This document shows, one piece after another, positions 1 to 51,550 of a stretch of DNA of 51,550 nucleotides (position 1 is the stretch's first letter; every line of letters begins with the position of its first letter). A program made the translations under genes and the position numbers. The notes beneath the pieces were generated by a model. The model worked only from the letters and a program-made list of their open reading frames with translations, ran no database searches and was not told the origin of the DNA. The stretch spans positions 1 to 51,550 of the forward strand of contig JAIMJY010000002.1 of NCBI GenBank assembly GCA_020692945.1, given 5' to 3'. The stretch comes from Caldisericum sp. Lineage in GTDB: Bacteria > Caldisericota > Caldisericia > Caldisericales > Caldisericaceae.

Positions 1-268
1 GTTATAATATCTGTTTTGACCTATTATGAGCTTCATTAAATAATTATGTTTCGGATTATGGCCAAGTACAGTCCAACTAGTTAACAATAACTAATAAGAA
101 AAAATATTTTTCTACTTGCAGTTAATGCGATAATCTTCTTTTAGACAAATGTTTACTTGACAACAAAAAATAATTAAGTGGTAAAATATAAAAGAAGTAA
201 TTTTATGGGGATTAATGCTTTATTCTACAAAAGCTAAATCACCTTTCTTCTAAAAGAGCACTAGCAAC
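1..268. other. Non-coding stretch at window edge
   Basis: No reading frame of useful length and no clear RNA structure is visible here. A possible -35 TTGACA at 157-162 is followed by a TAAAAT at 182-187, but the 19-base spacer makes it weak. I looked for a dif-like site next to the recombinase gene and did not recognise one. Confidence 0.4.
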
Positions 269-296
269 TTGACTTTTTAACTAAATCGTATAATAT
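269..296 (+). promoter_or_regulatory. Probable promoter of the Xer-type recombinase
   Basis: TTGACT at 269-274 is followed by TATAAT at 289-294 or the overlapping TAATAT at 291-296 (spacers of 14 or 16 bases). The start codon at 309 lies only about 8 bases beyond the predicted transcription start, and no Shine-Dalgarno sequence precedes it, so the leader would be very short. Confidence 0.5.
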
Positions 297-308
297 TCAA
301 GATAAGAT

Positions 309-1187
309 ATGAATAAAAATGAAATTTTAAATAAGTTTCTCCTTAGTATTATTATGAAAGGCTATTCAGCAACAACTGTACGTTACTATACTTATATTAT
401 TAAGGATTTTTTCAAAGAATTTGACTATCCTGATTATAATAATGTTCAGAAGTATTTTGCAAAGAAAGTCAAAATAACAAAGAACTCTCGAGCTACGCAA
501 ATAAGAATACTTAGAAGCCTCGCAAGATATATACAAAAAGAGTATGAGAAAAAATTTGAGCTACCTGATGCTCCAAAAACTTCAAATACATTGCCAATTT
601 TTCTGGGAAAAGAAGAAATAGACAAACTTTTAGATGCGGCAAGAAGCAATATTAGAGACTTCTCAATCATTTCATTTATCTTATTTACAGGTGTGCGAGT
701 TAGTGAACTTGTCAACCTTAAAATTAATAATGTCAATATTAAAGAAAGCTATATAAAAGTAAAAGGTAAGGGCGAAAAAGAAAGAATGATACCGCTTTCG
801 GATGAACTATCAGTTCTCTTAAAAGAGTACCTTAAGCAAAGAAATACTGACTCCGATTTTCTTTTTATAAGCAAATTTTCAGATAAATTTACTCCCCTTT
901 CAATACAACTCATCGTTAAAAAATATTCCAAAAAAGCAAATTTACAAAAAAAAGTATCGCCTCATAAGTTAAGACACACTTTTGCAACGCTTGCACTTGA
1001 GGCAGGGGTTAGTCCAATTACCATTAGTGAACTTTTGGGTCATAGCTCTCTTAACACTACGATGAAATATACTCATGTTACTAACAAATTGGCAGAAGAT
1101 GCAGTGCGTAGAATAAGTCAATCAACAAATTTTAAGGATTTTATACCAAAAACTAAAAAGACTCCAGGGATATCTGGAGCCAAGTAA
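309..1187 (+). CDS. Tyrosine site-specific recombinase, XerC/XerD type
   Basis: A 292-residue tyrosine recombinase, the normal size for Xer proteins that resolve chromosome dimers at dif. An N-terminal SAM-like core-binding domain (about 1-90) precedes the catalytic domain. All catalytic residues are visible: Arg130 in TGVRVSEL, Lys154 in KGKGEKER, His219 and Arg222 in HKLRH, His245 in LLGHSS and the nucleophile Tyr254 in MKYTH. It stands alone, convergent with the peroxiredoxin gene, with no second recombinase, attachment site or cargo nearby. That favours a housekeeping Xer over an integrase, although the exact subfamily (XerC, XerD, XerA-like) cannot be decided here. Its last codons contain the inverted repeat that serves as a terminator for the opposite strand. 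Confidence 0.85.
   Translation: MNKNEILNKFLLSIIMKGYSATTVRYYTYIIKDFFKEFDYPDYNNVQKYFAKKVKITKNSRATQIRILRSLARYIQKEYEKKFELPDAPKTSNTLPIFLGKEEIDKLLDAARSNIRDFSIISFILFTGVRVSELVNLKINNVNIKESYIKVKGKGEKERMIPLSDELSVLLKEYLKQRNTDSDFLFISKFSDKFTPLSIQLIVKKYSKKANLQKKVSPHKLRHTFATLALEAGVSPITISELLGHSSLNTTMKYTHVTNKLAEDAVRRISQSTNFKDFIPKTKKTPGISGAK
1148..1179 (-). terminator. Rho-independent terminator of the peroxiredoxin gene, inside the recombinase CDS
   Basis: On the minus strand CTCCAG (1174-1179) pairs with CTGGAG (1162-1167) across a 6-base loop and is followed by TCTTTTTAGTTTTT. The stem-plus-U-tract has the right polarity for stopping minus-strand transcription. It lies wholly within the 3' end of the opposing recombinase gene. 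Confidence 0.6.
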
Positions 1188-1202
1188 AATTATCTATTCA
1201 AA

Positions 1203-1853
1203 TTACTTTTCTTCTAATTTCTTGTGGCAGAACCACCAATCGTAACATTCGTACTTTGTTGGTCTTTCTTGAGCAGTTTTTACATCAGCAGCAGGAGGAA
1301 TGATTACATCACCTTTGATTAATTCGTTATTAGGTCATCCGGCAGGCGTTGCAACACCGTATTTGTCAGTTGTTTGCAGAGCTTTAATGGCCCTCAAAAT
1401 CTCATCGATGTTTCTTCTTACTTCTTGAGGGTAGTAGAGCATAAGTCTTAGAATTCCTCTGTCGTCAATTATAAATACTTCTCTTACAGTGTTTGTGCCT
1501 TTGCCTGGATGAATCATACCAAAAGCTTCGGCAACTTTCCCTGTTCCATCTGCGATAATAGGAAACTGGATTTCAACTCCTAATTTCTCTTTAATCCAAT
1601 CAACCCATTTAATGTGCGATTGTACCTGGTCAATTGAAAGCCCAAGCAACTCTGTGTTAAGCTTTTTGAACTCATCAAAACGTTTCTGGAAAGCAACAAA
1701 CTCTGTAGTACAAACAGGAGTGAAATCTCCTGGGTGGCCGAAAAGAACAAGCCACTTTCCAACGTAGTCGTTTGGTAGCTTCTTTAAACCAAAAGTCGTC
1801 TTAACTTCCATCTCTGTAACTTTTTCTCCGAGCAATGGAATTCTTCCTTCCAT
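1203..1853 (-). CDS. 1-Cys (Prx6-type) peroxiredoxin with in-frame TGA at a conserved Trp codon
   Basis: Thiol peroxidase that reduces hydrogen peroxide and organic peroxides. The peroxidatic Cys48 (codon TGT) sits in [12 protein letters not shown]. The uninterrupted frame stops at a TGA (1335-1337, codon 173) after TPAG. The same frame then continues for 43 codons to a TAA at 1203-1205, encoding [14 protein letters not shown] and the C-terminal YECYDWWFC. Archaeal-type homologues, such as the Pyrococcus horikoshii protein as I recall it, read WPNNELIGDKVIVPP and ECYDWWFC in this place and are about 216 residues long. The TGA therefore replaces a conserved Trp, and full length with readthrough is 216. 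Downstream Trp codons in the same tail are TGG. A point nonsense mutation, stop readthrough or a sequencing error could each explain it. The start has a GGAGGTG site 4-5 bases upstream. Confidence 0.85.
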
Positions 1854-1880
1854 AATTCACCTCCATATATATTTAATTTC

Positions 1881-1908
1881 ATTATATAATATTCTTTATC
1901 TATGTTAA
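1881..1908 (-). promoter_or_regulatory. Peroxiredoxin promoter
   Basis: On the minus strand TTAACA (1903-1908) and TATAAT (1881-1886) are separated by 16 bases. A GGAGGTG ribosome site (1858-1864) follows, then the ATG at 1853. The -10 element is half of the palindrome ATTATATAAT (1881-1890), which also offers a TATAAT facing right. Confidence 0.7.
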
Positions 1909-2047
1909 TAGTTTAGAATAGTTTTAAATGAAACTTTTGTATTGAGTCTTTCGACGGGCACAATTTAAAATAATTTTTAGCCCTCCTTAAGAAGCTTTTT
2001 GCAATTCAAGAATTTAAATTATAATAACTACGCAAGAAGGTGAAAAA

Positions 2048-3628
2048 ATGGGAAAAACAATTTTTGAGATAATTGGGAATATTGACTATCCTTACACCTG
2101 TGCTATTGTTAACAACCAAAGGATGGGTTTTCTTGACGAGGTAGAGGAGCCAAACAACATTGAACTTCTATCTGTTATAGAAGGAGAAGGAAGGAGAACT
2201 TATGAAAGGACGCTTGCCTTTCTTACAATGGTTGCAGCAAGAAGAATTGATCCAAATGCGCACCCCGTAATGATGTATTCAATTAGGGATGCTCTTTACG
2301 GAGAAATAGAAAGCAAGAGCTCACACGATATTGTTCCGCTACTAAAAGAAGAAATAAAGAAATTAATTTCGGAAAACAAGGAAATTAAGAAATATGAGCT
2401 TACAAAGGAAAGCGCGATTAGGAAGCTTGAGAAAGAGGGAAGGTCAGAAGATATCAATGCTATTAGATATCTATCGAAGGATACGATTACACTTTTCGGC
2501 TTAGATAACTCATTTCTTTATTTTGCAGGTCCATTGCTTCCTCGAACAAGCATGGTAAAATTTTTTGATTTTATCTCTTTCTCTCCAGGCTTTTTAATAC
2601 TCCTTCCTGAACGAAAAGATGTCGAAAAAGTCGGTCCTATTCCTCAAAGACAGAAACTTTTTGAGGCGTTTCTTGAGGCAAAAAAGTGGGAAGAAGAGCT
2701 TGAAGTAAGATCTGTTGGAGATATTAATAAAAGCATAATTAATGGAAAAATATCAAATATAATTAAAATTCAGGAAGCGCTCCACGAGAAAAAGATAAGC
2801 TACATTGCTGATAAAATAAATGAAAGCGAGGCAAGTGTTGTTTTGATAGCTGGTCCAAGTTCGTCTGGGAAAACGACTTTCGCTAAAAAACTTGAGATAC
2901 AGTTAAGAGTAAACGGACTTAAACCTTTCACCATTTCTACAGATAACTACTTTATTGAGAGAGAGAAGACCCCCTTAGGAGAGGATGGTACTCTTGATTA
3001 CGACTGCCTCGAGGCCACTGATTACAAACTGCTACAACAGCAAATTATTTCACTTACCAGAGGAGAAGAAGTTGAAATTCCGAAATACAATTTTGCAACC
3101 GGAAAACAAGAAAAATGGCGAAGAATTCATCTAAATCACAATGGGATTCTGATCATTGAGGGCATACATGCACTAAATCCACTATTAACCGAAAATATTT
3201 CAAAGGATTTAAAATTTAAACTATATGTCAGCGCTTTAAGCCAAGTTAATATTGACAACTTGAATAGAATTCCAACAAGGGACTCGAGACTAATAAGGCG
3301 CATTGTAAGAGACTCTCATTTTAGAGGCATTCCTGCGTCAGAAACCTTAAAACGGTGGACTTCCGTAATTAAGGCAGAAGAAAAATACATATTCCCTTAC
3401 CAAGAAAATGCAGATGAGGTTTTTAATTCAACGCTTATCTATGAGCTTGCAATTCTAAGGAATTATGCAGAAGTACCACTTCGTGCAATTGATTATAAAG
3501 AAAAAGAGTATGCAGAAGCATTAAGATTGCTCAACTTCATATCTCACTTTTTGCCTCTTATGCCAGATGAAGTCCCACCCACATCGATTCTTAGGGAGTT
3601 TATAGGTAAAAGTACCTTTAAATATTAA
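2048..3628 (+). CDS. Uridine kinase-like nucleoside kinase with N-terminal TGS/threonyl-tRNA-synthetase-like region
   Basis: P-loop kinase of the uridine kinase/phosphoribulokinase superfamily, fused to a long N-terminal region. The Walker A sequence GPSSSGKTT lies at about residues 268-276. It is followed by TDNYFIER and DYDCLEA, the region that binds substrate in uridine kinases. The N-terminal half, with HPVMMYSIRDALYG, resembles the editing-type domain of threonyl-tRNA synthetase, as in the large nucleoside kinases of Thermotoga and clostridia. The reaction is expected to be ATP-dependent phosphorylation of a nucleoside or related sugar; the true substrate is not evident. The ATG follows an AGAAGGTG site, and a TATAAT at 2020-2025 is a likely -10 element. 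Confidence 0.75.
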   Translation: MGKTIFEIIGNIDYPYTCAIVNNQRMGFLDEVEEPNNIELLSVIEGEGRRTYERTLAFLTMVAARRIDPNAHPVMMYSIRDALYGEIESKSSHDIVPLLKEEIKKLISENKEIKKYELTKESAIRKLEKEGRSEDINAIRYLSKDTITLFGLDNSFLYFAGPLLPRTSMVKFFDFISFSPGFLILLPERKDVEKVGPIPQRQKLFEAFLEAKKWEEELEVRSVGDINKSIINGKISNIIKIQEALHEKKISYIADKINESEASVVLIAGPSSSGKTTFAKKLEIQLRVNGLKPFTISTDNYFIEREKTPLGEDGTLDYDCLEATDYKLLQQQIISLTRGEEVEIPKYNFATGKQEKWRRIHLNHNGILIIEGIHALNPLLTENISKDLKFKLYVSALSQVNIDNLNRIPTRDSRLIRRIVRDSHFRGIPASETLKRWTSVIKAEEKYIFPYQENADEVFNSTLIYELAILRNYAEVPLRAIDYKEKEYAEALRLLNFISHFLPLMPDEVPPTSILREFIGKSTFKY

Positions 3629-3634
3629 AAATAT

Positions 3635-3657
3635 TGGAGGCTATTTTGTCCCCTCCA
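3635..3657. terminator. Bidirectional terminator between convergent genes
   Basis: TGGAGG (3635-3640) and CCTCCA (3652-3657) form a 6-bp stem around an 11-base loop. T-rich stretches follow on both strands: TTTTCTTT on the plus side, and ATATTTTTAATATTT on the minus side. It lies between the stop codons of the nucleoside kinase and the HD-domain gene, so it can serve both. Confidence 0.55.
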
Positions 3658-3682
3658 TATATAAAATTTTCTTTAAGTCGTC

Positions 3683-4237
3683 CTAAAGCCCGAGTTTGTC
3701 TGATATTTCTTGCATTGAGTGAAGCGAGAGCTCAAGGAAATTATCGAGTGGTATGTCAAGGTCTGTTTCGCATGCCTTAATCTGGTCTCTGTTTGCACCT
3801 GCAGCAAAACTCTTTTCTTTAAATTTTTTCTTCATTGATTTTAGTTCAACTGATTTAAGTTTTTTATCAGGGCGAACCAATGCAACTGCAACGATAAATC
3901 CCGTTACAGGATCAGTTACCCAAAGTGCTTTATCAAGCAAAGAGCTGCGAGTAACCCCATGTCTTTCGTTGTGTGCTAAAACTGCGTGCACAAGATCATC
4001 AGGCATTCCCATTTCCTTAAGCCACTCTGCACCAATTTTACTATGCTTTTCAGGGTCTTCTTTAGTTAGCTCGTAGTCAATATCGTGGAGTAGTCCTGTG
4101 AGTCCCCATTTTTCTTCGTCTTCACCAAATTTTTTTGCAAGTGCCTTCATTACCGCTTCAACTGAAATCATGTGTTTTATAAGATTTTCGTCGCGTACTT
4201 TTTCCCTAAGTGTTTTATATAATAAATCTCTATCCAT
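3683..4237 (-). CDS. HD-domain phosphohydrolase
   Basis: A 184-residue predicted metal-dependent phosphohydrolase. The HD signature is intact: a His in LIKHMISVE, the HD pair in GLLHDIDYE, a further His in EKHSKIG and another in LAHNERHG. The substrate is unknown; stand-alone HD proteins of this type usually act on nucleotides or phosphate esters. The ATG overlaps the stop of the GH57 gene as TAATG, with GGAGGAAG inside that gene as ribosome site, so translation is coupled. It is the last gene of the long minus-strand operon. Confidence 0.75.
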   Translation of the reverse strand: MDRDLLYKTLREKVRDENLIKHMISVEAVMKALAKKFGEDEEKWGLTGLLHDIDYELTKEDPEKHSKIGAEWLKEMGMPDDLVHAVLAHNERHGVTRSSLLDKALWVTDPVTGFIVAVALVRPDKKLKSVELKSMKKKFKEKSFAAGANRDQIKACETDLDIPLDNFLELSLHSMQEISDKLGL

Positions 4238-5841
4238 TATGCTTCCTCCTTATTTTTAAAAATAGTATAATCGAGAAATTTAAAAATACTATCTTTTTCC
4301 TCAAGATATTTCAAGAATTCTATATCTACTTTCTCTTCTACCAGGCCTTCATAGAGTTTGTAAAACGAATTTATATGAAAGCTTTCGCTCTCCTTAGCAT
4401 AATTTACGGCTGTTCCAACAGTAATGAGAAAGGCCCAATCACTACTCTGTGCAAGAATTATTTCTCTCCCCATCTGATTTAATATTCTGCGTTCCAGTTC
4501 GTTCTTAGGAATCCAACTATTGGCGAGTCTAATCATCATTTTACCAATTATATTTAAATGAGGATAAATCCAATCGGTTTTCTCGTTTAACCAAACTTTA
4601 AAAAAACCTCCGTCTCCCCAAGTAGACGCTGAAGGTTCTACGATCTGATTATCAGGATATTTTTCTAAATATTTACTCAACGTTATCGTTTCAAGAATTT
4701 GTGATTCATAAAATGTTTTCCGCAAAAAATTTTCAAGAAAGTCTGGTCCTTCAAACCACCAGTGTCCAAAAAGCTCAGTGTCAAAAGGCGCAACCATTAT
4801 TGGTCCTCTATCCATTATACTTAGTAGATATTCTGCTTCTTTTTCCCTGTTGAACATAAAATTACCTGCATGTACATTTGCCATCTTCTCAGCTTTTTCT
4901 CTGTCATATAGTTCCTTCTTGTCAAGCGACACTTGACCTGTTATTTTATGAATCTTTATTCCAGAGTCAAACCTGAAACCTGCAGGGTGCAGAAAATTTT
5001 TAACTTCGTCGTCAGAGAGATCGTACGCAACATCTCTATAAAACTCCCTGTAGTTTGAATCGCCTGGATACCCCTCTTGTGAACTCCACACCTGTTTCGA
5101 TGCTTCTGGGTCCCTTCCAAAAAAAGCAACTCCCTCCTCAGAAATGACAGGTGCAAAAACTCCATACACAGGAGAAGGAACAGCATTAAGCAATCCATGC
5201 GTGTCTAAGATTGTAAAATTTATTCCATTATTTGACAATACTTCGTCCACACCTTTTGTGTAACCACACTCTCCAAGCCAAATTCCTCTTGGTTTCCTAT
5301 CAAAAGTTCTTTCATATGTTTCTACACCAACTTCTACTTGAACCTCCATCAGTCTCTGATTACTTTCAAGTGGTAATATTTCATGTGTAGCGGAGCAAGT
5401 AATTATTTCAATAAACCCACCATCTTGCAATTGCTTAAATCCAGAGAGTATGTTTTTTTGGAGAGTATTTGTGAATGTATTGTATAGAAGTATCAACCTG
5501 TCTCTATAATAATTTAATGTTTCATTAACTCTGTTTTCATTTTTCTTTTCCAAGAGCTTCTCTGCTAAAGCAATTCTGCATAGTATGTATCTTTCGTATC
5601 TTTTGAGTAAAAGGCTGTCTTGTAGCATATTAATAAGAGGCGGCGTAATTGACATCGTTACGCCAAAATTTATGCCCTCCTTTATTAGACGTGAAAAGGA
5701 AATAAAAAGTGGCAAATATGTTTCCGTAATAGCTTCATAAAACCAATTTTCTTCAAGGAAAAACTCTTCTTCTGGCTGTTTTACAAAAGGCAGATGACTA
5801 TGCAATACTATTGCAATGTAACCCCTATTCATCACTTTCAT
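4237..5841 (-). CDS. GH57 1,4-alpha-glucan branching enzyme (DUF1957 type)
   Basis: A 534-residue glycoside hydrolase family 57 protein of the type shown in Thermotoga and Thermococcus to introduce alpha-1,6 branches into amylose or glycogen. The N-terminal strand GYIAIVLHSHLPFV, the catalytic nucleophile region WLGECGYTKG (Glu at about 190) and the acid/base region PFDTELFGHWWFEGP (Asp at about 353) are intact. It overlaps the upstream DUF4912 gene by ATGA and lies in the same run as glgC. Together these supply ADP-glucose formation and branching; a glycogen synthase is not in this window. Confidence 0.88.
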   Translation of the reverse strand: MKVMNRGYIAIVLHSHLPFVKQPEEEFFLEENWFYEAITETYLPLFISFSRLIKEGINFGVTMSITPPLINMLQDSLLLKRYERYILCRIALAEKLLEKKNENRVNETLNYYRDRLILLYNTFTNTLQKNILSGFKQLQDGGFIEIITCSATHEILPLESNQRLMEVQVEVGVETYERTFDRKPRGIWLGECGYTKGVDEVLSNNGINFTILDTHGLLNAVPSPVYGVFAPVISEEGVAFFGRDPEASKQVWSSQEGYPGDSNYREFYRDVAYDLSDDEVKNFLHPAGFRFDSGIKIHKITGQVSLDKKELYDREKAEKMANVHAGNFMFNREKEAEYLLSIMDRGPIMVAPFDTELFGHWWFEGPDFLENFLRKTFYESQILETITLSKYLEKYPDNQIVEPSASTWGDGGFFKVWLNEKTDWIYPHLNIIGKMMIRLANSWIPKNELERRILNQMGREIILAQSSDWAFLITVGTAVNYAKESESFHINSFYKLYEGLVEEKVDIEFLKYLEEKDSIFKFLDYTIFKNKEEA

Positions 5842-6452
5842 TTTCTTGGATATTTCAGATATTTAATCTCCTTTCCTTCTTTTGCAAGTTTTCTTTTTTC
5901 TTGTTCCATCTTTTTATCTACTTTGGCGAATTTCTCAGGCGTTTTTCTGCCTATACCAACTTTTCCAAACTCAACTTTTTTAGATTCGGAGGGTTTGCTT
6001 GAAGGAACAGAAATCGATGGGGAAGAGATTATTTCTCTGAATTTCCCTCGATTGATATAACCAATTTTTGCTTTGAGTTCCTTTCCTTCGTCTACTCTGA
6101 TATATCCACTACCATTGAAAATGTTAACATCCAAAGAGAGGTATTCTTTTCCTTCCTTAAAGATTTTAAGAACACCTTGCTTGTTTTTGGCGTGGTTTTT
6201 GTCAACTCCCCAACTAACAAATACATTGCCAGGCTCCTGTGGCAGGAATTCAATGTGAGGTTCGTCCTGCAATAATATTGGCTGTTTTTTTAAGGTATTC
6301 TCAATCTCTTTTATTTTTTCCAATGGCTTTCTATTTGTTGCCAATGCTTGCAGCAACATTTCTTTAGTCATTTTATTCCTGTTCTTAATTCCAAAAGTTT
6401 TTGCAACCTTAATTAATTCTTTTCTCTTCATTTCTTCATACTTATTTTTCAT
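5838..6452 (-). CDS. Rho N-terminal-like plus DUF4912 protein
   Basis: A 204-residue protein. Residues 1-40 resemble the SAP-like N-terminal domain of transcription factor Rho (KRKELIKVAKTFGIKNRNKM). Residues about 65-150 match the DUF4912 pattern, a beta-rich domain with FVSWGVDKNHAK. The tail is rich in Lys and Glu. Its biochemical role is not known. DUF4912 proteins commonly sit beside DUF1957 GH57 enzymes, as here, which suggests a carbohydrate-related accessory role (inference). The start overlaps the glgC stop by 11 bases with GGAGGT as ribosome site, and its own stop overlaps the next start as ATGA. Confidence 0.75.
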   Translation of the reverse strand: MKNKYEEMKRKELIKVAKTFGIKNRNKMTKEMLLQALATNRKPLEKIKEIENTLKKQPILLQDEPHIEFLPQEPGNVFVSWGVDKNHAKNKQGVLKIFKEGKEYLSLDVNIFNGSGYIRVDEGKELKAKIGYINRGKFREIISSPSISVPSSKPSESKKVEFGKVGIGRKTPEKFAKVDKKMEQEKRKLAKEGKEIKYLKYPRK

Positions 6453-7701
6453 AAAGACCTCCTGTTAAAGTTTTAGGAAATTTAAACCCTTTCGGTAATA
6501 CCACAAGATTGGTCGGCGTGACGAAAAAATATCGTTTATCAAATTCTTTATTTACCCCGATCACCACATTATCTGGAACTGCGATATCTTTATCAATAAT
6601 ACATTTTTTTACTCTAACATTCCTTCCAATATGAACTCCGCCAAAAATTATAGAGTCCTCAATTACTGAGCCGGCTTTAATTTTCACATCATAAAAGATT
6701 ATAGAATGAATTATAGTAGCCCCACTTATTATTGAACCATCTCCTATTATTGAATCTATAACATTGCTTTCTGTTTTCCCAGTTTCATTTAGACTATACG
6801 TTATTTTGGCTGGAGGGTATTGACGAGAGTGAGTAAAAATAGGCCAGTTTCTATCATAGATGTCAATAGCCGGGCTTTGAGAAAGGATGTCCATGTTCGT
6901 ATTAAAGAAAGAATCCAAATTTCCAACATCTCGCCAATAGCCTTCCTTCCCGTCTTCGTTGATAAACCCAAATGCAAAAACATTGTACTTACTGTGAATT
7001 GCATCTGGAATAATATCTTTGCCAAAGTCGTGTGAGGATGTTGAAATTTCAGCATCATGTCTGAGCATTTTAAGAAGTGCTTCTGTATTAAAAACATAAA
7101 TTCCCATTGACACAAGACTTTTGGTCGGATCTTCTGGTAAAGTTGGAGGGTTTTTGGGTTTTTCTTTAAAATCAATTATGCGTCCGTCGCCTTGAGCACT
7201 AACGATTCCGAAAGCCGAAGCCAACTTTTTATCCGCCTTTACAACGCCAATCGTGAGGTCAGCCCCGCTTTTTAAATGTGCGTCAACCATCTTTCGATAA
7301 TCCATCTTATAGATATGGTCCCCAGATAGCACAACAATGATTTTTGGATTTTCTTGCTCTATGTAGTATAAATTTTGGTAAACTGCATCTGCAGTTCCAG
7401 CATACCATTTTTCTCCGTATATTTGCTGAGGTGGGACGTCAACTATATACTCACCAAATCTGCTACTTAAAAAATCCCACCCTAGAACGAGATGTCTATG
7501 AAGAGAAGAAGACTTGTATTGTGTTACAACAGCGATTTTTCTAAATTGAGAGTTTACACAGTTGCTTAAAGTGAAATCCAATATTCTGAACTTACCGCCA
7601 AAAGGAACTGCTGGTTTAGCCCTCTCCTTTGTTAAAGGGAAAAGTCGCTCTCCCTTTCCTCCAGCAAGCAAAAACACAAAAATTTCCTTTGAATAATCCA
7701 T
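6442..7701 (-). CDS. glgC: Glucose-1-phosphate adenylyltransferase (ADP-glucose pyrophosphorylase)
   Basis: Makes ADP-glucose from glucose 1-phosphate and ATP, the committed step of bacterial glycogen synthesis. At 419 residues it has the usual length. The nucleotide-binding [14 protein letters not shown] and KPAVPFGG stand at the N terminus, GDHIYKMDY marks the active-site Asp region, and the C terminus is a left-handed beta-helix of hexapeptide repeats ([14 protein letters not shown] onward). A TATAAT at 7723-7728 upstream may be an internal promoter, but the gene is also only 42 bases downstream of ruvB and probably co-transcribed with it. Confidence 0.95.
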
Positions 7702-7743
7702 CGTTCTCTCGCTCTCTTTACGATTATAATACTATCTTATGAA

Positions 7744-8709
7744 TTAAAAAAGAGACTCTTTGCTGTCAATTTCGAAATTAAAGTATTTCTTTGCGAGTTT
7801 TGTGACAATTCGCCCTTTAGGAGTTCTTAATATTAAATTAATTTTCAATAAATAAGGCTCTATAATTTCTTCAATCGTTCCCCGATCCTCTCCTACTGAA
7901 TTAGCTATAGCCTCTATTCCAATAGGCCCACCCTTAAATTTTTCTAACAATGCACGTATGTATTTCCTGTCAAGGTCATTCAAGCCGTACTGGTCAATAT
8001 GCAGCCCTTCAAAAGAATTTAACGCATCTTTTCCGTTAATAATTTCTTGTCCGTTAATAGAACTGTAATCCCTAACTCTTTTTAAAAGTTGTATGGCAAT
8101 TCTCGGTACGCCTCTAGCTCTTTCCCCTATTAAATAAGAGGCTTCCTCATTAATTTTTATACCAAAAACTTCAGCGTCTCTCAGAATAATCATTTTTAAT
8201 TCCTCTGCCGAGTATGGTTCAAGGTGGTAAACTATGCCGAATCTATCGCGCAGAGGGGGAGAAATAAGTCCAAACCTCGTAGTCGCACCAATAATTGTGA
8301 ATGGATTCAGATCAAGGACAATTGTGTGAGCGCTTCTCTTGGACCCAGCTAAAATTGGAAGTTTAAAATCTTCCATTGCTGAATACAAAACCTCTTCAAT
8401 AATCTTTGGCAACCTATGAATTTCGTCAATAAAAAAGATGTCTCCTTTTGAAAGTCCTATCAAAATAGAAGCTAAATCTGATACTTTTTCAAGAGAAGGT
8501 CCAGTCGTTTGCTTAAGAGACACATTCAACTCTTCCGATATAATTTTAGCAAGAGTTGTTTTGCCAAGTCCAGGAGGGCCATAAAAAAGAGTATGGTCGA
8601 AAGTGTCACCTCTTCCTTTCGTTGATGCAATAAAAACTCGGAGACTCTTTTTAATTGAATCCTGTCCTATAAAATCATCTAATTTTTTAGGGCGGATACT
8701 TTTATTCAT
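7744..8709 (-). CDS. ruvB: Holliday junction branch migration ATPase RuvB
   Basis: The hexameric motor that drives branch migration with RuvA. It shows Walker A GPPGLGKTT (44-52), Walker B FFIDEIH (Asp95, Glu96), sensor GATTRFGL, and the winged-helix C-terminal domain ending in TPKGRIVT. The 321 residues are normal. The start overlaps the ruvA stop by 8 bases, so the two are translationally coupled and made in linked amounts. Confidence 0.97.
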   Translation of the reverse strand: MNKSIRPKKLDDFIGQDSIKKSLRVFIASTKGRGDTFDHTLFYGPPGLGKTTLAKIISEELNVSLKQTTGPSLEKVSDLASILIGLSKGDIFFIDEIHRLPKIIEEVLYSAMEDFKLPILAGSKRSAHTIVLDLNPFTIIGATTRFGLISPPLRDRFGIVYHLEPYSAEELKMIILRDAEVFGIKINEEASYLIGERARGVPRIAIQLLKRVRDYSSINGQEIINGKDALNSFEGLHIDQYGLNDLDRKYIRALLEKFKGGPIGIEAIANSVGEDRGTIEEIIEPYLLKINLILRTPKGRIVTKLAKKYFNFEIDSKESLF

Positions 8710-9262
8710 TACTTAACCTTTTAATGCACTCTCTAATAATTTCTTCAACTTTTAAATCAGGATCGATCCCTTCAATGGCTTTATCAACCATATCCTTGTC
8801 GTATTCCATAGAGAGAAGCGCATTTTTTGCGATTTTCTTGTTGTTTGACAACATTGCTTTGCCAAAATTTTCAATTGTTCCACCAAGTTCAACAATGATT
8901 CTCTTTGCAGTCTTCTCGCCGATACCTGGTATTGAAAGGAAGTTTTTAAAGCTACCTGCCTTTACTGAAGTTATTACCTCTTCAATGCTCATGTGTTTTA
9001 ATATTGCAATGGCAGTTTTCGATCCAATGCCACTTACTTTTTTTATGAGAAGCTCAAATATATCCTTTTCATTGTTGTCCAGAAATCCAAAAAGGGCTAT
9101 CCCATCTTCTTTAACTTGTTCATAAATATGTAGCAGGACATCGGAGCCAACAGAAAAATTATCTGGATGAGGCACAAAAATCTCTATCCCTAATCCACTA
9201 ACGAAAACTATAACGGAACTCTCTGACACTTCATAAACTCTTCCGCTAACGAGAGCAATCAT
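8702..9262 (-). CDS. ruvA: Holliday junction DNA-binding protein RuvA
   Basis: The tetrameric junction-binding partner of RuvB. An N-terminal OB domain (MIALVSGRVYEV) is followed by two helix-hairpin-helix motifs, GIGSKTAIAIL and IPGIGEKTAKRI, and a C-terminal domain that contacts RuvB. At 186 residues it is slightly shorter than average. Its first 17 bases overlap the end of ruvC. Confidence 0.95.
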   Translation of the reverse strand: MIALVSGRVYEVSESSVIVFVSGLGIEIFVPHPDNFSVGSDVLLHIYEQVKEDGIALFGFLDNNEKDIFELLIKKVSGIGSKTAIAILKHMSIEEVITSVKAGSFKNFLSIPGIGEKTAKRIIVELGGTIENFGKAMLSNNKKIAKNALLSMEYDKDMVDKAIEGIDPDLKVEEIIRECIKRLSNE

Positions 9263-9755
9263 CCAAACTCCTTAAATAAGGAAGAGAATAGATGTGACAT
9301 AAAGCTAACGCAATTGCATCTGCTGCGTCGTCAGGCTTAGGGGAGGCTACGAGGTTAAAAATATTCATAACTGCTTCCTGAATTTCTTTTTTTGTTGCAT
9401 TTCCCTTACCTAAAACCGATTTTTTAGCCTCGAGAGGAGTATATTCATAGATCTCCTTGTCAAATTCGCTTAAAGTGTATAAAATAACTCCGCGAGCTTC
9501 ACTTACGTTTATAACTGTTTTAAGATTAGTACTAAAAAATAGTTTTTCTATTGCTGCATGATCGATTTTAAAATTGCATAAAACATCTGTTAACTGCCGA
9601 TGTAAATCTTTAAGCCTCTCTGGCACAGTTAAAGCAGATGAAGTTTTTATAGCTCCATAATGGATAAGTTCCAGATTCTCATTTTTCTTTTTTACAATGG
9701 CAAGCCCAGTTATAGCAATACCTGGATCAACCCCAAGAACAAAAATCTCTTCCAA
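9246..9755 (-). CDS. ruvC: Holliday junction resolvase RuvC
   Basis: Crossover junction endonuclease that cuts Holliday junctions held by RuvAB. The four acidic residues of the RNase H-like active site are visible: Asp10 (GVDPGIAITG), Glu70 (AAIEKLFF), and Asp143 and Asp146 (PDDAADAIALA). The gene starts one base after the yebC stop and overlaps ruvA, giving the order yebC-ruvC-ruvA-ruvB seen in many bacteria. Confidence 0.96.
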   Translation of the reverse strand: MEEIFVLGVDPGIAITGLAIVKKKNENLELIHYGAIKTSSALTVPERLKDLHRQLTDVLCNFKIDHAAIEKLFFSTNLKTVINVSEARGVILYTLSEFDKEIYEYTPLEAKKSVLGKGNATKKEIQEAVMNIFNLVASPKPDDAADAIALALCHIYSLPYLRSLDDCSR

Positions 9756-9756
9756 A

Positions 9757-10521
9757 TCACGATCCTAATTTTTCAGCAATTGTCCTCAATTCCTCTTCAT
9801 CAATATCGTAATTAGTGTAATAGTCTTGAACATCATCGTGATTTTCAAGCTCGTCGGACAACTTAACAGCTCTAACTGCATCCTCTCCGGTAACTTTAAC
9901 AAGAGTCTTAGGCACTTGAACAATATTAGCTTCACCAAGCTTCAAGCCACTTGCCTCAAGCTTCTGTTTAACTTCCTCGAGGAACTGAGGCTCTGTGTAT
10001 ACAGTAAAGATGCCTTCTTCCTCTTTAAGGTCTTCTCCACCTGCATCCGCGACTACTATGAAAAGATCATCGTAATTCATGTTTTCAGTTTCTTCAAGTT
10101 GAACTTGTCCTTTTTTTTCAAAATTCCAAGAAACTGAACCATTTTCAGCAAGGCTCCCACCAAAATTCGTAAATATCTTCCTCAGTTCGGCGACAGTTCT
10201 GTTTTTGTTGTCAGTAGAGATTTGCACAATAAAAGCTGTACCTGCAGGACCGTATGCCTCATATGTGTATTCCTCATAACTAACACCAGGCAATTCACCC
10301 GTGCCTCTCATGATTGCTCTCTTTATGTTATCAAGGGGCATGCCTATTTTTTTTGCATTTTCAACAGCTGTCCTCAAAGCTGCGTTAGTGTCAGTATTAC
10401 CACCACCGTCCTTTGATGCAATTATTATACCCTTGGTGTACTTAGTAAAGAGCTTTCCTCTCTTTGCATCTTGAACCGATTTCCTTCCTTGAATATTATG
10501 CCATTTAGAATGACCCGACAT
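9757..10521 (-). CDS. yebC: YebC/TACO1 family protein
   Basis: A 254-residue protein of the YebC/TACO1 family, with the signature start MSGHSKWHNIQGRK and the acidic three-domain body. Members have been described as transcriptional regulators, and more recently as ribosome-associated factors that help translate proline-rich stretches. Its position directly before ruvCAB is conserved in many bacteria. The ATG follows an AGGAGGTAAGAA site and lies 3 bases after the pdxT stop. Confidence 0.93.
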   Translation of the reverse strand: MSGHSKWHNIQGRKSVQDAKRGKLFTKYTKGIIIASKDGGGNTDTNAALRTAVENAKKIGMPLDNIKRAIMRGTGELPGVSYEEYTYEAYGPAGTAFIVQISTDNKNRTVAELRKIFTNFGGSLAENGSVSWNFEKKGQVQLEETENMNYDDLFIVVADAGGEDLKEEEGIFTVYTEPQFLEEVKQKLEASGLKLGEANIVQVPKTLVKVTGEDAVRAVKLSDELENHDDVQDYYTNYDIDEEELRTIAEKLGS

Positions 10522-10524
10522 TTC

Positions 10525-11109
10525 TTACCTCCTTATTTTATTATAATCATTTACCATATCTAAAAACATTTGATGAACCCTCAAATCGTCGCCCAATTCT
10601 GGATGAAAAGAAGAAGCTAAAATATTGTGTTCTCTCAAAAAGACAATTCCCTCTGAAACTTTTGAAAGTACCTCTACATCTTTGCCTGGTTTATCAGCAA
10701 TTGGTGCCCTAATGAAAATTGCGTGAAACGCAGAATCCAATCCCTTGATTATAAGGTCTACTTCCTTGCTTGCAATCTGCCTTCCAAAAGCGTTTCTGAT
10801 AACGGTTATATCAAGCATGCCTAAACTATATTGCTCAGATTCTTTGATGTTCTTTGAAAGAAGTATCATTCCAGCACAAGTTCCGTAAACAGGCATTCCT
10901 TCGCTTATGCGCTTTTTTATTATTGATTCAAGTTTAAATCTCTGAATAAGCCTTCCCATTGTTGTGCTTTCACCACCTGGAATTATAAGGCCATCAATTA
11001 AAGATATCTCTTCATAAAATTTAACTGGTATTGCTTCAACTCCTAGTTTATTAATAGCGGAAATATGTTCAGAAACAGCTCCTTGAAGAGTTAAAACGCC
11101 TACTTTCAT
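10525..11109 (-). CDS. pdxT: Pyridoxal 5'-phosphate synthase glutaminase subunit PdxT
   Basis: Class I glutamine amidotransferase that releases ammonia from glutamine for PdxS. The catalytic triad is intact: Cys78 in YGTCAGM, and His169 and Glu171 in SSFHPEL. GGESTTMGRL forms the oxyanion region. At 194 residues it has normal length. Its ATG overlaps the pdxS stop by one base, so the 1:1 complex is made by coupled translation. Confidence 0.96.
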   Translation of the reverse strand: MKVGVLTLQGAVSEHISAINKLGVEAIPVKFYEEISLIDGLIIPGGESTTMGRLIQRFKLESIIKKRISEGMPVYGTCAGMILLSKNIKESEQYSLGMLDITVIRNAFGRQIASKEVDLIIKGLDSAFHAIFIRAPIADKPGKDVEVLSKVSEGIVFLREHNILASSFHPELGDDLRVHQMFLDMVNDYNKIRR

Positions 11110-11996
11110 TATTTACCTCTCACCTGCATCATGTCTTTCTCTTCGAGGTTTTTAATATCTATTCCTGTCATTTCTTCTCCCAAGTCCTCTGAAACGCTAG
11201 CAATAACCTTGGGTTCGTTGAAGTATGTAGTAGCTGCAACAATTGCTTCTGCCCTCTTTTTTGGGTTAGCGGATTTGAAAATCCCAGAACCAACGAAAAC
11301 ACCATCAGCCCCAAGCTGCATCATTAGTGCGGCATCAGCAGGGGTAGCTATACCTCCGGCAGCAAAATTAACTACAGGAAGTCTTCCTAATGATTTTATC
11401 CCTTTAACAAGATCTATTGAGGCTTGCAATTCCTTTGCTGCGACAAAAACTTCTTCGTCACTCATATTTATAAGTTTTCTTATCTCGTCCATTACCACAC
11501 GCATGTGTCTTACTGCTTCAACTATATTACCAGTTCCTGGTTCTCCCTTAGTCCTTATCATAGAGGCGCCTTCTGAAATTCTCCTGAGCGCTTCACCAAG
11601 ATCTCTTGCACCACAAACAAAAGGGACTTTAAAGCCCCATTTGTCTATATGGTGAATTTCATCAGCCGGGGTAAGTACTTCACTCTCATCAATGAAATCC
11701 ACATCAATTGCTTCAAGGATTTGTGCTTCAACAAAATGTCCAATTCTCACTTTTGCCATTACAGGTATTGATACAGTACTCATTATAGATTTAATAAGTT
11801 TTGGATCGGCAGTTCGTGCTACTCCGCCTTGCGCTCTTATGTCTGCTGGAATTCTTTCAAGAGCCATTACAGCAACAGCCCCAGCCTCCTCTGCGATTTT
11901 TGCTTGCTGAGCACTAGTAACGTCCATTATGACACCGCCTTTGAGCATCTCAGCAAGTCCACGTTTCACTTTTAAACTACCATAAATTTCTTCCAT
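11109..11996 (-). CDS. pdxS: Pyridoxal 5'-phosphate synthase lyase subunit PdxS
   Basis: Builds PLP from ribose 5-phosphate, glyceraldehyde 3-phosphate and ammonia in the DXP-independent pathway. The barrel contains the essential Asp25 (GVIMDV) and the Schiff-base Lys82 (MAKVRIGHF). I choose ATG 11996 (295 residues) over the in-frame TTG at 12002, because AGGAGG lies 7 bases before the ATG and only about one base before the TTG. It opens the long minus-strand operon that includes the ruv and glg genes. Confidence 0.96.
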
Positions 11997-12017
11997 TATC
12001 AATCCTCCTGTCTACAT

Positions 12018-12045
12018 ATTCTATATTTTTTCTCTTAAAAATCAA
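12018..12045 (-). promoter_or_regulatory. Promoter of the pdxST-yebC-ruvCAB-glg operon
   Basis: On the minus strand TTGATT (12040-12045) and TAGAAT (12018-12023) are spaced by 16 bases. The AGGAGG site and the pdxS start follow 15-20 bases later. Confidence 0.5.
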
Positions 12046-12127
12046 TACTCATATAATTAATTTAAATATTTTTTGCTGGTAAATCTTTTAATTTAATTTA
12101 TTGCAAGGCTTATCGTATGAATAGAAA

Positions 12128-12166
12128 TTAATTTTGCACGAATTAAACAAATTAGCGCAAAATTAA
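12128..12166. repeat. Perfect 10-bp inverted repeat in the pdxS-EamA intergenic region
   Basis: TTAATTTTGC at 12128-12137 is matched exactly by GCAAAATTAA at 12157-12166, across 19 bases. The right arm overlaps the likely -35 area of the EamA gene (12163-12168), so the repeat could be an operator. It is also a possible weak hairpin. The regulator is unknown. Confidence 0.5.
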
Positions 12167-12187
12167 CTGAATTTTTATAAAAAGCAT

Positions 12188-12193
12188 TAAAAT
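12188..12193 (+). promoter_or_regulatory. Likely -10 element of the EamA gene, leaderless type
   Basis: TAAAAT lies 6 bases before the ATG at 12200, with a weak TTAACT at 12163-12168. Transcription would begin at or next to the start codon, and no Shine-Dalgarno is visible. Confidence 0.4.
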
Positions 12194-12199
12194 ATCCTG

Positions 12200-13053
12200 A
12201 TGAACAAAACAAAAATAAAAGCAACAATTGCACTTATTTTTATGACTCTTATTTGGGAAGGTACGTTTCCCATTGTGAAAATACTGCTTAATTATATAGC
12301 CCCCTTAAATTATTAACTCTTAGGCTTTTCTTTGCAACAATTTTTGCATTCCCTTTTTTTATATTTGAAATTAAAAGACACAAAACTTCTATTTTAAAAT
12401 TGTCAGCGTTGGGTTTATCGCTTTGGATTGCATATTATACCCAAACAGTTGGGCTGAAGTATACGACATCTTCAAAAAGCGCTTTCATTACAGGTTTGTA
12501 CATTGTTTTTACCCCAATTCTTGCTCTCGCAGTAATAAAAGAAAAGGTGTCAAAAAACTTGTTTATTGCACTCGTTCTTGCCCTTGCTGGTTTATTTGTC
12601 ATTTCAAACGTTTCTCTTGATGAAATACAATTTAACAAAGGAGATCTTATAACAATTGCATCTGCTTTTGCTTTTTCGATACAGATAGTTCTCACGAATA
12701 TTTACGTAAAAGATATCGATATGAAGCTTATAACCTCCTCTCAAATGATTATTATGTGCGTTTTAAGTTTTTATTTTCTAGGGGCAAAACTTACATTAAA
12801 TCTACCCGTATGTATATATGCGATGCTTGCTTTTCTTGGTGGTATTGCAAGTTTTTTGGCTATTTTTGTGGAGACTTATAGCTTAAAGTATATCGACCCA
12901 GACCGTGCCTCGATTATATTTACTCTTGAACCTATATTTGCATATGTTTCTTCCGTATTATTTCTCGGAGAGAGAATAACAACTAAAGGCCTGGTTGGTT
13001 CTTCGCTTATTGTTGTTGCCATGTTGATTTCAACAACAAAAACAAGTCAATAA
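12200..13053 (+). pseudogene. EamA/DMT-family transporter, interrupted by a one-base frameshift
   Basis: Ten-helix drug/metabolite transporter family member; substrate unknown. The frame from ATG 12200 reads MNKTKIKATIALIFMTLIWE, then TFPIVKILLNYIAP, and hits a TAA just after the C5 tract at 12300-12304. The family sequence continues in the +2-shifted frame as LKLLTLRLFFATIFAFPF and then the long segment to 13053. One extra C in the tract would restore a protein of about 284 residues, the normal size. A TTG-initiated form from 12400 would lack the first two helices and is unlikely to be the native protein. A recent mutation, slippage in the C tract or a sequencing error are all possible. Confidence 0.8.
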
Positions 13054-13075
13054 TAATTGATTACTAAAAAAAATA

Positions 13076-13162
13076 TGGCGGAGGGGAAAGGATTCGAACC
13101 TTCGAGACTCGTCGCCTGCCGCATTTCAAGTGCGGTGCCATCAACCTCTCGGCCACCCCTCC
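13076..13162 (-). tRNA. tRNA-Ser (anticodon TGA)
   Basis: An 87-base class II tRNA with CCA encoded at its 3' end (13076-13078). The acceptor GGAGGGG pairs with CCCCTCC. The D arm contains GGCCGAGAGG, the anticodon loop reads CTTGAAA with anticodon TGA, a long variable arm follows, and the T loop is GGTTCGAATCC. The long variable arm together with the anticodon identifies serine. The gene begins 7 bases after the serS stop codon on the same strand. A T8 run on the minus strand at 13066-13073 follows the CCA end and may act as terminator. Confidence 0.95.
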
Positions 13163-13169
13163 CTTAAAC

Positions 13170-14447
13170 TTACACTTCCTTGGTTATTTTATCAGTTCCT
13201 ACATATTTTTGCAATACATTAGGCACATAAACACTTCCGTCTTCTTGTTGGCAATTTTCAAGAATTGCTGCCATTGTGCGTCCAACGGCCAAGCCTGATC
13301 CATTGAGAGTGTGAACATATTTCAATTCTCCGTCTTTTGTTCTATACCTTATGTTAGCTCTCCGCGCTTGATAGTCCTCAAAATTGCTGACAGATGAGAT
13401 TTCTACATATTTATCTTGGGAAGGCATGTAAACTTCAGGGTCATACTTAATAGCCGCAGTGAAGCCAAGATCGCCTGTGCACATCATTTTTATCTGGTAA
13501 GGCAATTCAAGCTCTTTAAGCACGTCTTCAGCGTTTTCAAGAAGTGTTTTGAGCTCTTTATAAGACTCCTCTGGTTTAACAAATTTAACCATCTCTACTT
13601 TATTAAACTGGTGCACTCTAATAATACCTCTGGTATCTTTTCCTGCTGCACCTGCTTCTTTTCTAAAACAAGCAGTAAACGCAACATATTTTATCGGAAG
13701 GTCGCTCTCATTAAAAATCTCCCCGCTATGATAGTTAGTAACGGGTACCTCTGCAGTTGGATCAAGGAACAAGTCTTCGCCTTCTATTTTGTACATGTCT
13801 TCTTCAAATTTAGGCAATTGACCTGTACCAACCATAGAATTCCTGTTTACTAAAAATGGCGGTAAAATCTCTTTATAACCATGTTTTTCCGTATGGAGGT
13901 CTATCATCCAAGAAATAAGAGCACGCTCGAGCTTCGCTCCCATTCCTCGAAGGATGTAGAATCTGGGCCCTGAAATTTTGACTGCTCTCTTAAAATCTAT
14001 AATCCCAAGATTTTCTGATATTTCCCAGTGAGGCTTGGGAACAAAAGAGAAAACTCTTTTCTTGCCGAATCTTCCTAAAACGATATTTTCTGCTTCATCT
14101 TTTCCAAGAGGAACACCCTTAAATGGGATATTTGGTATGCTAAGAAGGATATTTGTAAAACGAGTGTTTATTTCTTCTAACAATTTTTCCTTATCACTTA
14201 TTTCTTTTGCAATATCTCTTACTTTGCTTCTTGTTTCTTCGGGTTTCTCCCCATTTGCAATCTTAAGTCCGATTTCCTCTGATAAGTTCCTCCTAAGATG
14301 TCTCAGGCCGTCAACCTCTTTAATCAAAATTTTTCTCTCGTTATCAATACTTAGGAAATCAACAATAAGGGAAGGATTTGCTCCCTTTTTGGCTATTCCT
14401 TCCTTTACATACTCAGGGTGTTCTCTAATTAAATTTGGATCAAGCAT
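13170..14447 (-). CDS. serS: Seryl-tRNA synthetase
   Basis: Class II aminoacyl-tRNA synthetase that charges tRNA-Ser. The N-terminal antiparallel coiled-coil arm (about 30-105) grips the long variable arm of tRNA-Ser. Motif 2 ([14 protein letters not shown]) and motif 3 ([16 protein letters not shown]) are intact. At 425 residues it is full length. AGGAGGAATAT precedes the ATG, which lies 13 bases after the PBP1A stop. The small gap leaves no room for a T-box leader, so it depends on upstream transcription. A tRNA-Ser gene follows immediately. Confidence 0.97.
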
Positions 14448-14460
14448 ATATTCCTCCTAT

Positions 14461-16884
14461 CTATGGGTTTTTAACCATAATCTGTTTTTCATCTACCCCA
14501 ATAGTTTCTCCGCTGCTATCCGTAAGTATCGCTTTTACAATTACATCCCCTTGTATAGTACCTATCAGACTGTACTCATATAAATTATCAGAAGTTGGAG
14601 AGCTAAGATTCGTTATAGGCATGTTGTAAGCATAAAAAGTAAGTGTAAGGTTGCTGAAATCCGTTATTCCTAACACGACTGCCTTCATTTGGATATTATC
14701 ACCGACTTTATATACATCTTTGTCAGTGCTTATAGTAACTTGCGCACTGGTATTGATTCCGCTGAAATTTCGCGGGTCATATTCTGTAGGCTCTGTTCCT
14801 TTAAGATAAGTTCTTTGCTCAGCTAAATCTTGAGGACAATTAATGGGAGCAAGAAGACCAGAATCCTTACAAACTGTAACTGTAATAAAGCCCGCTTCCT
14901 GTGTATCATGGGGAGGAACGAATTGCGGAAGGAAGTCGTAATTAACAATTTCTGTTCCGTTGGAAGTTTTGTTAGTTAGGTATCCTGTTGAGTTGAATAC
15001 ATTCTTGGCAACTAAGCCTGAAGAAGGTTTTACAAAATCATCCTTTGGAAAGTATTTTATAGCCCCTAGCATAAACTGATGCCAGATCATAGCTGGAAAT
15101 CTTGCTCCAGAGTTAAAAACATCTGGAAACGTTACTTCTTTTGAATCTGGTCCTAGCCAAATACTAACAGAAATATTTGGTGTATAACCATCAAACCAGG
15201 CATCTGTCCATGAATCCGTGCTACCAGTTTTGCTGCCGGCAGGGAGTCCGGATATTTTTGCATTGGGTTTGTGCGCCATTACATAGCTAAATATTTTATT
15301 CATTATGTAAGCAACAGATTCTGATACAGCTCTGTAAGATTCATCTTTATGTTCGTATATAATCCTTCCGTCAGGCGAAAGTATTTTGTCAATAATATAT
15401 GTAGGATGGTATGTCCCACCATTTCCAAGAGTCGCATAAGCATCTGCCATTTCCAGCTGCTTAACCTCAAAACTCCCTATCGCCATGGAAGGGTAAGGCA
15501 TAAGCGGGGTCGAGATTCCTAATTTCCTTGCAGTGTATATGACTCTATCAAGCCCCGCATTTAAAGAAGTTTTGACTGCACAAACATTCGAGGACTCATT
15601 TAAAGCATCTCTTACTGTCAATTCACCAAAATACGTGTTTTCCCATTCATGCGGCGTCCAATTGTCGATAGTAAATGAATCAGAAAGAATTATCGATGAT
15701 GGCTCAAGGGAGCCAAAATCAATCGCGGTTGTGTAATCGAAAATTTTAAAAGAAGAACCAGGCTGCTTGAGAGCAAGAGCTCTGTTGAATTTTGTGTTGC
15801 CGTAATCTCTTCCTCCAACCATCGCGATAATCGCACCAGTTTTTGCATCAACTGCAGTTAAAGATGCTTCTGGCTGTATTACTCCTTTAGAATCTTTTTT
15901 GTCCTTTGGAAAAACTTTGTCTTTTTCAGCTTTTAAGAGAACTGTATCTATTGCGTTAGTTGCCGCAAATTGAAGCTGAGGCATTACTGTAGTGTAAATT
16001 TTTAACCCCCCCACATAGAGAAGGCTATTGCCAAATTTATCTGCCACGATTTCTTTAACGTAATCAATTATGTACCCCATATTATCTTTTACGGGCTTTG
16101 TATTTGAGAGCTCAATAGGATAATTAAGCGACTCGTCATATTGCTCGCGCGTTATTACATTTTGAGAAAGCATTTCGTCAAGTACTTCTTTTTGAGCAAT
16201 CTTTGCTGAAGCCATGTCAGCATAGGGGTTAATGTCAGACGGAGCTTTTAGAATTCCGGCAAGCATTGCTGCCTCAGGTATTGTAATGTCTGCCGCGTGT
16301 TTGCCAAAATAGGTCATCGATGCAGATTCTGCTCCGTATGCACCTGAACCGAAATATACCTGGTTCAAATACATTTCAAGTATCTGGTCTTTGGTAAATT
16401 TATTTTCAAGTTTAAATGCAATTATTCCCTCTTTAATTTTTCTATCTATTGTTCTCTCCATTGTGAGGAACATACTTCTTGCAAGTTGTTGTTCAAGAGT
16501 ACTTGCCCCCTCTATTCTTCTACCGAAAGAAGTGATCGCTACGAATAAAGCTCTGGCAATACCTTTATAGTCAAGTGCACCATGTTCATAAAAACGTTTA
16601 TCCTCTTGTGAAATTAAAGCGTTTTGCAGATTCTTAGAGATCTTATCAAGTGGGACATAAACTCTGTTCTCAAAAGCATAAACGTTTGTGATAAGGTTTC
16701 CCTTATAATCGAAGATTTGCGAGGCCTGGTCAGGAGCATATGAGAGGAGGCTCAGGTCAGGTAACTCCCTACTCAATTTGTTGATGTAAATAGTTGCGAA
16801 AATAACTCCAATAAAAACGATAAGGAAAACACTTATTAAAGCAGTTTTGAAAATTCCACCAATTATAGACTTCTTCTTTTTCAT
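14461..16884 (-). CDS. Bifunctional penicillin-binding protein 1A (transglycosylase/transpeptidase)
   Basis: Class A PBP that polymerises and cross-links peptidoglycan outside the membrane. One membrane anchor is at residues 10-34. The GT51 transglycosylase domain carries catalytic Glu94 in SQEDKRFYEH and the ASTLEQQLAR motif. The transpeptidase domain has the acyl-serine motif GSSFK at about 379-383, an SSN motif, and KTGST at about 552. A C-terminal beta-rich extension of about 120 residues resembles an Ig-like domain. The 807 residues are typical. The start is preceded by GGTGGTGAG. Together with alr and ftsEX it shows that the cell has a murein wall. Confidence 0.93.
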   Translation of the reverse strand: MKKKKSIIGGIFKTALISVFLIVFIGVIFATIYINKLSRELPDLSLLSYAPDQASQIFDYKGNLITNVYAFENRVYVPLDKISKNLQNALISQEDKRFYEHGALDYKGIARALFVAITSFGRRIEGASTLEQQLARSMFLTMERTIDRKIKEGIIAFKLENKFTKDQILEMYLNQVYFGSGAYGAESASMTYFGKHAADITIPEAAMLAGILKAPSDINPYADMASAKIAQKEVLDEMLSQNVITREQYDESLNYPIELSNTKPVKDNMGYIIDYVKEIVADKFGNSLLYVGGLKIYTTVMPQLQFAATNAIDTVLLKAEKDKVFPKDKKDSKGVIQPEASLTAVDAKTGAIIAMVGGRDYGNTKFNRALALKQPGSSFKIFDYTTAIDFGSLEPSSIILSDSFTIDNWTPHEWENTYFGELTVRDALNESSNVCAVKTSLNAGLDRVIYTARKLGISTPLMPYPSMAIGSFEVKQLEMADAYATLGNGGTYHPTYIIDKILSPDGRIIYEHKDESYRAVSESVAYIMNKIFSYVMAHKPNAKISGLPAGSKTGSTDSWTDAWFDGYTPNISVSIWLGPDSKEVTFPDVFNSGARFPAMIWHQFMLGAIKYFPKDDFVKPSSGLVAKNVFNSTGYLTNKTSNGTEIVNYDFLPQFVPPHDTQEAGFITVTVCKDSGLLAPINCPQDLAEQRTYLKGTEPTEYDPRNFSGINTSAQVTISTDKDVYKVGDNIQMKAVVLGITDFSNLTLTFYAYNMPITNLSSPTSDNLYEYSLIGTIQGDVIVKAILTDSSGETIGVDEKQIMVKNP

Positions 16885-16952
16885 AATCTCACCACCCGAA
16901 ATATTCTAATTTTACTACAAACATTCCAAACCAAAAAATATTCCAATAATAA

Positions 16953-17111
16953 TTAGCTGTGCCTATTTTTAAAGAGAAAAAAGAAAATCAATCCAAGGAA
17001 TCCTTCAAGTAACAAAAGCAACCTATAAACAAAAGGCATTCTTTGCTTCCTAAGCAAAAAATTGTTAATAACTCCACAAATTATCCAGACTAAAATTATT
17101 GCTACTAACAA
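16953..17111 (-). CDS. Small two-helix membrane protein, unrecognised
   Basis: A 52-codon reading frame too short for most gene finders. TTG start at 17111, six bases after a GAAGGAG ribosome site; stop TAA at 16953-16955. The product begins MLVAIILVWIICGVINN, has two hydrophobic helices (about 2-20 and 31-47) joined by a basic RKQR turn, and ends KNRHS. An in-frame TGA upstream rules out a longer version. It lies 43 bases after the thioesterase gene and 68 before PBP1A, in the same direction. Function unknown. The ribosome site, membrane pattern and spacing argue that it is real. Confidence 0.55.
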   Translation of the reverse strand: MLVAIILVWIICGVINNFLLRKQRMPFVYRLLLLLEGFLGLIFFFLFKNRHS

Positions 17112-17154
17112 CTTGCTTCTCCTTCATTCAAATGTATTTTATGTGAACACATGG

Positions 17155-17550
17155 TTATTTGTATTTCCCTTGTATAAAATATTTAGCTTCTGCCTTTACC
17201 CTGAGTACTCCGTTGTACCCTGTAATTTCTCCTTCTGTTTCAAATATTCTATGTGATGAATTTTTTACCCACGCCTTAGCAAAAAGATTTTCACCTATTT
17301 TGCATTTTTTTAAATATTTAATATTAAGCTCACACGTATAAGCAATATAGCCCTCATTAAATTTAATATTTCCCATCACGTCATCAAGAATAGAAGCTAA
17401 TATGCCACCATGAACAATTCCTGGATAGCCCTCATACTCACGTTCAATGGAAAATTTAGCTAACGCAATCCCTTTACTACACTCTATTTCAAGGTGAATC
17501 CCCTTTGGGTTAATTTTGCTGCACACAAAACAATAATTCGCTTCATTCAT
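17155..17550 (-). CDS. Hotdog-fold thioesterase, PaaI/YbgC-like
   Basis: A 131-residue single hotdog domain, expected to hydrolyse acyl- or aryl-CoA thioesters. The central helix motif GIVHGGILASILDDVMGN is the PaaI-type active-site signature. The N terminus has the CFVCSKINPKGIHL motif seen in this subfamily. The ATG overlaps the pcrA stop as ATGA. The substrate cannot be told from the sequence. Confidence 0.8.
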   Translation of the reverse strand: MNEANYCFVCSKINPKGIHLEIECSKGIALAKFSIEREYEGYPGIVHGGILASILDDVMGNIKFNEGYIAYTCELNIKYLKKCKIGENLFAKAWVKNSSHRIFETEGEITGYNGVLRVKAEAKYFIQGKYK

Positions 17551-19646
17551 CTTATCCTCTCAATAGGAGCATACCTCAAATCAAGCTTTTTCTTGCCTAT
17601 TTTTATAAAATCTACTACTGCATATGGGATATCTGTATCAAAATGAACCTCTAAAACATTTCCCAGTCCCCACACACGGTGAAGTACTTTGTCTCCAGCA
17701 CCCAAAGCAAGCGAGGTTTTTTCGGTTTCGGATCTGGCTGCTTCCATAATATTCATCTCATTCAAAAACCTTGAAGGCTTGTTGACGGTGAAATATCCAA
17801 ACTTATTTCTCCTCACTGCATAAGTACAAAAAAGTTGTTCTTTAGCACGGGTGATTCCTACGTAGCACAATCTTCTCTCTTCTTCAATATCTTTCTCTGA
17901 CTCAAGAGATCTGAAATGTGGTAGATATCCCTCTTCAAGCCCCGTCAAGAAAACTACACGGAACTCAAGTCCTTTCGCAGCATGAAGAGTCATCATAGAA
18001 ACTCTGCTTGTGCCGTTCAACTCATCTATGTCAGTGATAAGCGAGATCTGGGTAAGGAGTCCTTCAAGCGTTGGCGATTCAGTCTGTTTTGAGAATTCTC
18101 CAACCATTGTAATAAATTCCTTTATGTTCTCGACCTTTGAATCAGCTTCTTCCTTAAACTTTTCTGCAAGGTAAGAATAATAACTTGTCCTTGAAATAAT
18201 TTCTTCAACAAGTTGAGTTAACGATAAACTTTTAGAATCCTCGGTCAAATCTGCTATTAATTGGTAAAATTCTCTAAATGTTTTGGATTTGCTTACAAGA
18301 GTTTCACCTTGGACAACATTTTGAACTGCCTCAAATAAAGAAATATTATTATTTAATCCTAAATCTTCTAGAATTTTTAAGGTTTGATCACCAATTTTCC
18401 TCGATGGCACATTGATAATCCTCTTAAGGCTTATGTTATCAAAATGGTTGTTAATAAGGCTTAAATAGGCGATAATATCCTTTATTTCAATCCTGCTGTA
18501 AAACTTAACACCACCAATAACTTGATAGGGAATACCTTCGCTAACAAAATACTCTTCAAACGATCTCGACTGAGAATTGGTTCTGTAAAGCACTGCAAAG
18601 TTAGAGAAAGCAATGTTTTCGCCATCAATTAAACCTTTTATCTTTCTCGCAACGAATCGTGCTTCATCAATTTCATCAATAGCTTCATAGAAATTAACTG
18701 CCTCGGGAATTTTTTTATCACAATAAAGGACTTTGTCGCTCCTCGAATGGTTATGCTTAATAAGCTTATTAGCAATCTCAAGAATTTCTTGAGGAGACCT
18801 ATAATTTCTTTCGAGCTTTACGGTTTTTACGTCTGGAAAGTCTTCGAAAATAGAGTCTATGAAACCAGCGCTTGCACCCCTAAAAGAATAAATACTTTGG
18901 TCGTCATCTCCGACCACTGTAAGCTTCCTATATGATGAAGATAACCTTTTAATTAGTTCGTATTGTGTCATGTTTACATCCTGAAATTCATCAACGAGCA
19001 AATATTTGAATTTATCTTTATAGTAATAAGCAATTTCTTCGTTCTCACTTATTAATTTTACTGTAAGAACAAGAAGGTCGTCAAAATCAAGAGAGTTGCT
19101 TAGTTTTAATGTTTCCTCGTACCTTAGATATATAGAAGAAACCAATTTGTCAAAATACTCATAAGCATTATTCTTGAATTCAACAGCATGGACTAAACTA
19201 ATTTTAGCTTTTGATATGTGGTTTTTAACGGTCTTGGGGTCGAGATATTTGGAATCGATATTTAACTCTTTAATTATGTCTCTTATTGCTCGGATCGAGT
19301 CATCTTCGTCTAATATGGAGAAGTTGCTTTTGTAACCTAAATGTTGAATTTCTCTCCTTAGTATTCTCGCGCACATTGAATGGAATGTACCAATCCATAA
19401 ACCTTTAATGTCGTTGCCTATAAGTTTCTCTGTTCTTCCCTTCATTTCTTCTGCTGCTTTATTGGTGAACGTCACTGCAAGTATCCTCGACGGAGCAACC
19501 TGTAATGAGTCAATCAAGTAGGCAATTTTGTATGTTATAACTTTTGTCTTTCCAGAGCCTGCGCCAGCAAACACAAGTAAAGGACCATTGTTGTAAAGAA
19601 CAGCTTCTTTTTGTGCCTGATTTAGATCTTCAATGTAGCTTCCCAA
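17547..19646 (-). CDS. pcrA: ATP-dependent DNA helicase PcrA/UvrD
   Basis: Superfamily 1A 3'-5' helicase for nucleotide excision repair, replication restart and clearing RecA filaments. Walker A AGAGSGKT is at 27-34, LLVDEFQDVN is motif II, VGDDDQSIYSFRGA is motif III, and MMTLHAAKGLEF and VGITRAKEQL are motifs V and VI. The C-terminal tail GDKVLHRVWGLGNVLEV is the PcrA-type tudor-like domain that contacts RNA polymerase. The start is TTG with GAGAGG 6 bases upstream. At 699 residues it is complete. Confidence 0.93.
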   Translation of the reverse strand: MGSYIEDLNQAQKEAVLYNNGPLLVFAGAGSGKTKVITYKIAYLIDSLQVAPSRILAVTFTNKAAEEMKGRTEKLIGNDIKGLWIGTFHSMCARILRREIQHLGYKSNFSILDEDDSIRAIRDIIKELNIDSKYLDPKTVKNHISKAKISLVHAVEFKNNAYEYFDKLVSSIYLRYEETLKLSNSLDFDDLLVLTVKLISENEEIAYYYKDKFKYLLVDEFQDVNMTQYELIKRLSSSYRKLTVVGDDDQSIYSFRGASAGFIDSIFEDFPDVKTVKLERNYRSPQEILEIANKLIKHNHSRSDKVLYCDKKIPEAVNFYEAIDEIDEARFVARKIKGLIDGENIAFSNFAVLYRTNSQSRSFEEYFVSEGIPYQVIGGVKFYSRIEIKDIIAYLSLINNHFDNISLKRIINVPSRKIGDQTLKILEDLGLNNNISLFEAVQNVVQGETLVSKSKTFREFYQLIADLTEDSKSLSLTQLVEEIISRTSYYSYLAEKFKEEADSKVENIKEFITMVGEFSKQTESPTLEGLLTQISLITDIDELNGTSRVSMMTLHAAKGLEFRVVFLTGLEEGYLPHFRSLESEKDIEEERRLCYVGITRAKEQLFCTYAVRRNKFGYFTVNKPSRFLNEMNIMEAARSETEKTSLALGAGDKVLHRVWGLGNVLEVHFDTDIPYAVVDFIKIGKKKLDLRYAPIERIR

Positions 19647-19669
19647 ATTATGCCTCTCATGAATTTTAA

Positions 19670-20290
19670 CTAAAATCCTCCAAAACTTTTGAAAACTAAT
19701 ACAAAATAAAAGGAACCTATCAACAAAGAGAAAATCGGCAAAAGAAACAAGATAATAGCAACATTAGAGTGCAAATCATACGTTTCTCTTATAGCCATTA
19801 TGAATAAATATATACTCCATGAAACAAAAATCAAAGAGATTAGTGGAGAGATAGGTGTCTTAAAGATGACTTCATAAAATATAAATATGATTCTCTCGAT
19901 TAAAGTAGGAACAGATGCAAAAACTAAACCTATAAACAAAGCTATGCCATTTGTTTTTTTTAAAGTAAGCTCTGCAAGCAGATTGTAAATTGCGGCAGAA
20001 AAAAAGGAATTGACGAAAGGCATAACTAATGAAAGCACAAGAAGATAATATGAGCGGGAATAAGTAAAAGCAAAATTAAGAAGTGTTGTATAATACTGTC
20101 CCAACGAGTCTAAAGGAGTTTCCATGGTCGCCTTAGTTAGGGTAGACAAATACAAATAGATAAAAATGTACCAGATAATTCCAAAAACCAAAAGATAAAG
20201 AACGGCAGAATACAAAGGCTTAGCCTCTTTTATTTCCGTAAAGGCCTCTCTCGGTCTCAGTATCATCTTTTTAATCAGTTCAAAAGTCAT
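19670..20290 (-). CDS. Yip1-domain membrane protein
   Basis: A 206-residue integral membrane protein with about five hydrophobic helices. It opens with MILRPREAFTEIKE, the usual lead-in to bacterial Yip1 domains. Function in bacteria is unknown. It follows nrnA by 34 bases, with an AGGAGG ribosome site before the ATG, and precedes pcrA in the same operon. Confidence 0.7.
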   Translation of the reverse strand: MTFELIKKMILRPREAFTEIKEAKPLYSAVLYLLVFGIIWYIFIYLYLSTLTKATMETPLDSLGQYYTTLLNFAFTYSRSYYLLVLSLVMPFVNSFFSAAIYNLLAELTLKKTNGIALFIGLVFASVPTLIERIIFIFYEVIFKTPISPLISLIFVSWSIYLFIMAIRETYDLHSNVAIILFLLPIFSLLIGSFYFVLVFKSFGGF

Positions 20291-20324
20291 ATTAGTCCTC
20301 CTGTTTTTTTAATTTTTCGACAAT

Positions 20325-21284
20325 TCAAGCTATTAGACTCTCGTTAGCAACTTTTAAAACTTCGCTAATGGCTTCATTAATTGGCAATTTGATTGTACAT
20401 CCGGAGGCTAAAACATGTCCTCCTCCTCCAAATTTCTCTGCTATTTGTTTTACATTTGCTTCTTCTTTTCCGCGCAGACTAACTTTAATATACTCCCCGT
20501 TTATTTCTTTAAAAAAAACAAAAATCTTCCCCTGTTTCAACTTTCTAATGTTATCCACGATACCTTCTGAGTCCTCGTCAGAAGCGTTATTTTCAATAAA
20601 GTCATTTCTTAAAAGGTAGGAGTAAGCTATTTGGTCAGTAACAGTTAGTCTCGTCAGAGCGACCCCGAGCAATTTGAGGCAAGCTAATGTTTCTTGTTCA
20701 TAGATCATTCTACCAATAAGGCCTGGTCTTGCTCCATAGTAGACTAACTTGCTTCCAATATCAAAGGCTTCCTTTGTAGCGTTTGAATAGTGAAAAGATC
20801 CCGTATCTGTAATAAGTCCTGCAAAAAAAGCATTGCTAATATTCTCATCAATTGGAAAACCCTCGCTCTCAAAAAATTTTAATAAAATAGAGGTAGTAGA
20901 AGGTGCATCGCTTTCGATGTAGTTATATGTCGCAAAATGGCCATTAGTGGGGTGATGGTCGATGTTAACAGTAATTTTAAAGTGAGACAATTCTTTTTCA
21001 AGTTCATCTATTCTTGATGTTCCTGCCGCATCAAGTAGGACTGCAACCTCAGCGTTTCGTAACGAGTCTTTCTCTTTGTTAATAAATTCGTAATCTTTAA
21101 GAAAGTTAAATTTTAGTGGTAAGGGCTCTGGAACAATATAAATGACAGTCTTCCCCATTTTTTTGAGGGAGAGGCCAAGGCCAAGTGCAGAACCTATCGT
21201 ATCTCCATCAGCATTTGCATGAGAAAAAATTGCAAAGCTTGAATGACTTTTAAAAACATCTCCTAGAGCTTTAAAGTCAAGCAT
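20325..21284 (-). CDS. nrnA: DHH-DHHA1 bifunctional oligoribonuclease/pAp phosphatase
   Basis: Degrades very short RNA oligonucleotides and dephosphorylates 3'-phosphoadenosine 5'-phosphate. Metal ligands are visible: His22, Asp25 and Asp27 in SHANADGDT, Asp85 in VLLDAAG, and the DHH triplet 109-111. The C-terminal DHHA1 domain has the GGGGHVLASGC substrate loop. The start codon directly follows the rbfA stop, an order (rbfA then nrnA) that is common in Gram-positive genomes. Confidence 0.92.
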   Translation of the reverse strand: MLDFKALGDVFKSHSSFAIFSHANADGDTIGSALGLGLSLKKMGKTVIYIVPEPLPLKFNFLKDYEFINKEKDSLRNAEVAVLLDAAGTSRIDELEKELSHFKITVNIDHHPTNGHFATYNYIESDAPSTTSILLKFFESEGFPIDENISNAFFAGLITDTGSFHYSNATKEAFDIGSKLVYYGARPGLIGRMIYEQETLACLKLLGVALTRLTVTDQIAYSYLLRNDFIENNASDEDSEGIVDNIRKLKQGKIFVFFKEINGEYIKVSLRGKEEANVKQIAEKFGGGGHVLASGCTIKLPINEAISEVLKVANESLIA

Positions 21285-21647
21285 TTATTCTCCTTTTTCC
21301 TTAAGTTCTTTTTCGATTGAGTTGAGTATATCAATAACTTTATTTCCCTCTTGAAGAGATATATCAAATTGGAAAGAAATTATTGGAATCTTTCTCATGT
21401 CTTTCAATCTTCTAGCTATATCTCGTTGAATTCTGCCTAAAGCTTTGGAAAGTCTTTTTGTAGCATCATCTCTTAATTCTTCATTGCCAATTAGAGTATA
21501 ATATATTCTTGCGAAGTGTAAATCAGGGGAAATCTCAACATGTGTTATTGTTACTTCTTTCAGAATTGGGTCATCAAGAGTATGCATATAAGTTGCAACC
21601 TCCCTAAAAATAGCCGACTCTATTCTCGAACGCCTTAAGTCACTCAT
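21285..21647 (-). CDS. rbfA: Ribosome-binding factor A
   Basis: A 120-residue KH-like 30S maturation factor. It has the conserved opening DLRRSRIESAIFREVATYMH and the helix-kink-helix region near LSKALGRIQRDIARRL. The start overlaps the end of ccdA by 8 bases. In this operon it is followed by nrnA with no spacer. Confidence 0.92.
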   Translation of the reverse strand: MSDLRRSRIESAIFREVATYMHTLDDPILKEVTITHVEISPDLHFARIYYTLIGNEELRDDATKRLSKALGRIQRDIARRLKDMRKIPIISFQFDISLQEGNKVIDILNSIEKELKEKGE

Positions 21648-22536
21648 CTTTTGAAATTCTCCCTTCTTTGTAAATGATAACCATGCCCAAAATTACGAGA
21701 ACCGCATTCCCAATCATGTAATTATTAAACTTGGTTCCAAACATAACAAAGATGGATAATCCAAAAGTGAAAATGCTTAAACCCCCAAACAGAGTTAGTT
21801 TTTCTCCTGCCAAAAAAGCAACGCTTAATGACAATAGAGCTACTCCAACTAAATACCAACTGTGTATCCCGCTTCCAAAAATGAAAGCTACACCAAGTGC
21901 AATTAACAATAAGCCAGTAAATATCTCTATCTGATTGAAATATTTTCTTATAGACTTAAAAGCAGTAAAAAATTTATTTAAAGAGACAGCCGTGATAATA
22001 AATGGAACTCCAAGACCCAATGAGTAGGCAGAAAGAAGCATGATGCCTTTGCCCATTGTTTCGTATGTGCTTGCCTGAGTAAGAATAGCTGCAAGTATTG
22101 GACCAACGCAAGGCGTCCAGCCAAAGCTGAATGCAATGCCAAGAAGAAGAGAATTAAAAAATGAAGGATTGCTCTTTTTGATTGTTGTCTTTTTCTCATA
22201 ATTCAAAAATGAAAGTCTTGCAAGACCGGTAATGTGCAGACCAAATATTAAAATAACTATGCCCGCGATAAGATCAAAAACTCTTTTGTTCCTAGATAGT
22301 ACTTTTCCGACAAAAGATGCTGAGGCTCCAAGCAAAATGAAAACTATCGAAAAACCAATAACAAATGCAATTGAATTAAACAAAATTTTGCTCATCTTAA
22401 ATTCTCCCTGCTTAATATCCTGCAATGAAACTCCAGAAATATAAGAGATGTATGCTGGAATCAGCGGTAAAACACAAGGAGAAACAAATGAAAGAAAACC
22501 AGCAGCGATAGCTGTTAGAATTGATATGTTTTCCAT
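21640..22536 (-). CDS. ccdA: CcdA/DsbD-type thiol-disulfide transmembrane protein
   Basis: A membrane protein that carries electrons from cytoplasmic thioredoxin to extracytoplasmic thiols. The two redox cysteines sit in the conserved SFVSPCVLPLIPAYI (Cys21) and FGWTPCVGPILAA (Cys143). About eight hydrophobic segments are present. At 298 residues it is longer than the minimal CcdA; the C-terminal 70 residues add two further helices. A partner thioredoxin-like protein is not nearby. The ATG has an AGGAGG site that lies at the end of the DUF1614 remnant. Confidence 0.85.
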   Translation of the reverse strand: MENISILTAIAAGFLSFVSPCVLPLIPAYISYISGVSLQDIKQGEFKMSKILFNSIAFVIGFSIVFILLGASASFVGKVLSRNKRVFDLIAGIVILIFGLHITGLARLSFLNYEKKTTIKKSNPSFFNSLLLGIAFSFGWTPCVGPILAAILTQASTYETMGKGIMLLSAYSLGLGVPFIITAVSLNKFFTAFKSIRKYFNQIEIFTGLLLIALGVAFIFGSGIHSWYLVGVALLSLSVAFLAGEKLTLFGGLSIFTFGLSIFVMFGTKFNNYMIGNAVLVILGMVIIYKEGRISKDE

Positions 22537-22544
22537 CTTGCCTC

Positions 22545-23053
22545 CTAAGCCACAACTGTGGATAGTATATCCGTTCCTAAGATTCCGTCAAATATGCCTT
22601 TACCTCTGATGTCTCTGATACAAGCTATAAATGATTGCATTTCTCCTGCAAACAAAGGGTTAAGAATATTGTTATAGGCGGTAATATTAGGAAAGGTATT
22701 GCAATTCCAATGACTATTATGGGCCTTGTAAACAAACGCAAGACACAAAACAGTATTGGCGTTACGAAAACGACAGTTACAATTGTTTGCAATTTTGAGG
22801 TAAGTAGGTAGTACAAAAATCTTATAGATTGATATTAACAAGGTACTGTTGTTCGCCAATGTTTAAAGAAATTCCTGTCACGCCTTCAATGAAGCTATGT
22901 ATAATATAGCTGACTCCCAAAATAGAAACAATTTCCTTCTCCACGATAAAGCCTTGAGATTATGCTCTTGCAATCGGAATGTTAATAAAACTTTCTGAAA
23001 AAGCCAATAAAAGTAAAGCTCAACACTATAAAACTATAAATGCTTTTATTCAT
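22545..23053 (-). pseudogene. Degraded DUF1614-family membrane protein gene
   Basis: No single frame is open, but consecutive minus-strand pieces in different frames resemble DUF1614 in the right order. The N terminus MNKSIYSFIVLSFTFIG starts at 23053. It is followed by LLLAFSESFINIPIARA, a stop, then a stretch ending SLNIGEQQYLVNINL. The next piece is RPIIVIGIAIPFLILPPI with strong hydrophobicity, and the last is GKGIFDGILGTDILSTVVA running to 22545. In intact members the corresponding blocks are roughly FINIPI, NVGGALIP, RPVPGVGI..P and GAGTFDGIFLTGILAVLLA. The segment between the last two blocks seems to be deleted. At least two frameshifts and stops make this a dead gene. The family assignment is from memory of the pattern. 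Confidence 0.55.
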
Positions 23054-23160
23054 TTTTAAAATTATCCCTATTTTATTGTAATATGAAATATTAATTTTAG
23101 ACTCTTCAAGGTTTGACAATAAATTTTTTCAAAAAGTATTCTTTTTTTTAAAAAATTATT

Positions 23161-23166
23161 TATAAT
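23161..23166 (+). promoter_or_regulatory. -10 element of the pil operon, leaderless type
   Basis: TATAAT is followed after 6 bases by the pilD ATG, so the transcript should begin at the start codon. No Shine-Dalgarno is present. A TTGACA at 23113-23118 is too far away (42 bases) to pair with it. Confidence 0.5.
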
Positions 23167-23172
23167 ATAAAA

Positions 23173-23946
23173 ATGAGTGCATATAATTTTGGTTTTTTAT
23201 ATCCTATATTTAATTTTATTTTTGGGAGCATTGTAGGGAGCTTTCTGAATGTTGTAATTTACAGGGTGCCGAGAAGCAAATCTATAGTGAAACCTCCTTC
23301 GCATTGTCCCTCTTGCGGCACAAGACTAAAATGGTACGATATGATTCCTGTTCTTAGTTATCTCATTTTAAAAGGCAAATGCAGGTATTGTCACTCAAAT
23401 ATTTCTATTAAGTATCCATTAATCGAGGCGATAACTGGTTTAGTTTTTCTTCTCATAGGTATGAAAACAGGATGGTCTATCAAATTCGTTTCTTATATTA
23501 TTTTTTCATCTTTCCTAATCGTTGTTGCTTTTATAGACTTGTTTGACGGAGTTGTTCCGGATATTATTGTTATCCCGGGTGCCATTTTAGGGCTTTTGTT
23601 TAACTTGTTTTACGGAAAAAATCCTTTCCTGCAATCTTTATTTGGAGTAGTAGCTGCAGCAATTTTTTTTGGACTTATCATAGTTTTCTCAAAAGGTGGC
23701 ATGGGAGAAGGAGACCTAACATTAGGGTTGATGATTGGAGCTTTCCTTGGATTAAAATTGACAGTAGCGGCAATAATAATTGCGTTCGTAATTGGAGCTT
23801 TAGGCGGGCTATTCGCTTTGCTCTTTCTCAAGAAAAATAAAAAAGATACAATCCCATTTGGTCCTTACCTATCAGTTTCTGCGTTTGTTGTTCTTCTTTA
23901 TGGCTATCAGATATTAAACTTTTACTTTAAAATGATTAATTTTTAA
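23173..23946 (+). CDS. pilD: Prepilin peptidase/N-methyltransferase
   Basis: Membrane aspartyl protease that cleaves the leader of type IV pilins and methylates the new N terminus. The N-terminal GSIVGSFLNVVIYRVPR and the zinc-type cysteines Cys45, Cys48, Cys70 and Cys73 identify the methyltransferase-containing form. The catalytic aspartates lie in IDLFDGVVPD (122-130) and GMGEGD (Asp181). About seven membrane segments and 257 residues are normal. It heads the pilus gene cluster. Confidence 0.95.
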   Translation: MSAYNFGFLYPIFNFIFGSIVGSFLNVVIYRVPRSKSIVKPPSHCPSCGTRLKWYDMIPVLSYLILKGKCRYCHSNISIKYPLIEAITGLVFLLIGMKTGWSIKFVSYIIFSSFLIVVAFIDLFDGVVPDIIVIPGAILGLLFNLFYGKNPFLQSLFGVVAAAIFFGLIIVFSKGGMGEGDLTLGLMIGAFLGLKLTVAAIIIAFVIGALGGLFALLFLKKNKKDTIPFGPYLSVSAFVVLLYGYQILNFYFKMINF

Positions 23947-23987
23947 TTTATTGCAAAAAGAATAAAATGATAAAAGAGAGGTGAGAC

Positions 23988-25142
23988 ATGAGCGCATTAT
24001 TAGGAAGAGCAAAGAAAACACCTGTTATTGGATTAGATTTTGGTTCTGGTTACATAAAAATGGCGCAATTTAAGGAAGAATCAGGAGGTCTAAAGCTTGT
24101 AAATTTTGGTGTTTTGCCAGTTCCTGAAAGTGCAATTATCGAGGGAAGAATTGAAAGACCAAAAGAGATACAGGAAATTCTTAAAGAACTCATTAGTTTT
24201 CACTCTTTTTTGGGAAACAGGGTTGTTGCAAACGTTTCAGGGCAACTGGTTGTTGTAAAAGAATTACTTATGGAAGACTTACCGGAAGAAGAACTGTATG
24301 AGTCGATTAAATGGGAGATAGAAAAGTTTCTTCCGTTTCCAATTGAAAAATCTACTTTCGACTATCAAATTCTCAACAGAGTAGTGGAAGAGAAAAGCAC
24401 AAAGTTAGATGTATTAGTTACAGCGGCACCTTTGGATGTTGTACAGCTTGCTGTTGAACTTTTAAAGATTGCAAATCTCGAACCAGTTGCTATAGAAGTA
24501 GAACCTTTTGCTGAGTTAAGATTGTTAAATTTCATGGAAGACTTTTCACTCGGAAGCGAGATTCTCCTTGCTATAGTGAACATCGGCTACAACTACACTT
24601 CAATAAACATAATAGATAAAGGAATGGTAAGATTTTCTCGGACTTTACCAATTGGTGGAAGGAAAATCACAGAATCTATTTCCAATTATTTTGGTAAGAG
24701 CTATGAAGAATCTGAAGAAATGAAGATTAAAGAGCTTGATGTAATAATGCTTGATACACCTATCACTTCTTCAGTTAAACCACTTCTTGATAATTTAACT
24801 CTTGAGATAAAACGGTCGATAAGTTTTTACTTTAACAAATTTAATGAAGGAAAAACTATGAACACTGCAATTTTACTTGAGGGTGGTTCTGCTAACCTAA
24901 AAGGTATCGAACAATTTACTGAAGAGTCAGTAGGATTCTCGACTGTTGTAAACAGACTTTTCACTAATGTAGCAAGTTTTGACACTAATCTCTTCACAAA
25001 GGAATATCTACATGATATGGCTCCAATGTTTTCTGTTGCAACGGGACTCGCATTGCGAGAGCATCAAATTAAACCAAAAACTAAGAAGAAGAAAGGAAAG
25101 TCAGAAAGTACAAAGGGCCCATTGGCTTACAAGAGGGGGTGA
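23988..25142 (+). CDS. pilM: Type IV pilus inner-membrane assembly ATPase PilM
   Basis: An actin-like cytoplasmic protein that binds the N-terminal tail of PilN and links the pilus motor to the inner-membrane platform. The phosphate-1 motif IGLDFGSGYIKM and the later ILLEGGSANLKGIEQF match the FtsA/PilM fold. The 384 residues end in a Lys-rich tail (KPKTKKKKGKSE) that is unusual for the family. It starts after an AGAGGTGAG site and is separated from pilN by three bases. Confidence 0.9.
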   Translation: MSALLGRAKKTPVIGLDFGSGYIKMAQFKEESGGLKLVNFGVLPVPESAIIEGRIERPKEIQEILKELISFHSFLGNRVVANVSGQLVVVKELLMEDLPEEELYESIKWEIEKFLPFPIEKSTFDYQILNRVVEEKSTKLDVLVTAAPLDVVQLAVELLKIANLEPVAIEVEPFAELRLLNFMEDFSLGSEILLAIVNIGYNYTSINIIDKGMVRFSRTLPIGGRKITESISNYFGKSYEESEEMKIKELDVIMLDTPITSSVKPLLDNLTLEIKRSISFYFNKFNEGKTMNTAILLEGGSANLKGIEQFTEESVGFSTVVNRLFTNVASFDTNLFTKEYLHDMAPMFSVATGLALREHQIKPKTKKKKGKSESTKGPLAYKRG

Positions 25143-25145
25143 GGC

Positions 25146-25724
25146 ATGGAATATTCTATTGATATTAATCTGCTTCCGGCTAAAAAAAGGAAAAAGAGAC
25201 GACTGTCAAAGGAAAATAAAAGGATTATTTCAATTGGCATATTTATAGGGGTCATACTCCTTGCGATTTACGGAGGCATGTATTTTCAGATTTCGTCTAA
25301 AACAAGGCATCTAAGCAACCTTAACAACCAAATAGCTTCACTTAAACATTTTGAAGATGCTCTCAACAACAGGTCAGCTCTTGGTGATAAACTAGGTTAT
25401 TATGAAACAACGATTGAAAAACTTGCAAACTCACAAATTACTTGGAATAATCTAGTTCAAGAGATAGCAGAGTCTTTGCCAAAAGAAACCGTAATTGCCA
25501 ACTTAATAGTAGACAGAGATAAAAATCTCGTAACGATTTCTGGTCATACTACTGATCTTCAAAAGCTTGCTTGGACAGTCAACTCACTAATGTCAAACCA
25601 GAATTTTTCACAAGTAAAAGTGAATTCTTATACGCTTCCTCTGGGCTCTAAAACAAGTACGAGCACAGGCCCCCAGTATGCAACGTTCACAATTTCTTTC
25701 CAATGGAAGGAGATAAAAAAATGA
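25146..25724 (+). CDS. pilN: Type IV pilus assembly protein PilN
   Basis: A bitopic membrane protein of 192 residues. The N terminus YSIDINLLPAKKRKKR carries the INLLP motif that binds PilM. One membrane helix (about 34-52) precedes a coiled coil and a ferredoxin-like periplasmic domain. The ATG follows GGGGGTGAGG, and the TGA overlaps pilO as ATGA. Confidence 0.9.
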   Translation: MEYSIDINLLPAKKRKKRRLSKENKRIISIGIFIGVILLAIYGGMYFQISSKTRHLSNLNNQIASLKHFEDALNNRSALGDKLGYYETTIEKLANSQITWNNLVQEIAESLPKETVIANLIVDRDKNLVTISGHTTDLQKLAWTVNSLMSNQNFSQVKVNSYTLPLGSKTSTSTGPQYATFTISFQWKEIKK

Positions 25725-26296
25725 AAGATGCTAACATAAAGTTATCAAATGAAAGCGTAAAGTTAATCGTATTCATTTTAATGTATTTAATTGTTTCTGG
25801 CATTGTTGGTTGGTATGTTATTAAACCACAATTTCAAAGAGTTAACGAACTAAACAACGAAATCTCCAAACAAGAGGAACATCTTAATTTATTAGTTTTG
25901 GCGCAAGAAAGAATAAACACTATAACCAATGATATAAATAATTTTACTCAGAGAATTTCAACTCTGCAGAAAGTCTTACCGCCTGAAAAAAACGAATTTT
26001 TATATGGAGAAGAGTTCTTGCTAATAGCAAACTCATGTAATGTATCATTAACTAACATGCAATTTCCAACCTCACAAAACACAACTCAACAGAATGTTGA
26101 GTTTACTATAAACTTCCAGGCGAAAAATCTCAGCAATGTTAACCTCTTCATTAACGTCCTTAAAGGCTTTCCACAGCTAACAGAGGTTAACAATTTAAAT
26201 ATTTCGAAAGGACAACAGCTTGCAACAGGAACTGTAAGCCAAGAGGTTTACACCGTAAGCATTAAAGGTATCATTTACCTATCGCAAAGGAAGTGA
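25721..26296 (+). CDS. pilO: Type IV pilus assembly protein PilO
   Basis: A 191-residue bitopic protein that pairs with PilN. It has one membrane helix (about 14-36), a coiled coil around residues 46-90 and a C-terminal ferredoxin-like domain. I place the start at ATG 25721, overlapping the pilN stop, because GGAAGGAGAT lies 8 bases upstream; the ATG at 25703 lies before that site. The stop overlaps the next gene as TGATG. Confidence 0.88.
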   Translation: MKDANIKLSNESVKLIVFILMYLIVSGIVGWYVIKPQFQRVNELNNEISKQEEHLNLLVLAQERINTITNDINNFTQRISTLQKVLPPEKNEFLYGEEFLLIANSCNVSLTNMQFPTSQNTTQQNVEFTINFQAKNLSNVNLFINVLKGFPQLTEVNNLNISKGQQLATGTVSQEVYTVSIKGIIYLSQRK

Positions 26297-26574
26297 TGAA
26301 AATGAAAGATAAGCAAAGGAAGAAGAGTAATTTCAAAATTTCAAAAGGAACTATTTACACAATACTTATTCTTGTGGCAATCTTTGCGCTACTAAATTTT
26401 GTTGTTTTTCCTATAATGTTTAGAACCGCAACCATACATAACGAGGCTCAACTACCAATAATCAAGAGGGGCAACATCCCCTTTGTTGATAGTGAAGTCG
26501 AAAGGAGATATCTTGAGGTTCCACCTCTTGTTGCCCCGGCAGATAAGCTTGGCAAACAAAATCCATTCGAATAG
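26296..26574 (+). CDS. Small bitopic membrane protein of the pil operon
   Basis: A 92-residue protein with a basic N terminus (KDKQRKKSNFK), one membrane helix (about 18-40) and a short extracytoplasmic tail rich in Pro and ending GKQNPFE. It takes the position that pilP usually has after pilO, but it is too short to be a normal PilP and lacks the beta domain. The ending NPFE resembles the N-terminal part of mature PilP-like proteins (weak). A functional replacement for PilP or another pilus accessory factor is inference. The start is ATG 26296; GTG 26293 and ATG 26302 are alternatives. Confidence 0.6.
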   Translation: MKMKDKQRKKSNFKISKGTIYTILILVAIFALLNFVVFPIMFRTATIHNEAQLPIIKRGNIPFVDSEVERRYLEVPPLVAPADKLGKQNPFE

Positions 26575-26582
26575 GAGAAACC

Positions 26583-27641
26583 ATGGAAAGAAGAGAAAAG
26601 TTTTTTGAAAAGATTTCAAAGAATAATATTGATGGTTTATTTGTAAGCTGTATTTCAAATATCAGATACCTTACAAATTTTTCTGGAGAGGAAGGCTATT
26701 TATTATCAACGCAAAATGAATTATTGCTCATTGTAGATTCACGATTCATTGAACAGGCAAAGAAAGAAACTTTTACAGGAGTGGATGTTTTGGAATATTC
26801 TGGGAAAATAAATGATTTTATTGAAAATTTGATTAAGGAGCGTCATATTCACTGGCTAGGTATAGAAAAAGAAAGGATTAGCTTTAATATTTATTCTAAT
26901 ATAGAGAATTTTGGCTCTATAAAACTTGTACCACTTTCTGATTTTGTTGAAACCATTAGAATGGTTAAGGATTATGATGAAATTAAAAACATCTCGTCTG
27001 CTTGTAAAATCTCTTCCAAGTCATTTAACGAAGCACTACAATTTATCAAAGAAGGTGTAACGGAAAGAGATGTTGTTGCTGAACTTGAGTATAGATTCAA
27101 AAAGAACGGTGGAGAAAAACCTTCTTTTGACACGATTGTAGCATCAGGGGAACGAGGAGCTTTTCCCCATGGAGTTGCATCTGATAAAAAAATAGAAGCT
27201 CACGAGCCGATAGTTATTGACTTTGGGGTTTTTTATATGGGATATGCCTCAGATACAACGAGAACCGTTTGTATAGGAGAGCCTCCTGAAGAATTTAAGA
27301 ATTACTACAGAGCCGTTCAAGAAGCACAAAATATAGGGCAATATTTTGCAAAGGCTGGATTGAAGGCATCTGAACTTGATAAAAAAGTTCGAGAGTACTT
27401 AAAAGAAAAAGGATTATCCTTCGGTCATGGGTTAGGGCATGGCGTCGGGCTTGAAATTCACGAGCCTCCTTATATTAACGCAAATTCCACCTACACTCTT
27501 GAAGAGAACATGGCGATTACCATTGAGCCTGGTTTATATTTTCCTGATAGATTTGGAATGCGACTGGAAGACACTTTAATCGTTAAAAATGACGGAACCG
27601 ATCAGTTAATTGATTTAACACATGAACTTATTATAGCCTAA
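26583..27641 (+). CDS. M24-family Xaa-Pro peptidase
   Basis: A cytoplasmic dimetal peptidase that removes N-terminal residues before proline or cleaves X-Pro dipeptides. The five metal ligands of the pita-bread fold are present: Asp213, Asp224, His286 (GHGLGHG), Glu315 (TIEPGLYF) and Glu329 (MRLEDT). The N-terminal creatinase-like domain spans about 1-125. The 352 residues are normal. It lies 8 bases after the pil operon with an AGGAG site. Its stop codon directly abuts the stop of surE on the other strand. Confidence 0.9.
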   Translation: MERREKFFEKISKNNIDGLFVSCISNIRYLTNFSGEEGYLLSTQNELLLIVDSRFIEQAKKETFTGVDVLEYSGKINDFIENLIKERHIHWLGIEKERISFNIYSNIENFGSIKLVPLSDFVETIRMVKDYDEIKNISSACKISSKSFNEALQFIKEGVTERDVVAELEYRFKKNGGEKPSFDTIVASGERGAFPHGVASDKKIEAHEPIVIDFGVFYMGYASDTTRTVCIGEPPEEFKNYYRAVQEAQNIGQYFAKAGLKASELDKKVREYLKEKGLSFGHGLGHGVGLEIHEPPYINANSTYTLEENMAITIEPGLYFPDRFGMRLEDTLIVKNDGTDQLIDLTHELIIA

Positions 27642-28403
27642 TCAAGGTAAGTCAAACTTTATATGCTCGATTTCAGCTAATTGCTTATAATTAGTTTGAT
27701 CAAATAGAAGAGGGGTAATTGAAATAAAACCATCTTCGACAGCTTTACTGTCGGTTCTGTCTTCTAAGCTATCTACAAGCTTCCCGCCAATCCAGAAGAA
27801 ATCCTTGCCAAACGGGTCTTTTCCAACCATTACTCTATTTGAGTATCTTCTTCTTGAAAGTTTAGCATATTTATAACCTTTGATGCCTTCTTTAGGAATA
27901 TTTGGTAGATTGACATTAAAGTATACACTATTTGGCAAGCCCTTGTCCGCGACTAACTTAGAAAAGAAAGCTGCAAATACTGATGCGTAAGAAAAATCTG
28001 GATTGAAAAAGCTATTAACAGAGAACGCGAAGGATAATTTATTATTTAATGCTCCCTCTCTTGCGCCTGCAACTGTTCCTGAATATATAACATCGTCTCC
28101 AAGGTTTGGACCAGCATTTATTCCAGAAACAACAAGATCAATTTCTTCTTTTATCAAAACATCAAGACCAAGAACAACACAATCAGCTGGACTCCCAGAA
28201 GTTCGAAAAGAGTCTTTTTCTCCTAAACCTAAAGGGTAACGTTCTGCTCTTAAAGGTTTATGCAATGTAGTAGCATGGCTCCCAGCGCTTTGAGGGCTTT
28301 GCGGAGCAACGATATAAACCCATCCAACAGATGTCATCTCGGTTGCCAACACTTTTAGTCCGGGTGAATCAATGCCATCATCGTTTGTTATAAGTATCTT
28401 CAT
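27642..28403 (-). CDS. surE: 5'/3'-nucleotidase SurE
   Basis: Survival protein SurE, a metal-dependent phosphatase acting on nucleoside monophosphates and short polyphosphates. The active site Asp8-Asp9 in MKILITNDDG, the serine loop in QSAGSHATT and the Asn in SGINAGPNLG are intact. At 253 residues it is complete. AAGAGGTT precedes the ATG. The gene is divergent from alr across 64 bases and ends without any spacer against the M24 peptidase gene. Confidence 0.95.
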   Translation of the reverse strand: MKILITNDDGIDSPGLKVLATEMTSVGWVYIVAPQSPQSAGSHATTLHKPLRAERYPLGLGEKDSFRTSGSPADCVVLGLDVLIKEEIDLVVSGINAGPNLGDDVIYSGTVAGAREGALNNKLSFAFSVNSFFNPDFSYASVFAAFFSKLVADKGLPNSVYFNVNLPNIPKEGIKGYKYAKLSRRRYSNRVMVGKDPFGKDFFWIGGKLVDSLEDRTDSKAVEDGFISITPLLFDQTNYKQLAEIEHIKFDLP

Positions 28404-28430
28404 ATTAACCTCTTTAAAATTATTTATTTA

Positions 28431-28440
28431 ATGATATACT
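28431..28440. promoter_or_regulatory. Overlapping divergent -10 elements of surE and alr
   Basis: Minus-strand TATCAT (28431-28436) and plus-strand TATACT (28435-28440) share two bases. They lie 27 bases from each start codon. The two promoters cannot be occupied at the same time, so surE and alr transcription may compete. Confidence 0.5.
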
Positions 28441-28467
28441 TTTATTAAAAATTAGCAAGGAGCTCGC

Positions 28468-29574
28468 ATGGAATTCAACAGACCTATATGGACAGAAATA
28501 GATCTTACGAAACTAAAAAGGAACTATGAGAAGATCCGCGAAATTGTTGGAAGAAGGAACATTATTTGTGTTGTCAAGGCAGATGCTTACGGACATGGAG
28601 TAGTTGAGGTTTCAAAAGCACTCGAAAAAGAAGGAACTTATGCATTTGCCGTGGCATCTATGGAGGAGGCAATAAACCTAAGAGAAAACGGAATTAAAGC
28701 GAAAATACTTGTGCTTGGTTATATAGACCCAAAAACACTCAACATTGCGCCCAACTTAAATATTTCCGTTTCAATGTTCGATAAAAGTTTCATAAAGAGA
28801 CTTAAAGAATATACTGGAGAAAGACCAGTAAAAATTCATATCGACGTTGATACTGGAATGGGAAGATTGGGCATTTTACCCGGTGAAGTAGTTTATGCCG
28901 TGGATGCAATAAAAAAAATACGCAACGTAGAATTCGAAGGAATATATACTCATTTTTCATCGGCAGACAGTGATAGCGAGTACACAAAGAAACAATTATT
29001 AATTTTCAACAAAGTTCTCTCCAAGTTAAAAGATGAACGCTGTTTACCACCCATCATTCATTCTTCAAACAGCAGCGCTATTTTGAATGCCCCTAATAGC
29101 TTTTTTAATGCCGTACGACCTGGTCTTTTGCTGTATGGCATATCACCATTAAAGGCAAGCGTAGAAGGGTTTGAGCCAGTTCTATCTTTCAAGACAAGGA
29201 TAATATTTTCCAGAAAAATTCCTGAAAAAGCCAGCATTGGCTATGAAAAAACTTTTACCACCACAAAGCCATCTCTCCTTGCAACGATACCTGTCGGCTA
29301 TGCAGATGGGCTTCCGCGTAGTCTATCAAATGTCGGTGAGGTTCTTGTGAAAGGGATGAGGGCCAAAATAGTTGGAAATATAAGCATGGACTTATCAGTT
29401 CTCGATGTAACAGGCTTTCCTTTCATTCATCCAGGAAACGAGGTTGTTATAATCGGAAAACAAGGTAACGATGAAATAACCGCTTCTGAAATTGCAGAAA
29501 AGGTAGGAACCATTGACTACGAGATTGTAACAAGAATCGGAAAAAGAGTAAAGAGAATATTTAAAAACAGTTAA
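28468..29574 (+). CDS. alr: Alanine racemase
   Basis: PLP enzyme that makes D-alanine for peptidoglycan. The Schiff-base Lys37 is in VVKADAYGHG. The tyrosine base is in the IGYEKTF region (about 258). RPGLLLYGISP and YADGLPRS are further active-site segments. The 368 residues are normal. GCAAGGAG precedes the ATG. It heads a rightward run continuing into hpf and secA, though hpf also has its own promoter. Confidence 0.96.
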   Translation: MEFNRPIWTEIDLTKLKRNYEKIREIVGRRNIICVVKADAYGHGVVEVSKALEKEGTYAFAVASMEEAINLRENGIKAKILVLGYIDPKTLNIAPNLNISVSMFDKSFIKRLKEYTGERPVKIHIDVDTGMGRLGILPGEVVYAVDAIKKIRNVEFEGIYTHFSSADSDSEYTKKQLLIFNKVLSKLKDERCLPPIIHSSNSSAILNAPNSFFNAVRPGLLLYGISPLKASVEGFEPVLSFKTRIIFSRKIPEKASIGYEKTFTTTKPSLLATIPVGYADGLPRSLSNVGEVLVKGMRAKIVGNISMDLSVLDVTGFPFIHPGNEVVIIGKQGNDEITASEIAEKVGTIDYEIVTRIGKRVKRIFKNS

Positions 29575-29584
29575 TCGAACTCTT

Positions 29585-29611
29585 TTGAAAAAAAATTAAT
29601 TTATATATACT
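29585..29611 (+). promoter_or_regulatory. Promoter of hpf-secA
   Basis: TTGAAA (29585-29590) and TATACT (29606-29611) are 15 bases apart. AAGGAGG (29617-29623) then precedes the hpf ATG at 29630. Confidence 0.5.
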
Positions 29612-29629
29612 TTAATAAGGAGGCATGAT

Positions 29630-30151
29630 ATGGAAATTACAATTACGCTTAGAGGCATTGAAGAAATTCCACAGCAACTTGAGAATGAGATCAATGAAAA
29701 AATCCAAAAGTTGACAAAGTATTTTGACAACATGCAGAAAGCTGCTATTACAATAAATAAGCAAAGAGGTCAATATACTGTTGAAACTACATTGTATGTT
29801 GCTGGTAGGCTCATTAGAGCAACAGGCAAAGGTAATGTTATTGACAAAGGATTGAACGAGAATATAGACAAACTAAACGCGCAAGTTAAAAAATACAATG
29901 ACCGACTTAAAGAGAAAAGTTTTAAGAATCCTGTAAAAGAAATAGAAAGCGAAGTTGAATCAAAAGATGAGCTTCCTAAAGTTGTAAAGGTAAAGACTTT
30001 CCAGGTAAAGCCAATGGATATTGATGAAGCAATATTGCAGATTGAACTTCTTGACCACGATTTTTTCATTTTTAGAGATGAAGAAACGCAGAAATTAAAC
30101 GTAATTTATCGAAGACATGACGGAAATTACGGATTGATTAAACCTCAATAA
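29630..30151 (+). CDS. hpf: Ribosome hibernation promoting factor, long form
   Basis: A 173-residue HPF that dimerises and stores inactive ribosomes as 100S particles. The N-terminal S30AE domain (about 1-100, [14 protein letters not shown]) binds the 30S mRNA channel. The C-terminal dimerisation domain (about 118-173, [17 protein letters not shown]) makes it the long form. It is followed by secA after 11 bases, as in many Firmicutes. Confidence 0.93.
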
Positions 30152-30162
30152 TTTTCAAAGCA

Positions 30163-32619
30163 ATGTTACTTGATATTTTTGACCCGGTAAAGAGAAACTT
30201 AAAGAGATACTGGGAAATAGTAAATATTGTAAACTCCTTTGAGGAAAAAATTTCAATACTTTCCGATTCTGAATTAAAATTGAAAACTGCTGAGTTTAAA
30301 GAAAGATTTAATAATGGAGAGACCGACCAATCTATACTTCCCGAAGCTTTTGCAGTTGTAAGAGAAGCCGCAAAAAGAACTATCGGAATGCGTCATTTTG
30401 ATGTCGAAATCCTCGGAGGTATTGTCCTCTACGATGGAAATATTGCAGAGATGAAAACAGGTGAAGGAAAAACGCTTGTTGCCACACTTCCTTTATACTT
30501 GAATGCACTTAAAGGGCATGGTGGGCATCTTGTTACAGTTAACGATTACCTTGCAAAAAGAGACAATGAATGGATGGGTCCTGTCTACAATTTCCTAGGG
30601 CTTTCAGTCGGGCTCATACAGCATGACTCTTCATATGAAGAAAGAAGGAAAGCCTACAACTCAGACGTTACATATGGCACAAATAACGAGTTCGGATTTG
30701 ACTACTTGAGAGACCACATGGCTGTAGCGAAAGACCAAATCGTCCAACGTGAACTCTACTATGCAATCGTTGACGAAGTCGATAGTATTCTTGTTGACGA
30801 AGCTCGTACTCCGTTAATTATTTCGGGACCTTCCGAGGAATCAACTGAAATGTACTACACAGCAAAAAAGGTTGCCGAGAAACTTGAACAGGGCGTTGAT
30901 TTTGAGAGCGACGAAAAATTGAAAACAATAAATCTAACAAAGGAAGGCGTTGAAAAAGTAGAAAACCTATTAAGAATAGACAATCTTTTTGACGAAAAAT
31001 TCGTCGATGTTGTGAAACATATTAACCAGGCGGTTAAAGCTAAAGCAAAAAATTTTTTTGAGAGAGATGTTGCCTATATTGTAAAAGATGGGGAAGTTAT
31101 AATTGTCGATGAATTTACCGGCAGATTGATGTTTGGAAGACGCTACAGTGATGGACTTCATCAGGCGATTGAGGCAAAGGAAGGGCTCAAAGTTAAAAGT
31201 GAAAGCCAAACGCTTGCAACAATTACTTTCCAAAACTACTTCAGGCTTTATGAGAAACTTGCAGGAATGACTGGCACTGCTCTTACTGAAAGAGATGAGT
31301 TTAAGGAGATTTACAACCTTGATGTCTATGTTACGCCAACCAATAAGCCCGTTATAAGGATAGATCATTCAGATGTTGTTTACAAAACTGAAACTGCAAA
31401 GTTCCGTGCAATTGTTAATAAAATAAAAGAACTCTACGATAAGAGTCAGCCAGTGCTTGTTGGCACCAGATCCATAGAAAAATCAGAAAGACTCTCTTCT
31501 ATGCTTAAAAAAGAAGGTATTCCTCACAACGTTTTGAATGCAAAATATCACGAGAAAGAAGCAATGATTATCAAAGATGCTGGTCAGCCTAAAACAGTAA
31601 CAATTGCAACAAATATGGCTGGAAGAGGCGTTGATATAAAACTTGGGCAAAACGTTACAAATTTGGGCGGGCTTTTCATCCTTGGAACTGAGCGCCACGA
31701 GGCAAGGCGAATTGACAACCAGCTTAGAGGGCGTTCAGGAAGGCAAGGAGACCCGGGGGAATCACAATTTTACATCTCTCTCGAAGACGAACTAATGAGA
31801 ATCTTTGGCGGCGACAGGATAAAAAGCCTTTTGACAACGCTAAACGTCGATGAGAATGAGCCAATACAGCACGCGATACTTTCGCATACGATAGAGAGTG
31901 CCCAGAAGAAGGTAGAATCATATAACTTTAGTATAAGAAAGAACTTGCTTGACTATGATAACGTCCTTGAAAAGCAAAGAGAAGTCATATATGGTGAGCG
32001 TGATAAAATATTACAACAGGGAACCATAAAAGACGATATACTGAGCATGGTCATTGAAATAGCTGAAAAAGTTGTACTTACGCACTTCTTCGATAATGGT
32101 GAAGTTGATAGGGAAAACATAAAAGCACTACAATCTTCTACTTCTGCATTTTTTAACAGGCCTGTATCTCTTGATTTTAATAAGATGGAAAGTCTAAGCC
32201 AAGAAACGATAGTAGAAGAAATCAATAACCTTGCTTTGAAACTTTATGCTGAAAAAGAGGCTGAGATAGGTCCGGAGCTTATGAGGCAGATAGAGAAGTA
32301 TGTACTTCTTCGCTCGATTGATTCGAATTGGAAAGACCATCTATATGCAATGGATGATCTTAAAGAGGGAATTGGATTACGTGCCTATGGACAGCAAGAC
32401 CCACTAATTGCCTATCAGAAAGAAGCTAAAGAGCAACTTTTTGATCCAATGATGGAACGCGTGAAAGATGATACCGTAAGAACGCTCTTTAGAATAACGA
32501 TTAACAAAGAAGAAAAAGATAGCGGTAATGAAACGAAAACAAGTGCTTCGATTTCAAAAGATGATCGAAAAAAGAGAAGAGAAGAAGAGAAGAAATTGAA
32601 GAAGAAGAGAAAGTTATGA
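30163..32619 (+). CDS. secA: Preprotein translocase ATPase SecA
   Basis: Motor that drives secreted proteins through SecYEG. Walker [12 protein letters not shown] lies near 97-107, the DEAD-like [13 protein letters not shown] near 203, and NMAGRGVDI and [13 protein letters not shown] are the second helicase domain motifs. The 818 residues stop in a basic tail ([17 protein letters not shown]) and lack the usual zinc-binding C-terminal linker that contacts SecB. Many SecB-less bacteria share this. The TGA overlaps prfB as ATGA. Confidence 0.97.
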
Positions 32620-33710
32620 TTTCTGATGAATTAAAACGCGATATACAACAAACAATCGAGAAAATGGACACAGCCCTTGATAAACTTTGGTATGAAGAGA
32701 AGCATACTAAAATAAAAGAAACCGAAGCCAAATGTGGAACCCAGAATTTCTGGCAGCAGAGCAATGCAAAGGAGACACTGAAAACTCTTTCCCTTTTGAA
32801 AAAAGAAGTTGAAAAATTCGTAAGCATAAAAAAAAATAAAGAAGAACTTGAGGTAATGATTGAGATTTATAGTGAAACTGATGAACCAATGGATAGAGAG
32901 ATTCAACGGGTACTTAACGAAGCAAAAAATAAACTTAAAGAATGGGAAATAGAACGTTACCTTTCCGATCCATACGATGATCTTAATGCTTTTGTTTCTT
33001 TTTCAGCAGGTGCTGGTGGTGTCGATGCAATGGACTGGACGGAAATGCTTTTGAAAATTTACCTGCGCTGGGCTGAGAAAAAAGGCTTTGAGGCAAAGAT
33101 ACTTGACCAGACATTTGGGGACGAAGCTGGCGTAAAAAGTGCAACAGTTTACGTTAAAGGCGATTTTGCATACGGACTTTTGAAAGGAGAATCAGGCGTG
33201 CACCGATTGGTTAGAATTTCTCCTTTTGATGCTAATAAAAGGCGACATACTTCTTTTGCCCTTGTTGAGGTGCTGCCAGAGCTTGAGGATGTAGAAGATA
33301 TCGAAATAGACGAGAAGGATCTAAAAATAGAAATATCTCGTTCCAGCGGACATGGCGGGCAGAACGTTCAGAAAGTAGAAACAGCCGTCAAAATCATACA
33401 CATTCCAACTGGAATAACGGCTGAGTGCCAGGATGAGCGTTCTCAACTTCAAAACAAGAACATGGCACTCAAAGTACTGAAATCAAGACTTCTACTTTTT
33501 GAAAAGAAAAAGAAAGAGAGCAAATTAAAAGAAATAAAGGGTGAATTTAAATCAATAGAGTGGGGCAATGAGATTCGTTCATATGTTTTACAGCCTTATA
33601 AATTAGTGAAAGACCACAGGAATAACTTTGAAACAGGAAATGTTGATAAAGTGCTTGAAGGAGAAATTGATGAGTTTATATGGGCTTATCTTAAAAGTCA
33701 GAAACAATAA
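32616..33710 (+). CDS. prfB: Peptide chain release factor 2
   Basis: Recognises UAA and UGA stop codons. The SPF-type recognition motif is in [12 protein letters not shown], and the catalytic GGQ in [11 protein letters not shown] lies at about 246-248. The 364 residues are read in one frame. Codons 24-25 are CTT TGG, precisely where many bacteria have the CTT TGA of the programmed +1 frameshift; the SD-like stimulator is also missing. RF2 is therefore made here without that autoregulation. The gene overlaps secA by four bases. Confidence 0.95.
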
Positions 33711-34569
33711 AAAAATAATAAAAAGTTTTACAATTAACTCCTTGGGAATATTCTTTGGCTCGCTCATTTATGCTTTGGGGGTAAACATCTTTATCCAACC
33801 AAATCACATAGCACCAGGAGGTTTTATAGGCATAGCAATAATCCTGAATCACTTTTCACCAATTTTCAAAATAGGAATCACTATTATCATTATGAACATC
33901 CCGCTTTTTTTGATAGGAGCGAATAGGCTTGGTAAAGTTTTCCTTGTTAGCTCGATTATTGGAACATTCCTTTCTTCTATACTTATTGACATCACGCTTC
34001 CGTTTGTCCCTGAAATAAAAACAGACCCGATACTTGCTGCAATTTATGGAGGCTTTTTAATGGGAGCAGGCATTGGCATTATTTTCAGATTTTACGGCTC
34101 TACAGGCGGGACTGATCTTCTTGCGCAAATCGTTTATGATTTTACAGGGCTTCCATTTGGTCAATCCCTTATGTTAATCGATGTTCTAATAATAATACTC
34201 TCCGGCATAGTGTTCAAAAGTATAAATATACCTCTTTACTCAATAATTGCAGAGTTAGTCAGTAATTACGCGATAGACCTTGCTCAAGAGGGGTTTACTT
34301 TTTATAAAACTCTTAGTATAATTACTGAAAGACCAAGGGAGATTAGAGAATTAATTCTTACCGAAATGGAAAGAGGTGTAACTGAGCTGAAAGCAACTGG
34401 AGCATACACCGGTGCAGAGAAAACTATTCTTTTAGTAGCCATTCCACACACCGAGATTTCTAAAGTAAAGAAATTGATTCTTTCTGTCGACCCAGCAAGT
34501 TTTATTATCATTGGAACTGCTTCTGAAATAATTGGGCAGGGCTTCAAGTCTCACCAAGAGAGGGTCTGA
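33670..34569 (+). CDS. YitT-family membrane protein (DUF161/DUF2179)
   Basis: An inner-membrane protein of unknown function. About six membrane helices (residues 15-195) carry the family sequence GSTGGTDLLAQI, followed by a cytoplasmic DUF2179 domain (about 205-295). I choose ATG 33670 (299 residues), with GAAGGAG 6 bases upstream, over TTG 33628 or ATG 33640; this leaves a 41-base overlap with prfB. Its stop overlaps ftsE as TGATG. The gene lies between prfB and ftsE, which are neighbours in many Gram-positive genomes. Confidence 0.85.
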   Translation: MSLYGLILKVRNNKKIIKSFTINSLGIFFGSLIYALGVNIFIQPNHIAPGGFIGIAIILNHFSPIFKIGITIIIMNIPLFLIGANRLGKVFLVSSIIGTFLSSILIDITLPFVPEIKTDPILAAIYGGFLMGAGIGIIFRFYGSTGGTDLLAQIVYDFTGLPFGQSLMLIDVLIIILSGIVFKSINIPLYSIIAELVSNYAIDLAQEGFTFYKTLSIITERPREIRELILTEMERGVTELKATGAYTGAEKTILLVAIPHTEISKVKKLILSVDPASFIIIGTASEIIGQGFKSHQERV

Positions 34570-35225
34570 TGATAGAGATTAAAAATATTGAAAAAATATA
34601 CCCAAATGGGACCATAGCCTTATCAAAGATAAGTCTTAACGTCGAAAAAGGAGATTTTGTTGTTCTAATGGGAGAGTCAGGTGCCGGTAAAACAACTCTT
34701 CTTAAGATAATTCACAGTGAAGAAGCTCCGACAACTGGAAGCATTATTTACGAAGGGGAAGACATAAGAAATATACCTTCAACCGTCCTGAGAAGAAAGA
34801 TTGGCTTTGCCTACCAAGACTTTATGCTCATTGAGGACAGAACCGTATTTGAAAATATATCCCTACCTCTTCAAATCACTGGGGAACCGTACAAGTCGCT
34901 AAGCAATAGAGTAAAAACTGCACTTAAAGCAATGAAGCTTGAAAATAAAACTTTCAAGCTCGTAAAAGAACTTTCCGGAGGCGAGAAACAGAGAGTTTCA
35001 ATTGCCAGAGCGCTTATATCAAACCCTGAAGTTCTTTTGTTAGATGAACCAACGGGTAATTTGGATAATGATACTGCAAAAGAAATAATTTTATATATCG
35101 AGGCTATGAACGAAAAAGGAACGACAGTCATAATGTCAACTCACCATATAATTGACTGGGATTCAAAACCCAAGAAAATTTTAAAACTTAAGAACGGAAG
35201 GATACTAAAAAAAGACTATGCATAA
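34569..35225 (+). CDS. ftsE: Cell division ABC ATPase FtsE
   Basis: ATPase that, with FtsX, controls septal murein hydrolases. Walker A GESGAGKT is at 35-42, the signature LSGGE at 135-139, and Walker B LLLDEPTGN at about 156-164. At 218 residues it has the usual length. The start overlaps the YitT gene and the end overlaps ftsX by 8 bases. Confidence 0.93.
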   Translation: MIEIKNIEKIYPNGTIALSKISLNVEKGDFVVLMGESGAGKTTLLKIIHSEEAPTTGSIIYEGEDIRNIPSTVLRRKIGFAYQDFMLIEDRTVFENISLPLQITGEPYKSLSNRVKTALKAMKLENKTFKLVKELSGGEKQRVSIARALISNPEVLLLDEPTGNLDNDTAKEIILYIEAMNEKGTTVIMSTHHIIDWDSKPKKILKLKNGRILKKDYA

Positions 35226-36087
35226 ATTATTTTACGTTCTACGACAGACAAAATTACTTTTAGGTGAAAGCAAGAAAATAGCCTTTATTTCTATTTTATT
35301 CCTGATAATCGGAATGTTGACTTTGGGATCAACATACATCATTGGGCAAAAACTTTTTGAAACATCTTTTACTCTTGAGAAGAAAGTTAATATCACGGTA
35401 TTCTTTAAAATTAATTCTTCTCAAGACGATGTAACAAATGCCGTTAGCGCAATTCAAATGATCGACGGTGTCAAAAGTATAGACGTTAAAACAAGCGAGG
35501 AAGCGAAACAGGACTTTCTTACTCTATTTCCCCAATATAAAGATTTTTTGGATTCACTTAAAAATAATCCCATCCCATACACCGCTACTATAACCTTGAG
35601 CGAACTCAATTCAGGAGACAGAATCCAGGACATCATAAGGTCGTTACCTGTTGTTGACACTGTTATCTTTTCGGGAGAAACTGCAAAGAAACTGAAAAAT
35701 CTCGTAACTATAATTTGGAGCTTATTCATTGCAATTTTAGTAGTAGTTATTGCGGAATTTGCTTTTACGATTCAAAGCTCGACTTCATTCCTTGTTGATT
35801 TTAGAAAAAATGAAATTCGTATACTTAAATTAGTCGGAGCAGATACAGCGTTTATAGAGCTCCCGTTTATTTTTATTGCATCTTTAATGTCGCTCGTTGC
35901 CTGGATTATCTCCATTTTTGCTTTAGTCAGGGTAAATACTTGGAGCAATGCGATTGTTCAAGAACTTCTTCCGTTCTCTGCCGCAGTAACAAACATAAAA
36001 CTAAATATACTTTTCGTATCTCTTCTTATAATAAGCCTTATTGTAAGTGTTTTGGGAAGTCTTGGACCTCTTAGGAGAAACTTTTGA
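35218..36087 (+). CDS. ftsX: Cell division membrane protein FtsX
   Basis: A four-helix membrane protein: one helix near residues 20-42, an extracellular loop of about 120 residues (ITVFFKINSSQDDVTNAV), then three helices near 165-187, 215-240 and 258-285. The extracellular loop normally activates a murein hydrolase, and here such a hydrolase is encoded directly downstream. The TGA overlaps the next TTG start. Confidence 0.92.
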   Translation: MHKLFYVLRQTKLLLGESKKIAFISILFLIIGMLTLGSTYIIGQKLFETSFTLEKKVNITVFFKINSSQDDVTNAVSAIQMIDGVKSIDVKTSEEAKQDFLTLFPQYKDFLDSLKNNPIPYTATITLSELNSGDRIQDIIRSLPVVDTVIFSGETAKKLKNLVTIIWSLFIAILVVVIAEFAFTIQSSTSFLVDFRKNEIRILKLVGADTAFIELPFIFIASLMSLVAWIISIFALVRVNTWSNAIVQELLPFSAAVTNIKLNILFVSLLIISLIVSVLGSLGPLRRNF

Positions 36088-37214
36088 AAAAAATATTAGT
36101 TTTCACTTTAATAATTGTAACTTTTACCGTATCCTTCTTGAAGCCAAAAGTATTTTCTGGACTTGATGAAGAACGTAAAAAATTGGAGCAATTCAAGCAA
36201 CAACTCGACCAAGTAAAAAGTACAATTAAAAGCATAGAGTCCTCAACAGTAGAAATCCAGTCCTTAATTGGAAATTTAGGATATGAAATAAACAATGTAT
36301 CCAAAAACATTGATGAAACAGAAACAAAAATTACTGCTTTAAAAAATGAAATTGCTTTTAAGGAAAAGGATATTTCGACAAAAGAGCAAGAGATATCTCA
36401 AGAAGAACAAGAGATTGAGAGTACTGTAAACCTTTCATATAAACTCTCAAAGATATCTCCTATGGAGGTCTTTTTTGAGGGAAACGATCCAAATACAGTT
36501 TCGATGAAGCTCTCTTATATTCTATATGTTTCATCTTATACGAAAAATTTAATGAATACAGCTATTAATGATAAAAATTTACTTGCCGTGCAAAAGCAAA
36601 ATCTTGAGAAAAATAAAAAAGAGCTCGAAAGCTACCTAACAAATCAGAAAAGTGAGCAAGAAGTCTTGCTTGAAGAAATGAGTATTAAAAATAGTTTACT
36701 CAAAAGTCTAAAAGAGAAAAAAACGTATTTGCTCTATCAGAAAAGCGAGATTGAAAAGGAAATAGCTGAAGAAAACAAAAAAATTGCTCAACTCATTGAG
36801 GAAGCAAAAAAGAGTAATAGCATATTGAAAACAGGTTTAATTTGGCCAGTAAAGGGTCCTATTACCGATGTCTTTGGATGGAGGATAAATCCTATTTGGG
36901 GAGGAAAAGAATTTCACGAAGGGATAGACATTGGTATTGCAACAGGCACACCTGTCCATGCTGTTGCAGATGGTGAAGTTACTTATGCTGATTGGATGAC
37001 TGGCTATGGGTATATGGTCATGCTCTATAACGGGTCAGACGTAACTACGCTTTATGCTCATCTGAAGAGCTTTACAGTAAAAAAGGGTAACTTGGTAAAG
37101 CAGGGACAAACAATAGCCTACTCTGATAACACTGGATGGTCAACAGGCCCTCACCTTCATTTTGGAGTTTATATAGGAGATAAAGCCGTGAACCCTCTAA
37201 ATTATCTCCCATAA
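36084..37214 (+). CDS. EnvC/PcsB-like murein hydrolase or activator with coiled coil and M23 domain
   Basis: A secreted 376-residue protein. A signal peptide (about 1-22) is followed by a long coiled coil (about 25-245) and a C-terminal LytM/M23 domain. The zinc ligands appear intact: His and Asp in EFHEGIDIG (about 278-282) and the HLHFG pair near 355. This suggests an active endopeptidase rather than the degenerate activator type of E. coli EnvC. It starts at TTG 36084, overlapping the ftsX stop, and is surely the FtsEX-controlled effector for daughter cell separation. Confidence 0.88.
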   Translation: MKKILVFTLIIVTFTVSFLKPKVFSGLDEERKKLEQFKQQLDQVKSTIKSIESSTVEIQSLIGNLGYEINNVSKNIDETETKITALKNEIAFKEKDISTKEQEISQEEQEIESTVNLSYKLSKISPMEVFFEGNDPNTVSMKLSYILYVSSYTKNLMNTAINDKNLLAVQKQNLEKNKKELESYLTNQKSEQEVLLEEMSIKNSLLKSLKEKKTYLLYQKSEIEKEIAEENKKIAQLIEEAKKSNSILKTGLIWPVKGPITDVFGWRINPIWGGKEFHEGIDIGIATGTPVHAVADGEVTYADWMTGYGYMVMLYNGSDVTTLYAHLKSFTVKKGNLVKQGQTIAYSDNTGWSTGPHLHFGVYIGDKAVNPLNYLP

Positions 37215-37219
37215 TAAGC

Positions 37220-37247
37220 TTGACTAAAAGTAAAATTTCTGTACAAT
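37220..37247 (+). promoter_or_regulatory. Promoter of rpoZ-coaBC-metK-priA
   Basis: TTGACT (37220-37225) and TACAAT (37242-37247) are separated by 16 bases. GAGAGGTG then precedes the ATG at 37269. Confidence 0.65.
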
Positions 37248-37268
37248 TTTGAACTTGAGAGGTGAAAA

Positions 37269-37457
37269 ATGAAAGACAGCAAAATGTACATTGAATTACT
37301 CAAAAACGTAGAAAGCAATAAATATAAGCTGGTCCAAATTATCCTTAAGGAAGGACGAAAACTTACAAGACTTAATCCTGACTTTGACCCTTTTTATGCG
37401 GGAGATTTTTTACACAAGGTAGAAAAAAACCTTCTAAAGGAGAAAGAAGATCAATAA
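37269..37457 (+). CDS. rpoZ: RNA polymerase omega subunit (probable)
   Basis: A 62-residue protein with the short helical pattern of omega, including LLKNVESNKYKLVQIILKEG and the R.L region. Omega helps fold and hold the beta' subunit. The assignment rests partly on context, because rpoZ precedes coaBC and priA in many Gram-positive genomes, the order seen here. Sequence similarity alone is limited at this size. Confidence 0.7.
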   Translation: MKDSKMYIELLKNVESNKYKLVQIILKEGRKLTRLNPDFDPFYAGDFLHKVEKNLLKEKEDQ

Positions 37458-38646
37458 AAAAATATTGCTTGCCGTAACGGGCAGTGTAGCAGCTTACAAG
37501 GCTTGTGAAATATTACGAATCTTCAAAAAGCAAGGAGATAGCGTTAGAGTCATTGTTTCACGTGGAGGTGAGCATTTTATAACCCCTTTAGCTTTTTCTT
37601 CGCTTGGAGCAGCAAAAGTTTATACTGACGCAAACGAGTTCGACGTTGATGAAAAAAGTGTTTCGATGCATCTTGCTTTATCTCGATGGGCTGACTGCAT
37701 ACTAATTGCCCCTGCAAGTGCAGACTTTATCTCTAAGATGAGTTGTGGTATTGCTGATAGCCTTCTTTTGACTACAGTGCTTGCCTCAAAAATGCCAATC
37801 TTTATTGCACCTTGCATGAACGAAAATATGTACCTAAATAAAATTACGCAGGAAAACATTTCACTTCTTACAAATTTAGGAGTGAAAATTATAGAGCCTG
37901 AAGAAGGTTTGCTTGCTGATTTTAAGCCAGGGAAGGGAAGACTACCTGAACCTGAAAGTATTGTGAAGGTTGTTTCAAAATTTTTTAGTGAAGAAAAGAT
38001 CTTTGAGGGTAAAAGAATCCTTGTGACTTGTGGTGCAACAAAGGAGTTCATCGACCCCGTGAGGTTTATTTCTAACGGCTCAAGCGGTAAAATGGGTGCA
38101 CAGATAGCGCGCATCGCAAAGGAAATGGGAGCTAACGTTCACCTTGTTTATGGAGAAATAAAAGTTGATCTTCCGGTGGTTGACGGATACTCAAAGGTAG
38201 TAACCACTGAAGATATGTTTAAAGAAGTTAAAAATCACTTTAATAATATTGACGTACTTATCATGGCAGCAGCTCCTGCCGATTTCAGACCAAAGCAGGT
38301 CCAATTGAAAAAGCTCCAGAAAGTTGAACCGCTTTCTCTAGAGCTTGAAGAAACCATAGATATTCTTAAAACTGTTGCAAGAGATAAGAAAGAACAAATT
38401 GTAGTAGGTTTTGCACTACAGACCGAAGACCTGGAAGAAAACGCAATCAGGAAATTAAATGAAAAGAATATGGATATTGTAGTTGCAAATAGCGAAACAA
38501 ACATTGGAGAAGATACTGGAAGCGTGATTTTCATAGCAAGAGATGGAAATAGAAAAGAGTTGAACAATGTTTCCAAGGATCAAATTGCAAAAGAACTTCT
38601 ACTTTTAATAAACGACTATCTAAATAGAGGAGGGAAAAATGGTTAG
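37450..38646 (+). CDS. coaBC: Phosphopantothenoylcysteine decarboxylase/synthetase CoaBC, probable ATC start
   Basis: Bifunctional enzyme of coenzyme A synthesis that joins cysteine to phosphopantothenate and decarboxylates the product. The CoaC half has the flavin-binding [11 protein letters not shown] and active-site PCMNENMY. The CoaB half has [25 protein letters not shown]. No ATG, GTG or TTG fits the N terminus: the in-frame TTG at 37465 would cut into the first conserved strand. AAAGGAG (37436-37442) is followed after 7 bases by ATC at 37450, giving a start (M)[11 protein letters not shown] that matches the family well and 398 residues. A non-standard AUC start is therefore likely. TTG 37465 is the alternative. 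Confidence 0.93.
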
Positions 38647-39829
38647 AAATGAAGAGAAGCGATTTGTAACAACCGAATCAGTAACTGAAGGTCATCCTGA
38701 CAAGCTTTCCGACCAGATTTCCGACAAGGTCTTAGATGAAATTCTAAAAAAGGACCCAAATGGAAGAGTCGCCTGTGAAACCTACGTTACACATGGCCTC
38801 ATAATCGTTGGAGGCGAGATAACCACTCATGCATGGGTTGATATTGCTGACATAACTCGTAGTGCTGTAAAAGAAGTTGGTTATACATCACCGAAGTATG
38901 GTTTTGATTATAGGACTTGCGCAGTTTTAAATGCCGTAGGCAGGCAGTCTCCTGATATCTCCCAGGGAGTTGATAGAGGGGGAGCGGGAGACCAGGGCAT
39001 CATGTACGGCTATGCTACTGATGAAACAGAAGAACTAATGCCTCTTCCGATAGTGCTTGCACACAAACTGACGGAACAACTTGCACGTGTAAGAAAAAGA
39101 GGCACACCAACAAACATTGCTCCATTTTTAGGGCCTGATGGAAAGGTGCAGGTAACTTTGCGTTATGTTGGTGAAAATGCAGTAGAAATAACTGACGTAG
39201 TCATCTCTACTCAACATACAGAAGATTTGCTTGACCCAAAAGATCAATCGCATATGTCGAATGATGCAAGACAGTTAATTGTCGAGGCAATAGCAAAACC
39301 AATTCTTCCAGAACGCCTTATAAGCAGTAATACACGATTCCATATAAACCCAACTGGCAAATTTGTTGTTGGAGGGCCACAATCTGATACAGGAATGACT
39401 GGCCGTAAACTTGAAGATGACACATATGGTGGGCTCGCCCCTCATGGAGGTGGAGCTTTCTCAGGAAAGGATCCAACTAAAGTTGATAGGTCCGCGACTT
39501 ACATGATGCGTTATCTGGCAAAAAATGTTGTTGCTTCAGGGCTTGCAAAAGAATGCCTCATTCAAATTGCGTATGTTATCGGTGAGACAAAACCTGTTTC
39601 CTTCATGACGGATACGTTTGGAACAGGAAAAATTCCCGACGAGGAAATTGAAAAAGCACTTCTTTCTTTAACAGACCTTTCGCCTATTGGAATTATTGAA
39701 AGATTAGCACTTAGAAGGCCTATTTACCAAAAAACTGCATCCTATGGACATTTTGGAAGAAATGTTCCTGAATTCACCTGGGAAAAAACAAATTTAGTAA
39801 AAGAACTTCTCGATAAAGTTGGAAAGTAA
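38639..39829 (+). CDS. metK: S-adenosylmethionine synthetase
   Basis: Makes S-adenosylmethionine from methionine and ATP. The bacterial type is clear: [19 protein letters not shown] at the N terminus, [12 protein letters not shown], and the P-loop-like [16 protein letters not shown]. The 396 residues are normal. The ATG overlaps coaBC by 8 bases, with AGGAGGG as ribosome site. No SAM riboswitch precedes it, since it is internal to the operon. Confidence 0.97.
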
Positions 39830-42074
39830 TTCATACGCAGGTGTTGTAATCATAGGGCTAAAGGCACCGTTGGACCTCCTCTACTATGAAATTCCAGAGC
39901 AGTTTAAAACTTTAGTAAAAATAGGTTCACGTGTTGTTGTGCCTTATGGAGAAAAAAACGAGAGAAAGGTAGCAGTTGTCTTTGATAAGAGCGATATGCA
40001 GCCTTCTTTTGATTTAAAGCTTCTAAACGAAGTACTTATAGGGGATGCGTTAAACACTAATTTAATTGAGCTTGTTCGTTTTGCATCAGATACGTTTCTC
40101 GTTCCACTGCATACACTTGTCAATGATTACATCGGAACAATTGAAAATGATGTTTTCGTGAAGTTTGTCGAGTGTTTAAACCAAGAGAAACTTTTAGAGA
40201 TTGTCCAAACATCAAAGGGCAAAAAACAACAACTTGTAACTCAGATTCTTGAGAATTCTCCTGTTAGATTTTCTACCCTACGTAAAAGCATTGGCACGAC
40301 TTTTAGCAGGTATATTGTTGAGCTTGAGCAAATCAAAGCAATAAAAATAACAGAGAAAAATACAGAAAAACCAAAAAGACTTCTGGCAATTACAGCAAAT
40401 GATTCATCTTTTCTAGAGAGCAAAATAAAAGCATTCGATTCATCTATAAGGAACAGTTCTTTTAAGATAGTCAAAGTATTTCTTTCAAGCAAAAATAATG
40501 TAATTGATGAGACAACTGTAACTTTCAATGTGAGAAATAGCGCAAAGGCTGTCGAAAAACTCGTTGAAGTAGGCATATTAAAAGAAACACACTTAGAGCA
40601 AAAATCTCAGCGTGACGATATTAAGTCCAGGCACAAACTCCTTTTAGGGGGAGGCCTTGTCGAGCGAAGCAATAAGATTATCTCCTTAATAAAAAACAAG
40701 AATTCAGCATATAAAACGTTAGTGATTTTTCCTGAATTAGCCTTGATAGAAAAAGTTAAAGGGATGTATAGAGAAGCATTTGGAGAAAATCTCATCTCAT
40801 GGAACGGCCACGATGCATCTTCTTTTGTGAGCAAAAGTAGGGCGAACAAACTGGTTATACTTGCAACTGAAACCATGTTATTTGCAGATATTAGAGACTT
40901 AGAAACGATCATTTTAGAGGATGCATCAAGTAAATATTTTAAACCAAATTCCTTCGCCCCTTTTGAAGCTCGGACAATCGCCATAAAAAAGGCTTCTCTT
41001 GAGCATCTTGATCTTTTGTTCTCTGCAAGCACTGCTGACGACAGCCTCTTTTACCTTTGGAAAACAGGTTTCTTTGAAAATGTTGAGATTTCAAAACCAA
41101 CATCAAAAATCAAAGTGATTGATATGAGGACAGAGTTTAAAAATAAGAACCACAACATGTTGTCGTACTATATGAAGCGGCGCATAAACGAAACGCTCAG
41201 AAGCAATGGAAACGTTGCACTCATTCTCAACAGAAAGCCTTTTTCAACATTCGTTATGTGTAGGGAATGCGGTTATGTTATGAAATGCAAAAGTTGCGGA
41301 AATACGTTGTACTTTGATGGTGATAAGAAGATGCTCTACTGTGCAGTCTGCGGGTATGAGGAAGTCGCACCGATTGAGTGCCCTCGATGTAAAAGTCCTA
41401 GCATCTACTATTTTGGTGGAGGCATTCAAAAGCTCATCCCGGAAATAAAGTCAACGTTTCCAAATGCTAATATTGTGAAAATGGTTAGTGGAGATTACAG
41501 TAATAAATTGATAATTGATTCCAAGAATTTTAATTCAACAATTTTTGTAGGAACAGAATTTCTCTTAAGCCATCTTAATGAAGAAAACATTGCTTTTTTT
41601 GGTTTTGTGGGCGTGGACACCTTCATAGAAAACTACGGTTACGAATCGGGAGTAAATGCTTTTAAAATAGTATTAGATGTTGCGAATGAGCTTCACGGGC
41701 ATGAGATAGTGCTTCAAACCTACTCGCCAGAAAATTACATTGTTAGTGCCATGAAAAGTCTTGAGTTCAAATATTTCCTTGAGGAAGAACTTTCTTTAAG
41801 AAAAGCACTTTACTACCCGCCTTACTTTAATCTCATTTCATTGAACATCCAAAACGTTGAAAGCGACAAAGCAAAAGCGATTAAAGATTACCTTGAAGAA
41901 AATTTGAAGGACCAAGCTTATGTACTCGGTCCTTCAAAGAGCAACATTCCCGGTATTTTCGAAGTTACACTAAAATTTACTACAAGCACAGCTTTAATCA
42001 AAGCTACGCTTACAAGAGCCTCTCGTCAATTTAAAGTTGAGTTTGGCGTAAGAGTGTACCCATCCTTTGTTTAA
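39819..42074 (+). CDS. priA: Primosomal protein PriA, helicase motifs degenerate
   Basis: Replication restart protein N'. The N-terminal 3'-DNA-binding domain ([10 protein letters not shown]) and the zinc region with all eight cysteines ([21 protein letters not shown] at about 482-530) are intact. The ATPase motifs are not. The Walker A position reads [13 protein letters not shown] (about 271-284) with no GKT. The DEEH box reads LEDASSKYF (about 364-372). SATP reads SAST, and the GRAGR motif VI is absent. It probably loads the primosome without helicase action, as described for Deinococcus PriA. TTG start overlapping metK by 11 bases; its stop abuts the htrA stop on the other strand. Confidence 0.9.
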
Positions 42075-43190
42075 CTATTTACTTTGAGTGCCAAGCGTCA
42101 CACCGATTTTAGTAGGTGCTACTTTATTGTCTCTTATTATTTCAAGCGTGATTTTATCTCCAACTTTGTGATTTCTTATTAGAGAGATGAACTGGTCGCT
42201 TGTTGTTATGCCTTGCCCATCAATTGAAGTGATGATATCCTTGACAAGTACTCCAGCTTTCTCTGCAGCACTTCCTGCCTGCACGCTTGCAACAAGAACC
42301 CCTGGAACGTATCTGACATTTTGTGCTTGAGCCACGCTTTCGGTCATTGTTGTAACACCCACCCCGAGAAAAGGCCATTGCACCTTGCCATTTGATAAAA
42401 GATCATTTACAACTTTTTGGAATGTGCTTGAAGATACCGCAAATCCCAATCCTTGTGCGTTATTGTAAATCAGCGTATTAATTCCGATTACATTTCCTTC
42501 AAGGTCTACAAGAGGTCCACCGCTGTTGCCTGGGTTGATTGCAGTATCGGTTTGGATTACTCCGTACATTGTGGTACCGTCTCCATTATCAATATTTCTT
42601 TCAACGGCACTCACTACACCAAACGTTACCGTGTGGTCGAGTCCATAGGGATTACCTATAGCTACAACGAACTCGCCTACTTTTAGCTTTGAGGAATCTC
42701 CAAGTGTGGCATATGGCAAACCTGTTTCGCTAATTTTGATGAGCGCAATGTCACTTACTGCATCGCTTCCAATAACAGTGCCAGTGTATGATTTACCGTT
42801 TGTTAACATTACTTCTATCTTGTTTGCATCAGCAATTACATGGTTGTTTGTTAAAATAAGCCCGTCAGACCTTATTATTACACCCGATCCAAGCCCTTGC
42901 TGTGGAATTGTTTGGAAAAAGAATGGATTAGTAACCTGCTGTGTTGAAACAATTCTGACTACTGCCGGGGAAATTGTATCTGCAATCTTCTCAACCGCTG
43001 TTTGTATAGAACTGACGTCGGGATTTACGTTAATCTGATTCTGAGAATTTGTTGCAACTGCGTTTACTTTTAACCACGGAAAAATTGATGGATTCTTGAA
43101 AATAACAAATGTTCCGAACATACCTCCAAGAATTCCTCCCATGATTATTCCTACAATTAAAAATACTACCCAACTTCTTTTTTCTTCCAT
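42075..43190 (-). CDS. Trypsin-like serine protease HtrA/DegP family
   Basis: An envelope quality-control protease anchored by one membrane helix (about 8-31). The catalytic triad is His117 (NNHVIA), Asp147 (SDIALI) and Ser223 (NPGNSGGPL). One PDZ domain follows (about 270-365, GVGVTTMTESVAQ). The length of 371 and single PDZ fit the DegS/HtrA type. GGAGGTG precedes the ATG, 17 bases after the MBL gene on the same strand. Confidence 0.94.
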   Translation of the reverse strand: MEEKRSWVVFLIVGIIMGGILGGMFGTFVIFKNPSIFPWLKVNAVATNSQNQINVNPDVSSIQTAVEKIADTISPAVVRIVSTQQVTNPFFFQTIPQQGLGSGVIIRSDGLILTNNHVIADANKIEVMLTNGKSYTGTVIGSDAVSDIALIKISETGLPYATLGDSSKLKVGEFVVAIGNPYGLDHTVTFGVVSAVERNIDNGDGTTMYGVIQTDTAINPGNSGGPLVDLEGNVIGINTLIYNNAQGLGFAVSSSTFQKVVNDLLSNGKVQWPFLGVGVTTMTESVAQAQNVRYVPGVLVASVQAGSAAEKAGVLVKDIITSIDGQGITTSDQFISLIRNHKVGDKITLEIIRDNKVAPTKIGVTLGTQSK

Positions 43191-43207
43191 ATTCTTTCAC
43201 CTCCGAA

Positions 43208-44659
43208 TTAAAATTCTATCTTATCTAAATTTTTTACAATTTTTACTCTTTTACCAAATTGTTCTAAATAAATCTCAGGATGTTCTGTATGTACGGGGAC
43301 AATGACTTTGGGATTTATTTCATCTACTATTTTAAATAAGTCCTCTTTCTTTGCATGACCTGAAGCATGAACATGAAACCTCGGATACAAATTGAACTTT
43401 TGAAGCCAATTGTCCATTCTCCGCTCATCAATTTTCTGCTCCTCTGAGTGAGCCTCTGACGAAGAATGAATATAGGAGCTTCCTTTTGAAGGCCTTAGGT
43501 CAATCAATTCTTGAAGGTCAAAAAATCTTAGTGTAATAGCAAATTCTCCTTCATTCGCTCTTATATCTTCGGCTTTTAATAATTTGTTTTTCGGTATTCT
43601 AGCAAGGAGTTCCTTCATCCATTTTCTCTTATAATCAGCTTCGTCATATGTACCTGACTCATGCTTTTCCAGATAAAAAAAGATATTAGGGTCATCAAGC
43701 CCTGGAGTATCCATAACAGATTCCTTCATCTTATCTAATAGGTAGGCATCTTTAAGGGAAATGACAAATTTTCTTCCTGTAACTTTTGAGAGTGCAAGAA
43801 AAGTCAATAATCTGTCGGTATCGCGTATTGAGAAATCAGTAATGATAAGCTTCTGAGTTTTTTTAAATATTTTATATGCCTCATCAAAAACTTGCTGTTC
43901 AGTCCAGAACTCTTTAACTTCACTATCTTGTCTAAGGTTTGTTCCCTCTATTACCAGGACATCTGGTTTGCGTTTTCGTGCCTCTTCAACAAAATTGATT
44001 GTTTCCTCTGAGCGTTTTCCGTGAAGTCTCAGGTCACCAGTGTAAACAACTGAACCCTCTGAGGATTCAACAACAAAACCAAGAGCACCTCTCACAGAGT
44101 GGTCAACTGGAAACCCAAGTACATAAGTATTCCCTATTACTTCAGTGTTTTCAATAGCGTTAAAGATATGTGTACCTTTTTCTTCGTTTTTTGACGAAGG
44201 TACACCTCTTCTCTTAAACTCAAACATTTTGTTTTCAAATGTTGGATTGCCGCTTTCCTCCATTGCCTTGAGTATTGCAATTGTTGTAGAAGACGTGTAG
44301 ATTGGAAGCTCTTCGCGCAAGAAAGAAATGTAAGCTGAATGATCAAAATGAGCATGACTTAAAAACACTGCATCTACGGAAAGCTCTTCGGACCCATCTC
44401 CTAAATCAGCTGATCCATTTTTATTAAGCATTTCAACCAAATCTTTTCTGTAGAGTCCCTTGATGAGAGGAACGAGGCCGAGAGAGTATAGGTCGCCTAT
44501 ACCGTTTGCAACACGAGGGTTGAGGAACTCTTCGTAATACATTCCTCGCTGTTTGTAGTTTAAGCCAAAATCGAAAAAGAATTTTTTATATGATGTTTCG
44601 AGAAATATCTTAGTGCCTCCAATTGCTTGTGCACCGTCAAAAAAAATTATTCTTCCCAT
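43208..44659 (-). CDS. MBL-fold hydrolase related to RNase J/beta-CASP family
   Basis: A 483-residue metallo-beta-lactamase-fold protein. The zinc motif SHAHFDHS gives His102, His104, Asp106 and His107. Further ligands are in PVDHSVRG and YTGDLRLHG. The C-terminal block HASGHAKKEDLFKIVDEINP, ending in VPVHTEHPE, is typical of RNase J-like beta-CASP nucleases. Several inner segments differ from canonical RNase J, and it is about 70 residues shorter. An RNA-processing role is probable but not certain. A TAAAAT 7 bases before the ATG suggests a leaderless transcript. Confidence 0.75.
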   Translation of the reverse strand: MGRIIFFDGAQAIGGTKIFLETSYKKFFFDFGLNYKQRGMYYEEFLNPRVANGIGDLYSLGLVPLIKGLYRKDLVEMLNKNGSADLGDGSEELSVDAVFLSHAHFDHSAYISFLREELPIYTSSTTIAILKAMEESGNPTFENKMFEFKRRGVPSSKNEEKGTHIFNAIENTEVIGNTYVLGFPVDHSVRGALGFVVESSEGSVVYTGDLRLHGKRSEETINFVEEARKRKPDVLVIEGTNLRQDSEVKEFWTEQQVFDEAYKIFKKTQKLIITDFSIRDTDRLLTFLALSKVTGRKFVISLKDAYLLDKMKESVMDTPGLDDPNIFFYLEKHESGTYDEADYKRKWMKELLARIPKNKLLKAEDIRANEGEFAITLRFFDLQELIDLRPSKGSSYIHSSSEAHSEEQKIDERRMDNWLQKFNLYPRFHVHASGHAKKEDLFKIVDEINPKVIVPVHTEHPEIYLEQFGKRVKIVKNLDKIEF

Positions 44660-44666
44660 GCAAAAT

Positions 44667-44699
44667 ATTTTAAACTAAAATGTGAATTAAATGTGAATC
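44667..44699 (-). promoter_or_regulatory. Promoter region of the MBL gene with an 11-bp tandem repeat
   Basis: The minus-strand TAAAAT (44667-44672) lies 7 bases before the ATG. Immediately upstream are two direct copies of AAATGTGAATY on the plus strand (44678-44688 and 44689-44699). On the minus strand each copy contains TTCACA, similar to a -35 box. The repeat could be an operator or a duplicated -35. Confidence 0.4.
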
Positions 44700-44728
44700 T
44701 TGAGATTGATTTAATAAATTGTAGATTA

Positions 44729-45076
44729 CTATTCAAGCATCTTCTCTTTAACGTCCCTGATGCATTTATCGATCTTAATCCTCAAATAGCCAAGATTAAC
44801 GCTTCTACTTGAGACTGTAGCAAGAAAACCATTTCCAATTGAAGAAAAAATAATAAAGTCGGTTTCAGTTTCAACTAAAATGTGTTTCACCTTGCCAGAG
44901 TTTAGTACTTTGGCTGTTGTAATACTATTTCTGAAGTTACTTGCACACATACCAGAAACTGCATCTGGGTCCAGATCTGAAGGAAGAAGCGATGTTATAA
45001 TAAGCCCTTCATTACTAATGATGGCAACGCCTCTTACTCCTTCAATCTTGCTAAGAATACTAAGAATCTCTTCCAT
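44729..45076 (-). CDS. Roadblock/LC7-domain protein
   Basis: A 115-residue single Roadblock/LC7 domain with the typical VRGVAIISNEGLIITS and LATVSSRSVNLGYLR. Bacterial members usually form dimers that regulate small Ras-like GTPases of the MglA type in polarity or motility. No MglA-like GTPase is in this window. The ATG directly follows the moaB stop (TGAATG), with GGAGGG as ribosome site, so translation is coupled. Confidence 0.8.
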   Translation of the reverse strand: MEEILSILSKIEGVRGVAIISNEGLIITSLLPSDLDPDAVSGMCASNFRNSITTAKVLNSGKVKHILVETETDFIIFSSIGNGFLATVSSRSVNLGYLRIKIDKCIRDVKEKMLE

Positions 45077-45556
45077 TCAGTGCCCTCCTTTTCCCTGGAT
45101 GATTTCTATACAATGTGGAATTATTTCTCTTACTACTGAAATTGATTCTATTGCACCATTAGGATTTCCAGGTATATTTACAATAAGCGTATCTCCTCTT
45201 ATTCCGCTAATTCCACGAGAAAGTACAGAAACTTTAACAGAATCAAAATTTTTGACTCTCATTATCTCTGAAATTCCAGGCATTTCTTTATCAATAATTG
45301 ACTTCGTTGCTTCGGGAGTCACGTCGCGTTTTGAAGGACCAGTGCCTCCACTCACAAGTATAAGATCAACTTTAAGATCGTCTGAATAGTAAATCATCTT
45401 TTCTGAAAGTGCTTTTATTTCATCTGGCACAATACTTGCATCTACAACATCCCAGCCACTTTCTTTAACAAATTTGCTAAGTAACGGAATAGATTCGTCT
45501 TTATTGACGTCCTTGCTTCTTGTATCACTTGCTATTATAATCGCAACCTTTATCAT
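45077..45556 (-). CDS. MoaB/MogA-family molybdopterin-binding protein
   Basis: A 159-residue molybdopterin adenylyltransferase-like protein of molybdenum or tungsten cofactor synthesis. SGGTGPSKRDVTPEAT is the molybdopterin-binding signature, and NIPGNPNGAIES is the second conserved loop. Which of MoaB and MogA it matches cannot be resolved by eye. The ATG is preceded only by a TATCAT -10 element at 45563-45568, six bases away, with no Shine-Dalgarno. Confidence 0.85.
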   Translation of the reverse strand: MIKVAIIIASDTRSKDVNKDESIPLLSKFVKESGWDVVDASIVPDEIKALSEKMIYYSDDLKVDLILVSGGTGPSKRDVTPEATKSIIDKEMPGISEIMRVKNFDSVKVSVLSRGISGIRGDTLIVNIPGNPNGAIESISVVREIIPHCIEIIQGKGGH

Positions 45557-45562
45557 ATAAGT

Positions 45563-45568
45563 ATGATA
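45563..45568 (-). promoter_or_regulatory. -10 element of moaB-like gene, leaderless type
   Basis: TATCAT on the minus strand is separated from the ATG at 45556 by six bases. Transcription should start at or within a base of the start codon. Confidence 0.45.
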
Positions 45569-45617
45569 CCAAAAAAATTAAAATTTAAAAACATATTTTA
45601 AAATAAAAGCTGAAAAT

Positions 45618-45627
45618 ATTATATAAT
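45618..45627 (+). promoter_or_regulatory. -10 element of birA, leaderless type, in palindrome ATTATATAAT
   Basis: TATAAT (45622-45627) is followed after seven bases by the birA ATG at 45635. No Shine-Dalgarno precedes it. The element is the right half of the palindrome ATTATATAAT, which also occurs at 1881 and 51524. Confidence 0.5.
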
Positions 45628-45634
45628 TATAGGT

Positions 45635-46330
45635 ATGGATTTCTTCAAAACACTAATTGCACTTAGAGAATGCGACTCTACGATGAATTTTGCAAGAAAG
45701 ATAAGTAATTTTGTAGAGATGCCTTTCATAGTAACTTCTGAAATTCAAACGGAAGGTAGAGGCCAATACCGACGGAAATGGTCTTCTCCACTCGGAGGAC
45801 TTTGGATTACAGAGGTGTTTGGAGTTGAAAACCCTGTTGGACTTTCTACGTTTATGTCAATCCCCATTTTTAGATTAATTAAAAGGTACTCGGGAGATGT
45901 ATCAATTAAATGGCCAAATGACATATTTATTAAAGGAAGAAAAGTTGCAGGAATCATTACAGAGATTGTCGGAAATACCGCTTATGTAGGAATAGGAATA
46001 AATGTCGAGAACAGAGTTCCTGAAGAGCTAAATGCTATTGCCACTTCCCTCTCAGAGCATGTAAAAATAAAAAAAGAATTACTATTGTATGAATTGATCA
46101 AGGAGGAAGAAAACCTAATTGGGATTTTTATGAAAAGAGGTTTTTCAGAATTTAAAGAGGAATATTCAAAAAACCTTATACTTCTCAACAAAGTCATTAA
46201 AATAGCAAGTCAAAAAAAATACGTTGGAGTCGTCACTGGCATAACAGACAGAGGAGAATTAGTAGTTAAAACTACTCAAGAATCTGTTATCATTTCTCAA
46301 GGAACAATTCTAAGTATTGATTTAACATAA
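45635..46330 (+). CDS. birA: Biotin--protein ligase, non-DNA-binding type
   Basis: Attaches biotin to the carrier lysine of biotin enzymes. The biotin loop GRGQYRRKWSSP, the SIKWPNDIFIKGRKVAGI segment with its catalytic Lys, and the small C-terminal SH3-like domain are intact. At 231 residues it lacks the N-terminal helix-turn-helix, so it is a pure ligase (group I). It lies directly before the biotin-dependent decarboxylase genes, whose carrier protein is its obvious substrate. Confidence 0.92.
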   Translation: MDFFKTLIALRECDSTMNFARKISNFVEMPFIVTSEIQTEGRGQYRRKWSSPLGGLWITEVFGVENPVGLSTFMSIPIFRLIKRYSGDVSIKWPNDIFIKGRKVAGIITEIVGNTAYVGIGINVENRVPEELNAIATSLSEHVKIKKELLLYELIKEEENLIGIFMKRGFSEFKEEYSKNLILLNKVIKIASQKKYVGVVTGITDRGELVVKTTQESVIISQGTILSIDLT

Positions 46331-46351
46331 ATATTTGTACTCCAAAAACTA

Positions 46352-46380
46352 TTGACATAAAGACACTATTGTAATAAAAT
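46352..46380 (+). promoter_or_regulatory. Promoter of the decarboxylase operon
   Basis: TTGACA (46352-46357) and TAAAAT (46375-46380) are spaced by exactly 17 bases. GGGAGGT (46407-46413) follows as ribosome site for the ATG at 46420. Confidence 0.8.
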
Positions 46381-46419
46381 ACTTATGTGTTTTTTTAGAA
46401 ATCTATGGGAGGTAGACTA

Positions 46420-47967
46420 ATGGATGTAAAGGGCCTTATTTTTAATTTAGAGGAAAAGAAGAAGAATATTCGTGGCACGGAAGACAAAAGTGCCATTGAG
46501 AAGCAACATGTGAAAGGTAAACTTACGGCAAGAGAAAGAATTGATCTCTTGGTTGACCCGGGTTCATTTCAAGAGTTTGATCTCTTTGTAAAAACACGTT
46601 CAACTTATTTCGATCTCGATAAGAAAAACGTCCCATCCGATGGGGTAGTAACAGGCGTTGGGACAGTTAATGGGAGACGAGTTGCACTTTATTCTCAAGA
46701 CTTTAACGTCATTGGGGGTTCTTTGGGGGAAATGCATGCATTGAAAATTACGAAGATGCAGGACCTTGCAGTAAAGCTTGGAATTCCGTTCGTTGCCATG
46801 AACGACTCGGGCGGAGCTAGAATCCAAGAAGGAGTTGATTCACTTCGGGGCTACGGAGAAATTTTTATCAGGAATGTCAAAGCTTCTGGCGTTATCCCTC
46901 AGATTTCTCTACAATTAGGGCCAACAGCAGGTGGCGCAGTTTACTCGCCCTCAATAATGGATTTTATCGTAATGACAGAAAAGGCAACAATGTATATAAC
47001 CGGTCCAAATGTTGTTGAAGCAGTTACCGGGGAAAGAGTTACCCACGAGGCTCTTGGTGGTGGCATCGTCCACAACGAGAAAAGCGGAGTCGCACACTTT
47101 CTTGCAAAAGATGACTCTGAAGCAATAGAAACCGTTAAAAAACTTCTCTCATTCCTTCCCGATAATTACCTTCAGGAACCACAAATCATTGATTCTGGCG
47201 ACCCTGTCGAAAGAGAAACCTCGGAGTTAAGAGATGCAGTTCCATTAGATCCGAGTAAGGGCTACGATGTAAAGTCCATCATTAAAAAAGTGGTCGATAA
47301 CAATGAATTCCTTGAGGTACAAGAGACTTTTGCGCAAAATGCAGTTGTTGGCTTTGGAAGAATTGGCGGACGGAGTGTTGGAATTGCTGCAAACCAAGCG
47401 ATGTACCTTGCAGGTGTTCTTGATATCAACTCTGCTGATAAGATCGCAAGGTTTGTAAGATTCTGCGATGCATTTAACATTCCTATCGTAACTTTTGTTG
47501 ATACTCCTGGCTATATGCCAGGCACAGTGCAGGAACACAACGGAGTAATAAGACACGGAGCAAAAGTACTCTACGCATACTCCGAAGCAACCGTTCCGAA
47601 AATCACAATGATATTAAGAAAAGCATATGGTGGAGCTTATATTGCAATGTGTTCACGACATCTTGGCGCTGATGCAGTATTTGCATATCCTCAGGCAGAA
47701 ATTGCTGTAATGGGAGCAGATGGAGCTGCCAATATAATATTTGCACGTGAAATCGCAAATGCACAAAATCCTGATGATGTGCGCGCACAAAAGATTAAAG
47801 AGTATAGGGAACAATTTGCCAATCCCTATAAAGCAGCTGAAAGAGGATACATCGATGATGTAATTGATCCAAAAGATACAAGAAGCATTATTGCAAAAAC
47901 ACTTGAATTCCTCAGAAGCAAAAGCGAAGACCCTATCCAGAAGAAGCATGGAAACATACCACTTTAA
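46420..47967 (+). CDS. mmdA: Carboxyltransferase subunit of a sodium-pumping decarboxylase (methylmalonyl-CoA type)
   Basis: A 515-residue acyl-CoA carboxyltransferase that moves the carboxyl group from an acyl-CoA to biotin. It shows the crotonase-like double domain: GVVTGVGTVNGRRVALYSQDF, NDSGGARIQEGV, QLGPTAGGAVYSP and, in the second half, DTPGYMPGTVQEHNGVIRHG. I choose ATG 46420, because the upstream in-frame ATG 46405 overlaps the GGGAGGT ribosome site. With the following beta subunit it fits methylmalonyl-CoA decarboxylase; glutaconyl-CoA is a less likely alternative. Confidence 0.92.
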   Translation: MDVKGLIFNLEEKKKNIRGTEDKSAIEKQHVKGKLTARERIDLLVDPGSFQEFDLFVKTRSTYFDLDKKNVPSDGVVTGVGTVNGRRVALYSQDFNVIGGSLGEMHALKITKMQDLAVKLGIPFVAMNDSGGARIQEGVDSLRGYGEIFIRNVKASGVIPQISLQLGPTAGGAVYSPSIMDFIVMTEKATMYITGPNVVEAVTGERVTHEALGGGIVHNEKSGVAHFLAKDDSEAIETVKKLLSFLPDNYLQEPQIIDSGDPVERETSELRDAVPLDPSKGYDVKSIIKKVVDNNEFLEVQETFAQNAVVGFGRIGGRSVGIAANQAMYLAGVLDINSADKIARFVRFCDAFNIPIVTFVDTPGYMPGTVQEHNGVIRHGAKVLYAYSEATVPKITMILRKAYGGAYIAMCSRHLGADAVFAYPQAEIAVMGADGAANIIFAREIANAQNPDDVRAQKIKEYREQFANPYKAAERGYIDDVIDPKDTRSIIAKTLEFLRSKSEDPIQKKHGNIPL

Positions 47968-47976
47968 GGAGCATCC

Positions 47977-48321
47977 ATGAACACGAGCCTTATTAAGGAA
48001 GGCATATATATTGGTGTTATTGGGATGACTGTCACATTTGCAGTACTCGCACTTATAGGGTTTATACTTTTCCTCTTTAAAGTATTTATTTACAAGAGTG
48101 GAAATCCGCCAAATCAAGAAGAAACAGAGTTAAACGATTCTCTTGAGTATGTTCCTGAGGCACCAAAGCATGAAATTTCTGACAAGAAAAAAGTTGCTGC
48201 AATCATAGCAGCAGTTGTACAGTTTTTTAGCTCGGATAAAAAGATAGAAGAGTCTGGCAAAAAAGCATCCGAAAATAAATCATATAAATCGTTGAAAGAA
48301 AAGAGGTGGAGAAATGGGTAA
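47977..48321 (+). CDS. mmdD: Decarboxylase gamma/delta subunit, OadG type
   Basis: A 114-residue protein with one membrane helix near residues 12-36 (GVIGMTVTFAVLALIGFILF) and a charged cytoplasmic tail. It is the small anchor that holds the carboxyltransferase and the biotin carrier to the membrane subunit. It lies 9 bases after mmdA with an AAGGAG site and overlaps the carrier gene by 8 bases. Sequence conservation in this family is low, so position supports the call. Confidence 0.8.
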   Translation: MNTSLIKEGIYIGVIGMTVTFAVLALIGFILFLFKVFIYKSGNPPNQEETELNDSLEYVPEAPKHEISDKKKVAAIIAAVVQFFSSDKKIEESGKKASENKSYKSLKEKRWRNG

Positions 48322-48760
48322 AATGTTTAAAATAACCGTAGATGGTGAAACATTCGTTGTAGAGATTGAAGAAGTGCAGAAGAAACCGACAGTAAAACGT
48401 ATAGAGAAGGCTGAAAAAACACTGCGAGAAGAACCTCTAATGGTGGCAGAAACAGTGCAAAAATCTACAGAACATGTTTCTGAAGTTCCTGTTGATTCTC
48501 CAGAAGACTCTGAAAACAATCACGCAGTAAAGCAACCCTCAGAGTTTATTCTTTCCCCCCTTCCTGGAAAAATTCTTTCCGTAAATGTCAAAGCAGGCCA
48601 GAAGATTAAAAAGGGAAACCTTTTACTTATTATTGAGGCAATGAAAATGGAAAACGAAATGCTTGCTTCTCACGATGCTATTGTCACAAACGTTTACGTT
48701 AAGTCAAGAGATTACGTTGAGACCAATGCAAAGCTTTTAAAAATTGAGAGGCAGATATGA
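48314..48760 (+). CDS. mmdC: Biotin carboxyl carrier subunit
   Basis: A 148-residue biotin carrier. The biotinyl domain occupies about 76-148 with the target Lys111 in IEAMKMENEM. The N-terminal region (1-20) has the usual FKITVDGETFVVEIEE strand, followed by a flexible acidic linker (about 25-75). It carries CO2 between the carboxyltransferase and the beta subunit. The stop overlaps the next start as ATGA. Confidence 0.93.
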   Translation: MGKMFKITVDGETFVVEIEEVQKKPTVKRIEKAEKTLREEPLMVAETVQKSTEHVSEVPVDSPEDSENNHAVKQPSEFILSPLPGKILSVNVKAGQKIKKGNLLLIIEAMKMENEMLASHDAIVTNVYVKSRDYVETNAKLLKIERQI

Positions 48761-49878
48761 GTTTATTGATAAATCTTTTTTCACAGAGTGGACTCGCCGC
48801 TATCACCTGGAAAGAAATTGCAATGATAGTGGTAGGGCTTGTTCTCATTTACCTTGCTATTTTTAAGGATGCTGAGCCTCTACTCCTTATTCCAATTGGA
48901 TTTGGTGCAATTATAGCAAATTTACCTCTTTCAGGCATCACCAGCCCTCCATCAGGATTCTTCTACATTCTTTACAACAGCGGCGTAGCAAATGAACTAT
49001 TCCCAATAATAATCTTTATGGGAATAGGAGCAATGACAGATTTTGGTCCGCTAATTGCAAACCCCTGGACGATACTCATGGGCGCTGCAGCTCAGCTGGG
49101 CGTTTTTATTGCGCTTCTATTTGCTCTATTATTTGGGTTTACCCTAAAAGAAGCTGCTTCAATCGGGATAATAGGCGGTGCCGATGGCCCTACTGCTATT
49201 TACACAACGATGAAACTAGCTCCGCATTTACTCGGTCCAATAGCAGTTGCTGCCTACACGTATATGTCTCTTGTTCCGATTATTCAACCACCTATTATGA
49301 GACTTTTGACAACGAAGAAGGAAAGAAGCGTTGTAATGGGGCAGTTGAGGCCTGTTTCAAAGATAGAGAAGATTTTATTCCCTATTGTAATAACTATACT
49401 TGTTGCTTTACTTTTCCCGGTCGTTGCACCTCTTGTTGGGATGCTTATGCTTGGGAATCTTTTCAAGGAATCAGGAGTCGTTGATAGACTTTCAAATACG
49501 ACAGCTAACGAATTAATCAATATCACAACAATTTTCCTTGGTACAACTGTTGGCACAACCATGAGAGGCGATACGTTCCTCACGGTAAAAACTCTTGAAA
49601 TTATTTTCTTCGGTGTAATTGCATTTGGTGGAGGAACAGCAGGTGGCGTGCTGATAGGCAAGGTTTTCTACTGGCTTACGGGTGGAAAGGTTAACCCTCT
49701 AATCGGCTCTGCCGGTGTTTCAGCTGTCCCAATGGCAGCAAGGATTTCTCAGAAAGTAGGACAGAAAGAGAATCCTGGCAATTTCCTTTTAATGCATGCT
49801 ATGGGGCCAAATGTTGCAGGAGTCATAGGTACAGCCGTTGTAGCAGGCGTTATGATTACAATCCTGCTTGGAAGATAA
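48757..49878 (+). CDS. mmdB: Na+-translocating decarboxylase beta subunit
   Basis: The membrane subunit (373 residues, about nine helices and a re-entrant region) that releases CO2 from carboxybiotin and pumps Na+ out. The conserved GGADGPTAIYTTMKLAP with its key Asp, and MRLLTTKKER, are intact. The second half carries TVGTTMRGDTFL and GSAGVSAVPMAARI. It makes decarboxylation energy available as a sodium gradient, a typical anaerobic strategy. Confidence 0.94.
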   Translation: MSLLINLFSQSGLAAITWKEIAMIVVGLVLIYLAIFKDAEPLLLIPIGFGAIIANLPLSGITSPPSGFFYILYNSGVANELFPIIIFMGIGAMTDFGPLIANPWTILMGAAAQLGVFIALLFALLFGFTLKEAASIGIIGGADGPTAIYTTMKLAPHLLGPIAVAAYTYMSLVPIIQPPIMRLLTTKKERSVVMGQLRPVSKIEKILFPIVITILVALLFPVVAPLVGMLMLGNLFKESGVVDRLSNTTANELINITTIFLGTTVGTTMRGDTFLTVKTLEIIFFGVIAFGGGTAGGVLIGKVFYWLTGGKVNPLIGSAGVSAVPMAARISQKVGQKENPGNFLLMHAMGPNVAGVIGTAVVAGVMITILLGR

Positions 49879-49903
49879 CACTAACTTTAATAAATCTAAA
49901 AAT

Positions 49904-49927
49904 AAGCGGAACTTTTATGCTTCGCTT
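49904..49927. terminator. Weak bidirectional terminator between mmdB and dinB
   Basis: AAGCG (49904-49908) pairs with CGCTT (49923-49927). The stem extends by two A-T pairs beyond a single bulged base. T-rich stretches follow on both strands (TATTTTTAG on the minus strand). It lies between two convergent stop codons. Confidence 0.35.
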
Positions 49928-51153
49928 TACTCATTTTTAATTGCCGACTTTGCGCTTAATTTTTTATCAGTTAAGACAAATTTGCTATCAAGAAAGTTCT
50001 CATTTCCGTATTCTGTTATCTTGAAACCAAAGCGTTCCCTTGCAGAGTCCATTGCATAGAGCAAACCTTTTTCTTTTGTTTCGCATTCATTGCTAAAAAG
50101 ATTGTTTGCCTCTTCAGAGTAACTCAGTTGCGATGCAGTTATTCCAAGAAGACGTACTTTTGAACCGTTATAGACATCTTGAAAAAGCTTTATCGATGCT
50201 TCATAAATTTCTTTATCGAGGTTTGTTGAAGGAATAGTCATCCTGTGTGTAAGGGTATTAAAATCGTCATAGCGTATCATAATGGTGACTACTCTACAAG
50301 AAAAATTATCTTTCCTTAGCCTAAACGTAACGCGTGACGATAGCATCCTTAATATTGCCTTTACATAAATAATGTTATCGGTATCTACGTCAAACGTTAT
50401 GGAGTTACCAATTGATTTTGTCTCTTCTTTATCAATAATAGTTATTAAGGGAGAATCATCAATACCACGGCAGGCATCGTATAAGAAGTTGCCGTAAGAA
50501 TGAAAAACCGCAACAAGATCTGTTAATGATATTTTTTGAAGGTCTTCTATTTTCTCAACCCCAAATTTCTCTTTAAGCGTTAAATTCGTCTTTTTACCGA
50601 TTCCTGTAATTTTTCCAATCGGTAATTTCTTCAAAACGTTGTCTATGTCGTTTTCTTTAAGAACTATAAGACCGTCCGGTTTGGCAAGCTTGGCAGCAAT
50701 TTTTGAAAGAAGTTTATTTACACTTATTCCGACCGTACATGTAATTCCAAATTTATTTTTTACATCATTTTTGATTCTTCTCCCGATTTCATGAGCTTCG
50801 TCAGAATCTTTTGCAGAGTATGTGAGGTCCATAAAAACTTCATCTATTGAAAAGCGCTCTACTGCCGGAGCAAATTGATAAAATAATTCATAAAGTTCTT
50901 TTGAAATCCTTTCATATTCAGCCATCTCGCCTTTTAAGATAATCAGTTTAGGATAAAGCAATTTTGCTTCTCTCAAAGGCATGCCAGACTTAATGCCATA
51001 AACACGTGCTTCATAGGATGCTGTTGCAATTACAGAGCGCCCGTTTGGGTTACCTGAAATAGCAATAGGTTTTCCTCTGAGCCATTGTTTTTGCGCCTGC
51101 TCAATTGAGGCAAAAAATGCGTCCATATCTATATGCATTATTATTCTATTCAT
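49927..51153 (-). CDS. dinB: DNA polymerase IV, Y family
   Basis: Error-prone translesion polymerase. Metal-binding acids are Asp9 in MHIDMDAFF, and Asp104 and Glu105 in RFSIDEVFMDL. The fingers, thumb with helix-hairpin-helix (PIGKITGIGKKT) and little finger are present over 408 residues. No clear beta-clamp motif of the QLxLF type is seen at the C terminus. The promoter contains a GAAC-N4-GTTC operator, so it should be induced by DNA damage. Confidence 0.94.
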   Translation of the reverse strand: MNRIIMHIDMDAFFASIEQAQKQWLRGKPIAISGNPNGRSVIATASYEARVYGIKSGMPLREAKLLYPKLIILKGEMAEYERISKELYELFYQFAPAVERFSIDEVFMDLTYSAKDSDEAHEIGRRIKNDVKNKFGITCTVGISVNKLLSKIAAKLAKPDGLIVLKENDIDNVLKKLPIGKITGIGKKTNLTLKEKFGVEKIEDLQKISLTDLVAVFHSYGNFLYDACRGIDDSPLITIIDKEETKSIGNSITFDVDTDNIIYVKAILRMLSSRVTFRLRKDNFSCRVVTIMIRYDDFNTLTHRMTIPSTNLDKEIYEASIKLFQDVYNGSKVRLLGITASQLSYSEEANNLFSNECETKEKGLLYAMDSARERFGFKITEYGNENFLDSKFVLTDKKLSAKSAIKNE

Positions 51154-51169
51154 AATAACCTCATTTTAT

Positions 51170-51197
51170 ATTATACGAACATTTGTTCATTTGTCAA
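51170..51197 (-). promoter_or_regulatory. dinB promoter with LexA/DinR-type SOS box in the spacer
   Basis: On the minus strand TTGACA (51192-51197) and TATAAT (51170-51175) are 16 bases apart. The spacer holds TGAACAAATGTTCG (51176-51189), which is GAAC-N4-GTTC. This is the core of the Bacillus-type LexA (DinR) operator CGAACNNNNGTTCG. Bound repressor would cover both promoter elements. Confidence 0.8.
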
Positions 51198-51226
51198 GAG
51201 AGACGCTACAAGGAAAAGGTAAGAAG

Positions 51227-51493
51227 CTAATCCTTAATGATCAGAGTGACGATTCCTATTACTATAAATATTATTCCAGATGCAACTTTTAATGCTTTTT
51301 GAGGTATAACTTTTCCAAGCAATTCACCGAAAATTACTGCTATAAATGATGTCAAAGAAAGTGCAACAATCGCTCCCAACAATACTATCCATCTACTCTT
51401 TGCACTTGTTGTAAACGATAGTATCGCAAACTGCGTTTTATCTGCAAGCTCCGCAAGAAACACCGCTCCAAAAACCGTTAAAAATTCTTTCAT
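51227..51493 (-). CDS. GDT1/TMEM165 (UPF0016) family cation transporter, single-domain form
   Basis: An 88-residue membrane protein with three helices and the family motif AELADKTQF. Eukaryotic and many bacterial members carry two such units and move Mn2+ or Ca2+. Single-unit bacterial forms act as pairs, so a partner gene may lie outside the window. I choose ATG 51493, with AAGGAGG at 51500-51506, rather than the ATG ten codons upstream, which lies before that site. Confidence 0.82.
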   Translation of the reverse strand: MKEFLTVFGAVFLAELADKTQFAILSFTTSAKSRWIVLLGAIVALSLTSFIAVIFGELLGKVIPQKALKVASGIIFIVIGIVTLIIKD

Positions 51494-51523
51494 AAAAAGC
51501 CTCCTTGAAAATATAATCGACAT

Positions 51524-51544
51524 ATTATATAATACTATTGGAGG
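51524..51544. promoter_or_regulatory. Divergent promoter pair at the window edge
   Basis: The palindrome ATTATATAAT (51524-51533) gives a TATAAT in each direction. The leftward one serves the GDT1-family gene. The rightward one is followed by GGAGG (51540-51544), a probable ribosome site for a gene starting just past the window. Confidence 0.45.
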
Positions 51545-51550
51545 TAATAC

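Follow-up and report, generated by a model that had tools for sequence, protein, structure and literature searches.

A peroxiredoxin gene of a Caldisericum-family bacterium, here called PrxA, is interrupted by an in-frame TGA, and behind it the same frame continues intact. Is this TGA a codon that is read as an amino acid, the end of a shortened enzyme, or a mark of a gene that is being lost? The gene lies in a window of 51,550 nucleotides, the whole stretch of DNA that was analyzed. This window is contig C2 of a draft genome of 1.5 Mb (207 contigs, 99% complete). The open part of PrxA (1335..1853, minus strand) encodes 172 amino acids, and its final codons are ACG CCT GCC GGA TGA. The TGA is codon 173 (1335..1337, minus strand) and is followed by CCT. 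Past the TGA the frame runs for another 43 codons (1206..1334, minus strand) to a TAA at 1203..1205, which represents the end of the ancestral frame. With TGA read as Trp the total length is 216 amino acids. The initial annotation had described the stop and the 43-codon continuation in the same way, and the observation was confirmed. A Shine-Dalgarno-like GGAGGTG is intact 5' of the ATG (1858..1864, minus strand).

PrxA is a Prx6-type peroxiredoxin. A Pfam match to AhpC-TSA (PF00578, E 1.9e-30) covers residues 9-137, and the PxxxTxxC motif is present as PGDFTPVC. The closest relatives with solved structures were 6q5v, 6itz, 3w6g and 2cv4. The codons for the peroxidatic Cys48 (1710..1712, minus strand) and the catalytic Arg124 (1482..1484, minus strand) are intact and H40 is also retained; H40 and R124 align with His41 and Arg125 of 6q5v, in which the active site consists of Cys49, His41 and Arg125 (PMC6572100). 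The 1-cysPrx_C domain was placed by Pfam at residues 158-197, and the open frame stops inside it, with only its first 15 residues included. The complete C-terminal arm, consisting of 1-cysPrx_C and the CxDWWFC motif, is missing from the product of the open frame and is encoded only 3' of the TGA, where the motif reads CYDWWFC. This motif is shared by PrxA and most archaeal Prx6 members, in which its cysteines govern a redox-dependent change between dimer and decamer (PMC6572100). PrxA resembles the archaeal-type enzymes from Sulfolobus islandicus (6q5v), Pyrococcus (3w6g) and Aeropyrum (2cv4/1x0r) in its full length of about 216 amino acids, the PxxxTxxC motif, the His/Cys/Arg site, the 1-cysPrx_C domain and the WPNNE sequence, and the earlier description of the gene as archaeal-type with a conserved tail was correct. 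Unlike these enzymes, PrxA has a stop inside the arm domain and carries G146R, A125E and S39G at invariant or nearly invariant positions.

Codon 173 was compared among orthologues found in Caldisericota and in a set of species records of bacteria and archaea. TGG was found in all 98 aligned orthologues, and the TGA of PrxA is therefore private to this genome among those compared. Relative to all 98 the stop is premature, as in nonsense pseudogenes. Across the phylum, 17 of 54 genomes had a strong orthologue, the copy studied here included, and this copy alone had TGA. No genome of the same genus was among those compared, and the nearest PrxA orthologues are consequently just 70-77% identical. 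Conservation of the TGA, which the initial annotation had proposed as a check, was not observed in these orthologues. Stops at nine further loci of the phylum (L003, L006, L010, L014, L027, L028 and L032-L034) were considered as possible recurrences of the TGA and rejected, being true gene ends or lying outside the gene. The tail behind the TGA, which had been described as free of decay, is as well conserved as the body. Compared with the nearest family member, the tail has an identity of 0.72 and the body 0.75; compared with two others, the values are 0.82-0.85 for the tail and 0.74 for the body. The stop is therefore young, or the tail is still in use.

Three changes were located in the part of PrxA that precedes the stop. 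G146R (AGA; 1416..1418, minus strand) replaces a Gly found in 98 of 98 orthologues and encoded by GGN in the relatives checked. A125E (GAA; 1479..1481, minus strand) lies at a position with Ala in 95 of the 98 orthologues and Glu in none, and S39G (GGC; 1737..1739, minus strand) at one with Ser in 97 of 97.

The only other peroxiredoxin matched in this genome by homology search, PrxB, was found to carry the same kind of lesion, a result beyond the reach of the initial annotation, which was confined to the window. PrxB is a BCP-like peroxiredoxin of 150 amino acids (contig C205, 3274-3723, minus strand) with a TGA at codon 96. The stop lies in the context LLSDF-TGA-PHGG, at an invariant Trp site with TGG in all 29 orthologues, and the TGA CCT (Trp-Pro) context is common to PrxA and PrxB. 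TGA was found in none of the 98 PrxA and 29 PrxB orthologues, a set with no genome of the same genus. The PrxB stop divides the fold in half, ahead of the catalytic Arg position. At that position PrxB has R117Q, a Gln in place of an Arg present in 29 of 29 orthologues. Automatic pairwise alignment left a one-residue gap at the catalytic Arg, and Arg117 of PrxB was matched by hand to Arg124 of PrxA and Arg125 of 6q5v, six residues before the following Asp in both. With the catalytic Arg gone, a PrxB made by readthrough is most likely inactive. PrxB was found through being a peroxiredoxin, so the two genes are no unbiased sample.

Changes specific to this lineage at otherwise invariant sites numbered 5 of 59 in PrxA and 2 of 32 in PrxB, nonsense changes excluded. 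The corresponding numbers in two control genes were 2 of 142 (MetK) and 9 of 128 (GlgC), nearly all of them conservative. The counts for the peroxiredoxins are not far above GlgC and only the radical nature of their changes stands out. It is the kind of change, not the number, that suggests relaxed constraint.

These residues also bear on whether PrxA could be a deliberately shortened enzyme, a 172-residue form that lacks the arm domain and works as a 1-Cys peroxiredoxin. The catalytic domain is complete, with C48, H40 and R124 in place, and the Prx6 decamer of Sulfolobus forms without arm cysteines (PMC6572100). However, the Sulfolobus enzyme keeps its arm domain despite lacking these cysteines, and in PrxA the domain itself is cut. 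G146R and A125E fall in the retained part, and in PrxB the same event halves the fold. A functional short form was considered improbable.

A general reassignment of TGA was rejected. Among 294 long open reading frames in 0.5 Mb of the genome, 141 end with TAA, 100 with TGA and 53 with TAG; about a third therefore end with TGA, in line with the earlier remark that TGA is a normal stop elsewhere. As a control, 0.5 Mb of the genome was aligned to 1141 open reading frames from a relative with a complete genome (G006), which gave 318 regions with about 97,000 aligned codons and 413 conserved Trp positions; about two thirds of the genome was covered by homology search alone. Apart from those of the two peroxiredoxins, none of the more than 400 conserved Trp aligned with an in-gene TGA. 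As far as could be judged, the stops remaining in the control alignments lay before the start codon of a gene, in a frame of the antisense strand or in a poorly aligned stretch. PrxA and PrxB aside, no other genuine interior stop was found in the approximately 97,000 codons, which shows that TGA is not generally recoded. As read from these alignments, the in-frame TGA lesion is specific to peroxiredoxins within the sample and does not reflect a genome-wide code. An apparent one-base deletion was seen to split an HD-GYP/HD-domain gene (contig C137, about 1000-1012, plus strand), which is about 82% identical to its relative on both sides; the frameshift is apparently either a pseudogene lesion or a consensus error.

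The same control bears on the quality of the draft. The true population sequence might be TGG at one or both sites, in which case the TGA would come from a faulty consensus or assembly or from a variant strain in the minority. The genome is in 207 contigs, one of which ends 1.2 kb from PrxA, and the HD-GYP frameshift could likewise be an error. Against this stand the aligned codons with no further genuine interior stop, by which two errors both falling in peroxiredoxins are very unlikely to arise by chance. An error or strain variant was regarded as unlikely, though less so than a working short enzyme.

The initial annotation had offered two explanations for the TGA: either TGG changed to TGA very recently, or the codon is partly read as Trp, with an enzyme in two forms as the outcome. 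The first is favored by the present results. The second found no support in the universal TGG of the orthologues, in the S39G, A125E and G146R changes of PrxA, in R117Q of PrxB, or in the decoding machinery and RNA signals. Known systems of UGA-to-Trp suppression or recoding include the Hirsh-type tRNA-Trp and the tRNA-Trp with anticodon UCA of genetic code 4. Like PrxA, they have UGA where Trp is conserved. Unlike them, this genome has TGA as a common true stop and a tRNA-Trp with anticodon CCA and an unmutated D arm (G24). This was the single tRNA-Trp found, and it shares 94-96% identity with its counterparts in family members. A suppressor tRNA-Trp was rejected on the match of its anticodon and D arm to those of relatives, and no other suppressor tRNA was found in a draft tRNA list that may be incomplete. 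The gene for release factor RF2 (prfB, window 32616-33710) is complete, and its product has both the SPF and the GGQ motif. No stimulatory RNA structure was detected at the TGA of PrxA or PrxB, where fold z-scores of 0.2 to 1.6 were no better than those of shuffled sequences.

Programmed or regulated UGA-to-Trp readthrough of both peroxiredoxins, in which stress or the supply of Trp would tune the short and long forms, was judged very improbable on these grounds. Its long PrxB would lack the catalytic Arg and its short PrxB would be half a domain. The probability was not set at zero because of a single piece of positive evidence, the coincidence of TGA-CCT at a conserved Trp-Pro in both genes, with frames that continue and no other sampled gene alike. 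The UGA-C context is leaky and the PrxA tail is intact, as such a system would have it. A redox-linked regulon could also be imagined that needs no suppressor tRNA, the long active forms being made only when UGA termination is slow or mistranslation high, for example in oxidative stress; this version is just as hard to credit. If readthrough were true, it would place a bacterial redox regulon under UGA-to-Trp decoding. To our knowledge there is no example of a bacterial redox regulon controlled in this way, and a literature search gave no report on recoding of Caldisericum peroxiredoxins.

Selenocysteine at the PrxA TGA is the least credible of the readings and close to refuted. Peroxiredoxins are a known selenoprotein family, and a distant relative has TGA at the peroxidatic Cys. 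At the PrxA site, however, the residue in orthologues is Trp, not Cys, and all PrxA Cys codons are present. Neither SelA nor a tRNA-Sec above the family cut-off was found in the 99% complete genome. The distant relative is a peroxiredoxin of an unrelated genome (L023, G059:C72, about 1501-1968, minus strand), in which the TGA, in the context FTFV-TGA-ATE, is not at the PrxA site; it is likely a selenocysteine peroxiredoxin.

The explanation that best fits the observations is ordinary recent gene loss, and PrxA and PrxB are probably two young pseudogenes or genes nearing loss. A recent TGG to TGA nonsense mutation would have arisen in PrxA and another of the same kind in PrxB. Ribosomes translating PrxA would normally terminate after residue 172, ahead of the arm domain, to give a product without the CYDWWFC cysteines, and just trace near-cognate readthrough would be expected at the TGA. 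The host peroxide defense would no longer depend on PrxA and PrxB, while two intact rubrerythrins stay. Two adjoining intact rubrerythrin-family open reading frames were found (contig C86, 31748-32883) and are candidates for the remaining peroxide defense. A relaxed need for peroxiredoxins would explain why both genes are hit. Many relatives are without PrxA, PrxB or both, and no close PrxA or PrxB was found by homology search in five family members (G001, G004, G005, G010 and G014). Further decay in the genome was seen in the HD-GYP frameshift and in a transporter remnant near PrxB. From these data we infer loss of function, its recency, and relaxed selection as the common cause.

Two features of PrxA speak against gene loss. 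The catalytic triad and the ribosome-binding site are kept, and the tail is free of decay. The state of the tail tells no more than that the stop is young and, if PrxA is being lost, it is a warning that a frame preserved past a stop is not in itself a sign of readthrough. Like young bacterial nonsense pseudogenes, PrxA and PrxB have a single point mutation to a stop, an intact frame 3' of it, a patchy presence in relatives and changes at key residues. Unlike the usual cases, two members of one superfamily share an identical codon change, in both at Trp-Pro. Counting transitions only, Trp to TGA makes up 6 of the 19 nonsense paths in PrxA and 3 of the 11 in PrxB. Each gene has a single Trp-Pro site, which corresponds to one path out of 19 in PrxA and one out of 11 in PrxB, a joint chance of about 0.5%. 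A methylation hot spot at GGCC, converting TGGCC into TGACC, received no specific support, GGCC being equally depleted in the relative G006 (914 observed for 1359 expected versus 1786 for 2714). If gene loss is the correct explanation, the genome is a snapshot of a bacterium shedding both peroxiredoxins within a short time with its rubrerythrins kept.

Two observations were made beside the peroxiredoxin genes. At the contig end, an open reading frame for a XerC/D-like tyrosine recombinase (window 309-1187, plus strand) converges on PrxA. Near PrxB, an open reading frame of 93 amino acids (contig C205, locus L136, 652-933, plus strand) consists of the apparent start of an ABC ATPase fused to the terminal portion of an ABC-2 permease and was probably left behind when a deletion joined two adjoining transporter genes.
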